Origin: Rhodothermus marinus
Lineage (GTDB): Bacteria; Bacteroidota; Rhodothermia; Rhodothermales; Rhodothermaceae
NCBI RefSeq assembly: GCF_009936275.1
Contig: NZ_AP019797.1
Coordinates: forward strand, 1,843,890-1,907,889
Direction of reading: 5' to 3'
DNA length: 64,000 nucleotides
The notes under the pieces were generated by a model, which searched no databases, was not told where the DNA came from, and saw only the letters and a list, made by a program, of their open reading frames with translations. Below are positions 1 through 64,000 of the stretch, piece after piece; positions within the stretch are counted from its first letter, which is position 1, and every line of letters begins with the position of its first letter. The position numbers and the translations under genes are program-made.

Positions 1-1017
1 CGCCCTCCGATTGCCCGACACCCAGCGGAACGTGGCGCCGGTACCGTCTTCGTTTACCGTGAGCACGCCGAAAAGCTCACAGGAAGGCCGGAACCAGCCC
101 CCCTCGCGCCAGCGGGCCGACACCTCCGCCACGTATTGCAACGTCAGCGGGTTGAAGCTCCAGCTCTCCACACGGAGCCAGACCGGATACGGGCGACCGC
201 TGAGCAGTTCGACCACCTGGCGGAGCGCTTCGCTCACGAAGTGGGCCACCTCTTCCTTGCGCTCGGCTTCGGTCTTGGGCCGCAACCGTTTGCTGAGGGA
301 AGCCAGCAACTCGGGTTGTTCCATGCCTCCGTACACCTCGAACGTCACGACGGCCGGACGTCCCGCTCGGAACTGCTGCTGCAGCGTATAGCGGAAATCC
401 GGAAAATCCGGCAACGAGGCCAGTTCGACCACCCCTTCCCAGGCCTGCAGCGGCACCCGGAGCCGACTGCGGGGATCGGCTTCGGTACCCATCAGCAGAT
501 AGCCCTGAAGCACGCGCCGCACCGGAAGTGGCTCCCAGCCTTCGTCGTCGTAGCGCCGACGCTCCAGACGAGGATGCAGCCGGTAGTAAAGCCGGGCGGT
601 CGTTCCCTGATAGGGATAGACGATCTCGGGCGCGACCACCACCCGCTTCGGAGAAGCATTCAGGCCGAGCTGGTCACACACCGAACGTCGCCCGAACCAG
701 CCACACACTTCCAGCAGCAGGCGCTCACGATCGCCCAGCCGGGCATCCGGGATCGGGATCGCCGTCGCGTTTCCCAGGTACAGCGTGTCGTATTGTGCGT
801 TGAGCAACAGGACCTGAATCGAATCGGGCACGACAGGTTCGGCCGAAGAGAGCCATCGACGCTTCTGGAACTGCACGTCGACCCGAACCGAATCCCATCC
901 CTGCCGGTGCACCAGCAACTGGGCCACGCGATAGGATTCCCGGAGCTGACAGCCTCCCACAAGGAAAGCCGCCAGCAGCAGGACTCCAACAGGACCGGCC
1001 ACCTTTTTCAAGGGCAT
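1..1017 (-). CDS. Lipoprotein of unknown function, C-terminus cut by window edge
   Basis: An open frame of 339 codons runs from an ATG at 1017 to the first base of the window without a stop, so the C-terminus lies outside. It begins MPLKKVAGPVGVLLLAAFLVGGC, a basic start and a hydrophobic stretch ending in a lipobox (VGGC), so Cys23 should be lipidated and the protein exported. The rest is soluble, rich in beta-type sequence and Arg/Glu, with no domain I recognise. It follows the Nudix gene on the same strand by 45 bp and is probably co-transcribed. The long reading frame on the opposite strand is a shadow. Confidence 0.8.
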   Translation of the reverse strand, partial: MPLKKVAGPVGVLLLAAFLVGGCQLRESYRVAQLLVHRQGWDSVRVDVQFQKRRWLSSAEPVVPDSIQVLLLNAQYDTLYLGNATAIPIPDARLGDRERLLLEVCGWFGRRSVCDQLGLNASPKRVVVAPEIVYPYQGTTARLYYRLHPRLERRRYDDEGWEPLPVRRVLQGYLLMGTEADPRSRLRVPLQAWEGVVELASLPDFPDFRYTLQQQFRAGRPAVVTFEVYGGMEQPELLASLSKRLRPKTEAERKEEVAHFVSEALRQVVELLSGRPYPVWLRVESWSFNPLTLQYVAEVSARWREGGWFRPSCELFGVLTVNEDGTGATFRWVSGNRRA

Positions 1018-1062
1018 AGCGCCATGTCTGCGACTTTACGAGCCGGTTGCCTGAAAAACGAC

Positions 1063-1629
1063 TCAGGCCGCCCGGTTCGCATGTCCGTCGGGTAGAATGC
1101 CGCGGAAGTGCGCCCAGAACAGCGCGGCCGCGTGGATGCCGTGCACGATCCGGCCTTCGTCGGCCAGCCGCAGCGCTTCGACGGGACGGATCAGGCGTAC
1201 CTCCATGTCTTCGCCCGGGTCCAGCCGCGGCGCCGCTACCTGTCGCGCCCCGCGCGCCACAAAGATATGCGCCAGGTTCGTGTGTTTGCTGGGCTCCGGA
1301 GCGCAGCGCCCCAGCGGCTCCCAGACCTCCGCCGCGTAGCCGGTTTCTTCCAGCAGCTCGCGCCGGGCCGCTTCCAGTGGATCTTCCCCCGGCTCGATGC
1401 CCCCGGCCGGCAACTCCAGGCTTACCACACCCAGCCCGTGCCGGTACTGCTCCACCATCACGAGCTGCTCGTCCTCCGTCAGACACAACACGCACACCCA
1501 GTCGGGATACTCGATCACGTGAAACTCCTCGATTTCTTCCCCGCTGGGCAGCCGCACGCGATCGACCCGGAGGTTCATCCACCAGCGGCGGAGCAGATAC
1601 TCCTGCTTGAGAATTTGCCAGCGCTTCAT
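1063..1629 (-). CDS. Nudix hydrolase, ADP-ribose pyrophosphatase type
   Basis: This 188-residue protein has a complete Nudix box at residues 76-98: G, five residues, E, seven residues, RE-L-L-EE-T-G-Y. This loop binds the catalytic metal and cleaves nucleoside diphosphates linked to another group. The preceding YRHGLGVVSLELPAGG segment is typical of the ADP-ribose/ADP-sugar pyrophosphatase branch (NudF-like), so cytoplasmic hydrolysis of ADP-ribose or related sugars is the best guess. The substrate cannot be fixed from sequence. It is divergent from the DoxX-like gene, with about 160 bp of shared upstream DNA, and leads into the lipoprotein gene downstream. Confidence 0.88.
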   Translation of the reverse strand: MKRWQILKQEYLLRRWWMNLRVDRVRLPSGEEIEEFHVIEYPDWVCVLCLTEDEQLVMVEQYRHGLGVVSLELPAGGIEPGEDPLEAARRELLEETGYAAEVWEPLGRCAPEPSKHTNLAHIFVARGARQVAAPRLDPGEDMEVRLIRPVEALRLADEGRIVHGIHAAALFWAHFRGILPDGHANRAA

Positions 1630-1789
1630 CTATAAACGTCAGATCGGTCTCGCTGCTGTAAAACGGGTATCAAACGGCATACCGTCGGGCCATAACGCCC
1701 GTTGGAACAAAAAGATGCCACGCGGCGGAACGCTTTCCATCAACCGGCATATCTCTTCTTTAAGAAATCTTAACAAACAGAGGCCGGTT

Positions 1790-2241
1790 ATGAGAAGCCT
1801 GGACGATCTTCGCGGCTGGCTCGACGCACATCGGCTGCTGGGCTACGATCTGATTCGCATGTACCTGGGCGTGGCGCTTTTCGTGCGCGGCTGGCTGTTC
1901 GTGGCCGACTCCTCGCGCATCATGGCCTTCGTCGAGGGCCAGAACCTGGACTGGTTCCTGCCCATGGCGGCCGTCCACTACGTGGCGCTGGCCCATCTGG
2001 CCGGCGGGCTGATGCTGGCCGTCGGGTTGCTCACGCGCCTGGCGGCGCTGGCGCAGGTGCCCATTCTGTTCGTGGCGACCTTCTTCCTGCACCTGCAGGA
2101 AGGATTGCTCTCAACCAGCCAGTCGCTGGAGCTGTCGGCGCTGGTGCTGTTTCTGCTGGTGGTCTACAGCGTCTTCGGCGCCGGGCCCTACTCACTCGAC
2201 GCCCGGATGCTGGCGCGAACGCCGGCGCAACGACTGGAGGC

Positions 2242-2254
<13 letters not shown>
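1790..2254 (+). CDS. DoxX-like integral membrane protein
   Basis: I start the gene at ATG 1790, preceded by an AGAGG ribosome site at about -8. The upstream in-frame extension is not protein-like. The 154-residue product has about four hydrophobic segments (near residues 22-40, 58-80, 84-102 and 114-136) with a short charged N-terminus, the layout of the DoxX/DoxD-like small membrane family. Some members are linked to quinone or thiosulfate metabolism, but nothing here decides a role. Its last 13 bases overlap the convergent msrB gene. Confidence 0.7.
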
Positions 2255-2652
<398 letters not shown>

Positions 2653-2857
2653 TGTCCGAAACCGGTCGTTCTTAAGGACCCTGTCCTATCCATTCATTAT
2701 TTCTTTACAATCAAACCACTTGCGTAATCTCTTTTTTTTTCGCAAAATGAGGGTAGCAATGTCTTGATGCCCGTCGTAGCAGCCGGTCTTCAGCCGGGCC
2801 GTTCCTGTAAGATCGGACGCTCGGGCAGTAGTAAACTTTTCGGCCAGGAAGCAAACC

Positions 2858-3100
2858 ATGCGCCTTCGATTGCTGCTCATCGGACTCCCGGGATGGCTCT
2901 CGGGGGACTGTGACTTCAACCCGAAGCCACCGGATCCTTTCTGGTCAGTCGCCTTGAGGTCGGACGGCTGGATTCCGGATGGCCGCCGGATTGTTCTGGC
3001 GAGGTACGTGCCCGCTTGGCATCTGTTGACGCTGTACCCTATGTCGGTCGTCAGACATCTGGTGCAGCGGCGGACCTGCACGGAAGGCTATCTGGCCGAC
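2858..3100 (+). pseudogene. Probable remnant of a PD40 beta-propeller lipoprotein
   Basis: From ATG 2858 the frame reads like a lipoprotein start: a hydrophobic run followed by WLSGDCDF, then PKPPDPFWSV and DGWIPDGRRIVLAR. The last piece matches the SPDGRRI repeat core of the intact PD40 protein that follows. After about residue 60 the frame loses propeller character and has no further repeats, so it looks like a truncated, decayed paralogue. The rest of 2653-3290 shows no gene, only an AT-rich stretch with a T-run near 2732-2740. Confidence 0.35.
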
Positions 3101-3290
3101 ACGTTGAAATCGCCCGGGATTGCCTGCGACAAAGGCAAACACACACACACCGGTTACCCAGGAAGATCCCCGCAGCATAATCTGGCACTGAAACACCATG
3201 AGACGGACCGCCCAGACGCTCGGAGTTCCCGGACAAGCCGAGACATCACACAGCGTTGCGAGAGGCTTTCCTGAGAGGTTGTCCGGCCGG

Positions 3291-4286
3291 GTGTTTCCGC
3301 AACTCCGAAGGACCGGGCCTTTGTCCCTGTTGATGTTGATGCTCTGGATGAGCGGCGGCTGCGACCTGTTGCGTTCGGAAAAGGAGGAATTCATCATCCC
3401 TATCAAACCTGTGTTCGACTTCACCATCGACATGTACCCTGCCTGGGGCCCCGACAGCCGCACCATTGCTTATACTCACCGGCCTCAGACCCCCGAAGAA
3501 GCAGCCTTCGGCCGGGGTGATCAAATCTGGCTGCTGGACATCGAAACAGGTCGTCGATGTTTTCTGACGCTGGGATGGAAACCGGCCTGGAGCCCGGATG
3601 GTCGGCGAATCGCTTTTATTTACGGAGCTTATGAGGCGGCCAACCTCTATGTAGTCGAGGTGCTCTCCGGGGAGGTTACCGAGCTGACTACCGAAGGCGC
3701 AAGTTTCAATCCCTCCTGGTCGCCTGATGGGAAACGCATTCTTTACGATAGAGGGGGATACTATTATGAAATCTGGGTGATGAATGCCGACGGAAGCAAT
3801 AAGCGAAAAATTACCCGGGGCCAGACCCCTAGCTGGTCACCCGATGGCTCGAGCATCGCCTACGTAACCTTTTTTGAAGATACAAGTCGCGGACATGTGG
3901 ATGAGCTGGTCATAATGGACACCAGTGGGCAGCACGTGAGGCGCCTTACCTTCGACATACGCCAGGAAGATTACCCGAGTTGGTCGCCAGACGGCATGTG
4001 GATCATTTACAGGTCTATTGCTGAAGGCGTTGATCCTACGAATGGTCTCTGGATGATTCATACTATCTCAAAGCGCCGACGCTTTCTGGTACAAGGCGCA
4101 CATGCTTCCTGGAGCCCCGACGGCCGGCAGATTGTCTATGATGGGCCCTACGGTGAGAACAGCGGGACGATCTGGATCATGAATGCCGATGGCTCTAACC
4201 GGCACCCTCTTACCCGGCCGGAAGACTACCAGCCCGGACGACCGGTAGCCTACTGCCCGGAGGTGTTGCCATGGCATGACAACTGA
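3291..4286 (+). CDS. TolB-like PD40 beta-propeller lipoprotein
   Basis: I prefer a GTG start at 3291 because it gives a compact lipoprotein signal (basic start, LSLLMLMLWM, then SGGC) with GAGAGG about 12 bases upstream. An ATG at 3198 in the same frame would add 31 unlikely residues. The mature part has six WSPDG-type blades (YPAWGPDSRTIAYT, KPAWSPDGRRIAF, NPSWSPDGKRILY, TPSWSPDGSSIAY, YPSWSPDGMWIIY, HASWSPDGRQIVY), i.e. a six-bladed TolB-like propeller. Such domains bind proteins or ligands at the envelope; no catalytic site is visible. It is 90 bp upstream of the subtilase gene. Confidence 0.82.
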   Translation: MFPQLRRTGPLSLLMLMLWMSGGCDLLRSEKEEFIIPIKPVFDFTIDMYPAWGPDSRTIAYTHRPQTPEEAAFGRGDQIWLLDIETGRRCFLTLGWKPAWSPDGRRIAFIYGAYEAANLYVVEVLSGEVTELTTEGASFNPSWSPDGKRILYDRGGYYYEIWVMNADGSNKRKITRGQTPSWSPDGSSIAYVTFFEDTSRGHVDELVIMDTSGQHVRRLTFDIRQEDYPSWSPDGMWIIYRSIAEGVDPTNGLWMIHTISKRRRFLVQGAHASWSPDGRQIVYDGPYGENSGTIWIMNADGSNRHPLTRPEDYQPGRPVAYCPEVLPWHDN

Positions 4287-4296
4287 AAATAAAAAA

Positions 4297-4327
4297 CCTG
4301 CGCCTGCTGTAGGGGAGCAGGCGCAGG
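4297..4327. other. Perfect 12-bp hairpin between propeller gene and subtilase
   Basis: The arms CCTGCGCCTGCT and AGCAGGCGCAGG pair perfectly around a 7-base loop. The A-rich run lies 5' of the hairpin on the plus strand, so only the minus strand has the stem followed by T-rich sequence expected of an intrinsic terminator. No minus-strand gene lies nearby. On the plus strand it may instead act as an mRNA-stabilising or attenuating structure before the protease. Confidence 0.6.
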
Positions 4328-4376
4328 GAAGTGCCCGCAATAACCAGCCCAAACTATAAACACGGGAGGACCAGTT

Positions 4377-7028
4377 ATGCGTAGCTTCACATGTAATGCG
4401 CCACAGCGCGTAAAGATTCTGGGCCTGCTCCTATGGCTGATTGTTGGAACCGCGTATGCCCAGAAAGAAGCGGCAACCAGACTGCCAGCCGACCTCTTGG
4501 AACGATTGCGTAAGGAAAGGCCTGTGCGGATTGACCGTAGAGGTATTTCAGTTCCCTCTCCTGAAGGGGTTGCAGGAAAATACGTACCGAATGAGATCAT
4601 TGTGCATTTTAAAACAGGAACACTTCGATTGCCAATACAACAGGCTCAAACTTCTATAGAACAGATTCGGGCGCCACAGAGCGTTATGCGTCAATTGCGG
4701 AATATGGGGGTGCAGCAGATACGCAAAGTGTTCCCCGCCTTCACACCAGCCGACACACTCCAGCTACTGGTAACCGGTGAACAGATCCAAGTAGCAGACC
4801 TTTCGCAGACGTTCGTTCTTACGTTTCCGGCTCCTGTAGACGTGCCTGCGCTTATATCTCGGCTTGAAACATTGCCTGAGGTCATCTATGCAGAGCCCAA
4901 CCACATTTATCAATTGGCATATCAGCTTTCAGGGACCTCGGCACCTGTGCCACTTTCGAACCCTCAGCCTCTGCCACCACGCACACCCGCGGACCCGTAC
5001 TTTACCAGTCAATGGGCCCTGAAACCGCCGCCCGGTATCAATGCCGAACAGGCCTGGGATATTCAGACCGGTAGCTGGAACGTCCGAATCGGCATTATAG
5101 ACTCAGGCATTGATTACACGCACCCTGACCTGGGAGGGAGCTTTGGAGTTAAAGTAACAGGCGGATATGATTATGGCTATGGCGATGCAGATCCCCTTGA
5201 TGATTACTGGCATGGTACCCACGTAGCTGGTATTGCTGCTGCTTTTACGCATAACCTGAATAGCGGCGGCCAGCGAGAAGGAATTGCCGGCGTAGCCGGC
5301 GGCTGGGGCTATGATGCACGTAACGGTAGCGGTAATAAGGGGGCTCAATTAATTGCACTAAAAATTTCCGGACCAACCGGCATTACTACTGAAAACGCCG
5401 CCCAGGCAATTGTAAGTTGTGCCAGTCCAAACCAGTACAATTGCCATGTGCTTAACAATAGCTGGGGAGGGTATCAGTATGACGAGACAATCCGCGGCGC
5501 GATAAATTATGCCGCTCGGTTGCGCCGTGTTTTTGTGGCTGCTAAGGGCAATGATAATACCACGCAACGCCATTATCCCTCTGATTACGACCAAGACTGG
5601 GTGATTTCGGTAGGCGCCACGAATAAATCCGGAGGTAGAGCTTCGCCCGGTGATCCTGGTTGGCCTTGGCCGTACTACGGCAGTAACTACGGTAACGGAA
5701 TTGATGTAATGGCACCTGGAACGGCTATTTTATCTACCATGCCTACGTATAGAACTGCGGATATGATAGCTTCAGGTTTGCCTCCAAACTATGCGGGAGC
5801 AGGGAATCCCGAAACCGGACCACCCATTAGTGGTACGTCGATGGCGGCACCGCACGTCTCGGGTGTCGCAGCGTTGTTGCTTTCAGAAAACAGCACCCTC
5901 CACCCTCAGGAGATAGAAGGAATCATTCAAGCTTCTGCCAGAGATATACAAACTCCAGGATATGACGAAGAAACCGGCTACGGTATTGTTGATGCGCGCA
6001 GAGCCCTAGAGATGTTACGGCCACCCTGGGAGTTGGATCGCTATACAGCGCGAGGAGGAACGATCGTTAGCAGCACAGGTGTGTATCCGATCATCATTTT
6101 CAACACAGGCGGTGGGTTACCTTCTGGTATTTATTTCGTGAGACGTCATGAAGTACGAACCACTGTACAATTCCCAAAGACCTACCAGGAGAAGCCCTAT
6201 GTATTTGGACGTGGTCCCGGCATAACCATAGGATGGGGTCCGGAAGCCCCCAACTACCAGACCGGTTTTGTACAGGTAGTTACTTCGTCGTACACCTCCG
6301 CAACCCTACGGACATACATTTACCAGGTCTGGGACGAGGCTGGATATTATAAGGGTTGGTTTCCGACTACCGCCAGCAATGTAGTGTTTGCCTATTCGGT
6401 TCTTGGAAAGCCGGAAGCACCCCCTCCGCCTCCTGCCCCACCGACGAATCTGACGGTCACCACTGGTCCGGTGGGTTCCCATCCGCAGTTGAACTGGACC
6501 GCCAGCAGCGGTGCCACCGGCTATTACATCTACCGATGCTCGAACCTCTACTACACCTGCTCGTCATTTTCTCGTATTGCCTCGACAACGGCCACTTCGT
6601 ACATCGATCAGTCCAAGTACATTGGAAGCGGATGTCTGGGTGGTGGCGATGAGATCACCCACTATTACGTAACAGCTTACAACACGGGCGGGGAATCTGA
6701 CCCATCGAACACGGCTACGACGTGCACCGACGCTCCGGGCAAGACGAACGCACCGCCGGTCCCCCGGGCGTTTGCGTTGCACACGAACACCCCCAATCCG
6801 TTCCAGGAACAGACCGAACTGCGGTTTGATTTGCCGGAAGCAACGCGGGTGCGTGTTGTAATCTACGATGTGCTGGGACGTGAAGTAGCCCGTCTGGTCG
6901 ATGGCGAAATGAGCGCAGGCTATCATCGAATCGTCTGGAATGCCACGCATCTGCCCAGTGGCGTGTATGTGTGTCGGTTTGAGGCCGGCACGTTCCAGGC
7001 AACCCGGCACATGCTCTTGCTCCGGTAA
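4377..7028 (+). CDS. Secreted subtilisin-family protease with T9SS sorting domain
   Basis: This 883-residue S8 peptidase starts at ATG 4377 behind a GGGAGGA ribosome site. It has a signal peptide (LGLLLWLIVGTAYAQ), an inhibitor-like propeptide with VPNEIIVHFKTGT and VIYAEPN, and a subtilase domain with Asp242 (IIDSGID), His279 (WHGTHVAG) and Ser488 (GTSMAAPHVSG). A fibronectin-III-like module lies near residues 685-775. A C-terminal type IX secretion sorting domain covers about 800-883 (NTPNPF, VYDVLGREVARL, LPSGVYVCRF). It should be exported and released or anchored at the cell surface. Codons 1-680 are clearly more AT-rich than the neighbours, which suggests different ancestry. A strong terminator follows. 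Confidence 0.95.
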   Translation: MRSFTCNAPQRVKILGLLLWLIVGTAYAQKEAATRLPADLLERLRKERPVRIDRRGISVPSPEGVAGKYVPNEIIVHFKTGTLRLPIQQAQTSIEQIRAPQSVMRQLRNMGVQQIRKVFPAFTPADTLQLLVTGEQIQVADLSQTFVLTFPAPVDVPALISRLETLPEVIYAEPNHIYQLAYQLSGTSAPVPLSNPQPLPPRTPADPYFTSQWALKPPPGINAEQAWDIQTGSWNVRIGIIDSGIDYTHPDLGGSFGVKVTGGYDYGYGDADPLDDYWHGTHVAGIAAAFTHNLNSGGQREGIAGVAGGWGYDARNGSGNKGAQLIALKISGPTGITTENAAQAIVSCASPNQYNCHVLNNSWGGYQYDETIRGAINYAARLRRVFVAAKGNDNTTQRHYPSDYDQDWVISVGATNKSGGRASPGDPGWPWPYYGSNYGNGIDVMAPGTAILSTMPTYRTADMIASGLPPNYAGAGNPETGPPISGTSMAAPHVSGVAALLLSENSTLHPQEIEGIIQASARDIQTPGYDEETGYGIVDARRALEMLRPPWELDRYTARGGTIVSSTGVYPIIIFNTGGGLPSGIYFVRRHEVRTTVQFPKTYQEKPYVFGRGPGITIGWGPEAPNYQTGFVQVVTSSYTSATLRTYIYQVWDEAGYYKGWFPTTASNVVFAYSVLGKPEAPPPPPAPPTNLTVTTGPVGSHPQLNWTASSGATGYYIYRCSNLYYTCSSFSRIASTTATSYIDQSKYIGSGCLGGGDEITHYYVTAYNTGGESDPSNTATTCTDAPGKTNAPPVPRAFALHTNTPNPFQEQTELRFDLPEATRVRVVIYDVLGREVARLVDGEMSAGYHRIVWNATHLPSGVYVCRFEAGTFQATRHMLLLR

Positions 7029-7056
7029 AGGCCGGCTATCCACTCTGCTGCTACTA

Positions 7057-7091
7057 ATCCGGGCGGACGAAAATGTCCGCCCGGATTTTTT
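7057..7091 (+). terminator. Rho-independent terminator of the subtilase gene
   Basis: A 12-bp perfect stem (ATCCGGGCGGAC paired with GTCCGCCCGGAT, loop GAAAAT) is followed at once by a T-run, 28 bp after the stop codon. Confidence 0.9.
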
Positions 7092-7162
7092 ATAACCTTC
7101 CCCCCAGATTCATCCCGGATTCACCACAACTTGCACCGAATAGCGCTTCCGGCGTATTCTTA

Positions 7163-7872
7163 CTGATCCGGACAAAAAGAGCTAAAGGAGGCCGACTTGC
7201 CTGAAGCAGCCTTCGATCACCGAGCGCTTGTGCCGCAGCCGTTCCTTCGCACGGCGCAGTTCCAACGTCAACGCCTCCAGGTGGGCGCAGCAAAGGTTCT
7301 TCAGTTCGACCCGCTTCAGATGCTTGAAGATGCCCTCCTTCGGATTCAGCTCCGGGGCATAGCCCGGCAATCGCTCCACATGAATCCGCCCCTGCTCCTC
7401 GCTCAAAAACGCCCGAACGTGCTTTCCTCGATGCGCCGGGAGTCCGGTCCCAGACCACCAACAGGCGCTCTCCAACATGACGCTGCACGTGGCGCAGAAA
7501 ACGCACTACCTCCTGGCCTCGGATGACCTCGCGCACACGGGCCCGGGTCCAGACCTGGCCGCGAAAGCCAGAGTGCTCAGGGCCCTGGACCAGGAGTCCG
7601 GCTAGTCGTTCAAGTTTATCCTGGGCCAGTCTGGGAGGGCGTCCCGTGCCTTTGCGGGTGCGTAGGGCTCCCTTGCCACCTTCGCGGGCGCGACGAAGCC
7701 ATTGGCTGACGACGCCCTCGGTGACGCCGAGGGCCATGGCGATGGCTACTCCGGTCCAGCCTTCCTGGCTGAGTTCGAAGGCACGCAGGCGTCGGGCCTC
7801 GCGCCAGTTGTTAGGGGCGTCGTTTGCCATAGTGGGATCACAACCACCTTTAGGTAATTAAGTTTGGATCAG
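7163..7872 (-). mobile_element. IS630-family element, internally deleted (710 bp)
   Basis: The ends are imperfect inverted repeats of about 29 bp that share CTGATCC at the tips and CTAAAGG inside (about 21 of 29 positions match). They are flanked by TA at 7161-7162 and 7873-7874, the target duplication typical of IS630/Tc1. A full IS630 is about 1.1 kb, so about 350-400 bp is missing, consistent with the gap in the transposase. The element cannot encode a working transposase but its ends are well preserved. Confidence 0.82.
7182..7830 (-). pseudogene. IS630 transposase, internal deletion plus frameshift
   Basis: Residues 1-105 from ATG 7830 give the N-terminal helix-turn-helix part (GVTEGVVSQWLRRAREGG, then GRPPRLAQDKLERL). 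At about 7515-7522 the frame jumps to QEVVRFLRHVQRHVGERLL, so roughly 100 residues including the first catalytic Asp are gone. At about 7446-7449 one extra C after TGGGAC shifts the frame. The C-terminal part (LPAHRGKHVRAFL, then LPGYAPELNPKEGIFKHLKR with the last catalytic Glu) continues in another frame to a TAG at 7182. Two independent lesions make this a dead gene. Confidence 0.88.
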
Positions 7873-8021
7873 TAAGTGCGAGTTCAGGATAGCTACATAG
7901 CCAGAAGGACCGTCTCTGTCGTTTACTACGAGTGGCAAACATGCCAACACGAACGGCCGGTTGATTTTCAGAAATTTTCAGGTTTTCTGAACTAAAACGC
8001 AATAACGGAAAATTTGGCTTT

Positions 8022-9989
<1,968 letters not shown>

Positions 9990-10047
9990 CGGCCGCGGCC
10001 GTTTCCCGCAACACATTTTGCCCACTTTTTTGCGTCGTCCGGCTGGG

Positions 10048-10136
10048 CCTTCGTGGCGCACTACAAACACGTTCGCAGTCAGGCACGAAGCGTAAGCGAA
10101 GTGCCGTTAGACGCTATTGCTTCGTGCCGACTACAG
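10048..10136. repeat. REP-like palindromic repeat, copy A
   Basis: Within the 244-bp gap 9990-10233, the sequence CTTCGTGGCGCACTACAAAC is followed by a nested palindrome. The outer arms are AGTCAGGCACGAAGC (10077-10091) and GCTTCGTGCCGACT (10119-10132), with an inner GGCAC/GTGCC pair. Related copies lie at 20779-20870 and, weakly, at 62553-62600. Nothing else is visible in this gap. Confidence 0.6.
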
Positions 10137-10233
10137 GAGGAACGGGGCCTTCCGCATATTGTGCTCAGGCCTTGCCCGGATCTCCCGACGGCGCTAACTT
10201 GCAGGACGTGTCGCCATCCTGCCGAGAGTAACC

Positions 10234-13200
10234 ATGCCACGCCCTGCCGTAACCGTTACGCTGTATATTTTGTTGATGCTGGGCGCGGCCGCCTGCCGCC
10301 GCGCTCCTTCGGTCCCGGAGCCCGGTACCGACGCCTACCAGGAGACCGTCACGGCTTTTTACACGGGACTGGCCGCCCTGCAGGCCGGTGAGGATCGGGG
10401 CGCCCGTACGCTGCTGGAGCGGGTGACCGAGCTGGCGCCCGGCGAACCGGCCGCCTGGGCCAACCTGGGCCTGCTCGCGCTGCGCCGCAACGACCTGGAG
10501 GCCGCCCACCGCTACCTGAACGAGGCCGCCCGCCTTGCGCCCGAAAGCGTCCGCATTCAGGTGCTGCTGGCCCGTCTGGCCCTGGCTGAAGAACAACCGG
10601 AGGCGGCCCGTCGTCACCTGCTGGCCGCTCTGCAGCACGATCCCGCCGACCTTGAAGCAGCCTACCTCCTCTTCCAGCTCCTTGAGACCCACCCGGCGCC
10701 TGGCGACACGCTGACAGCCGACACGGTGCTGGCCCGGATGTTACGCCACCGCCCCGACAACCAGGCGCTCTGGCTGGAGCGCCTGCGCCGGGCCGTCGCC
10801 ACCCAGGATGCCCGGACGCTTCAGGAGACGATCGCCCATCTCCAGACGCTCATCGATACCTGGCCCGACGAGGCGCGGACGGTCTGGCAGGAGCTGCTCG
10901 CACTGGCCCGCGAGGCCAACTGGACGGCGCTACGTACGCAGGTCGCCTTCCTGCGCAACACGTTGCTCCAGCATCCGGCCTTTCGGGCCGATCTGGCCGA
11001 ACTGCAACCCCCGCCGGAAGTGCTGAGCCCCCCGCTTACCGAGCCGCTGCGTCTGGAGCCTCCCCGGGCCACCTTCGCCCTGCCCGACACGCTGATGACG
11101 TTCCAGTCCGAGCCGCTGCCAGGCGGTCCGGCACCGGCCTCGCGCGTGATCTGGAAGACCGCCGACGCCGACCCGTCGGTACTGCTGGTGCGCACGCGCG
11201 ACGTCATGTTCGACGACGGCACCGTGCTGCGGCGTCCGGGTCCGTTACCACCAACGGCCACGCCCGCCCACAGCGTCGCCCTGGTCGACTTCGACAACGA
11301 CTTTCGTATGGATGTGGCACTGGTGGGCAGCGAAGGCGTCCGGCTCTACCACCAGGAAGCCAATGGCACCTTCACCGAAGTCGCCCTGCCCGCACCTCCG
11401 GCCGACGGGATCACCGGCCTCTGGGTGGCCGATTTCGACCTGGAAGGCGACCTCGACCTGCTCCTTGGCACCGCATCCGTTTTTTTGATTAGCAATAACG
11501 GAGACCAGACCTTCCAGATCCGACGTGTCTTCGACATCGCCCCCCGCCAGCTTGCCTGGAGCGATCTCGACGGCGACGGCGATCCCGACCTGGCCGCGCT
11601 GGACCTCAACGGCGCGCTCCACCTCTGGCGCAACGAACGCCAGGGCCTTTTCCTGAAAGACGCGACCATGCCCGCCGGCTCCGGCTGCACGCTCACCTCC
11701 GCCGACCTCGACCACGACGGCCTGCTCGGACTGACGCTGTGGCGCCCGGACGGCTCGCTCCACCGACTCGCCTACACGCCACGCACCCGCTCCTGGGAAA
11801 CCCGTCCGCTGCCCGTCCGAACCCCCGCACTCGACGAAACCGCCTGCCGCCTGGCCCATCTCTTCACCGCCGACCTCGACAACAACGGCGCCCAGGACCT
11901 GATCGCCTCAATCCCCGGCCAGACCTGGATCTGGCTCGTTGACGCCCGCGGCCGCCTGCGCCCCGAACCGCTCACGCTCGAAGTGCAGGCCTTCGACGCC
12001 GCCGACCTCGACGGCGACGGCCGCCTGGACCTCACCGCCGCGCAACCCGACGGGACACCCGTCCGCCTCCGCAATCAGAGCGACGCGCCGTACGCCTGGA
12101 CGCTGCTCCATCCCCAGGCCGTCGTCGTGGGCGACCAGCGCGTCAACAGCTTCGGCATCGGCGGCGTCGTCGAGATCCGCGCCGGCACGATCTATCAGAA
12201 GCAGGTCATTCAGGCGCCCGTGGTGCATTTCGGGCTCGGACTGGAATCGCGCGTGCCACTGGCCCGCATCGTCTGGCCCAACGGCAACGTGCAGGCCGAA
12301 TTCAATCTGGCCGCCAACGAAACCGTCCAGGCCACACAACGCCTGAAGGGCTCCTGTCCCTGGGTCTTCACGTTCGACGGCGAACGCATGGTCTTCGTGA
12401 CCGACTTCATCTGGGGTTCGCCGCTGGGCCTGCGCATCAACGCCCAGGAGACCGGCGACATCGCCCAGACCGAGGACTGGATCAAGATCCGCGGCGACCA
12501 GCTCCGCCCACGCGACGGCATCTACGACGTGCGCATCACGGCCGAGCTGTGGGAGACGCACTTCTTCGACCACGTGGCTCTCATGGTGGTCGATCATCCG
12601 GAAGGAACCGAGGTCTGGGTGGACGAACGCTTCGCGTTTCCGCCGCGTCAGCTTCGACTCTACCCCACGGGTCCGGTGCAGCCCATTGCCCGCGCCCGCG
12701 ATCACCGGAATCGGGACGTGACGGATAAAGTTCGGCGTCGCGACGGCCGCTATTTCGACACGTTCGCCCCCGGTGCGTACCAGGGCATCGCCGAACCCCA
12801 CTTCATCGAGCTGGATCTGGGCAAAAGCGTACCGGCCGACCGACCGCTCTACCTGATCGCCTACGGCTGGTTGCGTCCGACCGACAGCTCGATCAACGTG
12901 GCGATCAGTCAGGGTCGCCATCCCCGGCCGCGGGGTCTGCGCGTCGAAGTGCCCGACGGCCAGGGCGGCTGGCGCGTGGCCTACCCGGACCTGGGCTTTC
13001 CGGCCGGCCGGTTGAAGACGATCGTGATCGACCTGACCGGCCAGCTCCCGGAGGGTGGTCCGTATCGCGTGCGGCTGCACACGAACCTGGAGATCTACTG
13101 GGACTGGATCGGCTGGGCCGAAGCGCGTCCGGACGCTCCGCTTCGCACCACGCGCCTGGCGCCCGAGCTGGCGCTGCTACGTTACCGGGGCTACTCGGCC

Positions 13201-13653
13201 ACCGTGCAACCCGAACGCTCCGCGCCGGAAGTCCCGATCTACGATTCGCTGGCCGGCACGGCCCAGCGCTGGCGCGATCTGGAAGGCTACTACACCCGTT
13301 TCGGCGACGTGCGCGAGCTGCTGGCTGAGATCGACGACCGCTACGTGATCATGAATGCCGGGGACGAACTCGTCTTCCACTTCCCCGCCCTGCCCGATCC
13401 GCCTGAAGGCTGGACGCGCGACTTCGTGCTCATCGGCGACGGCTGGGTCAAGGACGGCGACTACAACACGACGTTCTCCCGCACCGTGCGGCCCCTGCCC
13501 TATCACGACATGCCCGGCTATGACACACCGCCCGGTCGCCTGTGGGACGACCCGGTCTACCGCCGTTTTCCCGAAGACTGGCTGCGCTTCCACACGCGCT
13601 ACGTGGCACCGGACCGCTTCGACCGGAAGCTGGCGCTGACATCGCCCGATTAA
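10234..13653 (+). CDS. TPR + FG-GAP/VCBS + ASPIC/UnbV fusion lipoprotein
   Basis: A 1139-residue protein starting with a lipoprotein signal (LYILLMLGAAAC). Residues about 35-250 are TPR-like helical repeats (NLGLLALRRNDLEAAHRYL is typical). Residues about 345-640 hold FG-GAP/VCBS-like repeats with Asp-rich loops such as DFDLEGDLDLL, DLDGDGDPDL and DLDGDGRLDL that would bind calcium. An ASPIC/UnbV-like segment (VVHFGLGLESRVPLARIVWP) follows near 665-700. A C-terminal region of about 430 residues is unassigned. It is probably displayed on the cell envelope. The same TPR and FG-GAP/UnbV parts occur as separate genes at 21682-24323. Its last four bases overlap the PIN fragment. Confidence 0.85.
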   Translation: MPRPAVTVTLYILLMLGAAACRRAPSVPEPGTDAYQETVTAFYTGLAALQAGEDRGARTLLERVTELAPGEPAAWANLGLLALRRNDLEAAHRYLNEAARLAPESVRIQVLLARLALAEEQPEAARRHLLAALQHDPADLEAAYLLFQLLETHPAPGDTLTADTVLARMLRHRPDNQALWLERLRRAVATQDARTLQETIAHLQTLIDTWPDEARTVWQELLALAREANWTALRTQVAFLRNTLLQHPAFRADLAELQPPPEVLSPPLTEPLRLEPPRATFALPDTLMTFQSEPLPGGPAPASRVIWKTADADPSVLLVRTRDVMFDDGTVLRRPGPLPPTATPAHSVALVDFDNDFRMDVALVGSEGVRLYHQEANGTFTEVALPAPPADGITGLWVADFDLEGDLDLLLGTASVFLISNNGDQTFQIRRVFDIAPRQLAWSDLDGDGDPDLAALDLNGALHLWRNERQGLFLKDATMPAGSGCTLTSADLDHDGLLGLTLWRPDGSLHRLAYTPRTRSWETRPLPVRTPALDETACRLAHLFTADLDNNGAQDLIASIPGQTWIWLVDARGRLRPEPLTLEVQAFDAADLDGDGRLDLTAAQPDGTPVRLRNQSDAPYAWTLLHPQAVVVGDQRVNSFGIGGVVEIRAGTIYQKQVIQAPVVHFGLGLESRVPLARIVWPNGNVQAEFNLAANETVQATQRLKGSCPWVFTFDGERMVFVTDFIWGSPLGLRINAQETGDIAQTEDWIKIRGDQLRPRDGIYDVRITAELWETHFFDHVALMVVDHPEGTEVWVDERFAFPPRQLRLYPTGPVQPIARARDHRNRDVTDKVRRRDGRYFDTFAPGAYQGIAEPHFIELDLGKSVPADRPLYLIAYGWLRPTDSSINVAISQGRHPRPRGLRVEVPDGQGGWRVAYPDLGFPAGRLKTIVIDLTGQLPEGGPYRVRLHTNLEIYWDWIGWAEARPDAPLRTTRLAPELALLRYRGYSATVQPERSAPEVPIYDSLAGTAQRWRDLEGYYTRFGDVRELLAEIDDRYVIMNAGDELVFHFPALPDPPEGWTRDFVLIGDGWVKDGDYNTTFSRTVRPLPYHDMPGYDTPPGRLWDDPVYRRFPEDWLRFHTRYVAPDRFDRKLALTSPD

Positions 13654-13931
13654 GCCCGCAACGTCAGCCCCTGGTCAGGGAAACGCCGGTCAAACGTGAA
13701 AACCTGGCGTACGCCCCTGTGATGGGCTTCCGCCCATAACAGAGCATCGGCGATGGAAACGCGCCCGGATGGCAAACAGCGCATCAGCGCCTGCAAAACG
13801 AGCGACTTCGTACAACCAATTGGTTGCAGATTTTCTTTTTGCAGAAGCCAGATCAGACTTTCAACGACCTGCCGACGCGGAACGCCATAAACGGACAGCA
13901 GCACATACGCCGTCTCTGCAAGCACAAGCAG
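13650..13931 (-). pseudogene. PIN-domain toxin, C-terminal fragment
   Basis: This frame reads LLVLAETAYVLLSVYGVPRR and ends FDRRFPDQGLTLRA, the C-terminal three-quarters of a VapC-like PIN ribonuclease. It includes the second acidic residue (LAE) and later ones (IADALLWAEA, FDRRF). Its start is missing because the TnpB element inserted immediately upstream. The N-terminal fragment, with VDTSVLVRYL, lies at 15192-15297. Joining the two gives one uninterrupted frame of 128 codons plus stop. Confidence 0.88.
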
Positions 13932-14060
13932 TCAGCTACCCACGACTGAAGTTGTGGGCTTGCCCTCCCGACCACCGGCCGGGATAGCACTAAGGGCCGG
14001 CTGACAACGGCCCGTGCCCTCAGAGCCCGCTCTTCGGGCAAGGTTCAGCGCCGCCACCAC
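13912..14060 (-). ncRNA. Predicted omegaRNA (reRNA) of the TnpB element
   Basis: By analogy with characterised TnpB systems, the guide RNA scaffold should be transcribed through the 3' end of tnpB to the right end, with the guide in the flank. Here the right-end hairpin is followed on the minus strand by CTGCTTGTGCTTGCAG (13931 downward), inside the PIN gene. That would be the guide. The 5' limit given is only a guess and the RNA itself is inferred. Confidence 0.45.
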
Positions 14061-15080
14061 GTCCGCATTGTGCTGAAATCCACACGCCCGGCACCGAAAC
14101 AGCCGCCCACTCCGACGATTGCGCCGATCGAGGTGTCCACAACGCGGACACGTCCGGCTCGTATACCTCGGGTCAACCACCACCACCCGCACCCCCTTGA
14201 GCCGCGCCTTATATTCCAGCAGGTGCCGAAACAAACCGTACGGCCACAACTGGTGCAGGTGGCGCGCCGCTTTGCCCTTTCGCCTTGTGCGTCCGCGAAG
14301 ACCCCGAAGGTCTTCGATCGCCAGCACGTCACCGGGCGCAAGGCCGTCCACAATGCGGCGGCTCGCCTCATGCAACACCTGCCGCACAAAGCGCCGCTCC
14401 CTTCCCGAAAGCCGTGCCCACAGTCGCCTCAGCGACCGGGTGCGTTCGGAAGGGCGATCCAGCTTCGAGCGGATCTCGGCGCGTTTGGCGCGGTAGTGGA
14501 GCCGCTTCGTCTTGAGCGCACCTCCAGAAAAACGCGCGCCCGTCGAAAGCGCCGCCAGCAGGCGCTGGCCCAGATCGACGCCCACCACCCGGCCGGTCTG
14601 TGCGGCCTCCGGCGTCTCAATGCGAACGGTCAGGTGGACATACCAGTGCCCGCGTCGGTCGCGAAGCAGCCTCCCACCCTGCACGCTGCGCGCCCGAGCA
14701 AGCCAGTAGCGATGGTATGGACTCAGCCGCATGGGAATGCGCAGCCGCCCACGCGTGGTCGAAAGGCTGACGCGTTCGCCGCGCAGCGAGAGCGTGCGCT
14801 GGTCGTAGTCGCAGGAGGTGGGGCGGTAGTGCTTTGCGCGATGGCCTTTACGATGGCCCGCGCGGGCGATGGCCCGAATGGCCAGGTTGGCCGACAGGCC
14901 CAGCGCGCGGAGCTGGCCGTAGACGAGTCGCTGAAGCTTGAACTTGCTGAAGGTCTTGCAGGCCCTGGCCACCTCCAGCGTCAGATTGCACGCCTGCGCG
15001 AAGCGCTCGAGGGTTTCCTGGAGGGCGTCTGCCTGCTCGGGCGTGGGATCGAGCCGTGTGCGGAGCGTCAACGTCTGCAT
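13932..15080 (-). CDS. tnpB: TnpB RNA-guided endonuclease (OrfB)
   Basis: A 382-residue TnpB, the transposon-encoded ancestor of Cas12, which cleaves DNA with an RNA transcribed from the element's right end. The split RuvC site looks intact: D169 (VVGVDLGQ), E256 (VLAIEDLRG) and D340 (HNADVVAALN). A zinc finger with C311/C314 and C330/C333 lies between the last two. The N-terminal region starts TLRTRLDPTPEQADALQETL. The stop codon TGA is the last three bases of the element, so the 3' end of the gene must overlap the guide RNA scaffold. All key residues are present, so it is likely functional. Confidence 0.92.
   Translation of the reverse strand: MQTLTLRTRLDPTPEQADALQETLERFAQACNLTLEVARACKTFSKFKLQRLVYGQLRALGLSANLAIRAIARAGHRKGHRAKHYRPTSCDYDQRTLSLRGERVSLSTTRGRLRIPMRLSPYHRYWLARARSVQGGRLLRDRRGHWYVHLTVRIETPEAAQTGRVVGVDLGQRLLAALSTGARFSGGALKTKRLHYRAKRAEIRSKLDRPSERTRSLRRLWARLSGRERRFVRQVLHEASRRIVDGLAPGDVLAIEDLRGLRGRTRRKGKAARHLHQLWPYGLFRHLLEYKARLKGVRVVVVDPRYTSRTCPRCGHLDRRNRRSGRLFRCRACGFQHNADVVAALNLARRAGSEGTGRCQPALSAIPAGGREGKPTTSVVGS
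13939..13958. repeat. Right-end subterminal hairpin of the TnpB element
   Basis: CCCACGAC and GTTGTGGG pair (one G-U in RNA) around a TGAA loop, five bases inside the inferred right end. Confidence 0.75.
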
Positions 15081-15141
15081 GGCGGGGAGTGTTTGTGGGA
15101 AGGATATGATGCGGCGGTGTCAGCAGTATGTCACGGGTATG

Positions 15142-15183
15142 GGGCAATTCCTCCCACGGCTTCAGCCGTGGGAGGAATTGCCC
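15142..15183. repeat. Left-end subterminal hairpin of the TnpB element
   Basis: A perfect 19-bp stem (15142-15160 with 15165-15183) around a TTCA loop, eight bases inside the inferred left end. The CCCACGGC/GCCGTGGG core resembles the right-end hairpin. Confidence 0.88.
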
Positions 15184-15191
15184 AAGTCATC

Positions 15192-15297
15192 GTGAAACGC
15201 CCAGCACTTCATCACCATCCAGAATAGCTGCAGCACGAGCGGCCATCTCCTCGGGCGTTCCGGTCAGATAGCGCACCAGCACGCTGGTATCGACCAA
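15192..15297 (-). pseudogene. PIN-domain toxin, N-terminal fragment
   Basis: The frame reads LVDTSVLVRYLTGTPEEMAA and then ILDGDEVLGVS before meeting the element. This is the N-terminus of a PIN nuclease with the first catalytic Asp (VDTS). The only usual start codon in frame is TTG at 15297, five bases after the antitoxin stop. The operon is antitoxin then toxin, as in VapBC systems. The insertion inactivates the toxin while leaving the antitoxin intact. Confidence 0.85.
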
Positions 15298-15302
15298 TGC
15301 AC

Positions 15303-15563
15303 CTATCGGTTTTCTTTTTCCTGGCTGATGGCTTTCCATGCCTGCTCACGAAGGGCGGTCCAGTCGTCCGTTTCCGGCTGACGCTTGATGTGCGGGGCCA
15401 GCATACCCTTCAGGGAACGTCGATGCACAGGGGGTACAAAATACAGTTCAACATGATCTTCGACCAGCAATTGAACAACTTCCCAGCCAGGCCCGATACC
15501 CAGTTTATCCCGAATCTTCTTGGCAATAACGACTTGCCCCTTTGGTCCAATCCTGTAAGTCAT
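15303..15563 (-). CDS. AbrB/MazE-type antitoxin
   Basis: An 86-residue protein from ATG 15563 with an N-terminal swapped-hairpin AbrB motif (MTYRIGPKGQVVIAKKIRDK, then LGIGPGWEV) that binds DNA and autoregulates. The C-terminal acidic/basic tail would wrap the partner toxin. It directly precedes the interrupted PIN gene. A near-perfect inverted repeat just upstream (15574-15602) is a good operator candidate. With the toxin broken, the antitoxin may persist only as a repressor. Confidence 0.88.
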   Translation of the reverse strand: MTYRIGPKGQVVIAKKIRDKLGIGPGWEVVQLLVEDHVELYFVPPVHRRSLKGMLAPHIKRQPETDDWTALREQAWKAISQEKENR

Positions 15564-15573
15564 GGGCAAAAGT

Positions 15574-15602
15574 AGTTATACTTTGCTTTGGAGAGCATAA
15601 CT
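15574..15602 (-). promoter_or_regulatory. Candidate operator of the AbrB-PIN module
   Basis: The inverted repeat AGTTATACT (15574-15582) and AGCATAACT (15594-15602) matches at 8 of 9 positions with an 11-bp spacer. It begins 11 bp upstream of the antitoxin ATG, where an autorepressor would bind. Confidence 0.5.
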
Positions 15603-15715
15603 ACAGACACTCACTTCTTCAAGGTTCAAACCTGTTGCAGCCGGTCGTCGGAAGAGCAGCACGCGGGTTCGGTCGTGCGTGCGAGCGGCGATAATGCGCG
15701 GGCCGACGGCGATCT

Positions 15716-15868
15716 TCACGACTGCAGCAGGTCAACAGGTAAAAAGTCGGCCGGATCGCTTATTTTGACAGCGTGAACGTCAACTTCTGCAGAGAATCCA
15801 AAAAGCGCTTCCGCTTTGAAGCTCAAAATTTCGTAAACTGAAGCCAGGTTGTATCCTTCTCGAAGGAC
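15716..15868 (-). pseudogene. Possible remnant of a small gene, maybe a nucleotidyltransferase-type protein
   Basis: The minus-strand frame reads LREGYNLASVYEILSFKAEA and continues FGFSAEVDVHAVKISDPADF to a stop at 15716. The composition is protein-like and the DNA is AT-richer than the flanks. The phrase resembles the C-terminal half of small MNT-type proteins, but there is no GSRARG motif and no plausible start, since the upstream part is antisense to etfB. It could also be chance. No other gene is seen in 15603-15869, which must also hold the promoter of the etf operon. Confidence 0.25.
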
Positions 15869-15869
15869 T

Positions 15870-16637
15870 ATGAACATCTGCGTCTGCATCAAACAGGTAC
15901 CGGACATTCAGGCGCCCTTTCGGATCGTGGACGGGCGCCTGCAATTTGACGTCGAGCGCTATGTCCTGAACGCCTACGATGCCTCGGCCGTCGAAGGGGC
16001 GCTGCAGCTCGTCGAGCAGCACGGCGGTACGGTCGAGGTCGTCGCCATCGGACCGGCCTCGGTCTCGGAATCGATCCGCAAGGCGCTGGCCATGGGCGCC
16101 GAGCGCGCCTATCACATCGAAGCGGATCCGTCCGACTGGGACTCGGCCACCGTGGCGACGGTCCTGGCCGCCTTTTTCCGGGACCGGAGCTACGATGCCA
16201 TCTTCACCGGCAAACAGGCCCAGGACACCGACGCGGGCCTGACCGGCACCATGCTGGCCGAGCTGCTGGGGCTCCCCTACGTGAGCAACGCGGTGGGGCT
16301 GGCCTACGAAAACGGACGCCTGATCGTCACGCGCCAGGGCGACGCCGGCCGGGAAATCATCGAACTGGCGCTGCCGGGTCTGGTGACGATCTCCAACGAC
16401 ATGAACGACCCGCGCATTCCATCGATTCGGGGCATCATGCAGGCCCGCCGAAAGCCCATCGAGGCGCTCACGCTGTCGGACCTGGGGCTGTCGCCCGAGC
16501 AGCTCCGGCCCCGCACGCGCGTGACCGGCTACCGACCGATTCCGCCCCGTGCGTCCGGCCGCAAGCTCGAAGGCGAACCGGCCGAGGTGGTTCGTGAACT
16601 CGTTCGTCTGCTCCGCGAAGAAGCCCGCGTGTTGTAA
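15870..16637 (+). CDS. etfB: Electron transfer flavoprotein beta subunit (FixA-like)
   Basis: ATG 15870 lies behind an AAGG ribosome site. The 255-residue protein begins MNICVCIKQVPD and has the conserved segments FTGKQAQDTDAGLTG and DMNDPRIPSIRGIMQA-RRKPIE of EtfB/FixA. It would form the heterodimer with EtfA that takes electrons from acyl-CoA dehydrogenases. It is first of five genes in the order fixA-fixB-fixC-fixX-acyl-CoA dehydrogenase. I cannot tell from motifs alone whether it binds AMP (canonical) or a second FAD (bifurcating). Confidence 0.92.
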   Translation: MNICVCIKQVPDIQAPFRIVDGRLQFDVERYVLNAYDASAVEGALQLVEQHGGTVEVVAIGPASVSESIRKALAMGAERAYHIEADPSDWDSATVATVLAAFFRDRSYDAIFTGKQAQDTDAGLTGTMLAELLGLPYVSNAVGLAYENGRLIVTRQGDAGREIIELALPGLVTISNDMNDPRIPSIRGIMQARRKPIEALTLSDLGLSPEQLRPRTRVTGYRPIPPRASGRKLEGEPAEVVRELVRLLREEARVL

Positions 16638-16639
16638 CC

Positions 16640-17623
16640 ATGAGCACCTACCTCTGCCATATTCCCACGCAACAGGAGCGCCCCACCCGTGCGGCGCTGG
16701 AAGTGCTGACGCACGTGCGCACGCTGGCCCGCCGTGATGGGGCCCGACTGGCCGCCTGTGTGCTGCACCCCGAGGCGGATCGCTTCGTCGAAGCGCTGAA
16801 GCTCTACGGGGTGGATCAGGTCTATCTGGTGAAACACCCCGCACTGGACCGGCACCTGAACGCGCCGGTGCTGACTGCGCTGGCGGCCGTCTTTCGCGCG
16901 GCACAACCGACGCTGATGGCGCTGCCGTCCACCGAGTCCGTCAAGGACGTGCTGGGGGCGCTGGCCGCCCGCGTCGGAGCCGCCGCCCTGCCCGACGTGT
17001 CGGCGTTCGACATCGGCGCGTCCGTGACGGCCACGCGTCCGGTCATGGCCGCCCGTGTGCTGGCCGACACCGAAGCCACCACACAACCCGTGCTTGTCTC
17101 GGTGCGGGCCGGCACCTATACCGCACAACCGGCCGAAAGCCCCACCGAGCCCGAAGTCGTGGAGGTACCGCTCGACTTCGACACGGCCACGCTGCGGGCC
17201 ACGCTCCGCGAGGTGATCACCGGCACGACCGGTCAGGTGGACCTTTCGGAGGCCGACATCATCGTGGCGGCCGGACGCGGCGTGCGCGACGAAGCCGGCA
17301 AACAGCTCGTCGAAGAACTGGCCCGCGAGCTGGGCGCCGCCATCGGGGCCTCGCGTGCCGCCATCGAGGCCGGTCTCTTTCCGGCTTCGCTCCAGATCGG
17401 CCAGACCGGCAAGGTGGTTTCGCCCACGCTCTACATCGCCGTCGGCATCTCCGGGGCCATCCAGCACGTGGCCGGCATGGCCGGAAGCAAGGTGATCGTG
17501 GCGATCAACAAAGACCCGGACGCCCCGATCTTCAACATCGCCACCTACGGCATCGTGGGCGACCTGTACCAGATCCTGCCCCTGCTCCTCGAAGAAATCC
17601 GCCGGATCAAGGCCGAAAGCTGA
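16640..17623 (+). CDS. etfA: Electron transfer flavoprotein alpha subunit (FixB-like)
   Basis: This 327-residue protein carries the FAD-binding C-terminal domain signature [20 protein letters not shown] followed by IQHVAGM and [10 protein letters not shown]. The N-terminal part is the usual divergent alpha/beta domain. It begins two bases after etfB ends and its TGA overlaps the ATG of the FixC-like gene, so the subunits are translated as a unit. Confidence 0.94.
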
Positions 17624-18951
17624 TGGAAGCCGAACGCTTCGGGTGCATCATCGTCGGCGGTGGTATCGCCGGACTGAGCGCGGCCATGGTGCTGGCCCGC
17701 CACGAGGTGCCCTTTCTGCTCATCGAGCGCGGCGCCTACAGCGGCGCCAAGAACGTCTCGGGCGGCGTGCTCTGGGGCACCGACCTGGCCCGCCTCGTGC
17801 CCGAGTACTGGAACGATCCGAACGCCGGCTTCGAGCGCTTCATCAACCACCGGCGGCTGACCTTCCTCGACGAGCAGTCGGCCTTCTCGATCGACTTCAA
17901 ATCGTCCCACTACGACACGCCGCCCTACATGGGCGTGACCGTGCTGCGGGCCATTTTTGACCGCTGGCTGGCCGACAAAGTGCAGGAAGCCATCGATCGG
18001 AGCGCCTGTGCCGACGCGTCCTTTCTGGCCTTCGACGTGCTCGTCGAACGCCTGCTCGTCGAAGACGGCCGCGTCGTGGGCGTCGAGGCCGGCGGTGAGC
18101 GTTTCTATGCCGACTGCGTGATCCTGGCCGAAGGCGTCTACAACCTGCTCACGCGCCAGATCGGCCTGCAGGCCGAGTACGTGCCCGCCGACCACATGGC
18201 CGTCGGCGTCAAAGAAGTGCTCCGCTTCGACCGTCGGGTGCTCGAAGACCGCTTCCAGCTCTCCGAGCGCAGCGGCTTGGCCAACGAGTTCATCGGCGCC
18301 ATCACCGACGGCGTCGAAGGCGGCGGCTTCCTCTACACGAACCGCACCACCGTGTCGATCGGGCTGGTGCTCGGCATGGCCGACCTGCGCCGCAAGCGCA
18401 AAAAGCCCTACGAACTGCTGGACCGCTTCAAGGCGCATCCCGTGGTGGCCGACATGATCCGGGGGGGCGAGGTCGTCGAGTACTCGGCGCACGTGGTCTC
18501 GACGGGCGACATGCGGGCCATGCCGCGCGAACTCTACGCCGACGGCGTGCTCGTGGCCGGCGAGGCGGCCAACCTGCTGCTGAATGCGGGCAAGGCGATT
18601 CAGGGCATGGACTTCGCCATGCATTCGGGCATCCTGGCCGCCGAAACCGTGCTCGAAGCCCGACGCGTCGGCGACTTCTCGGCCGCCACGCTCCGCCGCT
18701 ACCGCGAGCGCCTGGAGCAGAGCTACGTGCTCCAGAACATGCGGAACTTCCAGGCGGCCGTTCGTTTGCTCCACGAACCGGTGATGTACGAACGCATGCC
18801 GCGCCTGGCGTGCGACCTGGGCCGTGAGTTCTTCCGCGTGGAAAACCGTCCGGCCCCGAAACTGCGCCAGATTCTACGCGAGGTGGTGCGCCGCCACAGC
18901 TCGCCGCTGGAACTGCTCAAACTCACCTACCGGGCCTGGAAAGCCCTCTGA
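17623..18951 (+). CDS. fixC: FixC-like ETF:quinone oxidoreductase flavoprotein
   Basis: A 442-residue flavoprotein with an N-terminal dinucleotide-binding motif (CIIVGGGIAGLSAAMVLAR) and the downstream segments GVLWGTDLARL and AGEAANLLLNAGKAIQGMDF typical of FixC/ETF-QO. The length matches FixC (about 430) rather than full ETF-QO (about 550), because the ferredoxin domain is the separate next gene. It would pass electrons from EtfAB to the quinone pool at the membrane. It overlaps etfA by one base. Confidence 0.92.
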   Translation: MEAERFGCIIVGGGIAGLSAAMVLARHEVPFLLIERGAYSGAKNVSGGVLWGTDLARLVPEYWNDPNAGFERFINHRRLTFLDEQSAFSIDFKSSHYDTPPYMGVTVLRAIFDRWLADKVQEAIDRSACADASFLAFDVLVERLLVEDGRVVGVEAGGERFYADCVILAEGVYNLLTRQIGLQAEYVPADHMAVGVKEVLRFDRRVLEDRFQLSERSGLANEFIGAITDGVEGGGFLYTNRTTVSIGLVLGMADLRRKRKKPYELLDRFKAHPVVADMIRGGEVVEYSAHVVSTGDMRAMPRELYADGVLVAGEAANLLLNAGKAIQGMDFAMHSGILAAETVLEARRVGDFSAATLRRYRERLEQSYVLQNMRNFQAAVRLLHEPVMYERMPRLACDLGREFFRVENRPAPKLRQILREVVRRHSSPLELLKLTYRAWKAL

Positions 18952-18954
18952 GCC

Positions 18955-19248
18955 ATGACGATCGCCGAACGCCTCGGAACCGTCAACTACCGCAACCAGG
19001 AGCGCCGGGACGCCCGGCCGCATATTCTGGTCGACACGAACATCTGCAATACGCGTTGCCCGCACAAGGCCACCACCTACGTGTGTCCGGCCAACTGCTA
19101 CACGCTCGACGAGCAGGGCCACGTGCACTTTCAGTTCGAAGACTGCATCGAGTGCGGCACCTGCATGTACGCCTGCGATCAGGGGGCCGTCAGCTGGCAC
19201 TACCCGGATCCCGAGCAGGGCCGCGGCGTGAACTGGAATTACGGATAA
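18955..19248 (+). CDS. fixX: FixX-like ferredoxin
   Basis: A 97-residue iron-sulfur protein with CIECGTCMYAC near the C-terminus and further cysteines in CNTRCPHK and CPANC, as in FixX. It corresponds to the C-terminal 4Fe-4S domain of ETF-quinone oxidoreductase and would pair with FixC. The start ATG is three bases after the fixC stop. Confidence 0.93.
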   Translation: MTIAERLGTVNYRNQERRDARPHILVDTNICNTRCPHKATTYVCPANCYTLDEQGHVHFQFEDCIECGTCMYACDQGAVSWHYPDPEQGRGVNWNYG

Positions 19249-19278
19249 GTGCTGCGATCACAAAAAATTGGATAGACC

Positions 19279-20526
19279 ATGGGCTCGTTTCCCTTCAACC
19301 CGGACGATGCGTTCCTCTTCGAATCGATGCTGAAGGAGGAGGATCGCCTGATCATGGAGACGGCGCGCGAGTACGCCCAGAGCTGCCTGGAACCCCGCGC
19401 GCTCGAAGGCAACCAGCAGGGCATCTTTCACATGGAGATTCCCCGCGAGATGGGCGAGCTGGGCCTGCTGGGCGTGACGATCGACCCGAAGTACGGCGGC
19501 GGAGGCGCCAGTTACACGGCCTACGGACTGATCGCCCGTGAGCTGGAGCGCGTCGACTCGGCCTACCGCTCGTTCATGTCGGTGCAGTCGTCGCTGGTGA
19601 TGTTCCCCATCGAGAAGTACGGTACCGAGGAGCAAAAGCGCAAATACCTGCCGAAGCTGGCCACCGGCGAGCTGATCGGCTGCTTTGGCCTGACCGAGCC
19701 CGACCACGGCTCCGATCCCGGCTCGATGGAGACGACGGCCCGGCGCGTCGACGGCGGCTGGATCCTCAACGGTACGAAAGCCTGGATCACGAACGCCCCC
19801 ATTGCCGACATTGCGGTGGTCTGGGCCCGCGCTAAAGAGCATCCGGACGACGAGGGCGAAATCATGGGCTTCATTCTGGAGCGCGACATGCCGGGCCTCT
19901 CGACGCCGGAGACCAAAAACAAGATGTCGCTGCGGGCCTCTTCGACCGGCGAGATCGTGATGGAAGATGTGTTCGTGCCCGATGCGAACGTATTGCCGGG
20001 CGTGCGCGGGCTACGAGGACCGTTCTCGTGCCTGAGCAACGCCCGCTACGGGATCGCCTGGGGCACGGTGGGTGCGGCCGAGGACTGCTACCAGCGCACG
20101 CGGCGTTACGTGATGGAGCGCACCCAGTTCGGCTACCCGCTGGCGGCCATGCAGCTCATCCAGACGAAGCTCGCCAACATGCTCACCGAGATCACCCAGA
20201 TGCAGTTGCTGGCCTTCCGGCTGGGGCAACTGGCCGACGAGGGCAGGGTGACGCCCGCCCAGATCTCGCTGGCCAAGCGTAACAACGCCGGCAAGGCGCT
20301 GGAGATTGCCCGCATGGCGCGCGACATGCACGGCGCCAATGGTATCGTAGGTGAGTATCGGGTCATCCATCACATGGTAAACCTCGAAAGCGTCAACACC
20401 TACGAGGGCACCTACGACATCCACGGCCTGATCCTCGGCCGCGAGATCACGGGCATCCAGGCCTTCGTGCCGCGCGGCAACGACCTGCCCCCGAAGAAAA
20501 AGCCCGCTCCGGCTACGGCTTCGTAA
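19279..20526 (+). CDS. Acyl-CoA dehydrogenase, glutaryl-CoA dehydrogenase type
   Basis: A 415-residue acyl-CoA dehydrogenase. [30 protein letters not shown] and the C-terminal catalytic glutamate in [16 protein letters not shown] are all characteristic of the glutaryl-CoA dehydrogenase group, which dehydrogenates and decarboxylates glutaryl-CoA to crotonyl-CoA. The Arg that binds the distal carboxylate cannot be assigned with certainty, so another acyl-CoA is possible. It is last in the ETF operon, so its electrons probably go directly to EtfAB and FixCX. The short Lys/Pro/Ala tail is unremarkable. Confidence 0.9.
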
Positions 20527-20975
20527 AGACCCGCGGCAATCGCTATCCGGTCAACATCCGGCATCGGACACCCGGAGGCTTCGTCGGATGTAGTGGTGGA
20601 TCGCCGTCTTTGGGCGTGCAGACGTGCACCCGAACGAAGCCCGGGCGCATGCAAAGACATGCGAAGGTTTCCCGGGCCCAATCTACCTGGAGGTCATCCG
20701 AAAAATAGTGCGGGAGAAGATCACGATTTCGACCTGCAAACCGTTATAGCCTGCCGTTTGCAGCACCGACCAACGCGCTTGTAGTCAGGCACGGAGCGAA
20801 GCGAAGTGCCGTCTCGGGAAGCGCCACTGCGACTGACGCCTTCGTGGCGTACTACAAACATGTGCTTCTGACATGCAGCGCGAAGCGTTGGCTTACCAGA
20901 TTTCCCCTTGTTTTTCGGACAAAGAAGCGATCAAGCAAAATACCCGACCCGCCACTTTCATACGGTTTCTGCTCT
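20527..20975. other. Noncoding gap with REP-like sequence
   Basis: No protein-like frame is visible in these 449 bp. A REP-like copy occupies 20779-20870. The part before it contains imperfect palindromes around TCCGGCATCGGA and CCGGGCGCATGC but no clear terminator. The last 100 bp is the 3' flank of the coiled-coil gene. Confidence 0.5.
20779..20870. repeat. REP-like palindromic repeat, copy B
   Basis: TTGTAGTCAGGCACGGAGCG is followed by an inner GGCAC/AGTGCC palindrome and then CTTCGTGGCGTACTACAAAC. TTGTAGT and ACTACAA form the outer inverted arms. It shares both the GTCAGGCACG block and the CTTCGTGGCG-ACTACAAAC block with copy A at 10048-10136, in swapped order. Confidence 0.6.
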
Positions 20976-21566
20976 TTATCGAAACAGGGCAAACAGCGCC
21001 ACAATCACTCCGATCTGCCCTGCCCAGAAAATGAACATCCAGCGCACCAAGCTCGCATACCGCTCGCTGAGCGCTACCTTCACCTCTGCAATGCGGTTGT
21101 CCAGTTTCGACTCTACCTCCGTGAAGCGCTGCTCCAGACGGGCCACTTCCTCGGTAATCCGCTTGTCCAGTTTTGCGGTCTCCTCTGTAATCCGATGGTC
21201 CAGCCGCTTTTCCACCTCGGCAATCTGCGCTTCCAGCCGCTTTTCCACCTCGGCAATCTTCACTTCCAGCCGCTTTTCCACCTCGGCAATCTTCACTTCC
21301 AGACGTTTTTCCGTCTCGGCAATCTGCGCTTCCAGCCGCTTTTCCACCTCGACAATCTTCACTTCCAGACGTTTTTCCGTCTCGGCAATCTGCACCTCCA
21401 GGCGTTTGCCTTCGTCGGTCACGCGTCGCTCAAAACGTTCTTCCAGAATACCCAGCAGATTATTGCGCTCATGATGGGCTGCTTCATTCAGAAGCGTGAT
21501 GAGCGCCTCGACGCCGTCGTCGCCGAGTTTCTCACGCAAAACCTTTGGGACGGTCAGAATCGCCAT
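20976..21566 (-). CDS. Tail-anchored coiled-coil protein with ten 11-residue repeats
   Basis: The 196-residue protein has a head (residues 1-53), then ten exact 11-residue units (54-163) built on KRLEVKIAEVE, and a C-terminal membrane segment (about 174-195, WMFIFWAGQIGVIVALFALF). Eleven-residue periodicity predicts a right-handed hendecad coiled coil rather than a heptad one. The head-stalk-anchor layout resembles the DUF1640/CCDC90-like family. It should be a trimeric or similar stalk held in the inner membrane. It lies downstream of the TPR gene on the same strand, 115 bp away. Function unknown. Confidence 0.85.
   Translation of the reverse strand: MAILTVPKVLREKLGDDGVEALITLLNEAAHHERNNLLGILEERFERRVTDEGKRLEVQIAETEKRLEVKIVEVEKRLEAQIAETEKRLEVKIAEVEKRLEVKIAEVEKRLEAQIAEVEKRLDHRITEETAKLDKRITEEVARLEQRFTEVESKLDNRIAEVKVALSERYASLVRWMFIFWAGQIGVIVALFALFR
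21078..21407 (-). repeat. 33-bp tandem repeats inside the coiled-coil gene
   Basis: The ten 11-residue units are encoded by 33-bp repeats. The first six (about 21210-21407) are nearly identical at DNA level, so they arose by recent duplication and the array could change length by recombination. This is coding repeat, not a CRISPR array: there are no unique spacers. Confidence 0.85.
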
Positions 21567-21681
21567 GAATCTGCAAATGCAGGTGCCTTTCAGCAGCAGA
21601 AAAATTTACAGATTTACAGGAAAGTTCCTCGGGCTTCTGAATTGTTCGTCGATCGTTGTGCCGTAGATGGTCCGGACAGGC

Positions 21682-22545
21682 TCAGCTCGACTTTCCGGGA
21701 AGCACTCGCTCCAGCCGATCGGCCAGCGGGCGAAGGAACTGGTCAGGGTCGAGTAGGTTGGTCGTGTCGGCCAGGGCGGTTTCGTTGAAGTCCAGCAGCG
21801 GGCACGTAGTGGCCTCTTCCGACACCAGCGCCCGCCCTGTGCGCGTGTTGCCTTCTTCGAGCTGGAGGCGCGCCGCGTCGGTTCGCGCCCGGGCATAAGG
21901 CCGGGCCTGTGCCAGCAACGCAGCGGCGGTCTTCCGATCGCCTGCCTGCCACGCCAGATAGGCCTTCAGCACATAGGCCGGCACGCTGCGGAAGTTCATC
22001 GCCAGCACCTTGTCGAAGAGCGCGGCGGCTTCCTCGAAACACCCCTCCAGCAGGGCCACTTCGCCGAGGTGCAGCACCGGGCCGCTGTCTTTGTTCAGCG
22101 CCAGCGCCCGCTCGAACGAAGCACGCGCGGCCTCCAGGTCGAACAGGGGGCTTTCGGGGTAGCACATCTGCAGGCGACCGAGCTGCATGAAGACCCGGTT
22201 GCTCCGGGGGTAGGCGGCGGCCAGCCGCTGCCAGACCCGGTAGGCGTCCTCCAGGCGTCCCAGCTCCAGATAGGTGTTGCCCAGGTAGTAGAGTGCGTTT
22301 TCGTGCAGACTGTCGAGCGCCAGCGCCTGTCGATACAGTTCGGCGGCGGCTTCCAGCTCGCCACTCAGGCGCCGCTGCGTGGCCTCGCGGTACAGCTTCC
22401 AGAACTGCACCACGCGGGCCCGTTCGGCCTCGGAGGCGTCGGTCGACTCCTGCGAGGCCGTGCGGGAGGCGCATCCGGCCAGCAGCAATAGCCCAAGCAG
22501 TCCGCCGACGAGCAGGTGTTTCGATATGAGTCCTGCGCGTTTCAT
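21682..22545 (-). CDS. TPR lipoprotein
   Basis: From ATG 22545 the 287-residue product has a lipoprotein signal (LVGGLLGLLLLAGC) and then TPR-like repeats, e.g. RLSGELEAAAELYRQALALD, NALYYLGNTYLELGRLEDAY and SFERALALNKDSGPVLHLGE. TPRs are protein-binding scaffolds, so it likely sits on the envelope as an adaptor. The start ATGA overlaps the stop of the CRTAC1-like gene, implying coupled translation. The equivalent TPR region is fused to FG-GAP/UnbV in the protein at 10234-13653. Confidence 0.85.
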   Translation of the reverse strand: MKRAGLISKHLLVGGLLGLLLLAGCASRTASQESTDASEAERARVVQFWKLYREATQRRLSGELEAAAELYRQALALDSLHENALYYLGNTYLELGRLEDAYRVWQRLAAAYPRSNRVFMQLGRLQMCYPESPLFDLEAARASFERALALNKDSGPVLHLGEVALLEGCFEEAAALFDKVLAMNFRSVPAYVLKAYLAWQAGDRKTAAALLAQARPYARARTDAARLQLEEGNTRTGRALVSEEATTCPLLDFNETALADTTNLLDPDQFLRPLADRLERVLPGKSS

Positions 22546-24323
22546 GTGCCCACGTCTTCGACGATACGTACGATCTGCCGGGCCGGTACGTCGGTAAGCA
22601 CCTGACGGCGGCCGTTGCACGGCCAGATAACCTCGACCGTATCGACGCGGGTGGCCTTCCCCAGTCCGAAGTGGGCCACGGGGCTGTTCTGCGACAGGTA
22701 GGAGCTCTGCGCACCGATCTGGCGAACCTGCACCTGTCCGCCCGCCACCACGCGCACCCGTGCCCCCAGTGCCATCCGGTTGCAGGAACGGCTTTCGAGC
22801 GCCACCTCCAGCCAGCTGTTCCGGCTGCCCCCTTCGTTGCGGAGCAACACGCCCCGGCCGCCGTGATTCACCACGAAAATGTCCACATCGCCGTCGTTGT
22901 CGTAGTCGCCAAAAGCCGCCCCGCGCCCCACATAGAGCGAATCGAAGAAGCTGCCGCTGACGGCCGACACGTCGTAGAACCCGTCGCTGCCACGATTCCA
23001 GAAAAGCAGGTCTTTCTGGGGTACGAGCAGGTGCGGGCGGTCGCGCTGCTGGAGCGTGCTGCCATTCGTCACAAACAGGTCAAGCCGCCCGTCGTTATCG
23101 TAGTCGAAAAACGAAGTCCCCCACCCCACGTAGTCAAGCGAAATCTGCCCGAGCCCGTACATGTCGGCCTCGTCACGAAACAGCAGCTTGCCCTGCTCCC
23201 GCAAGAGGTTCGTGTAAAGGGCGTTTTCCTGGGCCACCCAGTGCGTCAGGAACAGATCCAGGTCGGTGTCGCCGTCCCAGTCGCCCACGGCAATGCCCAT
23301 CGAACTCCGGTAATCGGCCACCAGCGCGGGATAGCTCAGGTCTTCGAAGGTGCCATCGCCCCGGTTGCGGAAGAAGGTGTTGTCCGAGACGTCGTTGGCC
23401 ACGTAGAGGTCGAGCCAGCCGTCCTCGTCCAGATCCGCCCAGGCCGCGCTGAGCCCTTTGCCTTCGGGGTCAGCCACGCCGGCCCGGACGGCGATTTCGG
23501 TGAAGGTGCCGTCGCCGTTGTTGCGATAGAACAGGTTGCGCTCGGGCTCGAAGGTCGAGGGATTGATGCCCGGCGGATTTTCGATGTCGAAGCCCAGCGC
23601 CGAGGGATCATTGCTGACGGGCACGTAGCGGACGTAGCCGGTGATGTAGAGGTCGAGGTCGCCGTCGTTGTCGTAGTCGCCCCAGGAGGCACCTGTCCAG
23701 AAGCCCTGCGGCCCGGCCAGTCCGGCCCTGCGGGTTACGTCGGTGAAGGTGCCGTCGCCGTTGTTGTGATAGAGCACGTTCTGTCCGAAGGCGGTCACCA
23801 CCAGGTCAGGCCAGCCGTCGTTGTCGTAGTCGCCCCAGGCCGCGCCCATACCCCATCCACAGAAGCCCACCCCGGCCGCCTCGGTCACATCGGTGAAGGT
23901 GCCGTCGCCGTTGTTATGGAACAGGCGGTTGCAGGTACCGGCCCGGCGCCCTTCTTCGGGCGTCATCGAAAGCGGGCCGATCGTACTGACCACGTAGAGG
24001 TCGAGCCAGCCATCCCGGTCGTAGTCGCCCCAGGCTGCCCCCGAGCCCATGTCTTCCGGGATCTGGCTTGTGCGCCGGCCTGCAAAGTGGCGAAAGCGAA
24101 TGCCGGCCGCCTCCGTCACATCCGCGAACGTCACGCGGGGATAGTCCGGCGGGAGCGTCCGCTCCAGGCGGGCCACCACCCCTTCGACCTGTTCGCCCGG
24201 GCGGTACGGCGCTTCGTCCGTGTCGGTCATGCTCCAGACCAGCACGCCGCCGCCCAGGCTACCGACCAGCGCCACTCCCAGCGCCCACAGCGCCTGGCGC
24301 TTTCTTCGCGAAAGTCGTCCCAT
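22542..24323 (-). CDS. CRTAC1-like FG-GAP/ASPIC-UnbV protein
   Basis: A 593-residue exported protein with an N-terminal membrane anchor or signal (LWALGVALVGSLGGGVLVW). Repeated FG-GAP/VCBS blades follow (GAAWGDYDRDGWLDLYVV, GAAWGDYDNDGWPDLVV, GASWGDYDNDGDLDLYI and others), each with Asp-rich calcium loops and the linker NNGDGTFTDVT. The C-terminus is an ASPIC/UnbV domain (GARVRVVAGG, VAHFGLGKATRVDTVEVIWP). These form a beta-propeller outside the cytoplasm, of unknown biochemical function. The gene starts five bases after the cytochrome gene stops and overlaps the TPR gene. Confidence 0.92.
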   Translation of the reverse strand: MGRLSRRKRQALWALGVALVGSLGGGVLVWSMTDTDEAPYRPGEQVEGVVARLERTLPPDYPRVTFADVTEAAGIRFRHFAGRRTSQIPEDMGSGAAWGDYDRDGWLDLYVVSTIGPLSMTPEEGRRAGTCNRLFHNNGDGTFTDVTEAAGVGFCGWGMGAAWGDYDNDGWPDLVVTAFGQNVLYHNNGDGTFTDVTRRAGLAGPQGFWTGASWGDYDNDGDLDLYITGYVRYVPVSNDPSALGFDIENPPGINPSTFEPERNLFYRNNGDGTFTEIAVRAGVADPEGKGLSAAWADLDEDGWLDLYVANDVSDNTFFRNRGDGTFEDLSYPALVADYRSSMGIAVGDWDGDTDLDLFLTHWVAQENALYTNLLREQGKLLFRDEADMYGLGQISLDYVGWGTSFFDYDNDGRLDLFVTNGSTLQQRDRPHLLVPQKDLLFWNRGSDGFYDVSAVSGSFFDSLYVGRGAAFGDYDNDGDVDIFVVNHGGRGVLLRNEGGSRNSWLEVALESRSCNRMALGARVRVVAGGQVQVRQIGAQSSYLSQNSPVAHFGLGKATRVDTVEVIWPCNGRRQVLTDVPARQIVRIVEDVGT

Positions 24324-24328
24324 CGTGC

Positions 24329-26359
24329 TTACATCACCTGAATCACCGTGGAATCGGCCGACAGCTCCGTCACCGGTGCGGTCAGCGTGGTGTCGGGGAA
24401 CAGGAAGTTGAGCAGGAACTGGTTCACCTTGCGGTAGCAGAGTCGGGCCTTCACGTGCAGGCGACGGGCGTCGCGCGGCACGGTGAACGTGTAGCGGGCC
24501 TGATCGGCATAGCCCGGAAACATGGCCCGCTTGTAGCGCACGCCCACCATCTCCCAGAGGTTGTGCCGGTCGATCAGGTTGCCGTAGCGGTCCACCGGCT
24601 CCGCCTTGAAGACGAAGGAGCCGGGCTCGATGAAGTAGCGGTCGTCGAGCCGTCCGCTGGCGAACACCTCCCGACCCTGCTCGTCGGTCACCACAAACTC
24701 GACCCAGGCCTGGATGATGTCCAGTGGCCCGGTGGGGAAGTCGTGCCCGGCCTTGTTGTTCAGCATGGCCACTTCGACGGTGACCGTTTCACCGGAACGG
24801 GCGCGTTCCGGGGCCAGCACCTGGATGGGAATGACCGGCCCGTTGCGCCACTTGTCGGCAATCTCCGGCACTTCGATCTCGCCGCGAAGCCACTTTTCGA
24901 CGAGCCGTGCATGTTCTTTGCCGCCCGGCAGCTCCAGGTGGGCCGGAATGAACTGATTGGCCCCAAGAAAACGGTGGCTGCGGTGCTTGCCGTCGTCGGG
25001 CGATCGGTTGTAGTCGAGCGCATCGCCACGGGCCGGATCGAACGAATCGACCAGCGGCATGTGGCACTCCCGGCATTCGATCGTCTTCGCGGGATCGCCC
25101 GGATGATTCCAGCGGCTCTTGCGCCAGTTGTCGTACTGGTTCTGGAGCTGCACCCAGCCCACGTTGTTGATCTCCTCATCCACGAACTGCTTGTGGCAGG
25201 CGCCACAGAACTCCGGGCTCTTGAACATGCGGCGGCTCAGGCTCGAAACGTGGTGCTTCGGATAGGAGCGAATCAGGAAGTTGCTGATCAGTACACCGAG
25301 ACCGCTCGTGTCGCGCTCGAACAGATAGGGCTCCGGCGCGTGGATCACGTAGTCCGCATTGCCCCGCACGTCCACTTCCTGGATCGCATGGCAGGTCACG
25401 CACGAGACGCCCTCATGCAGCCCCACAGGATTGGTCAGGTCGTCGCGAAACAGGTTCTTCGCAGCGCTGAAGAGCGAGATCGGGTCGTGGCAACCGCCAC
25501 AGTAGCGGGTCGATTCGGCCCCGTTCTGCGTGCCCATCACATGCTGCACCCGTCGAAACAGCGGGTCGGCCGCCGAATAGCGGTGCGCGCTGGGCAGCCA
25601 TTCTTCGTAGATCTGCTCGTGGCAGCCCGAGCGCCCGCACGAAGCCGACCCACCCAGCATCTCGGCCGGAATGGCCTTGTTGTTCTCGGTGCGGGCCAGA
25701 CTCGGCGCAAAGGGGCGATCGGGGCCGTAGAGGTAGCTGTAGTCCGGCGGAAAATCGACGTAGCGCGCCGGCGCCCGGTAGACATAGGCCAGCGCCACCA
25801 CCACGACGAAAAGTCCCAGCGTCAACGCCGTCACCGCCGCCGAAAAATGCCGTTGCGCCACCAGCACCGGCCGAATCGCCTCACGCTTGCGGGCGCGGTG
25901 GTCGCGCACCATGATCCAGACCACGTGCGGCACAACCGTGGCGATCAGCGCGAACGTGGACCAGAGGTGCACCCGGCTCCAGCCGTAGTGGATGCGCGTG
26001 TCCCAGAGCGCCTGCACCGTCAGCACCAGTCCCGACACAATCGCCACCAGCGTGGCGACCATCCCCACATAGCCGAGCACTACAATGTGATTCCACGGCA
26101 TGCGCCGGTAAATCCACCAGTGCCGCACCTGATACCACAGATAAGGGAGCAGAAATGCCAGCCCCCCGACGGTGTGGAGCAGCACGATGAACTGAGCGGG
26201 CACGCTGAACGGCAGCAGGTAAATACCCAGGCCACTCAGCGTTTCAAACAGCAGCAGACCGCCCACACACCACAGCAGGCGGTGCCGCCATTCACGGACA
26301 CGGGGATGATCGGGCTGCATGGCGCCGGGCCTTTTTTGGATTGAAGTACAAAAATGCAT
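24329..26359 (-). CDS. Membrane-anchored pentaheme cytochrome c
   Basis: Residues 28-195 form about five membrane helices with several histidines, resembling a cytochrome b-type or NapC-like anchor. The periplasmic part has five heme c sites: CGRSGCH (C241-H247, a CX4CH spacing), CGGCH (287-291), CVTCH (320-324), CGACH (385-389) and CRECH (429-433). A beta-rich C-terminal domain with AGHDFPTGPLD follows. Spacing resembles the cytochrome c-554 type. I keep ATG 26359 because AAGGA lies seven bases upstream; ATG 26320 is an alternative. It heads an operon with the CRTAC1-like and TPR genes and probably transfers electrons out of the quinone pool. Confidence 0.9.
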   Translation of the reverse strand: MHFCTSIQKRPGAMQPDHPRVREWRHRLLWCVGGLLLFETLSGLGIYLLPFSVPAQFIVLLHTVGGLAFLLPYLWYQVRHWWIYRRMPWNHIVVLGYVGMVATLVAIVSGLVLTVQALWDTRIHYGWSRVHLWSTFALIATVVPHVVWIMVRDHRARKREAIRPVLVAQRHFSAAVTALTLGLFVVVVALAYVYRAPARYVDFPPDYSYLYGPDRPFAPSLARTENNKAIPAEMLGGSASCGRSGCHEQIYEEWLPSAHRYSAADPLFRRVQHVMGTQNGAESTRYCGGCHDPISLFSAAKNLFRDDLTNPVGLHEGVSCVTCHAIQEVDVRGNADYVIHAPEPYLFERDTSGLGVLISNFLIRSYPKHHVSSLSRRMFKSPEFCGACHKQFVDEEINNVGWVQLQNQYDNWRKSRWNHPGDPAKTIECRECHMPLVDSFDPARGDALDYNRSPDDGKHRSHRFLGANQFIPAHLELPGGKEHARLVEKWLRGEIEVPEIADKWRNGPVIPIQVLAPERARSGETVTVEVAMLNNKAGHDFPTGPLDIIQAWVEFVVTDEQGREVFASGRLDDRYFIEPGSFVFKAEPVDRYGNLIDRHNLWEMVGVRYKRAMFPGYADQARYTFTVPRDARRLHVKARLCYRKVNQFLLNFLFPDTTLTAPVTELSADSTVIQVM

Positions 26360-26516
26360 TTAATCATCCTTTGTCTTAAATTGAAGGTAACAGCCTGCTT
26401 TACCCATGTCAAGGGCTTGTCGCGTCTCCACAGCGCAGGTGTAACCCGGCCGCAATGTTTTCGTAAAGCCAGAGCGTCGTTTCAGGGTAATTGTCTGTGA
26501 AAAACTCTTGAGCTCC

Positions 26517-27641
26517 ATGAAACGTGTGCTCTGGGTGACAGCCGGGCTGGCCGTAATGGCCGTGGTGATCCTGCTGCTGCTTTCCTCCGACAACGGTCAG
26601 GCGGCCGAAACGCTACCCACCGTCACGGTCACGCGCGGCGACATTGTGGACAAAGCGCTGGCGGTCGGGACCATCGAGCCTCGTGTCGAGATCAGCGTCA
26701 AATCTCAGGTGGCCGGTGTGGTGCGGCGGCTGTTCGTGGACGCGGGCGACTACGTGGAAGCGGGCACGCCGCTGCTGGAAATCCAGCCCAATCCTACCCC
26801 TCAGGAACTGATCGACGCCGAGCGGCGGATCGAGCTGCGCCAGCTCGAAGTGGACAACCTGCGCCGGGAGTTCGAGCGGCAGCAGCAGCTCTTCGATCGC
26901 CGGCTGATCTCCGAGCAGGAGTACGAACGCGCCCGCCGGGCCTACGAAGAAGCCCGCCTGCAGCTTCAGGCCGCCCGCGAGCAGCTGGCGCTGCTGCGGG
27001 AAGGTCGGGTGCAGACCGAGTCGGGTCGCTTCGAGACGGTCGTCCGCGCCCCCATCAGCGGCTACGTGCTGGAAAAGATGATCGAAGTGGGCGATCCGGT
27101 CGTGCCACTCACCTCCTATCAGGAGGGCACCGTGCTGATGACCATGGCCGACATGAGCGATCTGGTCTTCCGGGGCACCGTGGACGAAATCGACGTGGGG
27201 CGTCTTCAGGAAGGCATGACGGCGCAGATCAAAATCGGGGCCCTGCCGCAGGCACAGGTGACCGGTCGCCTTTCGAAAATCTGGCTCAAGGCGAAAAAAG
27301 AGGAAAACGCGACCGTCTTTCCGGTGGAGATCGAGATCGTCGAGGCGGTCATGCGCGACCCGCGCGATCCGGAGGCGCCGCCCCGGCCACTGGTGCTCCG
27401 GGCCGGCTACTCGGCCAATGCCGAGATCATCATCGAAAAGCGCGAAAACGTCCTGCTCATTCCGGAGCGCGTCGTCACCTACAGCGACGACACGGCCCGC
27501 GTGACGGTGGTCCTGCCAGACGGCACGACCGAGGAGCGGATCATTCAGACCGGCCTCAGCGACGCGCTGCACGTGGAGGTCGTTTCGGGTCTGGAGGAAG
27601 GCATGAAGGTGCAGGAAAAACCCCTGCCACAGATTCAGTAA
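26517..27641 (+). CDS. Periplasmic adaptor (membrane fusion protein) of a MacAB-like system
   Basis: ATG 26517 gives 374 residues with one N-terminal membrane helix (VTAGLAVMAVVILLLL). A lipoyl/barrel-sandwich half follows (VKSQVAGVVRRLFVDAGDYV), then a long alpha-helical hairpin (about residues 95-165, rich in Glu/Arg/Gln) and the second half (VRAPISGYVLEKMIEVGDPV). This is the HlyD/MacA family, which couples an inner-membrane transporter to an outer-membrane channel. It is followed after six bases by the permease. It diverges from the cytochrome gene, and the two share a 157-bp promoter region. Confidence 0.9.
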   Translation: MKRVLWVTAGLAVMAVVILLLLSSDNGQAAETLPTVTVTRGDIVDKALAVGTIEPRVEISVKSQVAGVVRRLFVDAGDYVEAGTPLLEIQPNPTPQELIDAERRIELRQLEVDNLRREFERQQQLFDRRLISEQEYERARRAYEEARLQLQAAREQLALLREGRVQTESGRFETVVRAPISGYVLEKMIEVGDPVVPLTSYQEGTVLMTMADMSDLVFRGTVDEIDVGRLQEGMTAQIKIGALPQAQVTGRLSKIWLKAKKEENATVFPVEIEIVEAVMRDPRDPEAPPRPLVLRAGYSANAEIIIEKRENVLLIPERVVTYSDDTARVTVVLPDGTTEERIIQTGLSDALHVEVVSGLEEGMKVQEKPLPQIQ

Positions 27642-27647
27642 AGGGCC

Positions 27648-28895
27648 ATGCGCTGGCTGACCACGCTGGAGCAGTTTCTGCACGACCTGAAGGCGCAGCG
27701 GCTGCGCACGACGCTGACGATCCTGGGCATCACCTGGGGTACGGTGGCCGTCGTGGTACTGCTGGCCTTCGGCGTGGGCTTCGAACGCCAGACGCGCAAG
27801 AACATGCACGGCATGGGCGACGGGATCGTGGTGCTTTTCGGCGGCACGACCACCCGACCGTTTCAGGGTTATCCGGACGGCCGCCCCATCCGCCTCCGTG
27901 AAGAAGACGCCCGGCTGCTCCAGCGCGAGATTCCGGCCATCGAAGCCATCAGCCCCGAGTATATCAACCGCCAGACGCCCGTCCGGCGCGGCCGTGCCGT
28001 CACCAACCCCGCCATCACGGGCGTCTATCCCGTCTACGGACGCCTGCGCAATATCATCCCGGAGCCGGGCGGACGCTTTCTGAACGAGCAGGACCTGAAG
28101 CTGCGCCGCCGCGTGGTCGTACTCGGCGATCAGATCAAAAAGCTCCTGTTCGGCGACGAAGAATCCGTCGGGCAACAGGTCTACATCGGACAGACGCCGT
28201 TTCTGGTCGTCGGTGTCATGCAGCCCAAAACCCAGAACAGCTCCTACTATGCCCGCGACGCCGATCGCATCTTCATCCCGGCCTCGACCTTCCGCGTGCT
28301 TTTCGGTGATCGCTACGTGAACAACCTAGTCTACCGCCCCGTCGATCCGGACCTCAGCGATCGGGTAAAGCGGGCGGTTTACGTCACGCTGGGACGCCGC
28401 TACCGCTTCGACCCCGCCGACGAGGACGCGCTGGGCGTCTGGGACACGAACGAAATGGATCGTTTCGTCAAGTACTTCTTCCTGGGGTTCAACCTGTTCA
28501 TGGGGCTGATCGGCAGTTTCACGCTGACCGTGGGCGGGATCGGCGTGGCCAACATCATGTACGTCGTGGTGCAGGAACGCACCCGGGAGATCGGCATTAA
28601 GCGAGCACTGGGGGCGCGTCGGGGCACGATTCAGCTACAGGTGATCTTCGAGGCACTGCTGATTGCACTCACGGGCGGCGCCGTCGGCCTGCTCATTTCC
28701 TGGCTGCTCGTCGAAGCCGTGCGACACATCCCGAACAAAGAGGGCGCGCTGGAATTTCTGGCCAACCCGGTGCTCTCCTCGCCCATCGCGCTGCTGACCG
28801 TCGCCCTGCTGACGCTGATCGGTCTGGCGGCGGGATTCTTCCCGGCCCGCCGCGCCGCCCTGGTCGATCCCGTTGAGGCACTTCGCTACGAATAA
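27648..28895 (+). CDS. MacB/FtsX-type ABC transporter permease
   Basis: The 415-residue protein has the MacB-type layout: an N-terminal helix (about 20-45), a large periplasmic MacB_PCD domain (to about 270), then three helices (LGFNLFMGLIGSFTLTVGGI, LLIALTGGAVGLLISWLL, LTVALLTLIGLAAGFFPA). The cytoplasmic signature QERTREIGIKRALGARRGTI is diagnostic of FtsX-like permeases. No ATPase is fused or adjacent, so the nucleotide-binding partner must be encoded elsewhere. With the adaptor it would export an unknown substrate or act mechanically. Confidence 0.92.
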   Translation: MRWLTTLEQFLHDLKAQRLRTTLTILGITWGTVAVVVLLAFGVGFERQTRKNMHGMGDGIVVLFGGTTTRPFQGYPDGRPIRLREEDARLLQREIPAIEAISPEYINRQTPVRRGRAVTNPAITGVYPVYGRLRNIIPEPGGRFLNEQDLKLRRRVVVLGDQIKKLLFGDEESVGQQVYIGQTPFLVVGVMQPKTQNSSYYARDADRIFIPASTFRVLFGDRYVNNLVYRPVDPDLSDRVKRAVYVTLGRRYRFDPADEDALGVWDTNEMDRFVKYFFLGFNLFMGLIGSFTLTVGGIGVANIMYVVVQERTREIGIKRALGARRGTIQLQVIFEALLIALTGGAVGLLISWLLVEAVRHIPNKEGALEFLANPVLSSPIALLTVALLTLIGLAAGFFPARRAALVDPVEALRYE

Positions 28896-28981
28896 CCCCC
28901 TTTTCGCTTAAACAACAATCCTGTTTACCTTTCTTTTTGAGACAACTCAATATTTTCCCTTTAAAAATCACATAAAGCCTG

Positions 28982-29010
28982 TTGACATCTAAATAAATCC
29001 GGTCTATATT
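28982..29010 (+). promoter_or_regulatory. Sigma-70-like promoter of glnA
   Basis: A TTGACA (28982-28987) and TATATT (29005-29010) are separated by exactly 17 bp in the unusually AT-rich leader 28896-29082, about 73 bp before the glutamine synthetase start. Confidence 0.7.
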
Positions 29011-29082
29011 CCAGAAGGCCTTACTAAGTAAGCCATAACTCCCTTTAAACCAATATTCTTAAAACCAAACCCAAGCGTACGT

Positions 29083-30534
29083 ATGGCGCCGCCACTGATC
29101 ACGGAGATGCCGGTGGAGACCCGGCAGGAAGCCATCCGAAAGGTGTTCGAGCTGATCGAAAAGGAAGGGGCGCAGATGGTCGACATTCGCTTTGTCGACT
29201 TTCTGGGTCAGCAGCAGCACTTTTCGATCCCGGCCGATCAGTTCGAGCCTGATCACTTCGATGAGGGCGTGGGCTTCGACGGCTCGTCGATCCGGGGCTG
29301 GAAGAGCATTCACGAGTCGGACATGCTGGTGATCCCGGATCCGACGACCGCCTTCATCGATCCGTTCTTCCAGCACAGGACGGTCGTGCTCATCGGCGAA
29401 ATCCACGAGCCCGGTACGCTGGAGCCCTTTCAGCGCTGTCCGCGAGGCATCGCCCGCCGCGCCGAGCAGTTCCTGAAGCAGTCGGGCATTGCCGACGTGG
29501 CCTACTTCGGGCCGGAGGCCGAGTTCTTCGTCTTCGATCACGCCTCGTTCGATGAAGGGCCCAACCATGCCTTCTACAAGATCGACTCGGACGAAGGCGC
29601 CTGGAACCGGGGCCGGCACGACAGCCTGGGTTACAAGCCCACCACGAAGGGCGGCTACTTCCCGGTGCCGCCGACCGACTCGCTGCAGAACCTGCGCGCC
29701 GAGATGGCGCTGCTCATGGAGGCCATCGGCATTCCGGTGGAGTGCCAGCACCACGAGGTGGCCTCCGGCGGCCAGTGCGAGATCGACTTCCGCTTCCAGC
29801 CGCTGTTGAAGTGCGCCGATTTCCTGATGAACTACAAGTACATCGTCAAGAACACGGCCTGGAAGTACGGCAAGACGGTCACCTTCATGCCCAAGCCGAT
29901 CTTCGGCGACAACGGCTCGGGCATGCACACGCACATTTCGCTCTGGAAGGATGAGCAGCCGCTGTTCTTCGGCGACAGATACGCCGGGCTGAGCCAGGAG
30001 GCGCTCTGGTTCATTGGCGGCATCCTGCATCACGCGCCGGCCGTCATTGCCTTCACGAACCCGACGACGAACTCCTTCCGACGGCTGGTGCCGGGCTTCG
30101 AGGCACCGGTGAACCTGGTCTACTCGGCCCGCAACCGGAGCGCCGCCATCCGCATCCCGGTCTACTCGGACAGCCCCAAAGCCAAGCGGATCGAGGCCCG
30201 CTTCCCGGACCCGTCCTGCAACCCGTACCTCGCCTTCTCGGCGCTGCTGCTGGCCGGGCTGGACGGCATCCGTAACCAGATCGATCCGGGCCAGCCGGTC
30301 GACAAGGACATCTACCACCTGTCGCCCGAAGAGCAGGCCGCCCTGCCCCAGGCGCCCAGGTCGCTCGAAGAGGCGCTCGAGGCGCTCGAAAAGGACCACG
30401 AATTCCTGCTGCAGGGCGGCGTCTTCACCGAGGACGTGATCGAGGCCTGGATCCAGTACAAGTACGACAACGAGGTGCAGCAACTCCGGATGCGCCCGCA
30501 TCCGTACGAGTTCTCGCTGTACTTCGACGTGTGA
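29083..30534 (+). CDS. glnA: Glutamine synthetase, type I
   Basis: GlnA makes glutamine from glutamate, ammonia and ATP. The 483-residue protein carries the family signatures FDGSSIRGW near residue 65, [16 protein letters not shown] for ATP binding, and [20 protein letters not shown] for the active-site flap. The Tyr411 in [10 protein letters not shown] lies where GSI-beta enzymes are adenylylated, so post-translational control is plausible. The length (about 470 expected) and the single gene fit GSI. It has its own promoter and a strong terminator. Confidence 0.97.
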
Positions 30535-30555
30535 GCGACAATGCCGCGACGATAG

Positions 30556-30594
30556 AACGGGCGGTCGCGCTTCGGTGGCCGCCCGTTTTTTTCT
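30556..30594 (+). terminator. Rho-independent terminator of glnA
   Basis: ACGGGCGGTC pairs with GGCCGCCCGT (one T-G pair) around GCGCTTCGGT-type loop sequence, followed by seven T residues, 22 bp after the glnA stop. Confidence 0.88.
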
Positions 30595-32339
30595 TATCCC
30601 CGCAGCCGGCGCCAGAGGGCGCGGCCCACGAAGCGCAGCCGGTCGCCCGTCGGGAAGCGCGCGAGCACGGTCTTCACCACGCCCCGGGTGAAGCGCGTGC
30701 GGCGGCTGTAGTCGATGGGCACGTCCACCACCACGACGTCGCCGCCCTGCGCCCACGCGAGCGCCTCGCGCAGCGTCCGCTCCAGCACGGCCGGCTCGCC
30801 CTGCAGTCGGACATACCGGGCGTCCACCGCCCGGGCGATCCCGTCGAGCCGCACCTCGCCGATCACGGTGCAGGTCTTTCGGTTGTAGGGGATCTCCTGG
30901 CCCTGGGAGATCTGGCTCAGCTCGCCGTCGTGAAAGACGCAGCAGACCACGCCGACGCCCATGCGCCGGGCCGTGAGCAACTCCAGGCCGGTCATCAGGA
31001 ACGCCCCGTCGCCCACGACGGCCACCACCGGCCGGTCGGGGTGCGCCAGCTTCGCGCCCACGGCCGCCGGAACGGCGTATCCCATGCAGTTGAAGTCGGT
31101 CGGCACGATGAGCGTGCGCGGCCGCCGCACTTCGAACAGCTCGGCCGTCAGGTAGGTGTGGTTGCCGTCGTCCACCGTCACGATGGCCTCGTCGGGCAAC
31201 ACGGCCCGCAGCGCATCGAAGAACCGGACGGGATTGACGCGCGCGCCGCTGTCGTGCCGGTACCATTCGTCCCGATAGGCCTGCTTGTCGGCCCGGATCT
31301 GGCGGGCGACGGCTTCCCGCCGCTCCCGGCGATCGACGCCCATGGCCCGGAGCGCCTCCAGCAGACGCGGCAGCACCACGCGGCTGTCGCCCGCGATGGC
31401 CACGCAGGCCGGGTAGTTAACTCCGAGCACACCGGGGTCCAGGTCGATATGCACGAGCGCCTCGGGCACGCGCACGCCAAAGCTCCCGGTGGGAATCTCC
31501 GCAAAGCGCGTCCCCACGGCCAGCAGCGCGTCGCAATCTTCAAAGGCCCGTTCGGCCGCTGGCACGGCCGCCCGCGAAAAGCCCATGCCGGCATGCAGTG
31601 GATGGTTGCCCGGGAAAGCGCTCAATCCCTGCAGCGTGGTCGCTACCGGCGCCCCCAGCCGCTCGGCGATCTCGATGAGCGGCTCGGTGGCATCGACGGC
31701 ACCCCAGCCGACGAAAATGCCCGGCCGCTCGGCTTCGGCCAGCACCCGGGCGGCCTCCTCGATCAGCGCGTCGTCCGGTGCTTCCGACGGCGGAGGCGGC
31801 GTGAAGGCAGGCAACGTCGGCACCTCGCCCTGAAAGAGCTGTACGTTGACGGGCACTTCGACAAAGACGGGGCCGGGCACGCCCGATACGGCCGTCCGGT
31901 ACGCCTCGAAGATGGTCGGGACGATCTCCGCGTGCCGCGTCACGCGCCAGAAGCCTTTCGTGACGGCGCTCACCAGCTTCTCCTGGTCGATTTCGTGCAG
32001 TTGAAAATGAAACGGAATATCCGTCCGGATCCCGCCCGAGACGACCAGCATCGGCACGCCCGCCAGATAGGCCTCGCCCATGCCGCCCATGGCCAGCGCC
32101 GCACCGGCCGCCGGTACGATGGCAAGCGCTCCGATGCGGTCGGGTGCCACCCGGCTGACGGCGTCGGCCATGAAAGCCCCGCCGCCTTCGTGCGTGACCA
32201 GCACGGGCCGCACGCGCTCGCTCCGGCCCAGCTCGTCGTACAGCTCCGTCACGTGCACGCCCGGAATGCCGAACGTGAACGGCACGGGCAACTGCTCCAG
32301 GGCGTATCGAATCAACCAGGCTCCGCTTTTCTTCGGCAT
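30594..32339 (-). CDS. Thiamine diphosphate-dependent enzyme, acetolactate synthase-like
   Basis: The 581-residue protein has the three-domain fold of the acetolactate synthase/benzoylformate decarboxylase family. The N-terminal pyrimidine-binding domain contains Glu51 in THEGGGAFMAD, which activates the cofactor; a central domain follows; and the C-terminal domain has GDG at 443-445 within VVAVVGDGAFLMTGLELLTA. It resembles ALS large subunit, but there is no regulatory subunit and no neighbouring ilv gene, so catabolic decarboxylation or carboligation is as likely. It lies 19 bp after the KstD-like gene on the same strand. Confidence 0.85.
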   Translation of the reverse strand: MPKKSGAWLIRYALEQLPVPFTFGIPGVHVTELYDELGRSERVRPVLVTHEGGGAFMADAVSRVAPDRIGALAIVPAAGAALAMGGMGEAYLAGVPMLVVSGGIRTDIPFHFQLHEIDQEKLVSAVTKGFWRVTRHAEIVPTIFEAYRTAVSGVPGPVFVEVPVNVQLFQGEVPTLPAFTPPPPSEAPDDALIEEAARVLAEAERPGIFVGWGAVDATEPLIEIAERLGAPVATTLQGLSAFPGNHPLHAGMGFSRAAVPAAERAFEDCDALLAVGTRFAEIPTGSFGVRVPEALVHIDLDPGVLGVNYPACVAIAGDSRVVLPRLLEALRAMGVDRRERREAVARQIRADKQAYRDEWYRHDSGARVNPVRFFDALRAVLPDEAIVTVDDGNHTYLTAELFEVRRPRTLIVPTDFNCMGYAVPAAVGAKLAHPDRPVVAVVGDGAFLMTGLELLTARRMGVGVVCCVFHDGELSQISQGQEIPYNRKTCTVIGEVRLDGIARAVDARYVRLQGEPAVLERTLREALAWAQGGDVVVVDVPIDYSRRTRFTRGVVKTVLARFPTGDRLRFVGRALWRRLRG

Positions 32340-32358
32340 GGCGTTTTCCTCGGTCAGG

Positions 32359-33972
32359 TTAGAGATGGCGGGCGGTGGTGCGTGCCGTGAGGATGCACCC
32401 GCCCAGGAACGTCCCTTCCAGTGAGCCCCGGCCGTGAATGCCGCCGCCCCCGAAGCCGGCCGCTTCGCCCACGGCGTACAGGCCGGGAATCGGCGTGTCG
32501 TTGGGCCGCAGCACCCGGCCTTCCAGGTCGGTCTTGAGTCCGCCCAGGCTCTTGCGCGTCAGGATAAAACAGCGAATCGCAATCAGCGGGCGGGCTTTCG
32601 GGTCGAGAATCGGCTGAAAACGACACAGCCGGAGCCGGTCGGCCCGGTAGGTGCGGAAGTTCATCAGCCGCCGGAGCTGCTCGTCGTTGAAGAAGGCCGG
32701 GCCGCGGGCGATCATCGCGTCGTACTCCTGAATGTCGCGCAGCATGCCCTCGCCGTCGATCTGGAGGCCGAACAGGCTCCGGGCATTCATGCCGTCGATG
32801 AGGGCCTCGGGCGTGTCGGCCACAACGAAGTCGTCCGGGCACTCGTCGATGAGCCGCCGCACGAGTCGGTGGTTACCGCGCACCAGCTCCCAGAGCATGC
32901 GCAGGCGTTTCTTGTAGCGGAAGGCCTCCATGTAGTCGCAGCCCGAGACGGCCAGTTCCCGCACGGCAATTTTGTAGTTGAGCACCAGCCAGCTGTACTG
33001 GCCGGGCTGGCGGAGCACCTGCTCGACGAGCCATCGGGTGTCGGTGTACCCCACCAGCGGCGGGGGCCCGATACGTCGGCCGTGTGCGTTGCACCAGAGC
33101 GCCGAGCGCGGCGGCACCAGGCTCAGGCCATCATCGGGGCGGCGCCGCGCCGGATGGTGCACCCCGGCCGCGTAGTGCCACTGCAGGTCCAGGTGCGTCA
33201 GGTGCGCGCCGAGTGCGGCCGCCCGGTCGTGCAGCAGGCCGTCGGCGTAGCGATGAGCCCCGTTCAGCAGCTTGCGGGGCGGCTCGCCCCAGGGACGGTA
33301 CCAGTGCGCGCGGAGCTTGCTCAGATCGCCCCCGCAGATGCCCCCCGAAGCCACCACCACGGCTTCGCCCCGGGCTTCGAAGTCAGGCCCATCCGGCTCC
33401 ACGTGTCCCACAATGCCCACCACGCGTCCCCCCTCTTCCACAAAGTCCGTCACGGCGTGCCGGAAGTGCAGCGCAAACCGATGTCGGTTCGGATGCGCTT
33501 CCAGCGCCGCGATTACCCGAGTGGCGATCTCGTAGCCCGTGCCCCAGGCGATGTGCCAGCGCGGTACCGAGTTGAGCGGTTCGTAGAGCCCCCGCTCCGG
33601 CCAGTTCACCAGCGGGAGAAAGCGCACGCCCAGCCGATCCAGAAACTCGAAGATGAGCGGGATGGAACGCTCGCAATAAAGCTGTGCCCAGCGGCGTGGC
33701 CAGTGATCCTCGGGACCGAAGCGGGCGCAGCGTTGCCAGTCGCTCCAGGCCAGCTCCGGACTGTCCTGAATGCGCAGCCGCCGCTGGTGCGGCGTATCTA
33801 CCAGAAAGACGCCGCCGAACGATTCGCGGGCCAGCCCGCCCAGCCGCGCGGGTTCGTCGCGATCCAGCAACACCACGCGACGGTTCTTTTCGAGCAGTTC
33901 CAGGGCGGTCACCAGCCCGGCCAGCCCGCCCCCCACGATCACCACGTCGGCTTCGTAACGAAGCGATTGCAT
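32359..33972 (-). CDS. FAD-dependent KstD/fumarate-reductase-like dehydrogenase
   Basis: From ATG 33972 the 537-residue protein has an N-terminal FAD motif VVIVGGGLAGLVTALELLEK and a C-terminal flavin segment IPGLYAVGEAAGFGGGGIHG followed by GRGSLEGTFLGGCI. This pattern matches the family of FAD-dependent dehydrogenases with ketosteroid dehydrogenase and fumarate reductase (COG3573-type). The substrate is unknown. It is the promoter-proximal gene of a two-gene unit with the ThDP enzyme, which suggests a shared pathway. Confidence 0.82.
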   Translation of the reverse strand: MQSLRYEADVVIVGGGLAGLVTALELLEKNRRVVLLDRDEPARLGGLARESFGGVFLVDTPHQRRLRIQDSPELAWSDWQRCARFGPEDHWPRRWAQLYCERSIPLIFEFLDRLGVRFLPLVNWPERGLYEPLNSVPRWHIAWGTGYEIATRVIAALEAHPNRHRFALHFRHAVTDFVEEGGRVVGIVGHVEPDGPDFEARGEAVVVASGGICGGDLSKLRAHWYRPWGEPPRKLLNGAHRYADGLLHDRAAALGAHLTHLDLQWHYAAGVHHPARRRPDDGLSLVPPRSALWCNAHGRRIGPPPLVGYTDTRWLVEQVLRQPGQYSWLVLNYKIAVRELAVSGCDYMEAFRYKKRLRMLWELVRGNHRLVRRLIDECPDDFVVADTPEALIDGMNARSLFGLQIDGEGMLRDIQEYDAMIARGPAFFNDEQLRRLMNFRTYRADRLRLCRFQPILDPKARPLIAIRCFILTRKSLGGLKTDLEGRVLRPNDTPIPGLYAVGEAAGFGGGGIHGRGSLEGTFLGGCILTARTTARHL

Positions 33973-34052
33973 CGGAACGCTTGCGGGAATGCAGGATTTG
34001 CCGGAATTTACCGCCGCGATTCTACCTTTGCAACGAACCTTCACAATGGCCT

Positions 34053-34706
34053 ATGCCCACCGAAGACGCACGCCGGCGCATCGGCGCCATTCTGGAGCGC
34101 CTTCGCGAAGCGTATCCGAATGCCATCACCGAACTTCGCTGGTCCAACCCGTTCGAATTGCTCATCGTGACCGTACTTTCGGCGCAGACCACCGACAAAA
34201 AGGTCAACGAAGTATCGCCGGAACTATTTCGGCGCTATCCGACGGCCGAAGCGCTGGCGCAGGCCAACCCTGAAGAACTCGAACCGCTCCTCCGTCCGCT
34301 GGGCTACTACCGCCAGAAGGCCCGGACCATCGTCAACCTGGCCCGCCAGCTCGTCGAACGTCACGGCGGCGAGGTGCCACGCAGCATGGAAGCGCTGACA
34401 GCATTGCCGGGCGTGGGCCGCAAGACGGCCGCCATCGTGCTGGGTACCGCCTTCGGGATTCGCGAGGGCATCGCCGTCGATACACACGTCAGCCGCGTGT
34501 CGCAGCGCCTGGGGTTGACCACCCATAAGACACCCGACAAAATCGAGCAGGACCTGATGGCGCTGGTGCCGCGCGAGGACTGGACGTGGTTCGGGCACGC
34601 CCTGGTACTGCACGGCCGCTACGTGTGCCTGGCACGTCGCCCGCGCTGCAGCCAGTGCGTGCTGGCCGACATGTGCCCGCGTATCGGCGTGACCGTGGCC
34701 GCCTGA
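34053..34706 (+). CDS. nth: Endonuclease III
   Basis: Nth removes oxidised pyrimidines from DNA and nicks the abasic site. The 217-residue protein has the helix-hairpin-helix LPGVGRKTAAIVL with catalytic Lys124, the catalytic Asp143 in VDTHVSR, and the 4Fe-4S ligands C192, C199, C202 and C208 (C-X6-C-X2-C-X5-C). I choose ATG 34053; the longer in-frame extension upstream is antisense to the FAD gene. It is divergent from that gene. Confidence 0.96.
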   Translation: MPTEDARRRIGAILERLREAYPNAITELRWSNPFELLIVTVLSAQTTDKKVNEVSPELFRRYPTAEALAQANPEELEPLLRPLGYYRQKARTIVNLARQLVERHGGEVPRSMEALTALPGVGRKTAAIVLGTAFGIREGIAVDTHVSRVSQRLGLTTHKTPDKIEQDLMALVPREDWTWFGHALVLHGRYVCLARRPRCSQCVLADMCPRIGVTVAA

Positions 34707-34711
34707 ACTGT

Positions 34712-35095
34712 CTATCCGGCCCAGAAAGCGTCTTTGAAATGTTCGATTTCCGGCGGACGGTCGTCGTGCAGCACGATGGCGATCACGTCGAAGCGACAGC
34801 GGGCGCGCTGCAGGTGGTGCTCGTAGAGGTAGGCCCGGGCGGCACGGATCAGGTGACGTTGCTTTTCGGGCGTAACGGCCTCCTCCGGACGCCCGAAACC
34901 CAGCCCGCGCCGGGTCTTCACTTCGACGAAGACGATCTCGCCCCCGTCCTCGGGACGCGGGGCCGGTTCGAAGCAGACCAGGTCGATCTCCGCGCGCTCG
35001 AAGCGGTACTGACGCGCCAGAATCCGATAGCCCTGCTGTTCCAGATAGGTCGCGGCCAGGTCTTCGCCCCGGGTGCCGATCGTGCGTGTATCCAT
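34712..35095 (-). CDS. YraN/UPF0102 family nuclease-like protein
   Basis: From ATG 35095 the 127-residue protein has the UPF0102 signature GTRGEDLAATYLEQQGYRIL and the restriction-endonuclease-like acidic/lysine set ERAEIDLV followed by FVEVKTRRG. The family is related to Holliday junction resolvases but its role is unproven. It converges on nth, with five bases between stops, and diverges from the SAM hydrolase gene. Confidence 0.88.
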   Translation of the reverse strand: MDTRTIGTRGEDLAATYLEQQGYRILARQYRFERAEIDLVCFEPAPRPEDGGEIVFVEVKTRRGLGFGRPEEAVTPEKQRHLIRAARAYLYEHHLQRARCRFDVIAIVLHDDRPPEIEHFKDAFWAG

Positions 35096-35210
35096 GCGTC
35101 GTCGATGATCTGGTCTCAGCGCGTGAACGAAAGCGCACGGGATCCCGTTTCCCGCATGCGCATTCGATGCGTGCTGTTCGTAGTTTACGCTGAAAAATAG
35201 CCCGTACGGC

Positions 35211-36032
35211 ATGGCGGACCAACCGATACCACTCATCACACTGACCACCGACTTCGGCACGCGCGACGCCTACGTGGCGGCCATGAAGGGCGTGCTGCTG
35301 AGCCTGGCCCCGCAGGCCCGGCTCGTGGACATCACCCACGAGATCCGACCACAGGATGTGATGGAGGCGGCGTTTGTCCTCCGCGAAGCCGTGCCGTACT
35401 TTCCGCCGGGCACCATTCACCTGGTCGTTGTCGATCCGGGCGTGGGCACCGCACGGCGTGCCGTCGCCCTTCGGCATGGTGCGCACTGGTTCGTGGGCCC
35501 CGACAATGGTCTGTTCACGCTGGTGCTGGGCACCGAGCGCCCCGACGAACTCGTCGAACTCAACCGACCCGAATTCTGGCGCACCCCCACACCCAGCCAG
35601 ACTTTTCACGGACGCGACATCTTTGCGCCGGCCGCCGGACATCTGGCCGCCGGACGCTCGCTTCAGGAGATCGGCACGCCGCTGGAGCAATTGACCACGC
35701 TCCGCTGGATGGAGCCGTCGGCCAGCAACGAAAGCATTCACGGCTGGGTGGTCCATGTGGATCGCTTCGGCAACTGCATCACAAACGTTTCGCGAGAGCT
35801 GTTCGAGCGCTACCGGGCGGGTCGCCCGTTCAAATGCTACGTGGGCAGCACCCCCTTCACGCAGGTGCAGCCTACCTACGGAGCGGTCGCCCAGGGCGAA
35901 GCGCTGCTCCTGTTCGGCAGCAGCGACTTTCTGGAGATTGCCGTCAATGGCGGCAATGCCGCCGAGCTGCTCGGCATTCGCCAGGGCACACCCGTCCACA
36001 TTATTTTTGAGCAGAAACCTTCGCGTTCATGA
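35211..36032 (+). CDS. SAM hydrolase / hydroxide adenosyltransferase (DUF62)
   Basis: The 273-residue protein shows the family start ITLTTDFGTRDAYVAAMKGV, the motif VVDPGVGTARR, FVGPDNGLFTLVL and HVDRFGNCITNV, all typical of S-adenosyl-L-methionine hydroxide adenosyltransferases, which cleave SAM to adenosine and methionine with water. It is cytoplasmic. Its TGA overlaps the ATG of the next gene by four bases, so the two are probably translated together. Confidence 0.92.
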   Translation: MADQPIPLITLTTDFGTRDAYVAAMKGVLLSLAPQARLVDITHEIRPQDVMEAAFVLREAVPYFPPGTIHLVVVDPGVGTARRAVALRHGAHWFVGPDNGLFTLVLGTERPDELVELNRPEFWRTPTPSQTFHGRDIFAPAAGHLAAGRSLQEIGTPLEQLTTLRWMEPSASNESIHGWVVHVDRFGNCITNVSRELFERYRAGRPFKCYVGSTPFTQVQPTYGAVAQGEALLLFGSSDFLEIAVNGGNAAELLGIRQGTPVHIIFEQKPSRS

Positions 36033-37204
36033 ATTCCCCGAAGGCCACACCGCGGGCGTTGCTTGCCCATCTGGACGAACTCTACCGGCTGGCGCAACTG
36101 CTGACGTCAGACGCTGAGGCGGCCGCCCGGCTGGTTCGTGACGTGTACCGGGAAGCGCTGGCGTCGCCGCCACCGGCCGATCAGGCCCGGACCTGGCTGG
36201 TGGCACGCCTGCTCCACCGCGCCCGGCTCGCCGAAAGCACCGACGAGCCCGTACTGGCCGCCCGCCGGGAGCTGGCCGAAAGCATGCTAAGCCGGGTGCT
36301 CCCGGCCGCCGTAGCGCTGCTTTCGGCGCGCGACCGGCTCTGGCTCTACCTGTGCGACGTGTTGACGCTGGCGCCCGAGACGGCCGCCACGCTGCTGGAA
36401 GATACACCGGAAGGATACGAACGGGCCCACGCGGCGCTTCGCACGGCCCTCCGGCGATACCTGACGCCCGGTCAGTTCGCCCTGCTGGAGTTCGGATTGT
36501 CCGAAGAGCAGATCCGCACGCACCTGCAGCAGGCCCTGAGCCGTCTGCTGCAACCGCCGCCGGGCTCGTTGCGCACGGAGCTGCTGAACCTGGGCGGTGG
36601 CGAAGAAGTGACGGTTTCCGAAGTGCGGACCCGCTCCGTCGCGCGCCATCCGGCCACACGCATGCTCGTGGCTGTGCTGATCGTGCTGCTGGCCGGCCTG
36701 CTGGGATGGCTGGCCTGGCAGGGTACGCGTCCCGCCAGTTCACCTTCCCCCGCCCGGCCGTCCGATCTGATCCGCCGCTCCGTCGAACTGGCCGCCTCGC
36801 TGACCGTCGAGCAACCGCTGACGCGCCCCGCCGAAGCCGAGCGCTACCTGGCCCGGCAGGGCTGGCGCGTGGTCGTCCCCGACATCGCCGATGCCCGGCT
36901 CGTCGGCCTGGCGCAGGCGCCAGTACTTCCGGACCTGAGCGTACCCGTACTGCTCTTTGAAGACCGCACCAGCGGCCGCATGCTGGCCGTTTATCTCTAC
37001 AGTTATGCGCTGCTGGATCGCTACCGGGATCGGCTGACGCTCAACCCGGACGTGCTCCGCCAGATCGAGGAAGAGCAGCACTTCGATCTGCACGTGCTCG
37101 GCCGCCAGCAGGTGCTCGTCTGGCGCTACCGGGACGACATCTACGTGGCCGTCACCGAAGGTGATGCCGCCGCACTCCGCGAGCGGATCGCCTTCCCGTC
37201 ATAA
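36029..37204 (+). CDS. Sigma-factor-like protein fused to a membrane-anchored domain
   Basis: Residues about 14-65 (DELYRLAQLLTSDAEAAARL and following) look like ECF sigma region 2, and 90-145 (LPAAVALLSARDRLWLYLCD, then PEGYERAHAALRTALRRYL) like region 4, though the DNA-contact residues are degenerate. A single transmembrane segment covers about 212-231 (LVAVLIVLLAGLLGWLAW). A roughly 155-residue C-terminal domain of mixed alpha/beta character follows, presumably periplasmic. It may be a membrane-tethered regulator, or a sigma-like domain turned anti-sigma. The start overlaps the SAM hydrolase stop. Confidence 0.65.
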   Translation: MNSPKATPRALLAHLDELYRLAQLLTSDAEAAARLVRDVYREALASPPPADQARTWLVARLLHRARLAESTDEPVLAARRELAESMLSRVLPAAVALLSARDRLWLYLCDVLTLAPETAATLLEDTPEGYERAHAALRTALRRYLTPGQFALLEFGLSEEQIRTHLQQALSRLLQPPPGSLRTELLNLGGGEEVTVSEVRTRSVARHPATRMLVAVLIVLLAGLLGWLAWQGTRPASSPSPARPSDLIRRSVELAASLTVEQPLTRPAEAERYLARQGWRVVVPDIADARLVGLAQAPVLPDLSVPVLLFEDRTSGRMLAVYLYSYALLDRYRDRLTLNPDVLRQIEEEQHFDLHVLGRQQVLVWRYRDDIYVAVTEGDAAALRERIAFPS

Positions 37205-37210
37205 AGCGCC

Positions 37211-38551
37211 TCACCGCAGCGGCAGCGTGATGCGGAACGTCGAGCCCTGACCGGGTCGCGACTGCACCAGGGCGATGGTACCGCCGTGGTAGTCCTCCAC
37301 GATGCGCTTGGCCAGGCTGAGCCCCAGTCCCCAGCCCCGCTTTTTCGTGCTGTAGCCCGGCCGAAAGATGTTTTTCCACTGGCGTCGGTCGATGCCCCGC
37401 CCGGTGTCCTGCACCTCGATCTGCACCACGTCGCCCTGCACGCGGGCGCGCACGTCGATGCGGCCGTCCGGCCCCTCGATGGCGTCCAGCGCATTTTTGA
37501 GCAGGTTCTCGATCACCCACTCGAACAGTTCGGCGTTGAGCGGCAGCCGGATGTCCTCGGGCACGTCCACCGAGAGCGTTACCTGCTTGCCCAGACTGGG
37601 CATACGGCGCCGGATGTAGTCGGCCGTGTTCTGAACGACCGGGGCCAGCGGCTGCACTTCGAGCCGGGGCAGTGATCCGATCTCCGAGAAGCGCTGGGCC
37701 ACCCGCTTCAGCCGTGCGATGTCTTTTTCGATCTCGTCGAGCGCCTCGCGCTGCTGCTCGGGCGAAAGGCTGTCGGTCCGGAGCAGCTCCACCCAGCCCA
37801 TCAGGCTGGAAAGCGGCGTCCCGAGCTGATGCGCCGCCTCCTTGGCCATGCCCACCCAGAGGCTTCGCTGCTCGCTACGCCGCACGTACGAAAAGCCCAA
37901 ATACCCCACCAGAATGAACAGCCCCATCACGAAGAGCTGCACGTAGGGAAACACCCGGAGCTGGCGGATCAGCCGCGACTCGCCGTAATGCACGTACTGA
38001 ACCAGTTCGGTATCGTCGAAGCGGATCCGGATGGGGATGGGTCGGTGCACCCGATCCATTTCGGCCACCAGTTCGCGCAGGCGGGTGATGGCCCGGGCCG
38101 AGTCGGCGGGTGTCAGGCCTGAGAGCGAGTCGGGCACGGGCACGTTCCGCCAGAAAAGCGGCTGCAGGCCGGTCGAATCGGTGATGATGGCGGGAATGTC
38201 GAAGGCCCCTTCGAGCACGATCTCACTGGCAAGCGTCACATCGGACGTGGGCGGCATGGTACGCGCCCAGGCCAGCGCCGCCCGGTAGCGGGCCAGCTCT
38301 TCTGGCGTGTTCACACCTCCGAGGCGGTCGAGCCGCGCTTCCAGCTCCTGAAACACGTCGATGTACGGGTTGACGTGCTCGGTCGTGGCCAGCTGCTCCT
38401 GAGCGGCCGCCCAGAGCCGCACCAGAAACTCCTCACGCTCGCGCAGCCGGTTGGCCAGCCAGTTCGTGTAGGCCACCGAAGCCACCGCAATCGCCACGGC
38501 GGCCACCACCAGCCCCAGCTTCAGATTGACCGAAAGGCGATAGGCCTTCAT
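37211..38551 (-). CDS. Sensor histidine kinase
   Basis: The 446-residue protein has two transmembrane segments (about 10-30 and 203-222) around a roughly 170-residue extracytoplasmic sensor. The dimerisation/phosphoacceptor box has His241 in KEAAHQLGTPLSSL, followed by the N box NLLKNALDAI, G1 DTGRGID and G2 GWGLGLSLAKR. All catalytic boxes are present. No response regulator is adjacent, so its partner is elsewhere. It is convergent with the sigma-like gene, with six bases between stops. Confidence 0.94.
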   Translation of the reverse strand: MKAYRLSVNLKLGLVVAAVAIAVASVAYTNWLANRLREREEFLVRLWAAAQEQLATTEHVNPYIDVFQELEARLDRLGGVNTPEELARYRAALAWARTMPPTSDVTLASEIVLEGAFDIPAIITDSTGLQPLFWRNVPVPDSLSGLTPADSARAITRLRELVAEMDRVHRPIPIRIRFDDTELVQYVHYGESRLIRQLRVFPYVQLFVMGLFILVGYLGFSYVRRSEQRSLWVGMAKEAAHQLGTPLSSLMGWVELLRTDSLSPEQQREALDEIEKDIARLKRVAQRFSEIGSLPRLEVQPLAPVVQNTADYIRRRMPSLGKQVTLSVDVPEDIRLPLNAELFEWVIENLLKNALDAIEGPDGRIDVRARVQGDVVQIEVQDTGRGIDRRQWKNIFRPGYSTKKRGWGLGLSLAKRIVEDYHGGTIALVQSRPGQGSTFRITLPLR

Positions 38552-38582
38552 ACGCTTCGCGGATCACGCTACCTGAAAAACA

Positions 38583-38611
38583 AAACAGGCGCCGCGTGCA
38601 GGCGCCTGTTT
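38583..38611 (-). terminator. Terminator after the UPF0175 gene
   Basis: An 11-bp perfect stem, AAACAGGCGCC with GGCGCCTGTTT, has TTTTGTTTTTC after it on the minus strand. It separates the UPF0175 gene from the histidine kinase. Confidence 0.8.
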
Positions 38612-38649
38612 CCAACCGAGCAATCGGAAGCGGGTTCAAACATCAGCCG

Positions 38650-38904
38650 TCACAGACGCCCGAGCCTTCTGAGCGTTTCCAGATCTTCTTCGTATGCACG
38701 CACGTCATAATGCATGGGAATGCCACGTCCGGCCAGTGTCTGCTGGAATTGCCAGACCGGTACGTTCGCCAGTTCGGCGGCCTTGTCCAGCGAAAGGCGC
38801 CCCTGCTCAAACAGATGAATGGCCAGCTCAAGCCGCAATTCTTCAAGCGTCATGCGGGTCGCCTGCAGAAGCTCCTCGGGTAGTTCGAGCTGCACCGTTT
38901 TCAT
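38650..38904 (-). CDS. UPF0175 family protein (antitoxin-like)
   Basis: The 84-residue protein begins MKTVQLELPEELL and contains LDKAAELANVPVWQFQQTLA and the C-terminal HYDVRAYEEDLETLRRLGRL typical of UPF0175. Members often sit beside a DUF3368 PIN-like toxin and act as antitoxins. Here no toxin is adjacent; the neighbours are purA and a histidine kinase, so it is an orphan. Confidence 0.85.
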   Translation of the reverse strand: MKTVQLELPEELLQATRMTLEELRLELAIHLFEQGRLSLDKAAELANVPVWQFQQTLAGRGIPMHYDVRAYEEDLETLRRLGRL

Positions 38905-38981
38905 TTCAGAAAAAGCAACGCCTGAGGGATCTATGCGCTTGCATACACATCCCTCAGGCGCACCTCAGGTTCCGGCAGCCT

Positions 38982-40283
38982 TCACGCCGAGGCCGGGATG
39001 ACGGCGCGGCCGTTCCAGATGGTCTGTTCCCGCTTGGGGCCGGTCGAGATCAGACTGATGTCCACGCCGGTAAAGCGGGCAATGAATTCCAGGTAGCGTC
39101 GGGCCGCCTCGGGCAGATCCTCCAGCCGGCTGGCGCCCGTGATGTCTTCGTGCCAGCCGGGCAGCACCTCGTAGAGGGGCTCGACTTTTTCGAGCGTCTG
39201 GGCCTCGCTCGGGAAGCGCTGGCTGACCTTGCCGTCGTACCGGTAGCGGGTGCAGACGGGCAGCTCCTCGAAGCCCGTCAGCACATCCAGCTTCGTGATG
39301 GCCAGCTCCGTGAAGCCGTTGATCATCGACGAATAGCGGAGGGCCACCAGGTCGAGCCAGCCGCAGCGACGTGGCCGCCCGGTCGTGGCCCCGTACTCGT
39401 GCCCGACTTCGCGTAGCCGTTCACCGATCTCGTTGTCCTGCTCGGTCGGGAACGGTCCGTTGCCCACGCGGGTGCAGTAGGCCTTGACGATCCCGATGAT
39501 GCGCGTGATGGCCGTGGGCGGAATGCCCAGCCCCGTGCAGCAGCCCCCGACGGTCGGGTGGCTGGAGGTCACGTACGGATAGGTGCCGAAGTCCACGTCG
39601 AGCAGCGAGCCCTGAGCGCCCTCGGCCAGGATGTGCTTGCCCTCGCGCAGCGCCCGATTCAGATACTCGGCCGTATCGGTGACGTACGGGTCGATGAGCT
39701 TGTCAAACTCGACGTATTCCTCGATGATCGCGTCCACGTCGAGCGCTTCGGCCTTGTAGACCTCGCGCAGGATGGCATTCTTCTCCTCGATGGCCTGCTT
39801 GAGCTTCTTGCGGAGCACGTCCCGGTCGAGCAGGTCCACCACCCGGATGCCCGTGCGGGCGAACTTGTCCATGTAGGCGGGACCGATGCCGCGGCCGGTC
39901 GTGCCGATGGCGTCGGCGTCGCGGAAGCGCTCGCGCGCCTCTTCCAGCTTGCGGTGGTAGGGCATGATCAGGTGGGCGTTGTGCGAGATCAACAGCCGCC
40001 CCTCCACCTCGTAGCCCAGCGAGCGAATCATGCGGATTTCTTCGAGCAGCGCCACCGGATCGAGCACGACGCCGTTGCCGATCACGCAGGTGACGCCTTC
40101 GTGAAAGATGCCGCTGGGCACCAGATGCAGCACGAAGGTTTTGTCGCCCCAGCAGATCGTATGACCTGCATTGGCGCCCCCCTGGTAGCGGGCGACGATG
40201 TCCACGTCCTGGCTGAGCAGATCGACGATCTTACCTTTTCCTTCGTCGCCCCACTGGCTTCCGATGACAACCGTTACCGGCAT
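38982..40283 (-). CDS. purA: Adenylosuccinate synthetase
   Basis: PurA joins IMP and aspartate using GTP in AMP biosynthesis. The 433-residue protein begins at ATG 40283 (MPVTVVIGSQWGDEGKGKIV) with the GTP loop and catalytic Asp. GTTGRGIGPAYMDK and LAEGAQGSLLDVDFGTYPYV are the usual IMP-site signatures. The in-frame TTG further upstream adds only a few unconserved residues. It has normal length and appears complete. Confidence 0.97.
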   Translation of the reverse strand: MPVTVVIGSQWGDEGKGKIVDLLSQDVDIVARYQGGANAGHTICWGDKTFVLHLVPSGIFHEGVTCVIGNGVVLDPVALLEEIRMIRSLGYEVEGRLLISHNAHLIMPYHRKLEEARERFRDADAIGTTGRGIGPAYMDKFARTGIRVVDLLDRDVLRKKLKQAIEEKNAILREVYKAEALDVDAIIEEYVEFDKLIDPYVTDTAEYLNRALREGKHILAEGAQGSLLDVDFGTYPYVTSSHPTVGGCCTGLGIPPTAITRIIGIVKAYCTRVGNGPFPTEQDNEIGERLREVGHEYGATTGRPRRCGWLDLVALRYSSMINGFTELAITKLDVLTGFEELPVCTRYRYDGKVSQRFPSEAQTLEKVEPLYEVLPGWHEDITGASRLEDLPEAARRYLEFIARFTGVDISLISTGPKREQTIWNGRAVIPASA

Positions 40284-40323
40284 TGCTGGATGCTTTTTGT
40301 TATGCAATCAAGGCAAACATGGC

Positions 40324-40352
40324 AAAGGCGACGGCTTTCTACCGTCGCCTTT
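40324..40352. terminator. Hairpin between STAS gene region and purA
   Basis: AAAGGCGACGG and CCGTCGCCTTT form an 11-bp perfect stem with a 7-base loop in the 97-bp gap. T-rich tails are short on both strands, so termination is likely but weak. Confidence 0.5.
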
Positions 40353-40380
40353 GGGCCGTAAGGGAGGTTCGCCATGAAGT

Positions 40381-40752
40381 TCAGGTGGCCTGCTCCACCG
40401 GAACCGGCGGATCGTTCTCAAAGCTTTTGACCGCTTCCTCCACCGAGTCGTAATGCTTGAAGACGGTGATCAGTTTCGTGATCATCAACAGCGACTGAAT
40501 GCGGTCGGCTACGTTCGCCAGGCGCAGGTCCCCGCCGGCATTGCGCAGCGAGGTCAACGCGCTGATGAGCATGCCCAGCCCGCTGGAGTTCATGAACTTC
40601 ACTTTCGACAGATCCACCACCACATTTTTCTTCCCTTCCCGGATCAGTTCATGAATTTTTTCGTGGAGTTTGACGCCGTCCGGGCCGCCCATCACGTTGC
40701 CCTTCAGCGTGATGACGACCGCATTGTAGCGTTCTTCGATGGAGAAATTCAT
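40381..40752 (-). CDS. STAS-domain anti-sigma factor antagonist
   Basis: The 123-residue protein is a single STAS domain. The phosphorylatable serine lies in VKFMNSSGLGMLISAL, the site where SpoIIAA-like proteins are phosphorylated by an anti-sigma kinase. IEERYNAVVITLKGNVMGG is the family start. It should be a soluble switch protein. No kinase or sigma factor gene is adjacent. It follows secF by 19 bases on the same strand. Confidence 0.9.
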   Translation of the reverse strand: MNFSIEERYNAVVITLKGNVMGGPDGVKLHEKIHELIREGKKNVVVDLSKVKFMNSSGLGMLISALTSLRNAGGDLRLANVADRIQSLLMITKLITVFKHYDSVEEAVKSFENDPPVPVEQAT

Positions 40753-40771
40753 TGCTGCTTACCGGTTTGAA

Positions 40772-41692
40772 TTAACGAGCCGTTGCCAGTCGTCGGACCG
40801 AGGCCCGCGCCCGCAGCTCGATGACCACGGGCGAGGCCACAAAGATCGACGAATACGTACCGATCACGATACCCACAATCAGTGCGAACGAAAAGCCCCG
40901 CAACACCTCTCCTCCGAATATAAAGAGGATCACGACGACCAGCAAGGTCGTGCCCGAGGTGATGATCGTACGGCTCAGCGTAGCATTAACTGAGAGATTC
41001 ACCACCTCCTCAAACGGCTTGGTCTTAAAGAGGTTCGTATACTCCCGAATTCGATCAAAAACGATCACCGTATCGTTGAGGGAGTACCCCACGATGGTAA
41101 GAAATGCGGCGATAATTGTCTGATCGATCTCCAGCGAAAACGGCAACCAGCCGTGCAAAAAGGAAAACAACCCAAGCGTGATGAGCACGTCGTGGAAGAG
41201 TGCCACCACGGCTCCCAGACTAAAACGCCACTCGAAGCGGATCAGGATGTACACGAAGATGACGAGCAATGAGCCCAGGATCGAGTAAATGGCGCCACGC
41301 TTGAGATCCTCGGCAAAGCGTGGCCCGACGATGTTCGTCTGCACCACCTCGGGTTGCGTTTCCGGAAAGCGCTGGCGGATCGTTTCGACGATCTGCCGCT
41401 GCACTTCGTTGATGTCGCCTTCGGCCGCCACCCGGATCAGAATGTCCTCGCCATACGTCTTCACTTCGGGCTCGGCGCCAAGCACGGGCGTCAGCGCCTC
41501 ACGGATGGCGGTAGCGCCGGGCTCTGTTGCCCCGCTCACAATGAACTCCATACCGCCTTTGAAGTCGATGCCCAGCTCCAATCCACGCGTGACCAGCGAC
41601 ACCAGGCTCAACAGCAGGAGCACGCCGGAGAAGACGTAAGCCTTCTTCCGGTTCTGCACGAACGGGTAATTGGCATTTTCAAAGATTCGCAT
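40772..41692 (-). CDS. secF: Protein translocase subunit SecF
   Basis: SecF, with SecD, uses the proton gradient to pull secreted proteins off SecYEG. The 306-residue protein has an N-terminal helix, a periplasmic domain, and a six-helix set with GVVALFHDVLITLGLF-type helix 4 and YSLNDTVIVFDRIRE, the family signature. GIDFKGGMEFIV marks the periplasmic start. It lies 21 bp after secD on the same strand. Confidence 0.97.
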   Translation of the reverse strand: MRIFENANYPFVQNRKKAYVFSGVLLLLSLVSLVTRGLELGIDFKGGMEFIVSGATEPGATAIREALTPVLGAEPEVKTYGEDILIRVAAEGDINEVQRQIVETIRQRFPETQPEVVQTNIVGPRFAEDLKRGAIYSILGSLLVIFVYILIRFEWRFSLGAVVALFHDVLITLGLFSFLHGWLPFSLEIDQTIIAAFLTIVGYSLNDTVIVFDRIREYTNLFKTKPFEEVVNLSVNATLSRTIITSGTTLLVVVILFIFGGEVLRGFSFALIVGIVIGTYSSIFVASPVVIELRARASVRRLATAR

Positions 41693-41713
41693 GGTCGTTA
41701 TCTCCCGGTTTGG

Positions 41714-43582
41714 TTAGCCCACACTGACCATCAGTTTCCGCTCCAGCACCAGGTAGTCGAAAATGATCCGCGTGATGACGATAGCGCTGAACATGGAAGC
41801 GGCGATACCGGCCATCAGCGTCACGGCAAAGCCCTGAATGGGCCCGACGCCGAACGAGTACAGGATCGCGCCGGTGAAGAACGTGGTGATGTTCGCATCG
41901 AAGATGGCGCTGAAGGCCTTCGAATAGCCCAGATCGATGGCCGCCCGCAACGTCTTGCCCGTGGCCTGTTCCTCACGGATTCGCTCGAAGATGAGCACGT
42001 TCGCGTCAACCGCCATACCGATGGTCAGCACGATACCGGCAATGCCCGGCAGCGTCAGCGTTGCGTTAAAAGCAGCCAGAATGCCCAGAATGAAGATGAT
42101 GTTGAGCACGAGGGCCAGGTCGGCAATCATGCCGCCCGTACGATAGTAGAAGATCATGAACAGCGCCACGAGCAGCAGGCCGGTCAGCACCGAGCGAAGT
42201 CCGGCTCGAATCGACGCCTCACCCAGGCTGGGCCCGACCGTTCGCTCTTCGATGATGTCCACCGGTGCCGGCAACGCGCCGGACTTGAGCACGGTCACGA
42301 TGTCCTGGGCCTCCTCCCGCGAGTCCAGTCCGGTGATCGACGAGCGGCCGCTCGGGATGCGCTCGTTGACCACGGGATAGGAGTAGACCACGTTATCGAG
42401 CACGATGGCAATGTGCTTGCCCACGTTGGCCCCGGTCAGGCGGGCCCAGATGCGGGCGCCCTCCGAGTTCATGGTCATCGACACCTGGGGTCGGTTCAGC
42501 TCGTCGAACTCGACGCGGGCGTCCGTGATCACCTCACCGGTCAGTTCCACCTCTTTGCGCACGCCCAGCAGGTAGTAGAGCGGCCGCCCCTGCTCGTCGG
42601 TGCCCACCGGATTGGCCGTGTAGAGCAGCTCGATCCCGGGCGGCAGCAGGGCCTGCACTTCGGGATTCCTGAGCAGGCGGTTGACCTGGGCCGTGTCGGG
42701 TCCGGCCACGATGCCGAACACTACGCCCTGCCCCACCGGCTGCATGACGGCCAGCAGCGGGTTGCGCGGACGCTCCGGCGACGGCTGCTCGCCCAGCAGC
42801 GAGGCCAGCGAGGTGTCGGCCGTGGCCGTATCGGCGGCCGCCAGCGTATCGGACGCAGCCGTCGTGTCGGGTTCATAGTAGGCAATGATGTCCTGAAGGG
42901 CCGCCTGCAGCAGTTCCGGATCGGCCATCAGGCGGAACTCCAGCCGGGCCGTACCCCGCAGCAGCCGCCGCACGCGCTCGGGATCGTCCACGCCCGGCAG
43001 CTCGACCACAATGCGGCGGGTTCCCTGCTTCTGGATGACCGGCTCCGTCACGCCGTAACGGTCCACGCGGTCGCGGATGATCTCGATGGCGCGGTTGACC
43101 GCCTCCTCGGCCTGCTGGCGCAGGTAGGCGGCCACCTCTTCGTTCGACGAACGCCGCGTGATGCCGGCGTCCGGATTTCGGAAGTAGCGCGACAGCCGCG
43201 CATTGGGATCGCGCCGCTCGAACTCCTCCACGAAGGCGTCGATCAGCGACACGTCGCCGGAGCGGGCACGCTCACGGGCGGCTGCCAGCACCTCCTCGAA
43301 CGTTTCGTCCACGTCGGTGGCCAGCTCCCGGATCAGCGCGTCCACCCGCACCTCGAGCGTCACGTGCATACCGCCCTGCAGGTCGAGTCCCAGCTTCAGG
43401 GCACGCTCCCGCAGGCTCTGAATCGTTCCGTAATTAGCCTCGATGAAGGCCGCCCGCTCCTCTTCCGACATGCGGTTGAGCTTGCGCTGCAGCAGGGCAT
43501 ATCGAACCGTCGGGTACAGGTAGTACCCGCAGAGCAACAGCAGCGCCAGCGTAACACCTATTTTAAAACCGTTGCGTTTCAT
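41714..43582 (-). CDS. secD: Protein translocase subunit SecD
   Basis: From ATG 43582 the 622-residue protein has one N-terminal helix, the P1 segment LGLDLQGGMHVTLEV, and a large periplasmic region. The C-terminal six-helix domain contains GIAGIVLTIGMAVDANVLIF and the ERIREE signature. The ATG at 43582 is preferred because it starts a normal signal helix; the frame extends ten residues further upstream without support. Length and order secD-secF are standard. Confidence 0.97.
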   Translation of the reverse strand: MKRNGFKIGVTLALLLLCGYYLYPTVRYALLQRKLNRMSEEERAAFIEANYGTIQSLRERALKLGLDLQGGMHVTLEVRVDALIRELATDVDETFEEVLAAARERARSGDVSLIDAFVEEFERRDPNARLSRYFRNPDAGITRRSSNEEVAAYLRQQAEEAVNRAIEIIRDRVDRYGVTEPVIQKQGTRRIVVELPGVDDPERVRRLLRGTARLEFRLMADPELLQAALQDIIAYYEPDTTAASDTLAAADTATADTSLASLLGEQPSPERPRNPLLAVMQPVGQGVVFGIVAGPDTAQVNRLLRNPEVQALLPPGIELLYTANPVGTDEQGRPLYYLLGVRKEVELTGEVITDARVEFDELNRPQVSMTMNSEGARIWARLTGANVGKHIAIVLDNVVYSYPVVNERIPSGRSSITGLDSREEAQDIVTVLKSGALPAPVDIIEERTVGPSLGEASIRAGLRSVLTGLLLVALFMIFYYRTGGMIADLALVLNIIFILGILAAFNATLTLPGIAGIVLTIGMAVDANVLIFERIREEQATGKTLRAAIDLGYSKAFSAIFDANITTFFTGAILYSFGVGPIQGFAVTLMAGIAASMFSAIVITRIIFDYLVLERKLMVSVG

Positions 43583-43680
43583 GTCCTCTGTGATGATGGT
43601 GATCAACAGGATCCGTCAAAAGGAGCACAGCGCGCTCGTGCGCTCTACCGTAAGCAGGTAAATAAAAAGGCCGGTGGCCC

Positions 43681-44232
43681 CTACGGACCCATCGGAAGAA
43701 CGGCACCGAACAGAAGGGTCGCCGTCGCAGAGACCGGCACATCGAGCGCAACCGGCAGGATCAGCGCCGGAGGGTACTCCCGGAGATCAGGATTGGCGGC
43801 AAAAACCGCCATAACGACCCGCTGCAGACCCGCCAGAAGCGCTCCACCGCTTGCCTGCAGCAGCGGCGTCAGGATCGGCTCGGCCACCAGACGAGGCACC
43901 AGCCCCAGCAGCCAGGCCACCACGGTCTCGTCCGAAACCTCGGCCGGAAGCCCCAGCGCCGCCCGGATGGCCGCTTTCCCTTCTTTCTGCACACAGGCCC
44001 GCAGGAATGCCCGCACGAACGCTTCCGGCGTGGCGGGTCGATCGGCCAGCGCTTCCTGAAGGCCCTCCTCCAGCACCGATTCGGCCAGCACGCCCCGCAG
44101 CTGCACGCGCAGCCAGGCGGCATACGAAGCGCCGGAGACCGGCCAGAGCGGACGCACCGCACCGACCAGCAGCGCCAGCGCGAGCCCCAGGCTCACGCTG
44201 CGCAATACGCCGATATGCCGCAAGCGCTTCAT
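43681..44232 (-). CDS. Hypothetical exported protein
   Basis: From ATG 44232 the 183-residue product has a hydrophobic N-terminus (VSLGLALALLVGAVRPLW) and a helical, alanine-rich remainder with motifs I do not recognise. It lies 98 bp upstream of secD on the same strand and ends in a short GC stem with TTTTTATTT, a weak terminator. An envelope role is only a guess from its signal-like start. Confidence 0.65.
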   Translation of the reverse strand: MKRLRHIGVLRSVSLGLALALLVGAVRPLWPVSGASYAAWLRVQLRGVLAESVLEEGLQEALADRPATPEAFVRAFLRACVQKEGKAAIRAALGLPAEVSDETVVAWLLGLVPRLVAEPILTPLLQASGGALLAGLQRVVMAVFAANPDLREYPPALILPVALDVPVSATATLLFGAVLPMGP

Positions 44233-44316
44233 CGCTGCACGTTGCAACCGCCGCCTAATTTACGGTCCGGCATAGCCGGGGTCAACGGCCGGGCTTGAGC
44301 GTTCGGCGAAAACAGC

Positions 44317-44336
44317 GGTGACATATAGTTGTCACC
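44317..44336. promoter_or_regulatory. 20-bp operator-like palindrome
   Basis: GGTGACATATAGTTGTCACC has perfect 7-bp arms (GGTGACA and TGTCACC) around a 6-bp spacer, between the divergent hypothetical gene (start 44232) and the small frame at 44389. This is the size and symmetry of a dimeric repressor site. Confidence 0.5.
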
Positions 44337-44388
44337 TCCGGCCACCTATTATGCCGGCACAACACACCCGAACAGACCCGATGAGGCT

Positions 44389-44577
44389 ATGAGCGACCGT
44401 CCCCGCCACATTTCCGAGATCTTACCGGAAGTGCTGGAATATCTCCGGGCCGCCGGCGAAGCAACTTCGCCACAGGTGGCCCGGACGCAGACCTCCGAGC
44501 GTCTCCGCCCGGTCACTCAACGGATGGCAAAGGTGATCTCCACGCGCGCCTGCACCTCGATCTCGCCGGCGGCGTAG
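44389..44577 (+). CDS. Possible small or truncated gene
   Basis: A 62-codon frame begins at ATG 44389 with GAGG just upstream and the palindrome about 55 bp before. The first 30 residues (RHISEILPEVLEYLRAAGEA) look like real protein, but the last third is antisense to the SIMPL gene, which it overlaps by 61 bp. It may be a genuine small protein or the remnant of a longer gene whose 3' end was lost. I do not recognise the family. Confidence 0.35.
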   Translation: MSDRPRHISEILPEVLEYLRAAGEATSPQVARTQTSERLRPVTQRMAKVISTRACTSISPAA

Positions 44578-45245
44578 GCTTCGGGCTCGGGCGCCGCTTC
44601 GGCCGTACGCAGGGCGGCCATATCGGCCCGCCAGAGCGGCCGCGGAAATTCCAGCGCCTGCTCGGTGATCCGGATCGGATCGCCCACTTCTCGATTCAAT
44701 TCGGCCAGCATCTGTCGGGCTTTCTCGCGGGCATTTCGGACGGCCGCCTGCAGCGCCGCCAGCCGCACCGCCTCCTGGTTCGAGACGTCGTACTGAATGC
44801 CCTGCAGCCGATTGGCCCCCTGCTGCACCACGCGGGCTACCACCTCTGGAAGGCGATCCAGATCGTCCAGTTCTACGCGCAGTACGCGCTGCACCTCGTA
44901 GCCTTTTTCTTCCCACCGACGCAGGTCTGGATTGTATTCCCGCACCGGGTGCAGCGTCAGCGCTTCCAGGTGCAACCAGCGTTCTTCAACGCCCAGTGCC
45001 CGCACGGCGTTGAGCGCCCGGCGCGACGCCTCGGCATTGCGCCGACGGGCCTGCTCCGGATCCAGATCGCGCGTGACCACCGCAAAACGCAGCGTCGCCC
45101 GATCCGGCTGCACGCGCACCACCCCTTCGCCCTGCACGGTAATCGTCGGGACGGCGGGCGTCTCCGTTCCCATCCGTATCACCTGCGCGCGGGCCGCCAG
45201 ACACCCCGTCCAGGCCATCACCAGACCGACCAGCAGCAAACGCAT
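44517..45245 (-). CDS. SIMPL-domain (DUF541) exported protein
   Basis: ATG 45245, behind a GGAGGG site, gives 242 residues. A signal peptide (LLLVGLVMAWTGCLAARAQ) is followed by the SIMPL domain start TITVQGEGVVRVQPDRATLR, and ANRLQGIQYDVSNQEAVRLA and ALQAAVRNAREKARQMLAEL are family segments. These proteins are periplasmic or surface oligomers with a loosely defined stress role. The longer N-terminal extension in this frame is excluded because it precedes the ribosome site. Confidence 0.9.
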   Translation of the reverse strand: MRLLLVGLVMAWTGCLAARAQVIRMGTETPAVPTITVQGEGVVRVQPDRATLRFAVVTRDLDPEQARRRNAEASRRALNAVRALGVEERWLHLEALTLHPVREYNPDLRRWEEKGYEVQRVLRVELDDLDRLPEVVARVVQQGANRLQGIQYDVSNQEAVRLAALQAAVRNAREKARQMLAELNREVGDPIRITEQALEFPRPLWRADMAALRTAEAAPEPEAYAAGEIEVQARVEITFAIR

Positions 45246-45472
45246 AATAACCCTCCGTTTGATTGACAGGCAACTCTCCTGTATGAACGAAGCACCCCGG
45301 ATCATTCGCACGGACTTACACCATACCGACCGAGATCGCCTTACGCGCCCACCGTCAGGATCAAGGCACACAAACCGATTCCTCCGGGCATCTAACGCCC
45401 GAACTATACGCACCAATTGCAATGCGAACCGTCTTTGGCTGAAAATCCATCCGCCACCAGACGGAGTCTCTC

Positions 45473-45580
45473 ATGCGACGCCTTTCGTTTCGCCTCGTGC
45501 TCGGCCTGAGCCTGCTGGCCCTGCTGGTACTGAACGGTTGCGCTGATCTCTGCGCTTTAACCGGTTCCTGTTTTCCCTGA
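45473..45580 (+). CDS. Small lipoprotein, 35 residues
   Basis: ATG 45473 follows GGAG by seven bases. The product begins MRRLSFRLVLGLSLLALLVL and continues NGCADLCALTGSCFP to a TGA. This is a complete lipoprotein signal with a lipobox (VLNGC) and a mature peptide of only 13 residues with three cysteines. It fills most of the gap between the SIMPL gene and asnS. Its compactness and good start signals support a true gene; the role is unknown. Confidence 0.6.
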   Translation: MRRLSFRLVLGLSLLALLVLNGCADLCALTGSCFP

Positions 45581-45601
45581 TGTCAAGCCACTTTTGAACA
45601 T

Positions 45602-47107
45602 TCACGGTGTCAGGCGGCCGAGCAGTCGCGGGAAGGGGATCACCTCCCGCACGTGGTGCACGCCGCAGATCCAGGCCAGCGTCCGTTCGAGTCCGAGCCC
45701 GAACCCGCTGTGCGGTACCGAGCCGTAGCGGCGCAGATCCAGGTACCACTCGAACGCCTCACGGGGTAGTCCGTGCGCCTCGATCTGGGCCTCCAGAAAG
45801 GCCAGGTCGTCGGCCCGCTGGCCACCCCCGATGATCTCGCCGTAGCCTTCCGGCGCGAGCACGTCCATGCCGAGCGCCAGGCGGTCGTCTTCCGGGTCGC
45901 GCTTCATATAGAAGGCTTTGATGGCGGCCGGAAAGCGATGGACGATGATCGGCCGGTCGAAGTGCCAGGTCAGCACCGTCTCGTCGCTGTTGCCGAAGTC
46001 GTTGCCCCACTGGAAATTCCGGGCCGACTCCTTCCAGAGCGGCAGGTTTTCCAGTTCTTTTTCGATTTCGTCCAGGCGCTGGTTGATTTCGATCTCGCGG
46101 GCGTCGATGCGCCGCTTTTCGGCCTTTTTGGCCTGCCCGTAGCGTCGCCGGTTTTCGGCCCGTTCGGTTTCGAGTTGCCGTTGCTCTTCTTTCAGCGCTT
46201 CGATGCGGGCATCGATCATGCGGGCCGTCTCATCGCTTCGGAGTAGCTCGACAGCTTCCGAGTAGGTCAGGCGCGGGAACGGCGGCTGGACGCGTTCCAG
46301 CGCCGCAATGTCACGGCCGAGCACCTCCAGTTCGGTCCGGCAGTGGCGCAGCACCTCCTGCACGATGTGCACCACCAGCTCCTCGGCCAGCGCCATGTTC
46401 ATTTCCAGATCGCAGAACGCCATTTCCGGCTCGATCATCCAGAATTCGGTCAGGTGCCGGCGCGTTTTGGACTTTTCGGCGCGGAACGTCGGGCCGAACG
46501 TGTACACCTTCCCGAAGGCCATGGCCATGGCCTCGGCGTAGAGCTGGCCACTCTGACTCAGGTAGGCTTTGTCGCCGAAGTAGTCGATCTCGAACAGCGT
46601 CGTGGTGCCTTCGACGGCGTTGCCCGTCAGGATCGGCGCGTCGAGCTGCAGAAAGCCGCGCTCCTGGAAAAAGTCGTGGATGGCCCGGATCACCCGGTTG
46701 CGGATGCGCATGATGGCCCACGGCCGGCGGCTGCGCAGCCACAGGTGTCGGTGATCCATCAGAAACTCGATCCCGTGCGGCTTGGGCGTGATCGGGTAGT
46801 TTTCGGAAGGGCCGATGCGCTGCAGGCGTTCGACGTGCACCTCGTGGCCGCCGATCTGGCGCTCGTCGCGCACGACGGTACCCACCACCTCCAGCGAGCA
46901 CTCCTGCGTGGCCTCCTCGGCCACCTGCCAGGTGTCGGCGTCCACCCTGTCCTGCGCCACCACGCACTGCACAAGCCCCGTACCATCGCGCAACATCAGA
47001 AAATGCAGCCCCTTCGAGCTTCGCTTGTTGTACAGCCAGCCTTTGAGCGTGACGGTCTGGCCCACATAGCGAGGCAATTCCTCAATGTATTGAAACGGCA
47101 GTTCCAT
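45602..47107 (-). CDS. asnS: Asparaginyl-tRNA synthetase
   Basis: This class II synthetase charges tRNA-Asn. The 501-residue protein has the N-terminal OB-fold anticodon domain ([20 protein letters not shown]), motif 2 region [20 protein letters not shown] and motif 3 [15 protein letters not shown], with [10 protein letters not shown] for amino-acid binding. An insertion at about residues 300-355 is a charged coiled coil ([18 protein letters not shown]), making it longer than typical 430-470-residue enzymes. Otherwise it looks complete. Confidence 0.97.
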
Positions 47108-47188
47108 CGTCCTGAAGGTTGCTGGTGAGCAGATTTCCGGGCTATCGAAAGCGCCCGAGCTTATACGCGCAAGGCCCGAAGGGTTCTC

Positions 47189-48010
47189 TCAGCCGAGCAT
47201 CCACGCCGTCACGAACGGCCAGGCTACCAGCAGATCGAGCAGGGCGAGATGGCCGTCGGTGATGCCGTGGCGGGCGACGCCGAGCACCATGCCGACAAGC
47301 AGCACGCCGAGCAGGTCAACGGCGGCCTCCGGTCGTTTCAGATGTGCCATGAAAATCAGGCCGACGGCCAGCGCCCCGAGCAGCAGGTTCAGCGCCACGC
47401 GGCGCAGCGTGCCGTAAGACCAGCGCACGGCGGGCGTGCGCACCCCCGAAGCCAGATCGCCGACGCGATCCGGCCAGTCGGCCAGCAGCGGATTGGGCAG
47501 CAACCACAGCAGCCGATAGGCTGTCAGCAGCCACAGGTCGGCGCCGGGCGTTCGTCCAGCTTCCAGAACCGGTAGCAGCGTGGTGCCCAGACTCCAGGCG
47601 CCGGCGATCAACAGCGGCTTGAGCAAGCCCCACTGTTTCAATCGCACGCCCGGCAGCACGTAGAGCAACCCTACCAGGCCAAGTCCGGCCCCGGCCATCA
47701 GCGTGACCGGTTGCAGATGCAGCGTGGCCCATCCGGCAAGTAGCGCTCCGAATGCCAGCCCACCGCGTTGCAACGTCCGGTGCACACGCCACCAGGACAC
47801 ACGTTCCGGTCGATTCAGGTAGTCCTCCGGCCCGACCGCCAGCGAACGATCCAGCAGGTACACCATCCAGGCTCCGGACGCCTCCAGCACGACGAGTGGC
47901 TTCGAAAGGGAAAGCTGCAGCAGGGCGGCATTTCCCGCCAGCAGGGCAACGGCCAGCAGTGGAATGTGCAACCCGCTCCAGAACAGCCTGTGCCAGAAGG
48001 GAATCGGCAC
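47189..48010 (-). CDS. UbiA-like prenyltransferase family membrane protein
   Basis: The 273-residue protein has about seven to eight hydrophobic segments. Two Asp-containing loops, AWMVYLLDRSLAVGPEDYLN and LADWPDRVGDLASGVRTPAV, sit where UbiA enzymes bind Mg-diphosphate, although neither exactly matches the usual NDxxDxxxD form. It would transfer an isoprenoid to an acceptor in the membrane, or be a divergent member with another substrate. It lies 81 bp from asnS and 43 bp from the SDR gene on the same strand. Confidence 0.65.
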   Translation of the reverse strand: MPIPFWHRLFWSGLHIPLLAVALLAGNAALLQLSLSKPLVVLEASGAWMVYLLDRSLAVGPEDYLNRPERVSWWRVHRTLQRGGLAFGALLAGWATLHLQPVTLMAGAGLGLVGLLYVLPGVRLKQWGLLKPLLIAGAWSLGTTLLPVLEAGRTPGADLWLLTAYRLLWLLPNPLLADWPDRVGDLASGVRTPAVRWSYGTLRRVALNLLLGALAVGLIFMAHLKRPEAAVDLLGVLLVGMVLGVARHGITDGHLALLDLLVAWPFVTAWMLG

Positions 48011-48053
48011 GGCTCCGATTTTTTTCGGGCCTACGCCACGCCGCCGTGCAGGT

Positions 48054-48854
48054 TCATTCCGGCAGCGGTCGGCGCGCTTCGAGCCAGCCGTCGGCGGCGG
48101 TGTCGCGGTGCACCAGCCAGCGGAAAAGCGGCGGGGCCACGGCCGGCAACACCTCCACCAGGAGCCGCATGTAGCGGGGCACGAACGCCTCGGGCAGATC
48201 GTGCTCGATCGCCCGCACGACGGCCCGGGCTACATCTTCGGGGCGGGCCAGCGGCACCAGCGGAGAGCGCCGGACGCCTTCGATCAGCCGCGTGGTGACC
48301 ATGGTCGGACAGACGCAGCTCACGCCCACCCGCGTATGGCGCAGCTCGAAACGCAACGCCTCGGAAAATCCCACCACGCCGTGCTTGGCCGCGCAGTAGG
48401 CGGCCAGTCCCGAGGCCCCGAACTTCCCGGCAATGCTGGCGATGTTCACGATATGCGCCCGGGGTTGCGCCAGCAGATGCGGGAGCGCTGCGTGCGTAAG
48501 TGCCATGAGCCCGGTCAGGTCCACCTCGATCGTCCGGGCCCAGACCGAAAAGTCGACCTCGGCAAACGGCCCGCTTGGCAGCACGCCCGCGTTGTTCACC
48601 AGCACCGAGAAGCCCCCGGCCGCTACGGCCTCGTCCACCACGCGTCGCACGGCTTCTCGGTCGGCCACGTCCGCTTCGAGCGCGACGAAACGCCGGCCCA
48701 GCGCTTCCACCCGACGGGCCGTTTCGGCCATGTCCCCGGCGCGTAGATCCACGCCGATCACGTGCGCACCCCGTTCGGCCAACGCCACGGCCGTGGCCTG
48801 GCCAATGCCCCGGGCCGCACCGGTCAGCAGCACGGTCTGATCTTTCAGCGTCAT
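48054..48854 (-). CDS. Short-chain dehydrogenase/reductase
   Basis: From ATG 48854 the 266-residue protein has the SDR cofactor motif TGAARGIGQAT, the NNAGVLPSG segment, the catalytic Ser in VNIASIAGK and the YCAAKHG Tyr/Lys pair. It is a classical NAD(P)-dependent SDR. The substrate cannot be told. The ATG at 48854 is preferred over an upstream start because the extension is not conserved in style. It is followed by the UbiA-like gene. Confidence 0.88.
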   Translation of the reverse strand: MTLKDQTVLLTGAARGIGQATAVALAERGAHVIGVDLRAGDMAETARRVEALGRRFVALEADVADREAVRRVVDEAVAAGGFSVLVNNAGVLPSGPFAEVDFSVWARTIEVDLTGLMALTHAALPHLLAQPRAHIVNIASIAGKFGASGLAAYCAAKHGVVGFSEALRFELRHTRVGVSCVCPTMVTTRLIEGVRRSPLVPLARPEDVARAVVRAIEHDLPEAFVPRYMRLLVEVLPAVAPPLFRWLVHRDTAADGWLEARRPLPE

Positions 48855-48912
48855 GCCTGAGAATCCGAAAAAAGATAGAGACGGCCCTTCCGGATGGAGC
48901 AAAACACAGAGG

Positions 48913-49137
48913 TTACGTGGGCGTGGAGGTATCCGGACCTGTCTCCTCGAACACCACGTGGCGCAAAACCTCCAGATCTTTCAGGCGCTTGCTGGCGTCC
49001 AGAATTTCGATGCCGGCGACACGTCCGTCGGCGGCATAATCCACAGCAATCCCTTCAGCCACTTCGCGGGTGGTTACCGTCGCCTTTAGGAAGCGAATGT
49101 AAAGGGCATCAACTTCTCTGTCGTAGGTTATCTGCAT
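48913..49137 (-). CDS. DUF2283 family protein (antitoxin-like)
   Basis: The 74-residue protein begins MQITYDREVDALYIRF and has VAEGIAVDYAADGRVAGIEI, LDAS, the hallmark of DUF2283. These proteins usually follow a DUF4258 gene. Here the DUF4258 gene is 15 bp upstream but frameshifted. Confidence 0.88.
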   Translation of the reverse strand: MQITYDREVDALYIRFLKATVTTREVAEGIAVDYAADGRVAGIEILDASKRLKDLEVLRHVVFEETGPDTSTPT

Positions 49138-49152
49138 CTCGCAAACAGTCGG

Positions 49153-49408
49153 TCAGAAATAATACACGTAGACCGTGACCACAACAATTTCTTCGGGTTC
49201 CTCAACAAATATGGGGCGCACCTGTTTCATTGCATAAAACTTTCCGTTCCAGACACTTTCAAAGCGAAAATCTTTCTGACAACTCCATCTTCCTGATGCC
49301 ACAGGTGTCCAATCGGCCGTTCGAATCGTCTCGACAACCTCTTCAACCGTAGCTCCGCGGTCCTGAAGGCGCTCGTAGGCATGGTCTTGAAAAGCGAATA
49401 CGTTTCAT
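49153..49408 (-). pseudogene. DUF4258 family protein, frameshifted
   Basis: From ATG 49408, which overlaps the monooxygenase stop as ATGA, the frame reads MKRIRFS and then shifts. Removing one A from TTTTCAAGACCAT gives SDHAYERLQDRGATVEEVVE and on to VVVTVYVYYF at a TGA (49153). The two parts together form a normal DUF4258 protein of about 85 residues, so a single-base insertion breaks it. A sequencing error or programmed slippage cannot be excluded. Confidence 0.75.
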
Positions 49409-50751
49409 TCGACAGACACTTCTTTCAGGCCCTTTCCAAGTACCTGTCGTGGAGGCCGACGCCGGCCGCGACGGCGTTCGCGGCGAAGCTGGCGCAGGTA
49501 GCGGTAGAAATCCACCTCCAGGGCGTGGCGTTTTGTGGGGACAAAACGCCGTTGGCGCCAGGCATCCTCGCGGCGAATCCAGCGCCACATGGCTTCACGC
49601 GACGGCAACCCGGCCCGTCCTTCCAGCAGATCCGCCACCCATTCGGCCTGCACTTCGGCCAGCGGCATGATGGAGCCCAGTGGCTGCACCAGTCCGATGA
49701 AATACAGGTTGGGATGGTCGGGCGGCACCACGTGCAGGTAGCGCGGCAGATAATTGTCGCGCACTTCCAGGAAGGCCGGATCGAAAAACGGAAAGGCCAC
49801 CCGATAGCCGGTCGCGTAGATGATCAGGTCGATCGTCTCCGTCGTGCCGTCCGCAAAGTGCACCTGTCGCCCTTCGAGCCGGCGCAGGTCGGGTTTGACC
49901 CGAATGCGACCGTGCCCGATGAGCGGCAGCAGTTCGGTGGAGATCGTCGGATGCTCGGCCCCGAGCGGATAGTCGGGCACCGGGAAGCCGTAGCGCCGCT
50001 GGTTGCCGCGCGCCAGATAGACGAGCAGTCGGAAGAGCGCCCGCTGCACGACGAGCGGTAGCCGGGAGGTAAACGGCGTCAGCCACAGGTCGAGCGGCCG
50101 CCCCAGCAGGTACTTCGGGATGACGTGCGCCCCGCGGCGCGTCGAGAGCAGGACGGCCCGGGCATGGTGAACCGCCTCGCAGGCGATGTCGCAGGCCGAG
50201 TTGCCGGCCCCTACCACGAGCACCCGTTTGCCCCAGAGCACGTCGGGCGTCCGGTAGTCGCGGGCGTGCATGACCTCGCCTTCAAACGTACCCGGCACTT
50301 CGGGCCAGTTCGGACACCAGTGGTGACCACTGGCCACGATGACCGCACCGTAACGTTCGGTGCGCGTGGCTCCGCTGTCTCGGTGACGCACCGTTACGTC
50401 GTAGGTGCCGCCTGCGGCCGGTTCGACGCGCACCACCTCGGTCCGGAATGTGATCGTGTGCCGGAAGCCGAAATGCTCCACGTAGCGCTCGAAGTAGGCC
50501 AGCAGTTGCGCATGCGAGGGGAAGTCCGGGTAATCGTCCGGCATTGGAAAGTCCGAAAAGGCCGTCTTCGTCTTCGAGGTGTTCGTGTGCAGCGAGGCGT
50601 AAGCCGGCGAAAGCCCGCTGTCGTTCTCGTAGCGCCAGAGTCCGCCGATGTCGGAGCCCTTCTCGAAGCAGTCGAACGGCAGGCCGCGCTGGTAGAATAC
50701 TTTGGCCGTGACCAGGCCCGAAGGTCCTGCTCCGATGATGCAGGCTTTCAT
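49405..50751 (-). CDS. Flavin-containing monooxygenase
   Basis: From ATG 50751 the 448-residue protein has the FAD motif CIIGAGPSGLVTAKVF, the NADPH motif VLVVGAGNSACDIACE, and the FMO identity sequence FEGEVMHARDY (FxGxxxHxxxY) between them. It should oxygenate a soft nucleophile or, as a Baeyer-Villiger enzyme, a ketone. A longer N-terminal extension in frame is antisense to the hydrolase. It shares ATGA overlaps with the hydrolase upstream and the DUF4258 gene downstream, so the unit is translationally coupled. Confidence 0.9.
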   Translation of the reverse strand: MKACIIGAGPSGLVTAKVFYQRGLPFDCFEKGSDIGGLWRYENDSGLSPAYASLHTNTSKTKTAFSDFPMPDDYPDFPSHAQLLAYFERYVEHFGFRHTITFRTEVVRVEPAAGGTYDVTVRHRDSGATRTERYGAVIVASGHHWCPNWPEVPGTFEGEVMHARDYRTPDVLWGKRVLVVGAGNSACDIACEAVHHARAVLLSTRRGAHVIPKYLLGRPLDLWLTPFTSRLPLVVQRALFRLLVYLARGNQRRYGFPVPDYPLGAEHPTISTELLPLIGHGRIRVKPDLRRLEGRQVHFADGTTETIDLIIYATGYRVAFPFFDPAFLEVRDNYLPRYLHVVPPDHPNLYFIGLVQPLGSIMPLAEVQAEWVADLLEGRAGLPSREAMWRWIRREDAWRQRRFVPTKRHALEVDFYRYLRQLRRERRRGRRRPPRQVLGKGLKEVSVE

Positions 50752-51620
50752 ACGGACAGCGGCTTTTCGGCGGAAAGAAATTGCTCGAGCAACGCGCTTA
50801 CGACTTCCGACGCTTCCACCATGGGAAAATGGCCCGCGTCCGGCAGCAGCTTTTGTTCGGCCTCTGGCAGGCGCTTGGCCATCGCGCGCACATGCGCCAC
50901 CGGCACCACCGGATCCTTTTCTCCAGCGATCATCAGCACCGGGCACTGCACCGAGGCCAGCTGCTCGGTCAGGTCCATATGCGCCACGGCCGCGGCCAGT
51001 TGCAGCAGGGCGTCCGGGCGGTAGCGTTTCGCGTCGGGATAGACGCCCTCGAAAAACACCTGACCGGCCGTTTCCTGCCAGGCCTCCGGTCGCCCGCTCA
51101 GCCGGACCAGCAACCGGCGCCAGCGTTCGGGACGCGCCGTCAGCCAGCGATAGCCGAGGCGGAAAAGCGCACGGCCGACGCCATGCTCGGCCAGCCGCTG
51201 CACACGCGCCAGCGCTCCTGAAAGACGTCCCCGGGCGAAGCTGCTCACCAGCACCAACCGCTCCAGGCAGGTCGGCCGGTGTACGGCCAGGCACAGTCCC
51301 CAGAAGCCTCCCAGCGAATGTCCCACCACCTGCACGGGCGTCTCGCCGCACAGCTCCTGAAGTGCCTGTGCCAGCGCCTGGGCCAGTCGTTCCGGCGTGA
51401 GCAGTGACGGAAGCGAGTCGTTCGCCTCCGGCAGGTGGCCGGGCAGCGACAGCGCATACCAGCGGCGCCGGGTGCGCAGAGCCGGTGGCATCAGTGCCAC
51501 CCATCCCCATGGCGAAAGCGTCCAGCCGTGCAGCCAGATGATGGGCGGTCCCGGCCGGTAAATCCCGTCCGTCACCACCCGCACTGGCCCCAGCTCCGTC
51601 GCAATGCGATAGGTGATCAT
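50748..51620 (-). CDS. Alpha/beta hydrolase
   Basis: From ATG 51620 the 290-residue protein has the oxyanion HGWTL segment, the nucleophile elbow GHSLGGFWG, the Asp in AGEKDPVVP and the catalytic His in PDAGHFPMVE. It is a soluble carboxylesterase or C-C hydrolase type enzyme. Its start overlaps the hydroxyacid oxidase stop and its stop overlaps the monooxygenase start, both as ATGA. Confidence 0.9.
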   Translation of the reverse strand: MITYRIATELGPVRVVTDGIYRPGPPIIWLHGWTLSPWGWVALMPPALRTRRRWYALSLPGHLPEANDSLPSLLTPERLAQALAQALQELCGETPVQVVGHSLGGFWGLCLAVHRPTCLERLVLVSSFARGRLSGALARVQRLAEHGVGRALFRLGYRWLTARPERWRRLLVRLSGRPEAWQETAGQVFFEGVYPDAKRYRPDALLQLAAAVAHMDLTEQLASVQCPVLMIAGEKDPVVPVAHVRAMAKRLPEAEQKLLPDAGHFPMVEASEVVSALLEQFLSAEKPLSV

Positions 51621-52807
51621 GAGCTTCCGTGCAACACCGAGCGGTCCACCTCGTCCCAGTTCCGGCAGCCGAGCAGGCCCAGCGCCAGGTCGAGTTCGGC
51701 CAGCAGGTTCTCCAGCACGAAGCGCACGCCGGCCTCGCCGCCCACGGCCAGCCCGCACGCGTAGGGTCGCCCCAGCAGCACGGCCCGGGCGCCCAGCGCC
51801 ATCGCCTTGAGCACGTCGGCCGCGCGACGGATGCCGCTGTCGAACAGCACGGTCAGCCGGTCCCCCACCGCCTCCACCACGGCCGGCAGCGCCTCGAGTG
51901 CGGCAATCGCGCCGTCCACCTGGCGGCCGCCGTGGTTCGAGACGATCACCCCGGCCACGCCCGCCTCGGCCGCCCGCCGGGCATCGTCCGGGTGCAGGAT
52001 GCCCTTCAGCAGGATCGGCAGCCGGGTGTTCTCCTGCAAAAAAGCCAGATCGTCCCAGGTCAGGTCCGGGTTGGAAAACACACGGGCGAACGCCAGAATG
52101 GCGGCCGTCGGATTGGCCTCGGGCGGCTCGTCAAGCCGGCTGCGGAAGACCGGATCGGTGAAATAGTTCGCCAGCCCCTCGCCCTGCAGGAACGGCAGGT
52201 AGGCGTGCGCCAGGTCCTGCTCGCGCCAGGCCAGCAGCGTTGTGTCGAGCGTCACGACGAGCGCCTCGTAGCCGGCCGCCTCGGCACGGCGGATCAGGCT
52301 GACGGTCAGCTCCGGATCCCGCCCCCAGTAGAGCTGAAACCAGCGCGGGGCCGCCCCCATGGCCTCGGCCACCGCTTCGAGCGGCTGCGACGAGACCGTA
52401 CTCAGCACGAACGGCACGCCCACGGCGGCGGCCGCCCGCGCCACGGCCAGCTCGCCCTCCGGGTGCAGCATACCCTGCACGCCGATGGGCGCCAGCAACA
52501 CGGGCGCCGGAAGCCGACGGCCCAGTAATTCCACGCTCAGGTCGCGCGTTCCCACGCCCCGAAGCATGCGCGGCACCAGCCGCCAGCGGCGGAACGCCTC
52601 CCGATTGGCCCGCACCGTCTCTTCGCCGCCGGCCCCGCCGAACAGGTAGGCCGCGGCCTCAGGCCGCAACACCTCGCGCGCCCGCGCCTCCAGCGCCTCG
52701 ATGGCAATCGGAAACGGCGGCTTTTCGCCGGCCAGCCCGCTCAGGTAGATCTGCAGCTGGCGCTGCATACCGGGCGAAGCCCCGGGCAACGAGGCATCCT
52801 GCATCAT
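51617..52807 (-). CDS. FMN-dependent alpha-hydroxyacid oxidase/dehydrogenase
   Basis: The 396-residue TIM-barrel flavoprotein resembles lactate 2-monooxygenase and LldD. APIGVQGMLHPEGELAVAR, STVSSQPLEAVAEAM and the active-site VSNHGGRQVDG (His and Arg) with VLFDSGIRRAADVLKAMALG for FMN phosphate binding are all present. It oxidises a 2-hydroxyacid to a 2-oxoacid. It is first of three coupled genes with a hydrolase and a flavin monooxygenase, so the substrate may come from a ring or ester breakdown route. Confidence 0.9.
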   Translation of the reverse strand: MMQDASLPGASPGMQRQLQIYLSGLAGEKPPFPIAIEALEARAREVLRPEAAAYLFGGAGGEETVRANREAFRRWRLVPRMLRGVGTRDLSVELLGRRLPAPVLLAPIGVQGMLHPEGELAVARAAAAVGVPFVLSTVSSQPLEAVAEAMGAAPRWFQLYWGRDPELTVSLIRRAEAAGYEALVVTLDTTLLAWREQDLAHAYLPFLQGEGLANYFTDPVFRSRLDEPPEANPTAAILAFARVFSNPDLTWDDLAFLQENTRLPILLKGILHPDDARRAAEAGVAGVIVSNHGGRQVDGAIAALEALPAVVEAVGDRLTVLFDSGIRRAADVLKAMALGARAVLLGRPYACGLAVGGEAGVRFVLENLLAELDLALGLLGCRNWDEVDRSVLHGSS

Positions 52808-52838
52808 GGTCTCGTTCCGAGTAGTTCTATTGCACGCT

Positions 52839-53129
52839 TTACAGTTCGAGGCCCTCCTGCAGGGCCGCCTGTTCGATGGGTCGGGACGGATCTTCGGCCA
52901 GAACTACGTCGATTTTTCGATCGCCGAGCTGCAGCTTCAGGCGGGCCAGAAAGGTCAGTTTGCGGTCAAAAAGATTCTCGCGCACGGCCGGGATCACGTA
53001 AAGGTCCACGTCGCCGCCCTTTCGATGGGGATCGACGCGGCTTCCGAACAGAAACACCCGCGTGCCGGGGCCGAACACCTCGCGGGCAATCTGCTTGATG
53101 CGTTCCCTGTCCTGTGCCCGAAGCCGCAT
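52839..53129 (-). CDS. MNT-type nucleotidyltransferase
   Basis: The 96-residue protein has the minimal nucleotidyltransferase motif FLFGSRVDPHRKGGDVDLYV (GSR, DVD) and a third acidic residue in KIDVVLAED. Such proteins are usually paired with a HEPN toxin and can AMPylate it, but no HEPN gene is beside it. It sits between the thioesterase and hydroxyacid oxidase genes on the same strand, four bases after the thioesterase, so it may be read with that operon. Confidence 0.82.
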   Translation of the reverse strand: MRLRAQDRERIKQIAREVFGPGTRVFLFGSRVDPHRKGGDVDLYVIPAVRENLFDRKLTFLARLKLQLGDRKIDVVLAEDPSRPIEQAALQEGLEL

Positions 53130-53133
53130 GGCC

Positions 53134-53571
53134 TTATTCCTGATAGGGCAAGACGGCCAGCGTCAGACGGCTGACGCACACGAGCCGTTCCTGTTCGTCG
53201 TAAATGCGGATGTCCCACACCTGCGTCCGACGGCCGATATGGAGCGGCCGCGCCACCCCCTTCACCTGACCGGAACGCACCGCGCGGATGTGGTTTGCGT
53301 TGATCTCCAGCCCCACACAGTAGTAGCGTGCCACGTCGATGCACAGGTGCGAGCCGACGCTTCCCATCGACTCGGCCAGCGCCACCGAGGCGCCGCCGTG
53401 CAGCAATCCGAACGGCTGCTGCGTGCGGTGATCGACGGGCATCGTGGCCACCAGGTAGTCGTCGCCGATCTCCACGAACCGGATGCCCAGATGCCCCAGC
53501 ATGTTGCCCTCGGTCATCCGGTTCAGGTCGTCCAGCGTGGCCGGTTGCTTCCAGATCGTCGTGGTTGCCAT
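53134..53571 (-). CDS. Hotdog-fold thioesterase (PaaI/MenI type)
   Basis: The 145-residue protein has the hotdog signature HGGASVALAESMGSVGS with the catalytic glutamate, and begins with a short helical leader. It resembles the YbdB/MenI/PaaI group that hydrolyses aromatic or long-chain acyl-CoA. As part of the beta-oxidation operon it probably releases CoA from dead-end intermediates. The exact substrate is unclear. Confidence 0.85.
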   Translation of the reverse strand: MATTTIWKQPATLDDLNRMTEGNMLGHLGIRFVEIGDDYLVATMPVDHRTQQPFGLLHGGASVALAESMGSVGSHLCIDVARYYCVGLEINANHIRAVRSGQVKGVARPLHIGRRTQVWDIRIYDEQERLVCVSRLTLAVLPYQE

Positions 53572-53585
53572 GTTTTTGCAGGATT

Positions 53586-55739
53586 TCAGACAAACACTTC
53601 ACCCCGTCGGGCCATGTCACGAAGGCGCTCCGGCGGCACGAACCGCTCGCCGTAGCGCTCGGCCAGCGCTTCGGCGCGTGCCACGAAGCGCTCCAGACCG
53701 TAGGCATTGATGAACTGCAACGTGCCCCCGTGAAACGGCGCAAAGCCCCAGCCGAAGACGCTCCCGATGTTGGCGTCGGCCACCGAGGTCAGCACGCCTT
53801 CGTCGAGGCAGCGCACGGTCTCCAGCGCCTGCACAAACAGCAGGCGATCGATCATCTCCTGCTGCGGCAGCGGCTCGCTCTGCGGCGGGAAGAGCCGTCG
53901 CAACTCCGGCCACAGGTGTTTGGGACCGTCTTTCGGATACTCGTAGAAGCCCGCACCATGCGCCTTGCCGAGCCGGCCATGCTCGCGCACCATCACGTCG
54001 AGCACCCGATAGGCCGGATGCGGCGGGAGCGTCTTGCCCTCGGCGGCCAGGTCTTTTTCGGTCTGCTCGCGGATGTGTTGCATGAGCTGCAGGCTCACCT
54101 CGTCGGCCACAGCCAGCGGTCCGATGGGCATGCCGGCCTGGCGGCCCGCCACCTCAATGGCCCGCGGATGCTGACCTTCGGCCAGCAGCGCCAGCCCTTC
54201 GTTCAGGTAGGTGCCGAAGACGCGCGACGTGTAGAAGCCGCGGCTATCGTTCACCACGATCGGCGTCTTGCCAATTTTGCGTACGTAGTCGAACGCCTTC
54301 GCCAGCGCCTTGTCCGAGGTCTGGCGCCCGCGGATCAGCTCGACAAGCCGCATGCGGTGCACCGGCGAGAAGAAGTGGATGCCCACGAACCGATGCGGGC
54401 GCTTCGAATAGGCGGCCAGGCTCGTAATGGGGATCGTCGAGGTGTTCGAGCCGAAGACGGCGTCTTCGGGCAGCACTGCTTCGGTTTCGCGGATGACCTG
54501 CGCCTTGATGTCCCGATTCTCGAAAACCGCCTCGATCACCAGATCGCACCCGGCCAGGTCCTCGACGCGGTCGGTCGCGCGGATGCGGTCGAGCACAGCC
54601 TGCTTCTCTTCGGGCGAGAGGCGTCCCTTCGCCACGCGTTCGTCGAGCAGCTTCGCGATGCGGGCCTTGCCGGCCTCGGCCTTTTCCAGCGTCAGGTCCT
54701 TCAGCACCACCTCCATGCCCGCCAGGGCCGTCACGTAGGCGATACCGTGGCCCATCAGACCGGCCCCGAGCACACCGACTTTCTTCGTATCGGTGGGCGG
54801 GATTCCAGAAGGACGGCTGCGCCCCCTGTTGATCTCGTTGAGCTGAAACCAGAACGTCTGGATCATATTCTTCGCCACCTGGCCGGTGGCCACGCGGGCG
54901 AAGTAGCGCGACTCGATGCGGCTGGCCGTGTCGAACGTCACAAGCGCGCCTTCGACGGCGGCGCTCAGGATGGTCTCGGGCGCCGGATAGTTGCCCCAGG
55001 TCTGCTTGCGGAGCATGGCCGGTGCCACGGCCAGCATCTGCATCATGCGCGGATGGCGGGGGTCGCCGCCCGGCATCCGGTAGTCCGGCCGGTCCCAGGG
55101 CTGCGTGGGATCCGGACGTGAAAGAATCCAGGCGCGGGCCTTTTCCAGCAGCGTGTCGTTGCTTTCGGCCAGCTCGTGCACCAGACCCGCTGCAAGCGCC
55201 TCGCGAGGCGACACCTGGCGGCCTTCGATCAGGTAGGGATGCGCGGCCTCCAGCCCCAGCAGCCGAACCAGCCGCGTGACGCCGCCGCCTCCGGGAATCA
55301 GGCCAAGCGTCACTTCAGGAAAACCCAGCCGGATGGACGGATCGTCGCGCACGATGCGCCGGTGGCAGGCCAGCGCCAGCTCCATGCCGCCGCCGAGCGC
55401 CGTCCCGTTGATGGCGGCCACCACGGGCCGTCCCAGCGTTTCCAGACGCCGGAGCAGCGCCTTGAACTGCTCGGCACGACGGAACGCCTCGGCCGGATCA
55501 CGCAACGCCAGCAGCCCTTCCAGATCGGCCCCGGCCAGAAACGTTGGTTTGGCCGAAGTCAGAATCACGCCGCTGATGGCCTCTTTCTCCTGTTCCAGCC
55601 GATCGAGCGCGGCCGCCAGCGCTTCGGCCAGCGCCTCGTTGATCACGTTCGCCGAGCGCCCCGGCATGTCCATCGTCAGCGTGACGATCCCGTCGGCGTC
55701 GCGCTCGTAGCGAATGGCCGGTTGCATCTGTTCGGTCAT
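53586..55739 (-). CDS. FadB/FadJ-like multifunctional fatty-acid oxidation enzyme
   Basis: From ATG 55739 the 717-residue protein joins an N-terminal enoyl-CoA hydratase domain ([33 protein letters not shown], with Glu in [15 protein letters not shown]) to a 3-hydroxyacyl-CoA dehydrogenase domain starting near residue 320 ([16 protein letters not shown]) and a C-terminal helical part. It performs two steps of beta-oxidation. The long frame that continues upstream is antisense-free but overlaps the thiolase gene and is not used. It directly follows the thiolase gene. Confidence 0.92.
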
Positions 55740-55744
55740 GGTCG

Positions 55745-56965
55745 TCACACCCGTTCGATGATCGTGGCGATGCCCATACCACCGCCCACGCACAGCGTGA
55801 TCAGGGCGGTCGAAAGGTCGCGGCGCTCCAGCTCGTCGAGCGCCGTGCCCAGCAGCATGGCGCCCGTGGCGCCCAGCGGATGGCCCATCGCGATGGCGCC
55901 GCCGTTCACGTTCACGCGCTCGGGTCCTTCGTCTTCCAGCCCCATGTCGCGCATGAACTTGAGCACCACCGCGGCGAAGGCCTCGTTGACCTCGATCAAA
56001 TCGATGTCGTCGAGCGTCATACCCGCCTTCCGGAGCGCCTTTTTCGAGGCCGGCGCCGGTCCGGTCAGCATGATCGTGGGCTCGGTGCCCACCAGCGCGG
56101 CCGAGACGATGCGCGCCCGCGGCTTCAGCCCCAGTGCCTCGCCCTTTTCCTTCGAGCCGATCAGCACCAGCGCGGCCCCGTCGACAATGCCCGACGAATT
56201 GCCCGCCGTGTGCACGTGATTGATGCGCTCGACGGTGACGTACTTCTGGAGCGCCACGTCGTCGAAGCCCATGGCACCCATCATCTCGAAGGCCGGCGGC
56301 AGTGCGGCCAGCGCCTCGAGCGTCGTGTCGGGCCGGATGTGTTCGTCCTCGGCCAGCACCACCAGGCCGTTCTGGTCCCGTACGGGCACGATCGACTTGA
56401 AGTAGCCGTTGGCCCGGGCATGGGCGGCCCGTTGCTGCGAGCAGAGCGCGTAGCGATCGACGTCCTCGCGCGTAAAGCCCTCGATCGTTGCGATCAGGTC
56501 CGCGCCGATCCCCTGCGGCACAAAGCCGATCTTCATGCTGACGGCCGGGTCCAGCATCATGGGACCGCCGTCCGAGCCCATCGGCACACGCGACATCGAC
56601 TCGACGCCACCGGCTACCACCAGATCTTCCCAGCCGGAGCGCACCTTCATGGCGGCCAGGTTGACCGCGTCGAGGCCGGACGCACAGAAACGATTGATCT
56701 GCACGCCCGGCACCGACAGGTCCCAGCCGGCGTAGAGCGCGGCCGTCTTGGCGATGTTGCCGCCCTGCTCGCCGATGGGCGTCACGCATCCCAGGATGAC
56801 GTCGTCCACCTGCGACGTATCCAGCTCGTGGCGCCGCTTGAGCTCGGCAAAGAGCGTGGTGAGCAGGTCGATGGGCTTGACCTCGTAGAGCGAACCGGTC
56901 GTTTTGCCCCGTCCACGGGGCGTGCGGATCGCATCGAAAACGTAGGCATCGCGGGCCATGATCAT
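55745..56965 (-). CDS. Acetyl-CoA acyltransferase (thiolase)
   Basis: The 406-residue thiolase has the acyl-binding Cys94 in [14 protein letters not shown], the His of [11 protein letters not shown]-type and GHPLGATG motifs, and the deprotonating cysteine in [12 protein letters not shown]. It carries out the last step of beta-oxidation (FadA/FadI). The ATG at 56965 is used; 56959 is two codons downstream and equally possible. The FadB-like gene begins six bases after its stop. Confidence 0.94.
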
Positions 56966-56974
56966 CCGAATCTT

Positions 56975-57979
56975 TTACAGTCGCACCACCACTTTTCCGA
57001 CGTTGCGTCCGGCATGCAGGTGCTCGACGGCGTCCGCCACCGACTCCAGTCCCTCAAAAGGCGTGGGATCGACGGCCACCCGCAACTTTCCACTTCGGTA
57101 GAGCTGGAAAAGCCGGGGCAGGTGCGTGCGAAAATGGGCCACAAAATGCGGCAGGAAGAAGCCGTGCACCGAAGCCGACTTCGGAATCAGCCGGGCGTAA
57201 ATGCGCGGGCGGGCCACGGGCTGCGGGCCGGTCAGGTACTCGCTGATGAATCCGATGCAGAGCAGCCGGCCATGCCGCGCCAGCGCCTCCAGGCACAGGT
57301 CGAACAGCTCACCGCCCACGCTTTCATAGACCACATCCACCCCGTCCGGAAATTCCTCCCGAAGCACGCGGGCCACATCTTCCTCCCGGTAATTGATCAC
57401 CCGGTCGCACCCCAGCTCCCGGAGCAGCGCGGCTTTCTCTTCCGAGCCACAGGTGCCGATCACCGTGCAGCCGGCCATACGGGCCAGTTGCACCGCGTAC
57501 TGGCCGGTTCCGCCCGCGGCGGCCGTCACCAGCACCTTCTCTCCGGCGCGAATGCGGGCCACCTCCTGCAGCGAGATCGAAGCCGTCAGGCCGCTGACCA
57601 GCAGACTCACCACCTCGGCCGACACCTCCGGTACCGGAATCGCGTGCTTGGCCGGCACGATCTGGTACTCGGCATAGCCGCCGCCCAGCTTGATCGTCCC
57701 CACCGGATCACCCGGCCGGAAGTCTCGGACGCCCTCCCCCACGGCCACCACCTCGCCCACCGCCTCGGCGCCCAGATCGAACGGCGGCGTCATCGCCGGA
57801 CGGTACCGGCCGGCCGTGATGTTGACGTCGGTCGCGTTCACCCCGGCAAATCGATTGCGGATCAGCAGTTCGCCGGGGCCGGGTCGTGGCGTCGGCACCT
57901 CGACGATCTCGGCGGCCTCCCGGAAGTGCGGCGACAGCCGCCGGGCCACCAGCTTGCGATAGGTTTTCGGTAACAGCAT
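56975..57979 (-). CDS. Zinc-free MDR oxidoreductase (quinone/enoyl reductase type)
   Basis: The 334-residue protein has the MDR NAD(P)-binding motif VLVTAAAGGTGQYAVQLARM and the N-terminal GAEAVGEVVAVGEGV. It lacks the catalytic zinc cysteines of alcohol dehydrogenase, which points to quinone oxidoreductase or prostaglandin/enoyl reductase (ZADH2-like) activity. It lies between the metallo-hydrolase and thiolase genes in the TetR-headed operon. Confidence 0.88.
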   Translation of the reverse strand: MLLPKTYRKLVARRLSPHFREAAEIVEVPTPRPGPGELLIRNRFAGVNATDVNITAGRYRPAMTPPFDLGAEAVGEVVAVGEGVRDFRPGDPVGTIKLGGGYAEYQIVPAKHAIPVPEVSAEVVSLLVSGLTASISLQEVARIRAGEKVLVTAAAGGTGQYAVQLARMAGCTVIGTCGSEEKAALLRELGCDRVINYREEDVARVLREEFPDGVDVVYESVGGELFDLCLEALARHGRLLCIGFISEYLTGPQPVARPRIYARLIPKSASVHGFFLPHFVAHFRTHLPRLFQLYRSGKLRVAVDPTPFEGLESVADAVEHLHAGRNVGKVVVRL

Positions 57980-58003
57980 ATTCGACCTAAACGACCGTTT
58001 TTT

Positions 58004-58924
58004 CTAATCCTGCAGCTTGCGGCGCCAGTAGCGGGCCAGGCCAAACCAGCTCGCCCGCGGCTGGCCGAACTGCTCATAGCGCGACACCAGTGCCTCGTCC
58101 TGCAGACATTCCCGGAGTTCGGCCATGACCTGCTCGTGGAAGGCTTCGGCCCGTTGCGCATCGTCGTCTTCGGTGTCGAGCGAGTTCCGGACGGCTTCGG
58201 CCATCGCGTCGAGCCGGCGGGCCATCTGCGCCAGGTGCGTCTCGGGATCGTCCGAGGGGCCGAAGTGCGTGACAAAAAGCCTTCGCGGTTGCCAGCGGGC
58301 AATGCGCTCGAGGCTTTCGTGCCAGGCTTCCACCTGAATATCGGGCGGCGGCGCCACGGGCAGCACGCAACGCGTGCCGGTGATCTGCATGCCGGCCGTA
58401 TCGCCCACGAAGGCCATGCCGGTGTCCGGGTCGAAGAAGCTGACGTGATGCACGGCATGGCCCGGCGTGTAGGCCACTTCCAGCGTGCGACCGCCCGGAC
58501 GGATCGTCTCGCCCCCTTCAAGCGCCACGATCTGGCGTTCGGGCACCGGCAACACGGCCCCCCAGAGCGGCTCCATCAGCTCGCCGTAGAGGCGACGGGC
58601 GCTGGCCAGCAGGCGGCTCGGATCCACCAGGTGGGGCGCTCCGATACGGTGGACGTACACCTGCACGTGCGGCGCCTCGGCCGCAATGGTGCCGGCCGCG
58701 CCGGCATGGTCCAGGTGAATGTGCGTCAGCAGCAGCGCCCGCACGTCGGCCAGCGAAGCGCCCGCCTCACGGAGCGCGGCCTTCAGGTTGTCCAGCGCCG
58801 AGGTCGGTCCCGGATCCACCAGCAGCAACCCCTCGGGCGCCTCCAGCACGGCACAGGCAATCAGCCGATCCGTGCCCAGATAGTTCAGGTCCAGGTAACG
58901 TGCGCCGTGATCCAGTGCGATCAT
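58004..58924 (-). CDS. Metallo-beta-lactamase fold hydrolase
   Basis: The 306-residue protein has the zinc-binding THIHLDHAGAAG motif, a later His in YTPGHAVHHVSFF and Asp in FVGDTAGM. It is a soluble MBL-fold enzyme, possibly acting on a thioester or lactone given its operon. The C-terminal helical tail is unassigned. Its first four bases overlap the TetR stop. Confidence 0.9.
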   Translation of the reverse strand: MIALDHGARYLDLNYLGTDRLIACAVLEAPEGLLLVDPGPTSALDNLKAALREAGASLADVRALLLTHIHLDHAGAAGTIAAEAPHVQVYVHRIGAPHLVDPSRLLASARRLYGELMEPLWGAVLPVPERQIVALEGGETIRPGGRTLEVAYTPGHAVHHVSFFDPDTGMAFVGDTAGMQITGTRCVLPVAPPPDIQVEAWHESLERIARWQPRRLFVTHFGPSDDPETHLAQMARRLDAMAEAVRNSLDTEDDDAQRAEAFHEQVMAELRECLQDEALVSRYEQFGQPRASWFGLARYWRRKLQD

Positions 58925-59544
58925 GCTTCCCGATTGTCCTTGCGCCGCATCAGCCGACAGAGTCCGCCGATGGCCTGGCGGACGGCGTGCTCGATCAGCG
59001 CTTCATGATCCACCTCGAGCCGGAGCCGGGCCAGGCGTCCGGCCAGCAGCAGGCTGACGATCCCGTGCAGCGCACTCCAGAACGACACGGCCGCCACGCG
59101 GATATCGGGCATTTCCAGATCGTGCCGGCGCACGTAGTCCTCGATCGCCTCCACGATGGGATCCAGCAGCCGGTAGGCCCGCTGCAAGCGCTCCTCGGGG
59201 TACGAGGCCAGCTCGCGCGGGTGCAGCATGAACAGAATTTCGTAGGATTCGGGATAGGTCAGCCCGAAGTCCACGTAAGCCCGCGCCAGCGCCTGCAATC
59301 GCTCGCGGGGATCGTCGATCGCCTGAATCTGGGGATCGAAAAAGCGCTCGGCCAGCCGCTCCTGTGCCCGATCCAGCAGGGCAAAGAGCAGCCCTTCTTT
59401 GCTGTCGAAGTAGAGATAAAGGCTTCCTACACTGCAACCGGCCCGCTGCGCAATGCGCCGCATCGTCAGGCTGCCGTAGCCTTCGCGGATCAGCAGGTAC
59501 TGGGCGGCTTCCAGGATGGCTTCCTGCAGGTCGTGACGGCTCAA
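58921..59544 (-). CDS. TetR-family repressor of the beta-oxidation operon
   Basis: I place the start at TTG 59544, giving a 207-residue protein (SRHDLQEAILEAAQYLLIRE) whose helix-turn-helix LTMRRIAQRAGCSVGSLYLY begins about residue 26, the usual TetR spacing. An in-frame ATG at 59610 would put the operator palindrome inside the coding region, which is unlikely. The C-terminal ligand domain is typical in size. It is the first gene of the run with MBL, MDR, thiolase, FadB-like and thioesterase genes, so a fatty acyl-CoA effector is the best guess. Confidence 0.85.
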   Translation of the reverse strand: MSRHDLQEAILEAAQYLLIREGYGSLTMRRIAQRAGCSVGSLYLYFDSKEGLLFALLDRAQERLAERFFDPQIQAIDDPRERLQALARAYVDFGLTYPESYEILFMLHPRELASYPEERLQRAYRLLDPIVEAIEDYVRRHDLEMPDIRVAAVSFWSALHGIVSLLLAGRLARLRLEVDHEALIEHAVRQAIGGLCRLMRRKDNREA

Positions 59545-59564
59545 GGTGGTACTGCATGAAAGAT

Positions 59565-59578
59565 TGAACGATCGTTCA
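59565..59578. promoter_or_regulatory. TetR operator palindrome
   Basis: TGAACGATCGTTCA is a perfect 14-bp palindrome about 20 bp upstream of the TTG start of the TetR gene, between it and the divergent serA gene (59724). FadR-type TetR sites have similar form. Confidence 0.7.
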
Positions 59579-59723
59579 TCAAAAATAAACCGAACCGGAT
59601 GATAAATCAAGAAAAGAAGCGCTTCCCGTCCGTCGGCCGCTACATATCATCGCGCACCCTTCCTACATTCTCTGCGTTGAAGAGCCAGGCGTTCTGCTTC
59701 ATGCGATTCCGGATCACGGTCCC

Positions 59724-61076
59724 ATGCCCAAGATCGACGGTGTCCGTTTTCTGAACGAGCAGTTTAAAAAGGCCCTTATTCTGGAGAATCCGGACCCGAG
59801 TCTGGACGACTACCTGCGCGCCCAGGGGATCGAGCCGGAGCGGCTGCCCGATTCGGTGGTGCAGAACCCCGAGGCGGTGATCGCGCGGCTGAAAGAAGGG
59901 CGGCACGACCTGCTCTTCAAGCGTAGTCGTTTCATTGTGGACGAGCGCGTGCTCCGGGCCTCGGAGAACCTGGCCGCCGTGATCCTCTGCTGCATCGGCG
60001 ACGACTCGGTCGACAAGGAGGCCTGCGCGCGCGAAGGGGTCATGGTGATGAACGACCCCATTAGCAATGCCCGCTCGGTGGTCGAGCTGGTCTTCGGCGA
60101 GATGATCTGCCTGGCGCGCCGCGTCTTTCAGGCCAACGAGGCCGCCCACCGGCACATCTGGACCAAGGACAACCGCAAGCGCTACGAACTGCTGGGCAAG
60201 ACGATCTCCATCATCGGGCTGGGCAACATCGGCAAGCAGGTGGCCCAGATGGCCGAGAAGTTCGGCATGGAGGTTTACTTCTACGACAACCGCGAAGTGG
60301 CCCGCGAGGTGGGCGTGACGCTGGGCTGGAAGGCGTGCCGGACGCTGACCGAGGCGTTCCGCGTGGCCGACTTCGTGACGGTGCACGTCTCGGCCGAAGA
60401 CCACCGGGGCCGCTCGAACCGCAACCTGATCACCTACGAACACTTCGCCCAGCTCGGCGCGGACCGTGGTCCCAACAGCCCGCGCATTTTCATCAATGCA
60501 GCCCGCGGATTCATCCACGAGCCGGAAGACCTGATCCGGGCCGTACGCGAAGGGCACGTGCAGGCGGCCGCCGTGGACGTCTACCCTGAAGAACCGGCCA
60601 GCAAGGACGAACCCTGGCACAACCCGTACGCCGGCATTCCGGAGATCGTCTGCACGCCACACATCGGCGCGGCTACCGAGGAAGCCCAGCCCCGCATCGC
60701 CGCTCATGTGGCCGGTACCGCCCATCTATTCAACCGGTACGGCACCGTGCGCGACACAGTGTTCAGTCCCGGTCAGGTGATCGGCGTCGATGCCGAGCCG
60801 CCCTACTGGGTGCTCAGCGTCGTGCACAGCGACGCCCGCGGTACGAAGAAGGCCATCAGCGACGCCATCTACGAGGCCGGCGCCAGCAACCTGCAGTCGA
60901 GCCACCGGGACTTCAGCCGCTACGGGTTCGCCTACGAGGTGAGCGCCATCGACAGGCCGCTTTCTCAGGAGCAACTGCTGCACATTGTCGAGACGGCACG
61001 GCGCATTTCGGGCGATCCGACGGCCATCCGGGCCATCCGCCAGTTCTACGTGCCGGCCAACGGCAACGATGACTAA
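59724..61076 (+). CDS. serA: D-3-phosphoglycerate dehydrogenase-like protein
   Basis: The 450-residue protein has the NAD motif IIGLGNIGKQ near residue 165, the catalytic Arg in FINAARG, the Glu in DVYPEEP and the catalytic His in TPHIGAATEEAQ. A C-terminal ACT-like regulatory domain follows (about 375-450). This matches SerA, the first serine-biosynthesis step. Other D-isomer-specific 2-hydroxyacid dehydrogenases remain possible. It converges on the GWxTD gene and overlaps it by four bases. Confidence 0.9.
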   Translation: MPKIDGVRFLNEQFKKALILENPDPSLDDYLRAQGIEPERLPDSVVQNPEAVIARLKEGRHDLLFKRSRFIVDERVLRASENLAAVILCCIGDDSVDKEACAREGVMVMNDPISNARSVVELVFGEMICLARRVFQANEAAHRHIWTKDNRKRYELLGKTISIIGLGNIGKQVAQMAEKFGMEVYFYDNREVAREVGVTLGWKACRTLTEAFRVADFVTVHVSAEDHRGRSNRNLITYEHFAQLGADRGPNSPRIFINAARGFIHEPEDLIRAVREGHVQAAAVDVYPEEPASKDEPWHNPYAGIPEIVCTPHIGAATEEAQPRIAAHVAGTAHLFNRYGTVRDTVFSPGQVIGVDAEPPYWVLSVVHSDARGTKKAISDAIYEAGASNLQSSHRDFSRYGFAYEVSAIDRPLSQEQLLHIVETARRISGDPTAIRAIRQFYVPANGNDD

Positions 61077-62467
61077 AGCACCTGGCCGGTGCGCCAGTAC
61101 GTCAGCGCCCGGTGCCACATGTCGTAGTAGTACGGCTGGCGGCGAAGCACGTAGTTGACGAACGGTGAGCCGGGCCAGCGCACCCGCTCGAACACGAACG
61201 TATAGCGGGGGTCCTGCTCGCTGTAGGTGTAGTACCAGATCTGTTCGTCGATGCGATCCTCGACGACGTAAGGCGGTCCCAGCATGATGTACACCATGCC
61301 GCGGTCGGTTCGCCACCCCTCTTTGAAGGTGGAAAACTGCAGGTTGGCCTGCTCGACGCGCTCGTAGTACAGACGCAGCAGGCGGGCCGCCTTGCGCCGG
61401 TCGCCCACCAGACGCCCCCAGAAGGCATCGAATCGGGCGCGTAATTCCGCGGACGTGCGGGCAGCTCGAAGCTGCTCCCATTCGTCCGGGTAGGTCAGGT
61501 ACACCAGCGCCTCGGCCATCTGGTCCAGCGTTTCCACCTGCGGAAAGGTCGGACCATGTACGGCCAGTTCGCGGCGGCTGACGGCGGGCTGCTTCTGTCC
61601 TTCGACCTGAGCCGTCACCTCCACCCGATAGACGCCGCGCTCGACCAGCGGCGGCAGCATGAAATCGATCCGAACCGAGCCGCTGAGTCCCTCCACCTGA
61701 CGCGTGGACACCTGGAGCGTCTCCGGGCGGTCGTACCGGACGCCCCGGTATGCCAGCGAGCCGGGCGCCGGCATCAGGTCGTATGGTGGGCGTGCCGCGC
61801 TGGTATCTGTCGGAAATTGCAGTAACAGCAACTGGACCCGCACCCGATGCCGCGGCACCAGCTTGAACAGCTCGACGGCCGCCCGCAGCGAATCGACACC
61901 GGCCGCCACATGAAGCCCCGGATGGACCTCGTAGCGCCCGTTCGCCACGCGCCGCTCCAGCCAGACCGGACTCAGCAACGGCCCACGGCCGGCCGGATCC
62001 GGCAGATAGACCCGGCGGCGCCGCGTCGTGTAATGCCGGCTGTGCCGATCGGTCACCGTCACCTCCAGCCGGTACCGCCCCGACCGGTACGGCACGAACC
62101 GATGCCACAGGTGCAGCGCATGCGCGCGCGTGGCGGCAAAGGTCGGTACCCGTAGCGTGTCGTCGAAGGCCTGCTCGTAACGCACACGGCCCTTTTCGTC
62201 CAGCAACCGCACCAGCACTTCGTAGACGGCCTGATAGGCCGTATCGACATGCGTAAAGACGAGCGTGCGCGGCCGAAGCCCCAGGTACAGTTCAAGTCCC
62301 GGCTGCGTGTCGCGCAACACCGGAATGGCCTCCAGCACAAACGAAGGTCCCCCTTCCTCGTACCCTTCCACCGCGACCGGACGAGCGCTTCCGCATCCTG
62401 TGCCTACCCCTACCAGGATCAATACCCCGATCCATCCGAGCCAGGCCGTCTGTCGTTGCACGGGCAT
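61073..62467 (-). CDS. GWxTD-domain lipoprotein
   Basis: From ATG 62467 the 464-residue protein has a lipoprotein signal (GWIGVLILVGVGTGC) and a C-terminal GWxTD domain with the name motif in FKEGWRTDRGMVYIMLGPP. The middle is beta-rich. The family occurs mainly in Bacteroidota-type organisms and has no proven function; an envelope role is implied by lipidation. It is convergent with serA. Confidence 0.88.
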   Translation of the reverse strand: MPVQRQTAWLGWIGVLILVGVGTGCGSARPVAVEGYEEGGPSFVLEAIPVLRDTQPGLELYLGLRPRTLVFTHVDTAYQAVYEVLVRLLDEKGRVRYEQAFDDTLRVPTFAATRAHALHLWHRFVPYRSGRYRLEVTVTDRHSRHYTTRRRRVYLPDPAGRGPLLSPVWLERRVANGRYEVHPGLHVAAGVDSLRAAVELFKLVPRHRVRVQLLLLQFPTDTSAARPPYDLMPAPGSLAYRGVRYDRPETLQVSTRQVEGLSGSVRIDFMLPPLVERGVYRVEVTAQVEGQKQPAVSRRELAVHGPTFPQVETLDQMAEALVYLTYPDEWEQLRAARTSAELRARFDAFWGRLVGDRRKAARLLRLYYERVEQANLQFSTFKEGWRTDRGMVYIMLGPPYVVEDRIDEQIWYYTYSEQDPRYTFVFERVRWPGSPFVNYVLRRQPYYYDMWHRALTYWRTGQVL

Positions 62468-62552
62468 ACCTGCAGCCCCGGCATTCGCGTCTTTTCTGAT
62501 CCAAAAGAGGTAACTGGCGTCCGGGCCGGTGTCTTTCACGATCCCGACTGAT

Positions 62553-62600
62553 ACCTTCGCGAGGCACTACAAACGCCTTCGCGTTCGTATCAGGCAACGG
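62553..62600. repeat. Partial REP-like copy C
   Basis: CCTTCGCGAGGCACTACAAA and then CCTTCGCGTTCGTATCAGGC shares the ACTACAAAC and CAGGC blocks of copies A and B but has lost the nested palindrome. It is in the 269-bp gap 62468-62736, in which no gene is seen. Confidence 0.35.
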
Positions 62601-62680
62601 AAGCCGCTCCGGCTACCGTTTCCGAACGCGTCCTCACGGCATACATGACCCGACAATCTCTCCCGGATCTGCAATAAAAA

Positions 62681-62713
62681 GACCGGCGTAGCCCGGAAGG
62701 ATCCCATCCGGTT
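62681..62713 (-). terminator. Possible terminator of tpiA
   Basis: Short stems (ACCGG at 62683-62687 with CCGGT at 62709-62713, and an alternative CCGGA/TCCGG) precede TCTTTTTATTG on the minus strand, just past the tpiA stop. Confidence 0.3.
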
Positions 62714-62736
62714 ACAGGCCGTGCGCCAACGTCTAC

Positions 62737-63486
62737 TCAGCCGTGGGCAGCCCGCACGATTGCCGCGAAGTCGGCGGCCTTCAGGCTGGCGCCACCGATC
62801 AGCCCACCATCGACGTCCGGCTGCGCGAACAGATCGGCCGCATTGCCCGGTTTGACGCTCCCCCCGTACAGGATGTGCAGTGCACGGCCGATGGCCTCGC
62901 CGTACCGGTCGATCAGCAGGCGACGAATCAGCGCGTGCATCTCCTGCGCCTGCTCCGGCGTGGCCGTGTGGCCCGTTCCGATAGCCCAGACCGGCTCGTA
63001 GGCGATCACCAGCGCCTCGGCCGAGGTCAGCGTAACGCCGTCGAGCGCGGCCCGCACCTGACGCTCCACCACGGCTGCCGCCTGGCCGGCCTGTCGTTCT
63101 TCCAGCGTCTCCCCCACACAGACGATCGGAATCAACTCGTACTGAAGGGCCCGTTTGATCTTGCGGTTGACGCCTTCGTCGGTCTCGCCGAAGTACTGGC
63201 GCCGCTCCGAGTGGCCGAGAATCACGTACCGGCACCCTACCGACTTCAGCATGGGTGCCGACACCTCGCCCGTGTAGGCGCCCACCTCCTCGTAGTGCAT
63301 GTTCTGCGCGCCCAGTCGGATCGGCGTGCCTTCGATGACCTGCCGCACCACTTCCAGGTTGACAAACGGCGGACAGACGGCCACCTGTACCGGACCGGGA
63401 TCGCCCACTTCGGCGACGACGGCTTCGGCCAGCCGAATGGCTTCCTCCCGATCCGTGTGCATTTTCCAGTTACCGGCTACCAGCAT
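62737..63486 (-). CDS. tpiA: Triosephosphate isomerase
   Basis: TPI interconverts dihydroxyacetone phosphate and glyceraldehyde 3-phosphate. The 249-residue protein begins MLVAGNWKMHTDREEAIRLA with the catalytic Lys, has His in LGHSERRQYFGE, the catalytic Glu in AYEPVWAIGTG and the phosphate loop in LYGGSVKPGNA. Complete and of normal length. Confidence 0.98.
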   Translation of the reverse strand: MLVAGNWKMHTDREEAIRLAEAVVAEVGDPGPVQVAVCPPFVNLEVVRQVIEGTPIRLGAQNMHYEEVGAYTGEVSAPMLKSVGCRYVILGHSERRQYFGETDEGVNRKIKRALQYELIPIVCVGETLEERQAGQAAAVVERQVRAALDGVTLTSAEALVIAYEPVWAIGTGHTATPEQAQEMHALIRRLLIDRYGEAIGRALHILYGGSVKPGNAADLFAQPDVDGGLIGGASLKAADFAAIVRAAHG

Positions 63487-63507
63487 GGTTTTTCTGTCGA
63501 GGGTTTG

Positions 63508-64000
63508 TCAGGAAGGCGAGGATTCGTGGGTTCCGCTCTGCAACCGGGCCAGCGTCTGCTGCAGGCGGGCCAGCGCTCCGGCGCCTTCGAAGCGTCCCAG
63601 AATGCGTCCGTCCGGCCCGATCAGCCAGCGCACGGGAAGCGTCGTGACGTTGTAGCGCTCGGCGATCGGATCCCGGAGACCCCCGGGAAGGATGACCGCC
63701 TGCCCGGCCTGCACGAAGCGCTCGTGGAAGGCTTCGTTGACGGTCGTGTCGGGCTGCACCGAGAAGGCCAGCACGTTCAGCGGCAACGCGCGGTAGGTTT
63801 CGGCCAGGGCGTTGCGATAGGCCAGTTCGTTCAGGTAGGTCGGATCCTCCGGCCAGAAGAATTCGAGCAGCACGTAGCTCCCCCGCAGGTCGTCGAGCGT
63901 AATGGTGCGCCCGGCCGTCGTGGTAACCACAAAAAACGGTGCTTCCATGCCCGGCCGCAGGTGGTCCAGTTCGTAGCGGACGCGCTCGGCCCAGCGCAGC
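63508..64000 (-). CDS. Thioredoxin-fold (TlpA-like) protein, N-terminus cut by window edge
   Basis: The frame is open to the last base of the window, and the N-terminus lies outside; an internal ATG at 63948 is not the real start because DHLRPGMEAPFFVVTT is the usual entry to a TlpA-type domain. VLLEFFWPEDPTYLNELAY occupies the position of the active site but has no CXXC, so it cannot be a normal thiol oxidoreductase. The end is LIGPDGRILGRFEGAG, the usual C-terminal strand of the fold. It lies 21 bp from tpiA. Confidence 0.75.
   Translation of the reverse strand, partial: LRWAERVRYELDHLRPGMEAPFFVVTTTAGRTITLDDLRGSYVLLEFFWPEDPTYLNELAYRNALAETYRALPLNVLAFSVQPDTTVNEAFHERFVQAGQAVILPGGLRDPIAERYNVTTLPVRWLIGPDGRILGRFEGAGALARLQQTLARLQSGTHESSPS

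Follow-up and report, generated by a model that had tools for sequence, protein, structure and literature searches.

In the 64-kb stretch of Rhodothermus marinus DNA analysed here (the window), a pentahaem cytochrome gene, a gene for a CRTAC1-like propeller protein and a gene for a TPR lipoprotein follow one another on the minus strand, which raises the question of whether the three form one functional unit and, if so, what that unit does. The cytochrome (24329-26359, minus, 676 aa) combines a DUF4405-like, putatively haem-b-binding membrane domain with a pentahaem c domain and an Ig-like domain, and its translation likely begins at the ATG at 26320 (residue 14), judging by alignments with orthologues, which set in at about residue 13. 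A gap of exactly 5 nt (24324-24328) separates it from the CRTAC1-like gene (22542-24323, minus), whose product carries an N-terminal membrane anchor without a lipobox, a propeller and a UnbV/ASPIC domain. The ATGA at 22542-22545 contains both the stop of this gene and the start of the TPR gene (21682-22545, minus, 287 aa), which encodes a lipobox (LAGC) and matches TPR_19 at 4e-15. The promoter scan revealed nothing above chance. An earlier note on this DNA had reported the same spacing and overlap, with which our coordinates agree exactly, and a lipoprotein at 10234-13653 with TPR, FG-GAP and UnbV domains in a single chain. In this plus-strand protein we found TPR (about residues 45-190), FG-GAP (about 350-610) and a weak UnbV match (660-698, 1.4e-6); the 430-aa C-terminal part had no Pfam match at E <= 0.001. 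The coiled-coil gene (20976-21566, minus) does lie next on the same strand, 115 nt beyond the TPR gene, as that note had stated, but it was rejected as a fourth member, being part of a dispersed multicopy family, to which 27 segments of this genome match, and occupying this locus in only two of seven Rhodothermus genomes (G000 and G005).

Conservation of the gene trio across bacteria

The survey comprised the 80 best-scoring cytochrome relatives of 582+ from a genome-wide scan, representing 13 named phyla. CRTAC1 was located directly downstream of the cytochrome on the same strand in 78 of the 80 loci, the contigs of the other two ending first, so that order and strand are kept in 78/78 informative loci across 12 named phyla. 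Apparent exceptions in the ORF scan (e.g., L088, L094, L104, L113, L130 and L140) were gene-calling errors according to tblastn, and the seeming lack of CRTAC1 in G027 was a wrong-strand ORF pick. The 100% linkage holds for the orthologous group (the best 80 of 582+) and not for the whole superfamily; in Rhodothermales, about half of the loci with the more distant B-type cytochromes do not have CRTAC1 as the next downstream gene. A free-standing TPR gene is present in 26 loci, and in 40 the domain forms a C-terminal extension of CRTAC1; no TPR was found in loci L146, L148 and L149. In a paralogous unit of the same genome it is the cytochrome that carries the fused TPR, and CRTAC1 is the adjacent gene; this paralogous locus sits among outer-membrane genes.

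The cytochrome and CRTAC1 trees were congruent (r = 0.85, against a best value of 0.13 in 999 permutations) and have 42 of 66 bipartitions in common, and the trio was probably passed between lineages as a unit. The reverse test started from CRTAC1 in samples of Acidobacteriota and Planctomycetota: every relative scoring above about 400 bits is immediately preceded by the cytochrome gene, which is missing from that position in most of the more distant paralogues. CRTAC1 paralogues also adjoin cytochromes with 7-8 haems. Neighbour clustering detected a single other widely recurring neighbour of the trio, the TPR/FG-GAP/UnbV fusion family seen at 10234-13653, with relatives near the trio in 11 loci by direct search and nine by clustering. 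No recurrent neighbour cluster was recognised as containing the ETF/FixC/acyl-CoA dehydrogenase genes of the window (15849-20526).

The three genes are thus one ancient functional unit. A chance neighbourhood without functional link is refuted because the order is kept in every informative locus across many phyla, and the fusions and congruent trees weigh against it as well, leaving it a practically negligible probability. The earlier note had named random gene order around CRTAC1 homologues, or loss of the cytochrome beside the other two, as what would speak against a unit; around orthologous CRTAC1 genes the order is not random and the CRTAC1-TPR pair is accompanied by the cytochrome, while its argument from operon and fusion that the parts interact physically is in line with the constant linkage and domain fusions.

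The cytochrome: membrane, pentahaem and Ig-like domains

The AlphaFold2 model places five helices in the membrane domain (25781-26281, minus, residues 27-193), with H62 and H80 in helix 2 and H131 and H145 in helix 4, and 51/51 trio-type cytochromes keep all four of these histidines. Two haem-b sites are predicted there, in an arrangement taken from the helix positions only. Weak profile matches were obtained among the cytochrome homologues, to DUF4405 in 27 of 59 (E <= 0.5, best 4e-5) and to Ni_hydr_CYTB in 12 of 59, with no DUF4405 match for the window cytochrome itself. DUF4405 has four central histidines and binds haem b in vitro (PMC11334425). The membrane part looks like more than an anchor, namely a haem-b domain that, by analogy, would probably oxidise quinol.

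The pentahaem domain (24935-25714, minus, residues 216-475) matches PF13435 and holds five c-haem sites, four CXXCH and one CX4CH, a set present in 51/51 trio-type homologues. The CX4CH motif is the first haem site, CGRSGCH (25619-25639, minus, C241-H247); homologue L040 has CXXCH in its place, and so does the solved c552 at the position that aligns with it. The C-terminal Ig-like domain (24332-24847, minus) has strands over residues 512-675 in the AlphaFold2 model and contains GHDFPTG with the invariant H539. Together, the two domains match c552 (PDB 5ze8; E 4e-11, TM (target) 0.67), with which the HxxPTG of the Ig-like domain aligns. The C-terminal match to ExtKL is weak, and assignment to the ExtKL equivalog (NF040886) was rejected at 42.5 bits against a cut-off of 250.

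Across both cytochrome types, the haem region has only four invariant non-motif histidines for five haems, which could suggest a periplasmic reductase or oxidase whose open-coordination pentahaem site acts on a small molecule, with CRTAC1-TPR binding or channelling the substrate. The CRTAC1 paralogues beside 7-8 haem cytochromes would fit such an enzyme, as would the CRTAC1-family genes that flank hydrazine-synthase-like multihaem genes (PMC12758564). However, H459, H599 and M275 are further invariant candidate ligands in the trio-type group, which would allow six-coordination of every one of the five haems, and neighbour clustering found no substrate-linked gene as a constant neighbour of the trio, making this explanation quite improbable.

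A unit feeding extracellular electron transfer, with a pentahaem domain related to nanowire-type cytochromes, appears more doubtful still. Both archaeal cytochrome nanowires and extracellular electron transfer have been linked to the c552/ExtKL pentahaem family (PMC11976967), known extracellular cytochrome islands contain propeller proteins (PMC8322314), and the outer-membrane surroundings of the paralogous locus would also agree with it. Against this, neither a porin-cytochrome conduit nor an outer-membrane cytochrome was found as a constant trio neighbour by clustering. Moreover, cultured holders such as Rhodothermus and Fodinibius are aerobic heterotrophs.

The CRTAC1-TPR pair and the proposed function

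The CRTAC1-like protein matches FG-GAP_3 (1.5e-52) and UnbV_ASPIC (9e-23) and resembles animal CRTAC1 both in sequence (E = 8e-23) and in fold (PDB 9etn, TM 0.73, measured on the fused orthologue L110). No haem motif was found in 69/69 CRTAC1 sequences, and neither CRTAC1 nor TPR has a motif for any redox cofactor, which means that the two do not have to carry electrons themselves. Residues R84, Y307, Y338, W362 and W401 of CRTAC1 are invariant in the trio and changed in all six aligned paralogues, while the likewise trio-invariant H361 is changed in five of the six.

The absence of a cofactor motif from CRTAC1 would also suit assembly or stability factors, in which case CRTAC1 and TPR would serve haem insertion, folding or envelope placement of the cytochrome rather than electron flow. 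Maturation of c-type cytochromes often involves TPR domains, and the CX4CH site, universal in the trio-type group, might need special handling; but the weak TPR_CcmH_CycH matches score under the family cut-off and reflect general TPR similarity, a lasting role of CRTAC1 is suggested by its strongly constrained sequence and its trio-specific aromatic residues, and B-type cytochromes with the same CX4CH often have no neighbouring CRTAC1. We consider the assembly explanation possible but unlikely.

Very probably, the trio makes up a single machine for electron transfer that had not been described before; no description of it was found in the open-access papers, to which the search was confined, subscription papers not being covered. 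As a whole, we favour as the probable explanation a quinol-oxidising haem-b/pentahaem cytochrome with a docked CRTAC1-TPR partner at the acceptor. The cytochrome would sit in the inner membrane, where its membrane domain probably oxidises menaquinol via two haem-b groups (H62/H131 and H80/H145), and electrons would move outwards along the five c-haems, which would face the periplasm. CRTAC1, with its membrane anchor, and the TPR domain, whether encoded separately or as a fusion, would make up a stable partner docked on the pentahaem domain, where it would hold the electron acceptor, recruit it or span the periplasm to reach it. That this amounts to a hitherto unrecognised complex for respiration or electron export, found across phyla and built from a haem-b/pentahaem-c quinol dehydrogenase with an obligate CRTAC1-TPR module, we put at about an even chance.

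Significance and comparison with known systems

Acidobacteriota, Planctomycetota and Rhodothermota are rich in CRTAC1/ASPIC-UnbV proteins, with dozens of paralogues in some genomes, and we know of no function assigned to these bacterial proteins. The fixed cytochrome trio gives one CRTAC1 clade a concrete, testable biochemical setting and, if the proposal is true, bacterial relatives of an animal cartilage protein would at least partly be subunits of an electron-transfer complex. For phyla about whose respiration little is known, it would also mean one more membrane module for electron transfer, widespread and apparently not described so far, and its function could be tested in a cultured organism.

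The pentahaem cytochrome (PHC) family, comprising T. tepidum c552 (5ze8), Geobacter ExtKL and cable-bacteria sPHC, likewise has an Ig-like domain, with HxxPTG conserved, behind its five c-haems, whereas the trio cytochrome adds the N-terminal haem-b-like membrane domain, the CX4CH first site and the constant CRTAC1 partner. Alternative complex III of R. marinus (ActA pentahaem) is another membrane pentahaem cytochrome of the same genus and is quinol-linked, as is proposed for the trio cytochrome, but the latter differs in size and partners; membership in alternative complex III was rejected, as none of its chains was matched in the PDB sequence search, in which only 5ze8 was. Geobacter CbcL-type proteins are inner-membrane quinol dehydrogenases that combine a b-type membrane domain and a multihaem c domain in one chain; the trio cytochrome would work in a similar way, but has the opposite domain order, a pentahaem rather than a longer chain, and CRTAC1-TPR partners. 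DUF4405 and prokaryotic cytochrome b561-type proteins have a similar membrane core of several helices with four conserved histidines, whereas in the window cytochrome the model shows five helices, and the membrane core is joined to a part with five c-haems. The hydrazine-synthase-like neighbourhoods involve other cytochromes, and the accessible part of that source describes no TPR trio or haem-b domain (PMC12758564). Finally, the animal CRTAC1/ASPIC-UnbV family has the same FG-GAP propeller and UnbV domain, while the bacterial protein is distinguished by its membrane anchor, its TPR partner or fusion and its place in a cytochrome operon.

Gene order of the trio

The cytochrome gene (24329-26359, minus strand; 676 aa, with the ATG at 26320 as its likely start codon), the CRTAC1-like gene (22542-24323, minus strand) and the TPR lipoprotein gene (21682-22545, minus strand) were found as the earlier note had read them, in that order, with 5 nt between the end of the cytochrome gene and the CRTAC1-like gene, and with the CRTAC1-like stop codon overlapping the TPR lipoprotein start as ATGA. 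ETF-like genes, a FixC-like quinone reductase and an acyl-CoA dehydrogenase (15849-20526, plus strand) converge on the trio, and their products would deliver electrons to quinone; these genes were not recognised among the recurrent trio neighbours elsewhere.

Among 60 relatives searched, the cytochrome is carried by eight genomes, namely seven of Rhodothermus and one of another family (G027, 66% cytochrome identity), and all eight keep the order cytochrome, CRTAC1, TPR on a single strand. The cytochrome family alignment was also scanned against one genome per species, and the 80 highest-scoring of at least 582 relatives, mostly metagenome-assembled genomes, were analyzed with their flanks. These 80 belong to Acidobacteriota, Planctomycetota, Gemmatimonadota, Bacteroidota, Verrucomicrobiota, Rhodothermota, Fidelibacterota, Krumholzibacteriota, Chloroflexota, Latescibacterota, Poribacteria and Balneolota, with one Actinomycetota MAG. 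CRTAC1 lies directly after the cytochrome on the same strand in 78 of these best 80 loci, while the remaining two reach a contig end within 160 nt. The TPR region of the 78 loci is a separate gene in 26, a C-terminal fusion to CRTAC1 in 40 and undetected in 12, seven of which are contig ends; among the other five, L139 is a fusion after all and L133 has a TPR-bearing protein downstream.

The converse search started from CRTAC1: 99 genomes each of Acidobacteriota and Planctomycetota were screened for its homologues, and the best loci were inspected. The cytochrome lies directly upstream of all homologues above ~400 tblastn bits (8/8) and of some between ~295 and 400 bits (L185-L190), most of these being without it, and no full cytochrome was found at the best loci inspected below ~295 bits. 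The linkage is therefore a property of one CRTAC1 clade, not of the superfamily with its many unlinked paralogues. Paralogues adjoining c554-type cytochromes of 7-8 haems (L158:3100-4401, L170:2921-4396 and L177:2532-3998) suggest a broader CRTAC1-multihaem association, and echo a CRTAC1 gene adjoining hydrazine-synthase-like multihaem genes in one report (PMC12758564).

Paralogous units and neighbouring genes

A second, paralogous unit of the same genome (L031, G000:C1:2228000-2246000) contains a cytochrome with a C-terminal TPR fused on, directly followed by a CRTAC1 lipoprotein and then by more TPR and TPR-CRTAC1 genes. Its whole run comprises TonB receptor genes, a secreted protein, a PorV-like barrel, TPR, the cytochrome-TPR fusion, CRTAC1, TPR and TPR-CRTAC1. 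Cytochromes of this more distant B type in other Rhodothermales are directly followed by CRTAC1 at about half of their loci, and L039:3060-14721 harbors a cytochrome-TPR fusion amid an array of alternating CRTAC1 and TPR genes.

The TPR/FG-GAP/UnbV lipoprotein (10234-13653, plus strand) had been suspected of sharing its biology with the trio, and this gained support, as relatives of its non-repeat C-terminal half occur in the ~10-kb trio flanks at 11 of the best 80 loci; another relative, at L034, lies near a B-type cytochrome. Residues 711-1139 (12364-13650), about 430 aa, are conserved in several phyla and gave no Pfam match at E <= 0.001. The coiled-coil gene (20976-21566, minus strand), which the earlier note had following the trio on the same strand, was rejected as a member, being one of many dispersed copies and found here in no more than two of the seven Rhodothermus genomes; in two others (G003, G006) the contig ends too soon after the TPR gene for it to be seen. 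Its product carries an LA_3696 N-terminal domain and belongs to a family with variable internal repeats and many copies per Rhodothermus genome.

Co-inheritance and the CRTAC1-TPR partner

Trees were constructed for 69 cytochromes and their CRTAC1 partners. The pairwise distances correlate at r = 0.85 (best of 999 permutations, 0.13), a value computed without species-tree background and to which shared vertical descent adds, and 42 of 66 bipartitions are common to both trees. On the cytochrome tree TPR switches between fused and split five times, on the CRTAC1 tree four times. The three genes therefore evolve as one unit, in which TPR has repeatedly been joined to CRTAC1 or split from it.

A membrane helix without lipobox was observed in 60 of the 69 trio-type CRTAC1 proteins, unlike most paralogues examined, which look like lipoproteins; R84, Y307, Y338, H361, W362 and W401 hardly vary within the trio clade and have for the most part changed in paralogues. 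The model of a fused CRTAC1-TPR orthologue, L110 (mean pLDDT 85.6), comprises a membrane helix, propeller, UnbV domain and TPR superhelix, with murine CRTAC1 as its best solved structure match. A haem motif was sought in trio-type CRTAC1 and was absent in 69/69; a rival explanation gives CRTAC1-TPR an assembly role.

The cytochrome and its proposed role

The cytochrome contains four CXXCH motifs and one CX4CH (25619-25639), which stands in place of CXXCH across many phyla. Because CX4CH is kept in 51/51 trio-type homologues, gives way to CXXCH in one distant homologue (L040) and aligns with CXXCH in the solved c552, we regard it, on comparative grounds, as a genuine haem site. The AlphaFold2 model (mean pLDDT 87.8) predicts a membrane part of five helices, a haem domain and, at the C-terminus, a beta-rich Ig-like domain. 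H62 and H80 (helix 2) and H131 and H145 (helix 4) show no variation among the trio-type cytochromes (51/51). As both helices share one direction, two predicted haem-b sites fit, by position, the pairs H62/H131 and H80/H145. DUF4405 and prokaryotic cytochrome b561 were weakly matched by 27 and 12 of 59 homologues, respectively, and haem b binding has been demonstrated for a DUF4405 protein (PMC11334425).

Alongside the observed conservation, domain make-up and co-inheritance of the trio, we favour its reading as a quinol dehydrogenase of the inner membrane, for which we infer haem b, quinol, electron direction and docking. The cytochrome would act as the dehydrogenase, electrons would pass over two b-haems and five c-haems, and the CRTAC1-TPR partner would receive them and hold or recruit the acceptor; a rival explanation makes the unit a small-molecule reductase. 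The open-access literature searched yielded no description of a haem-b/pentahaem chain with CRTAC1-TPR as its fixed partner. The individual domains and the cytochrome family are already known. The haem and Ig parts of the cytochrome match pentahaem c552 (5ze8), and the c552 family, which also contains ExtKL, has been associated with electron transfer outside the cell and with nanowire cytochromes (PMC11976967), the setting to which a third rival, an extracellular electron route, would belong.
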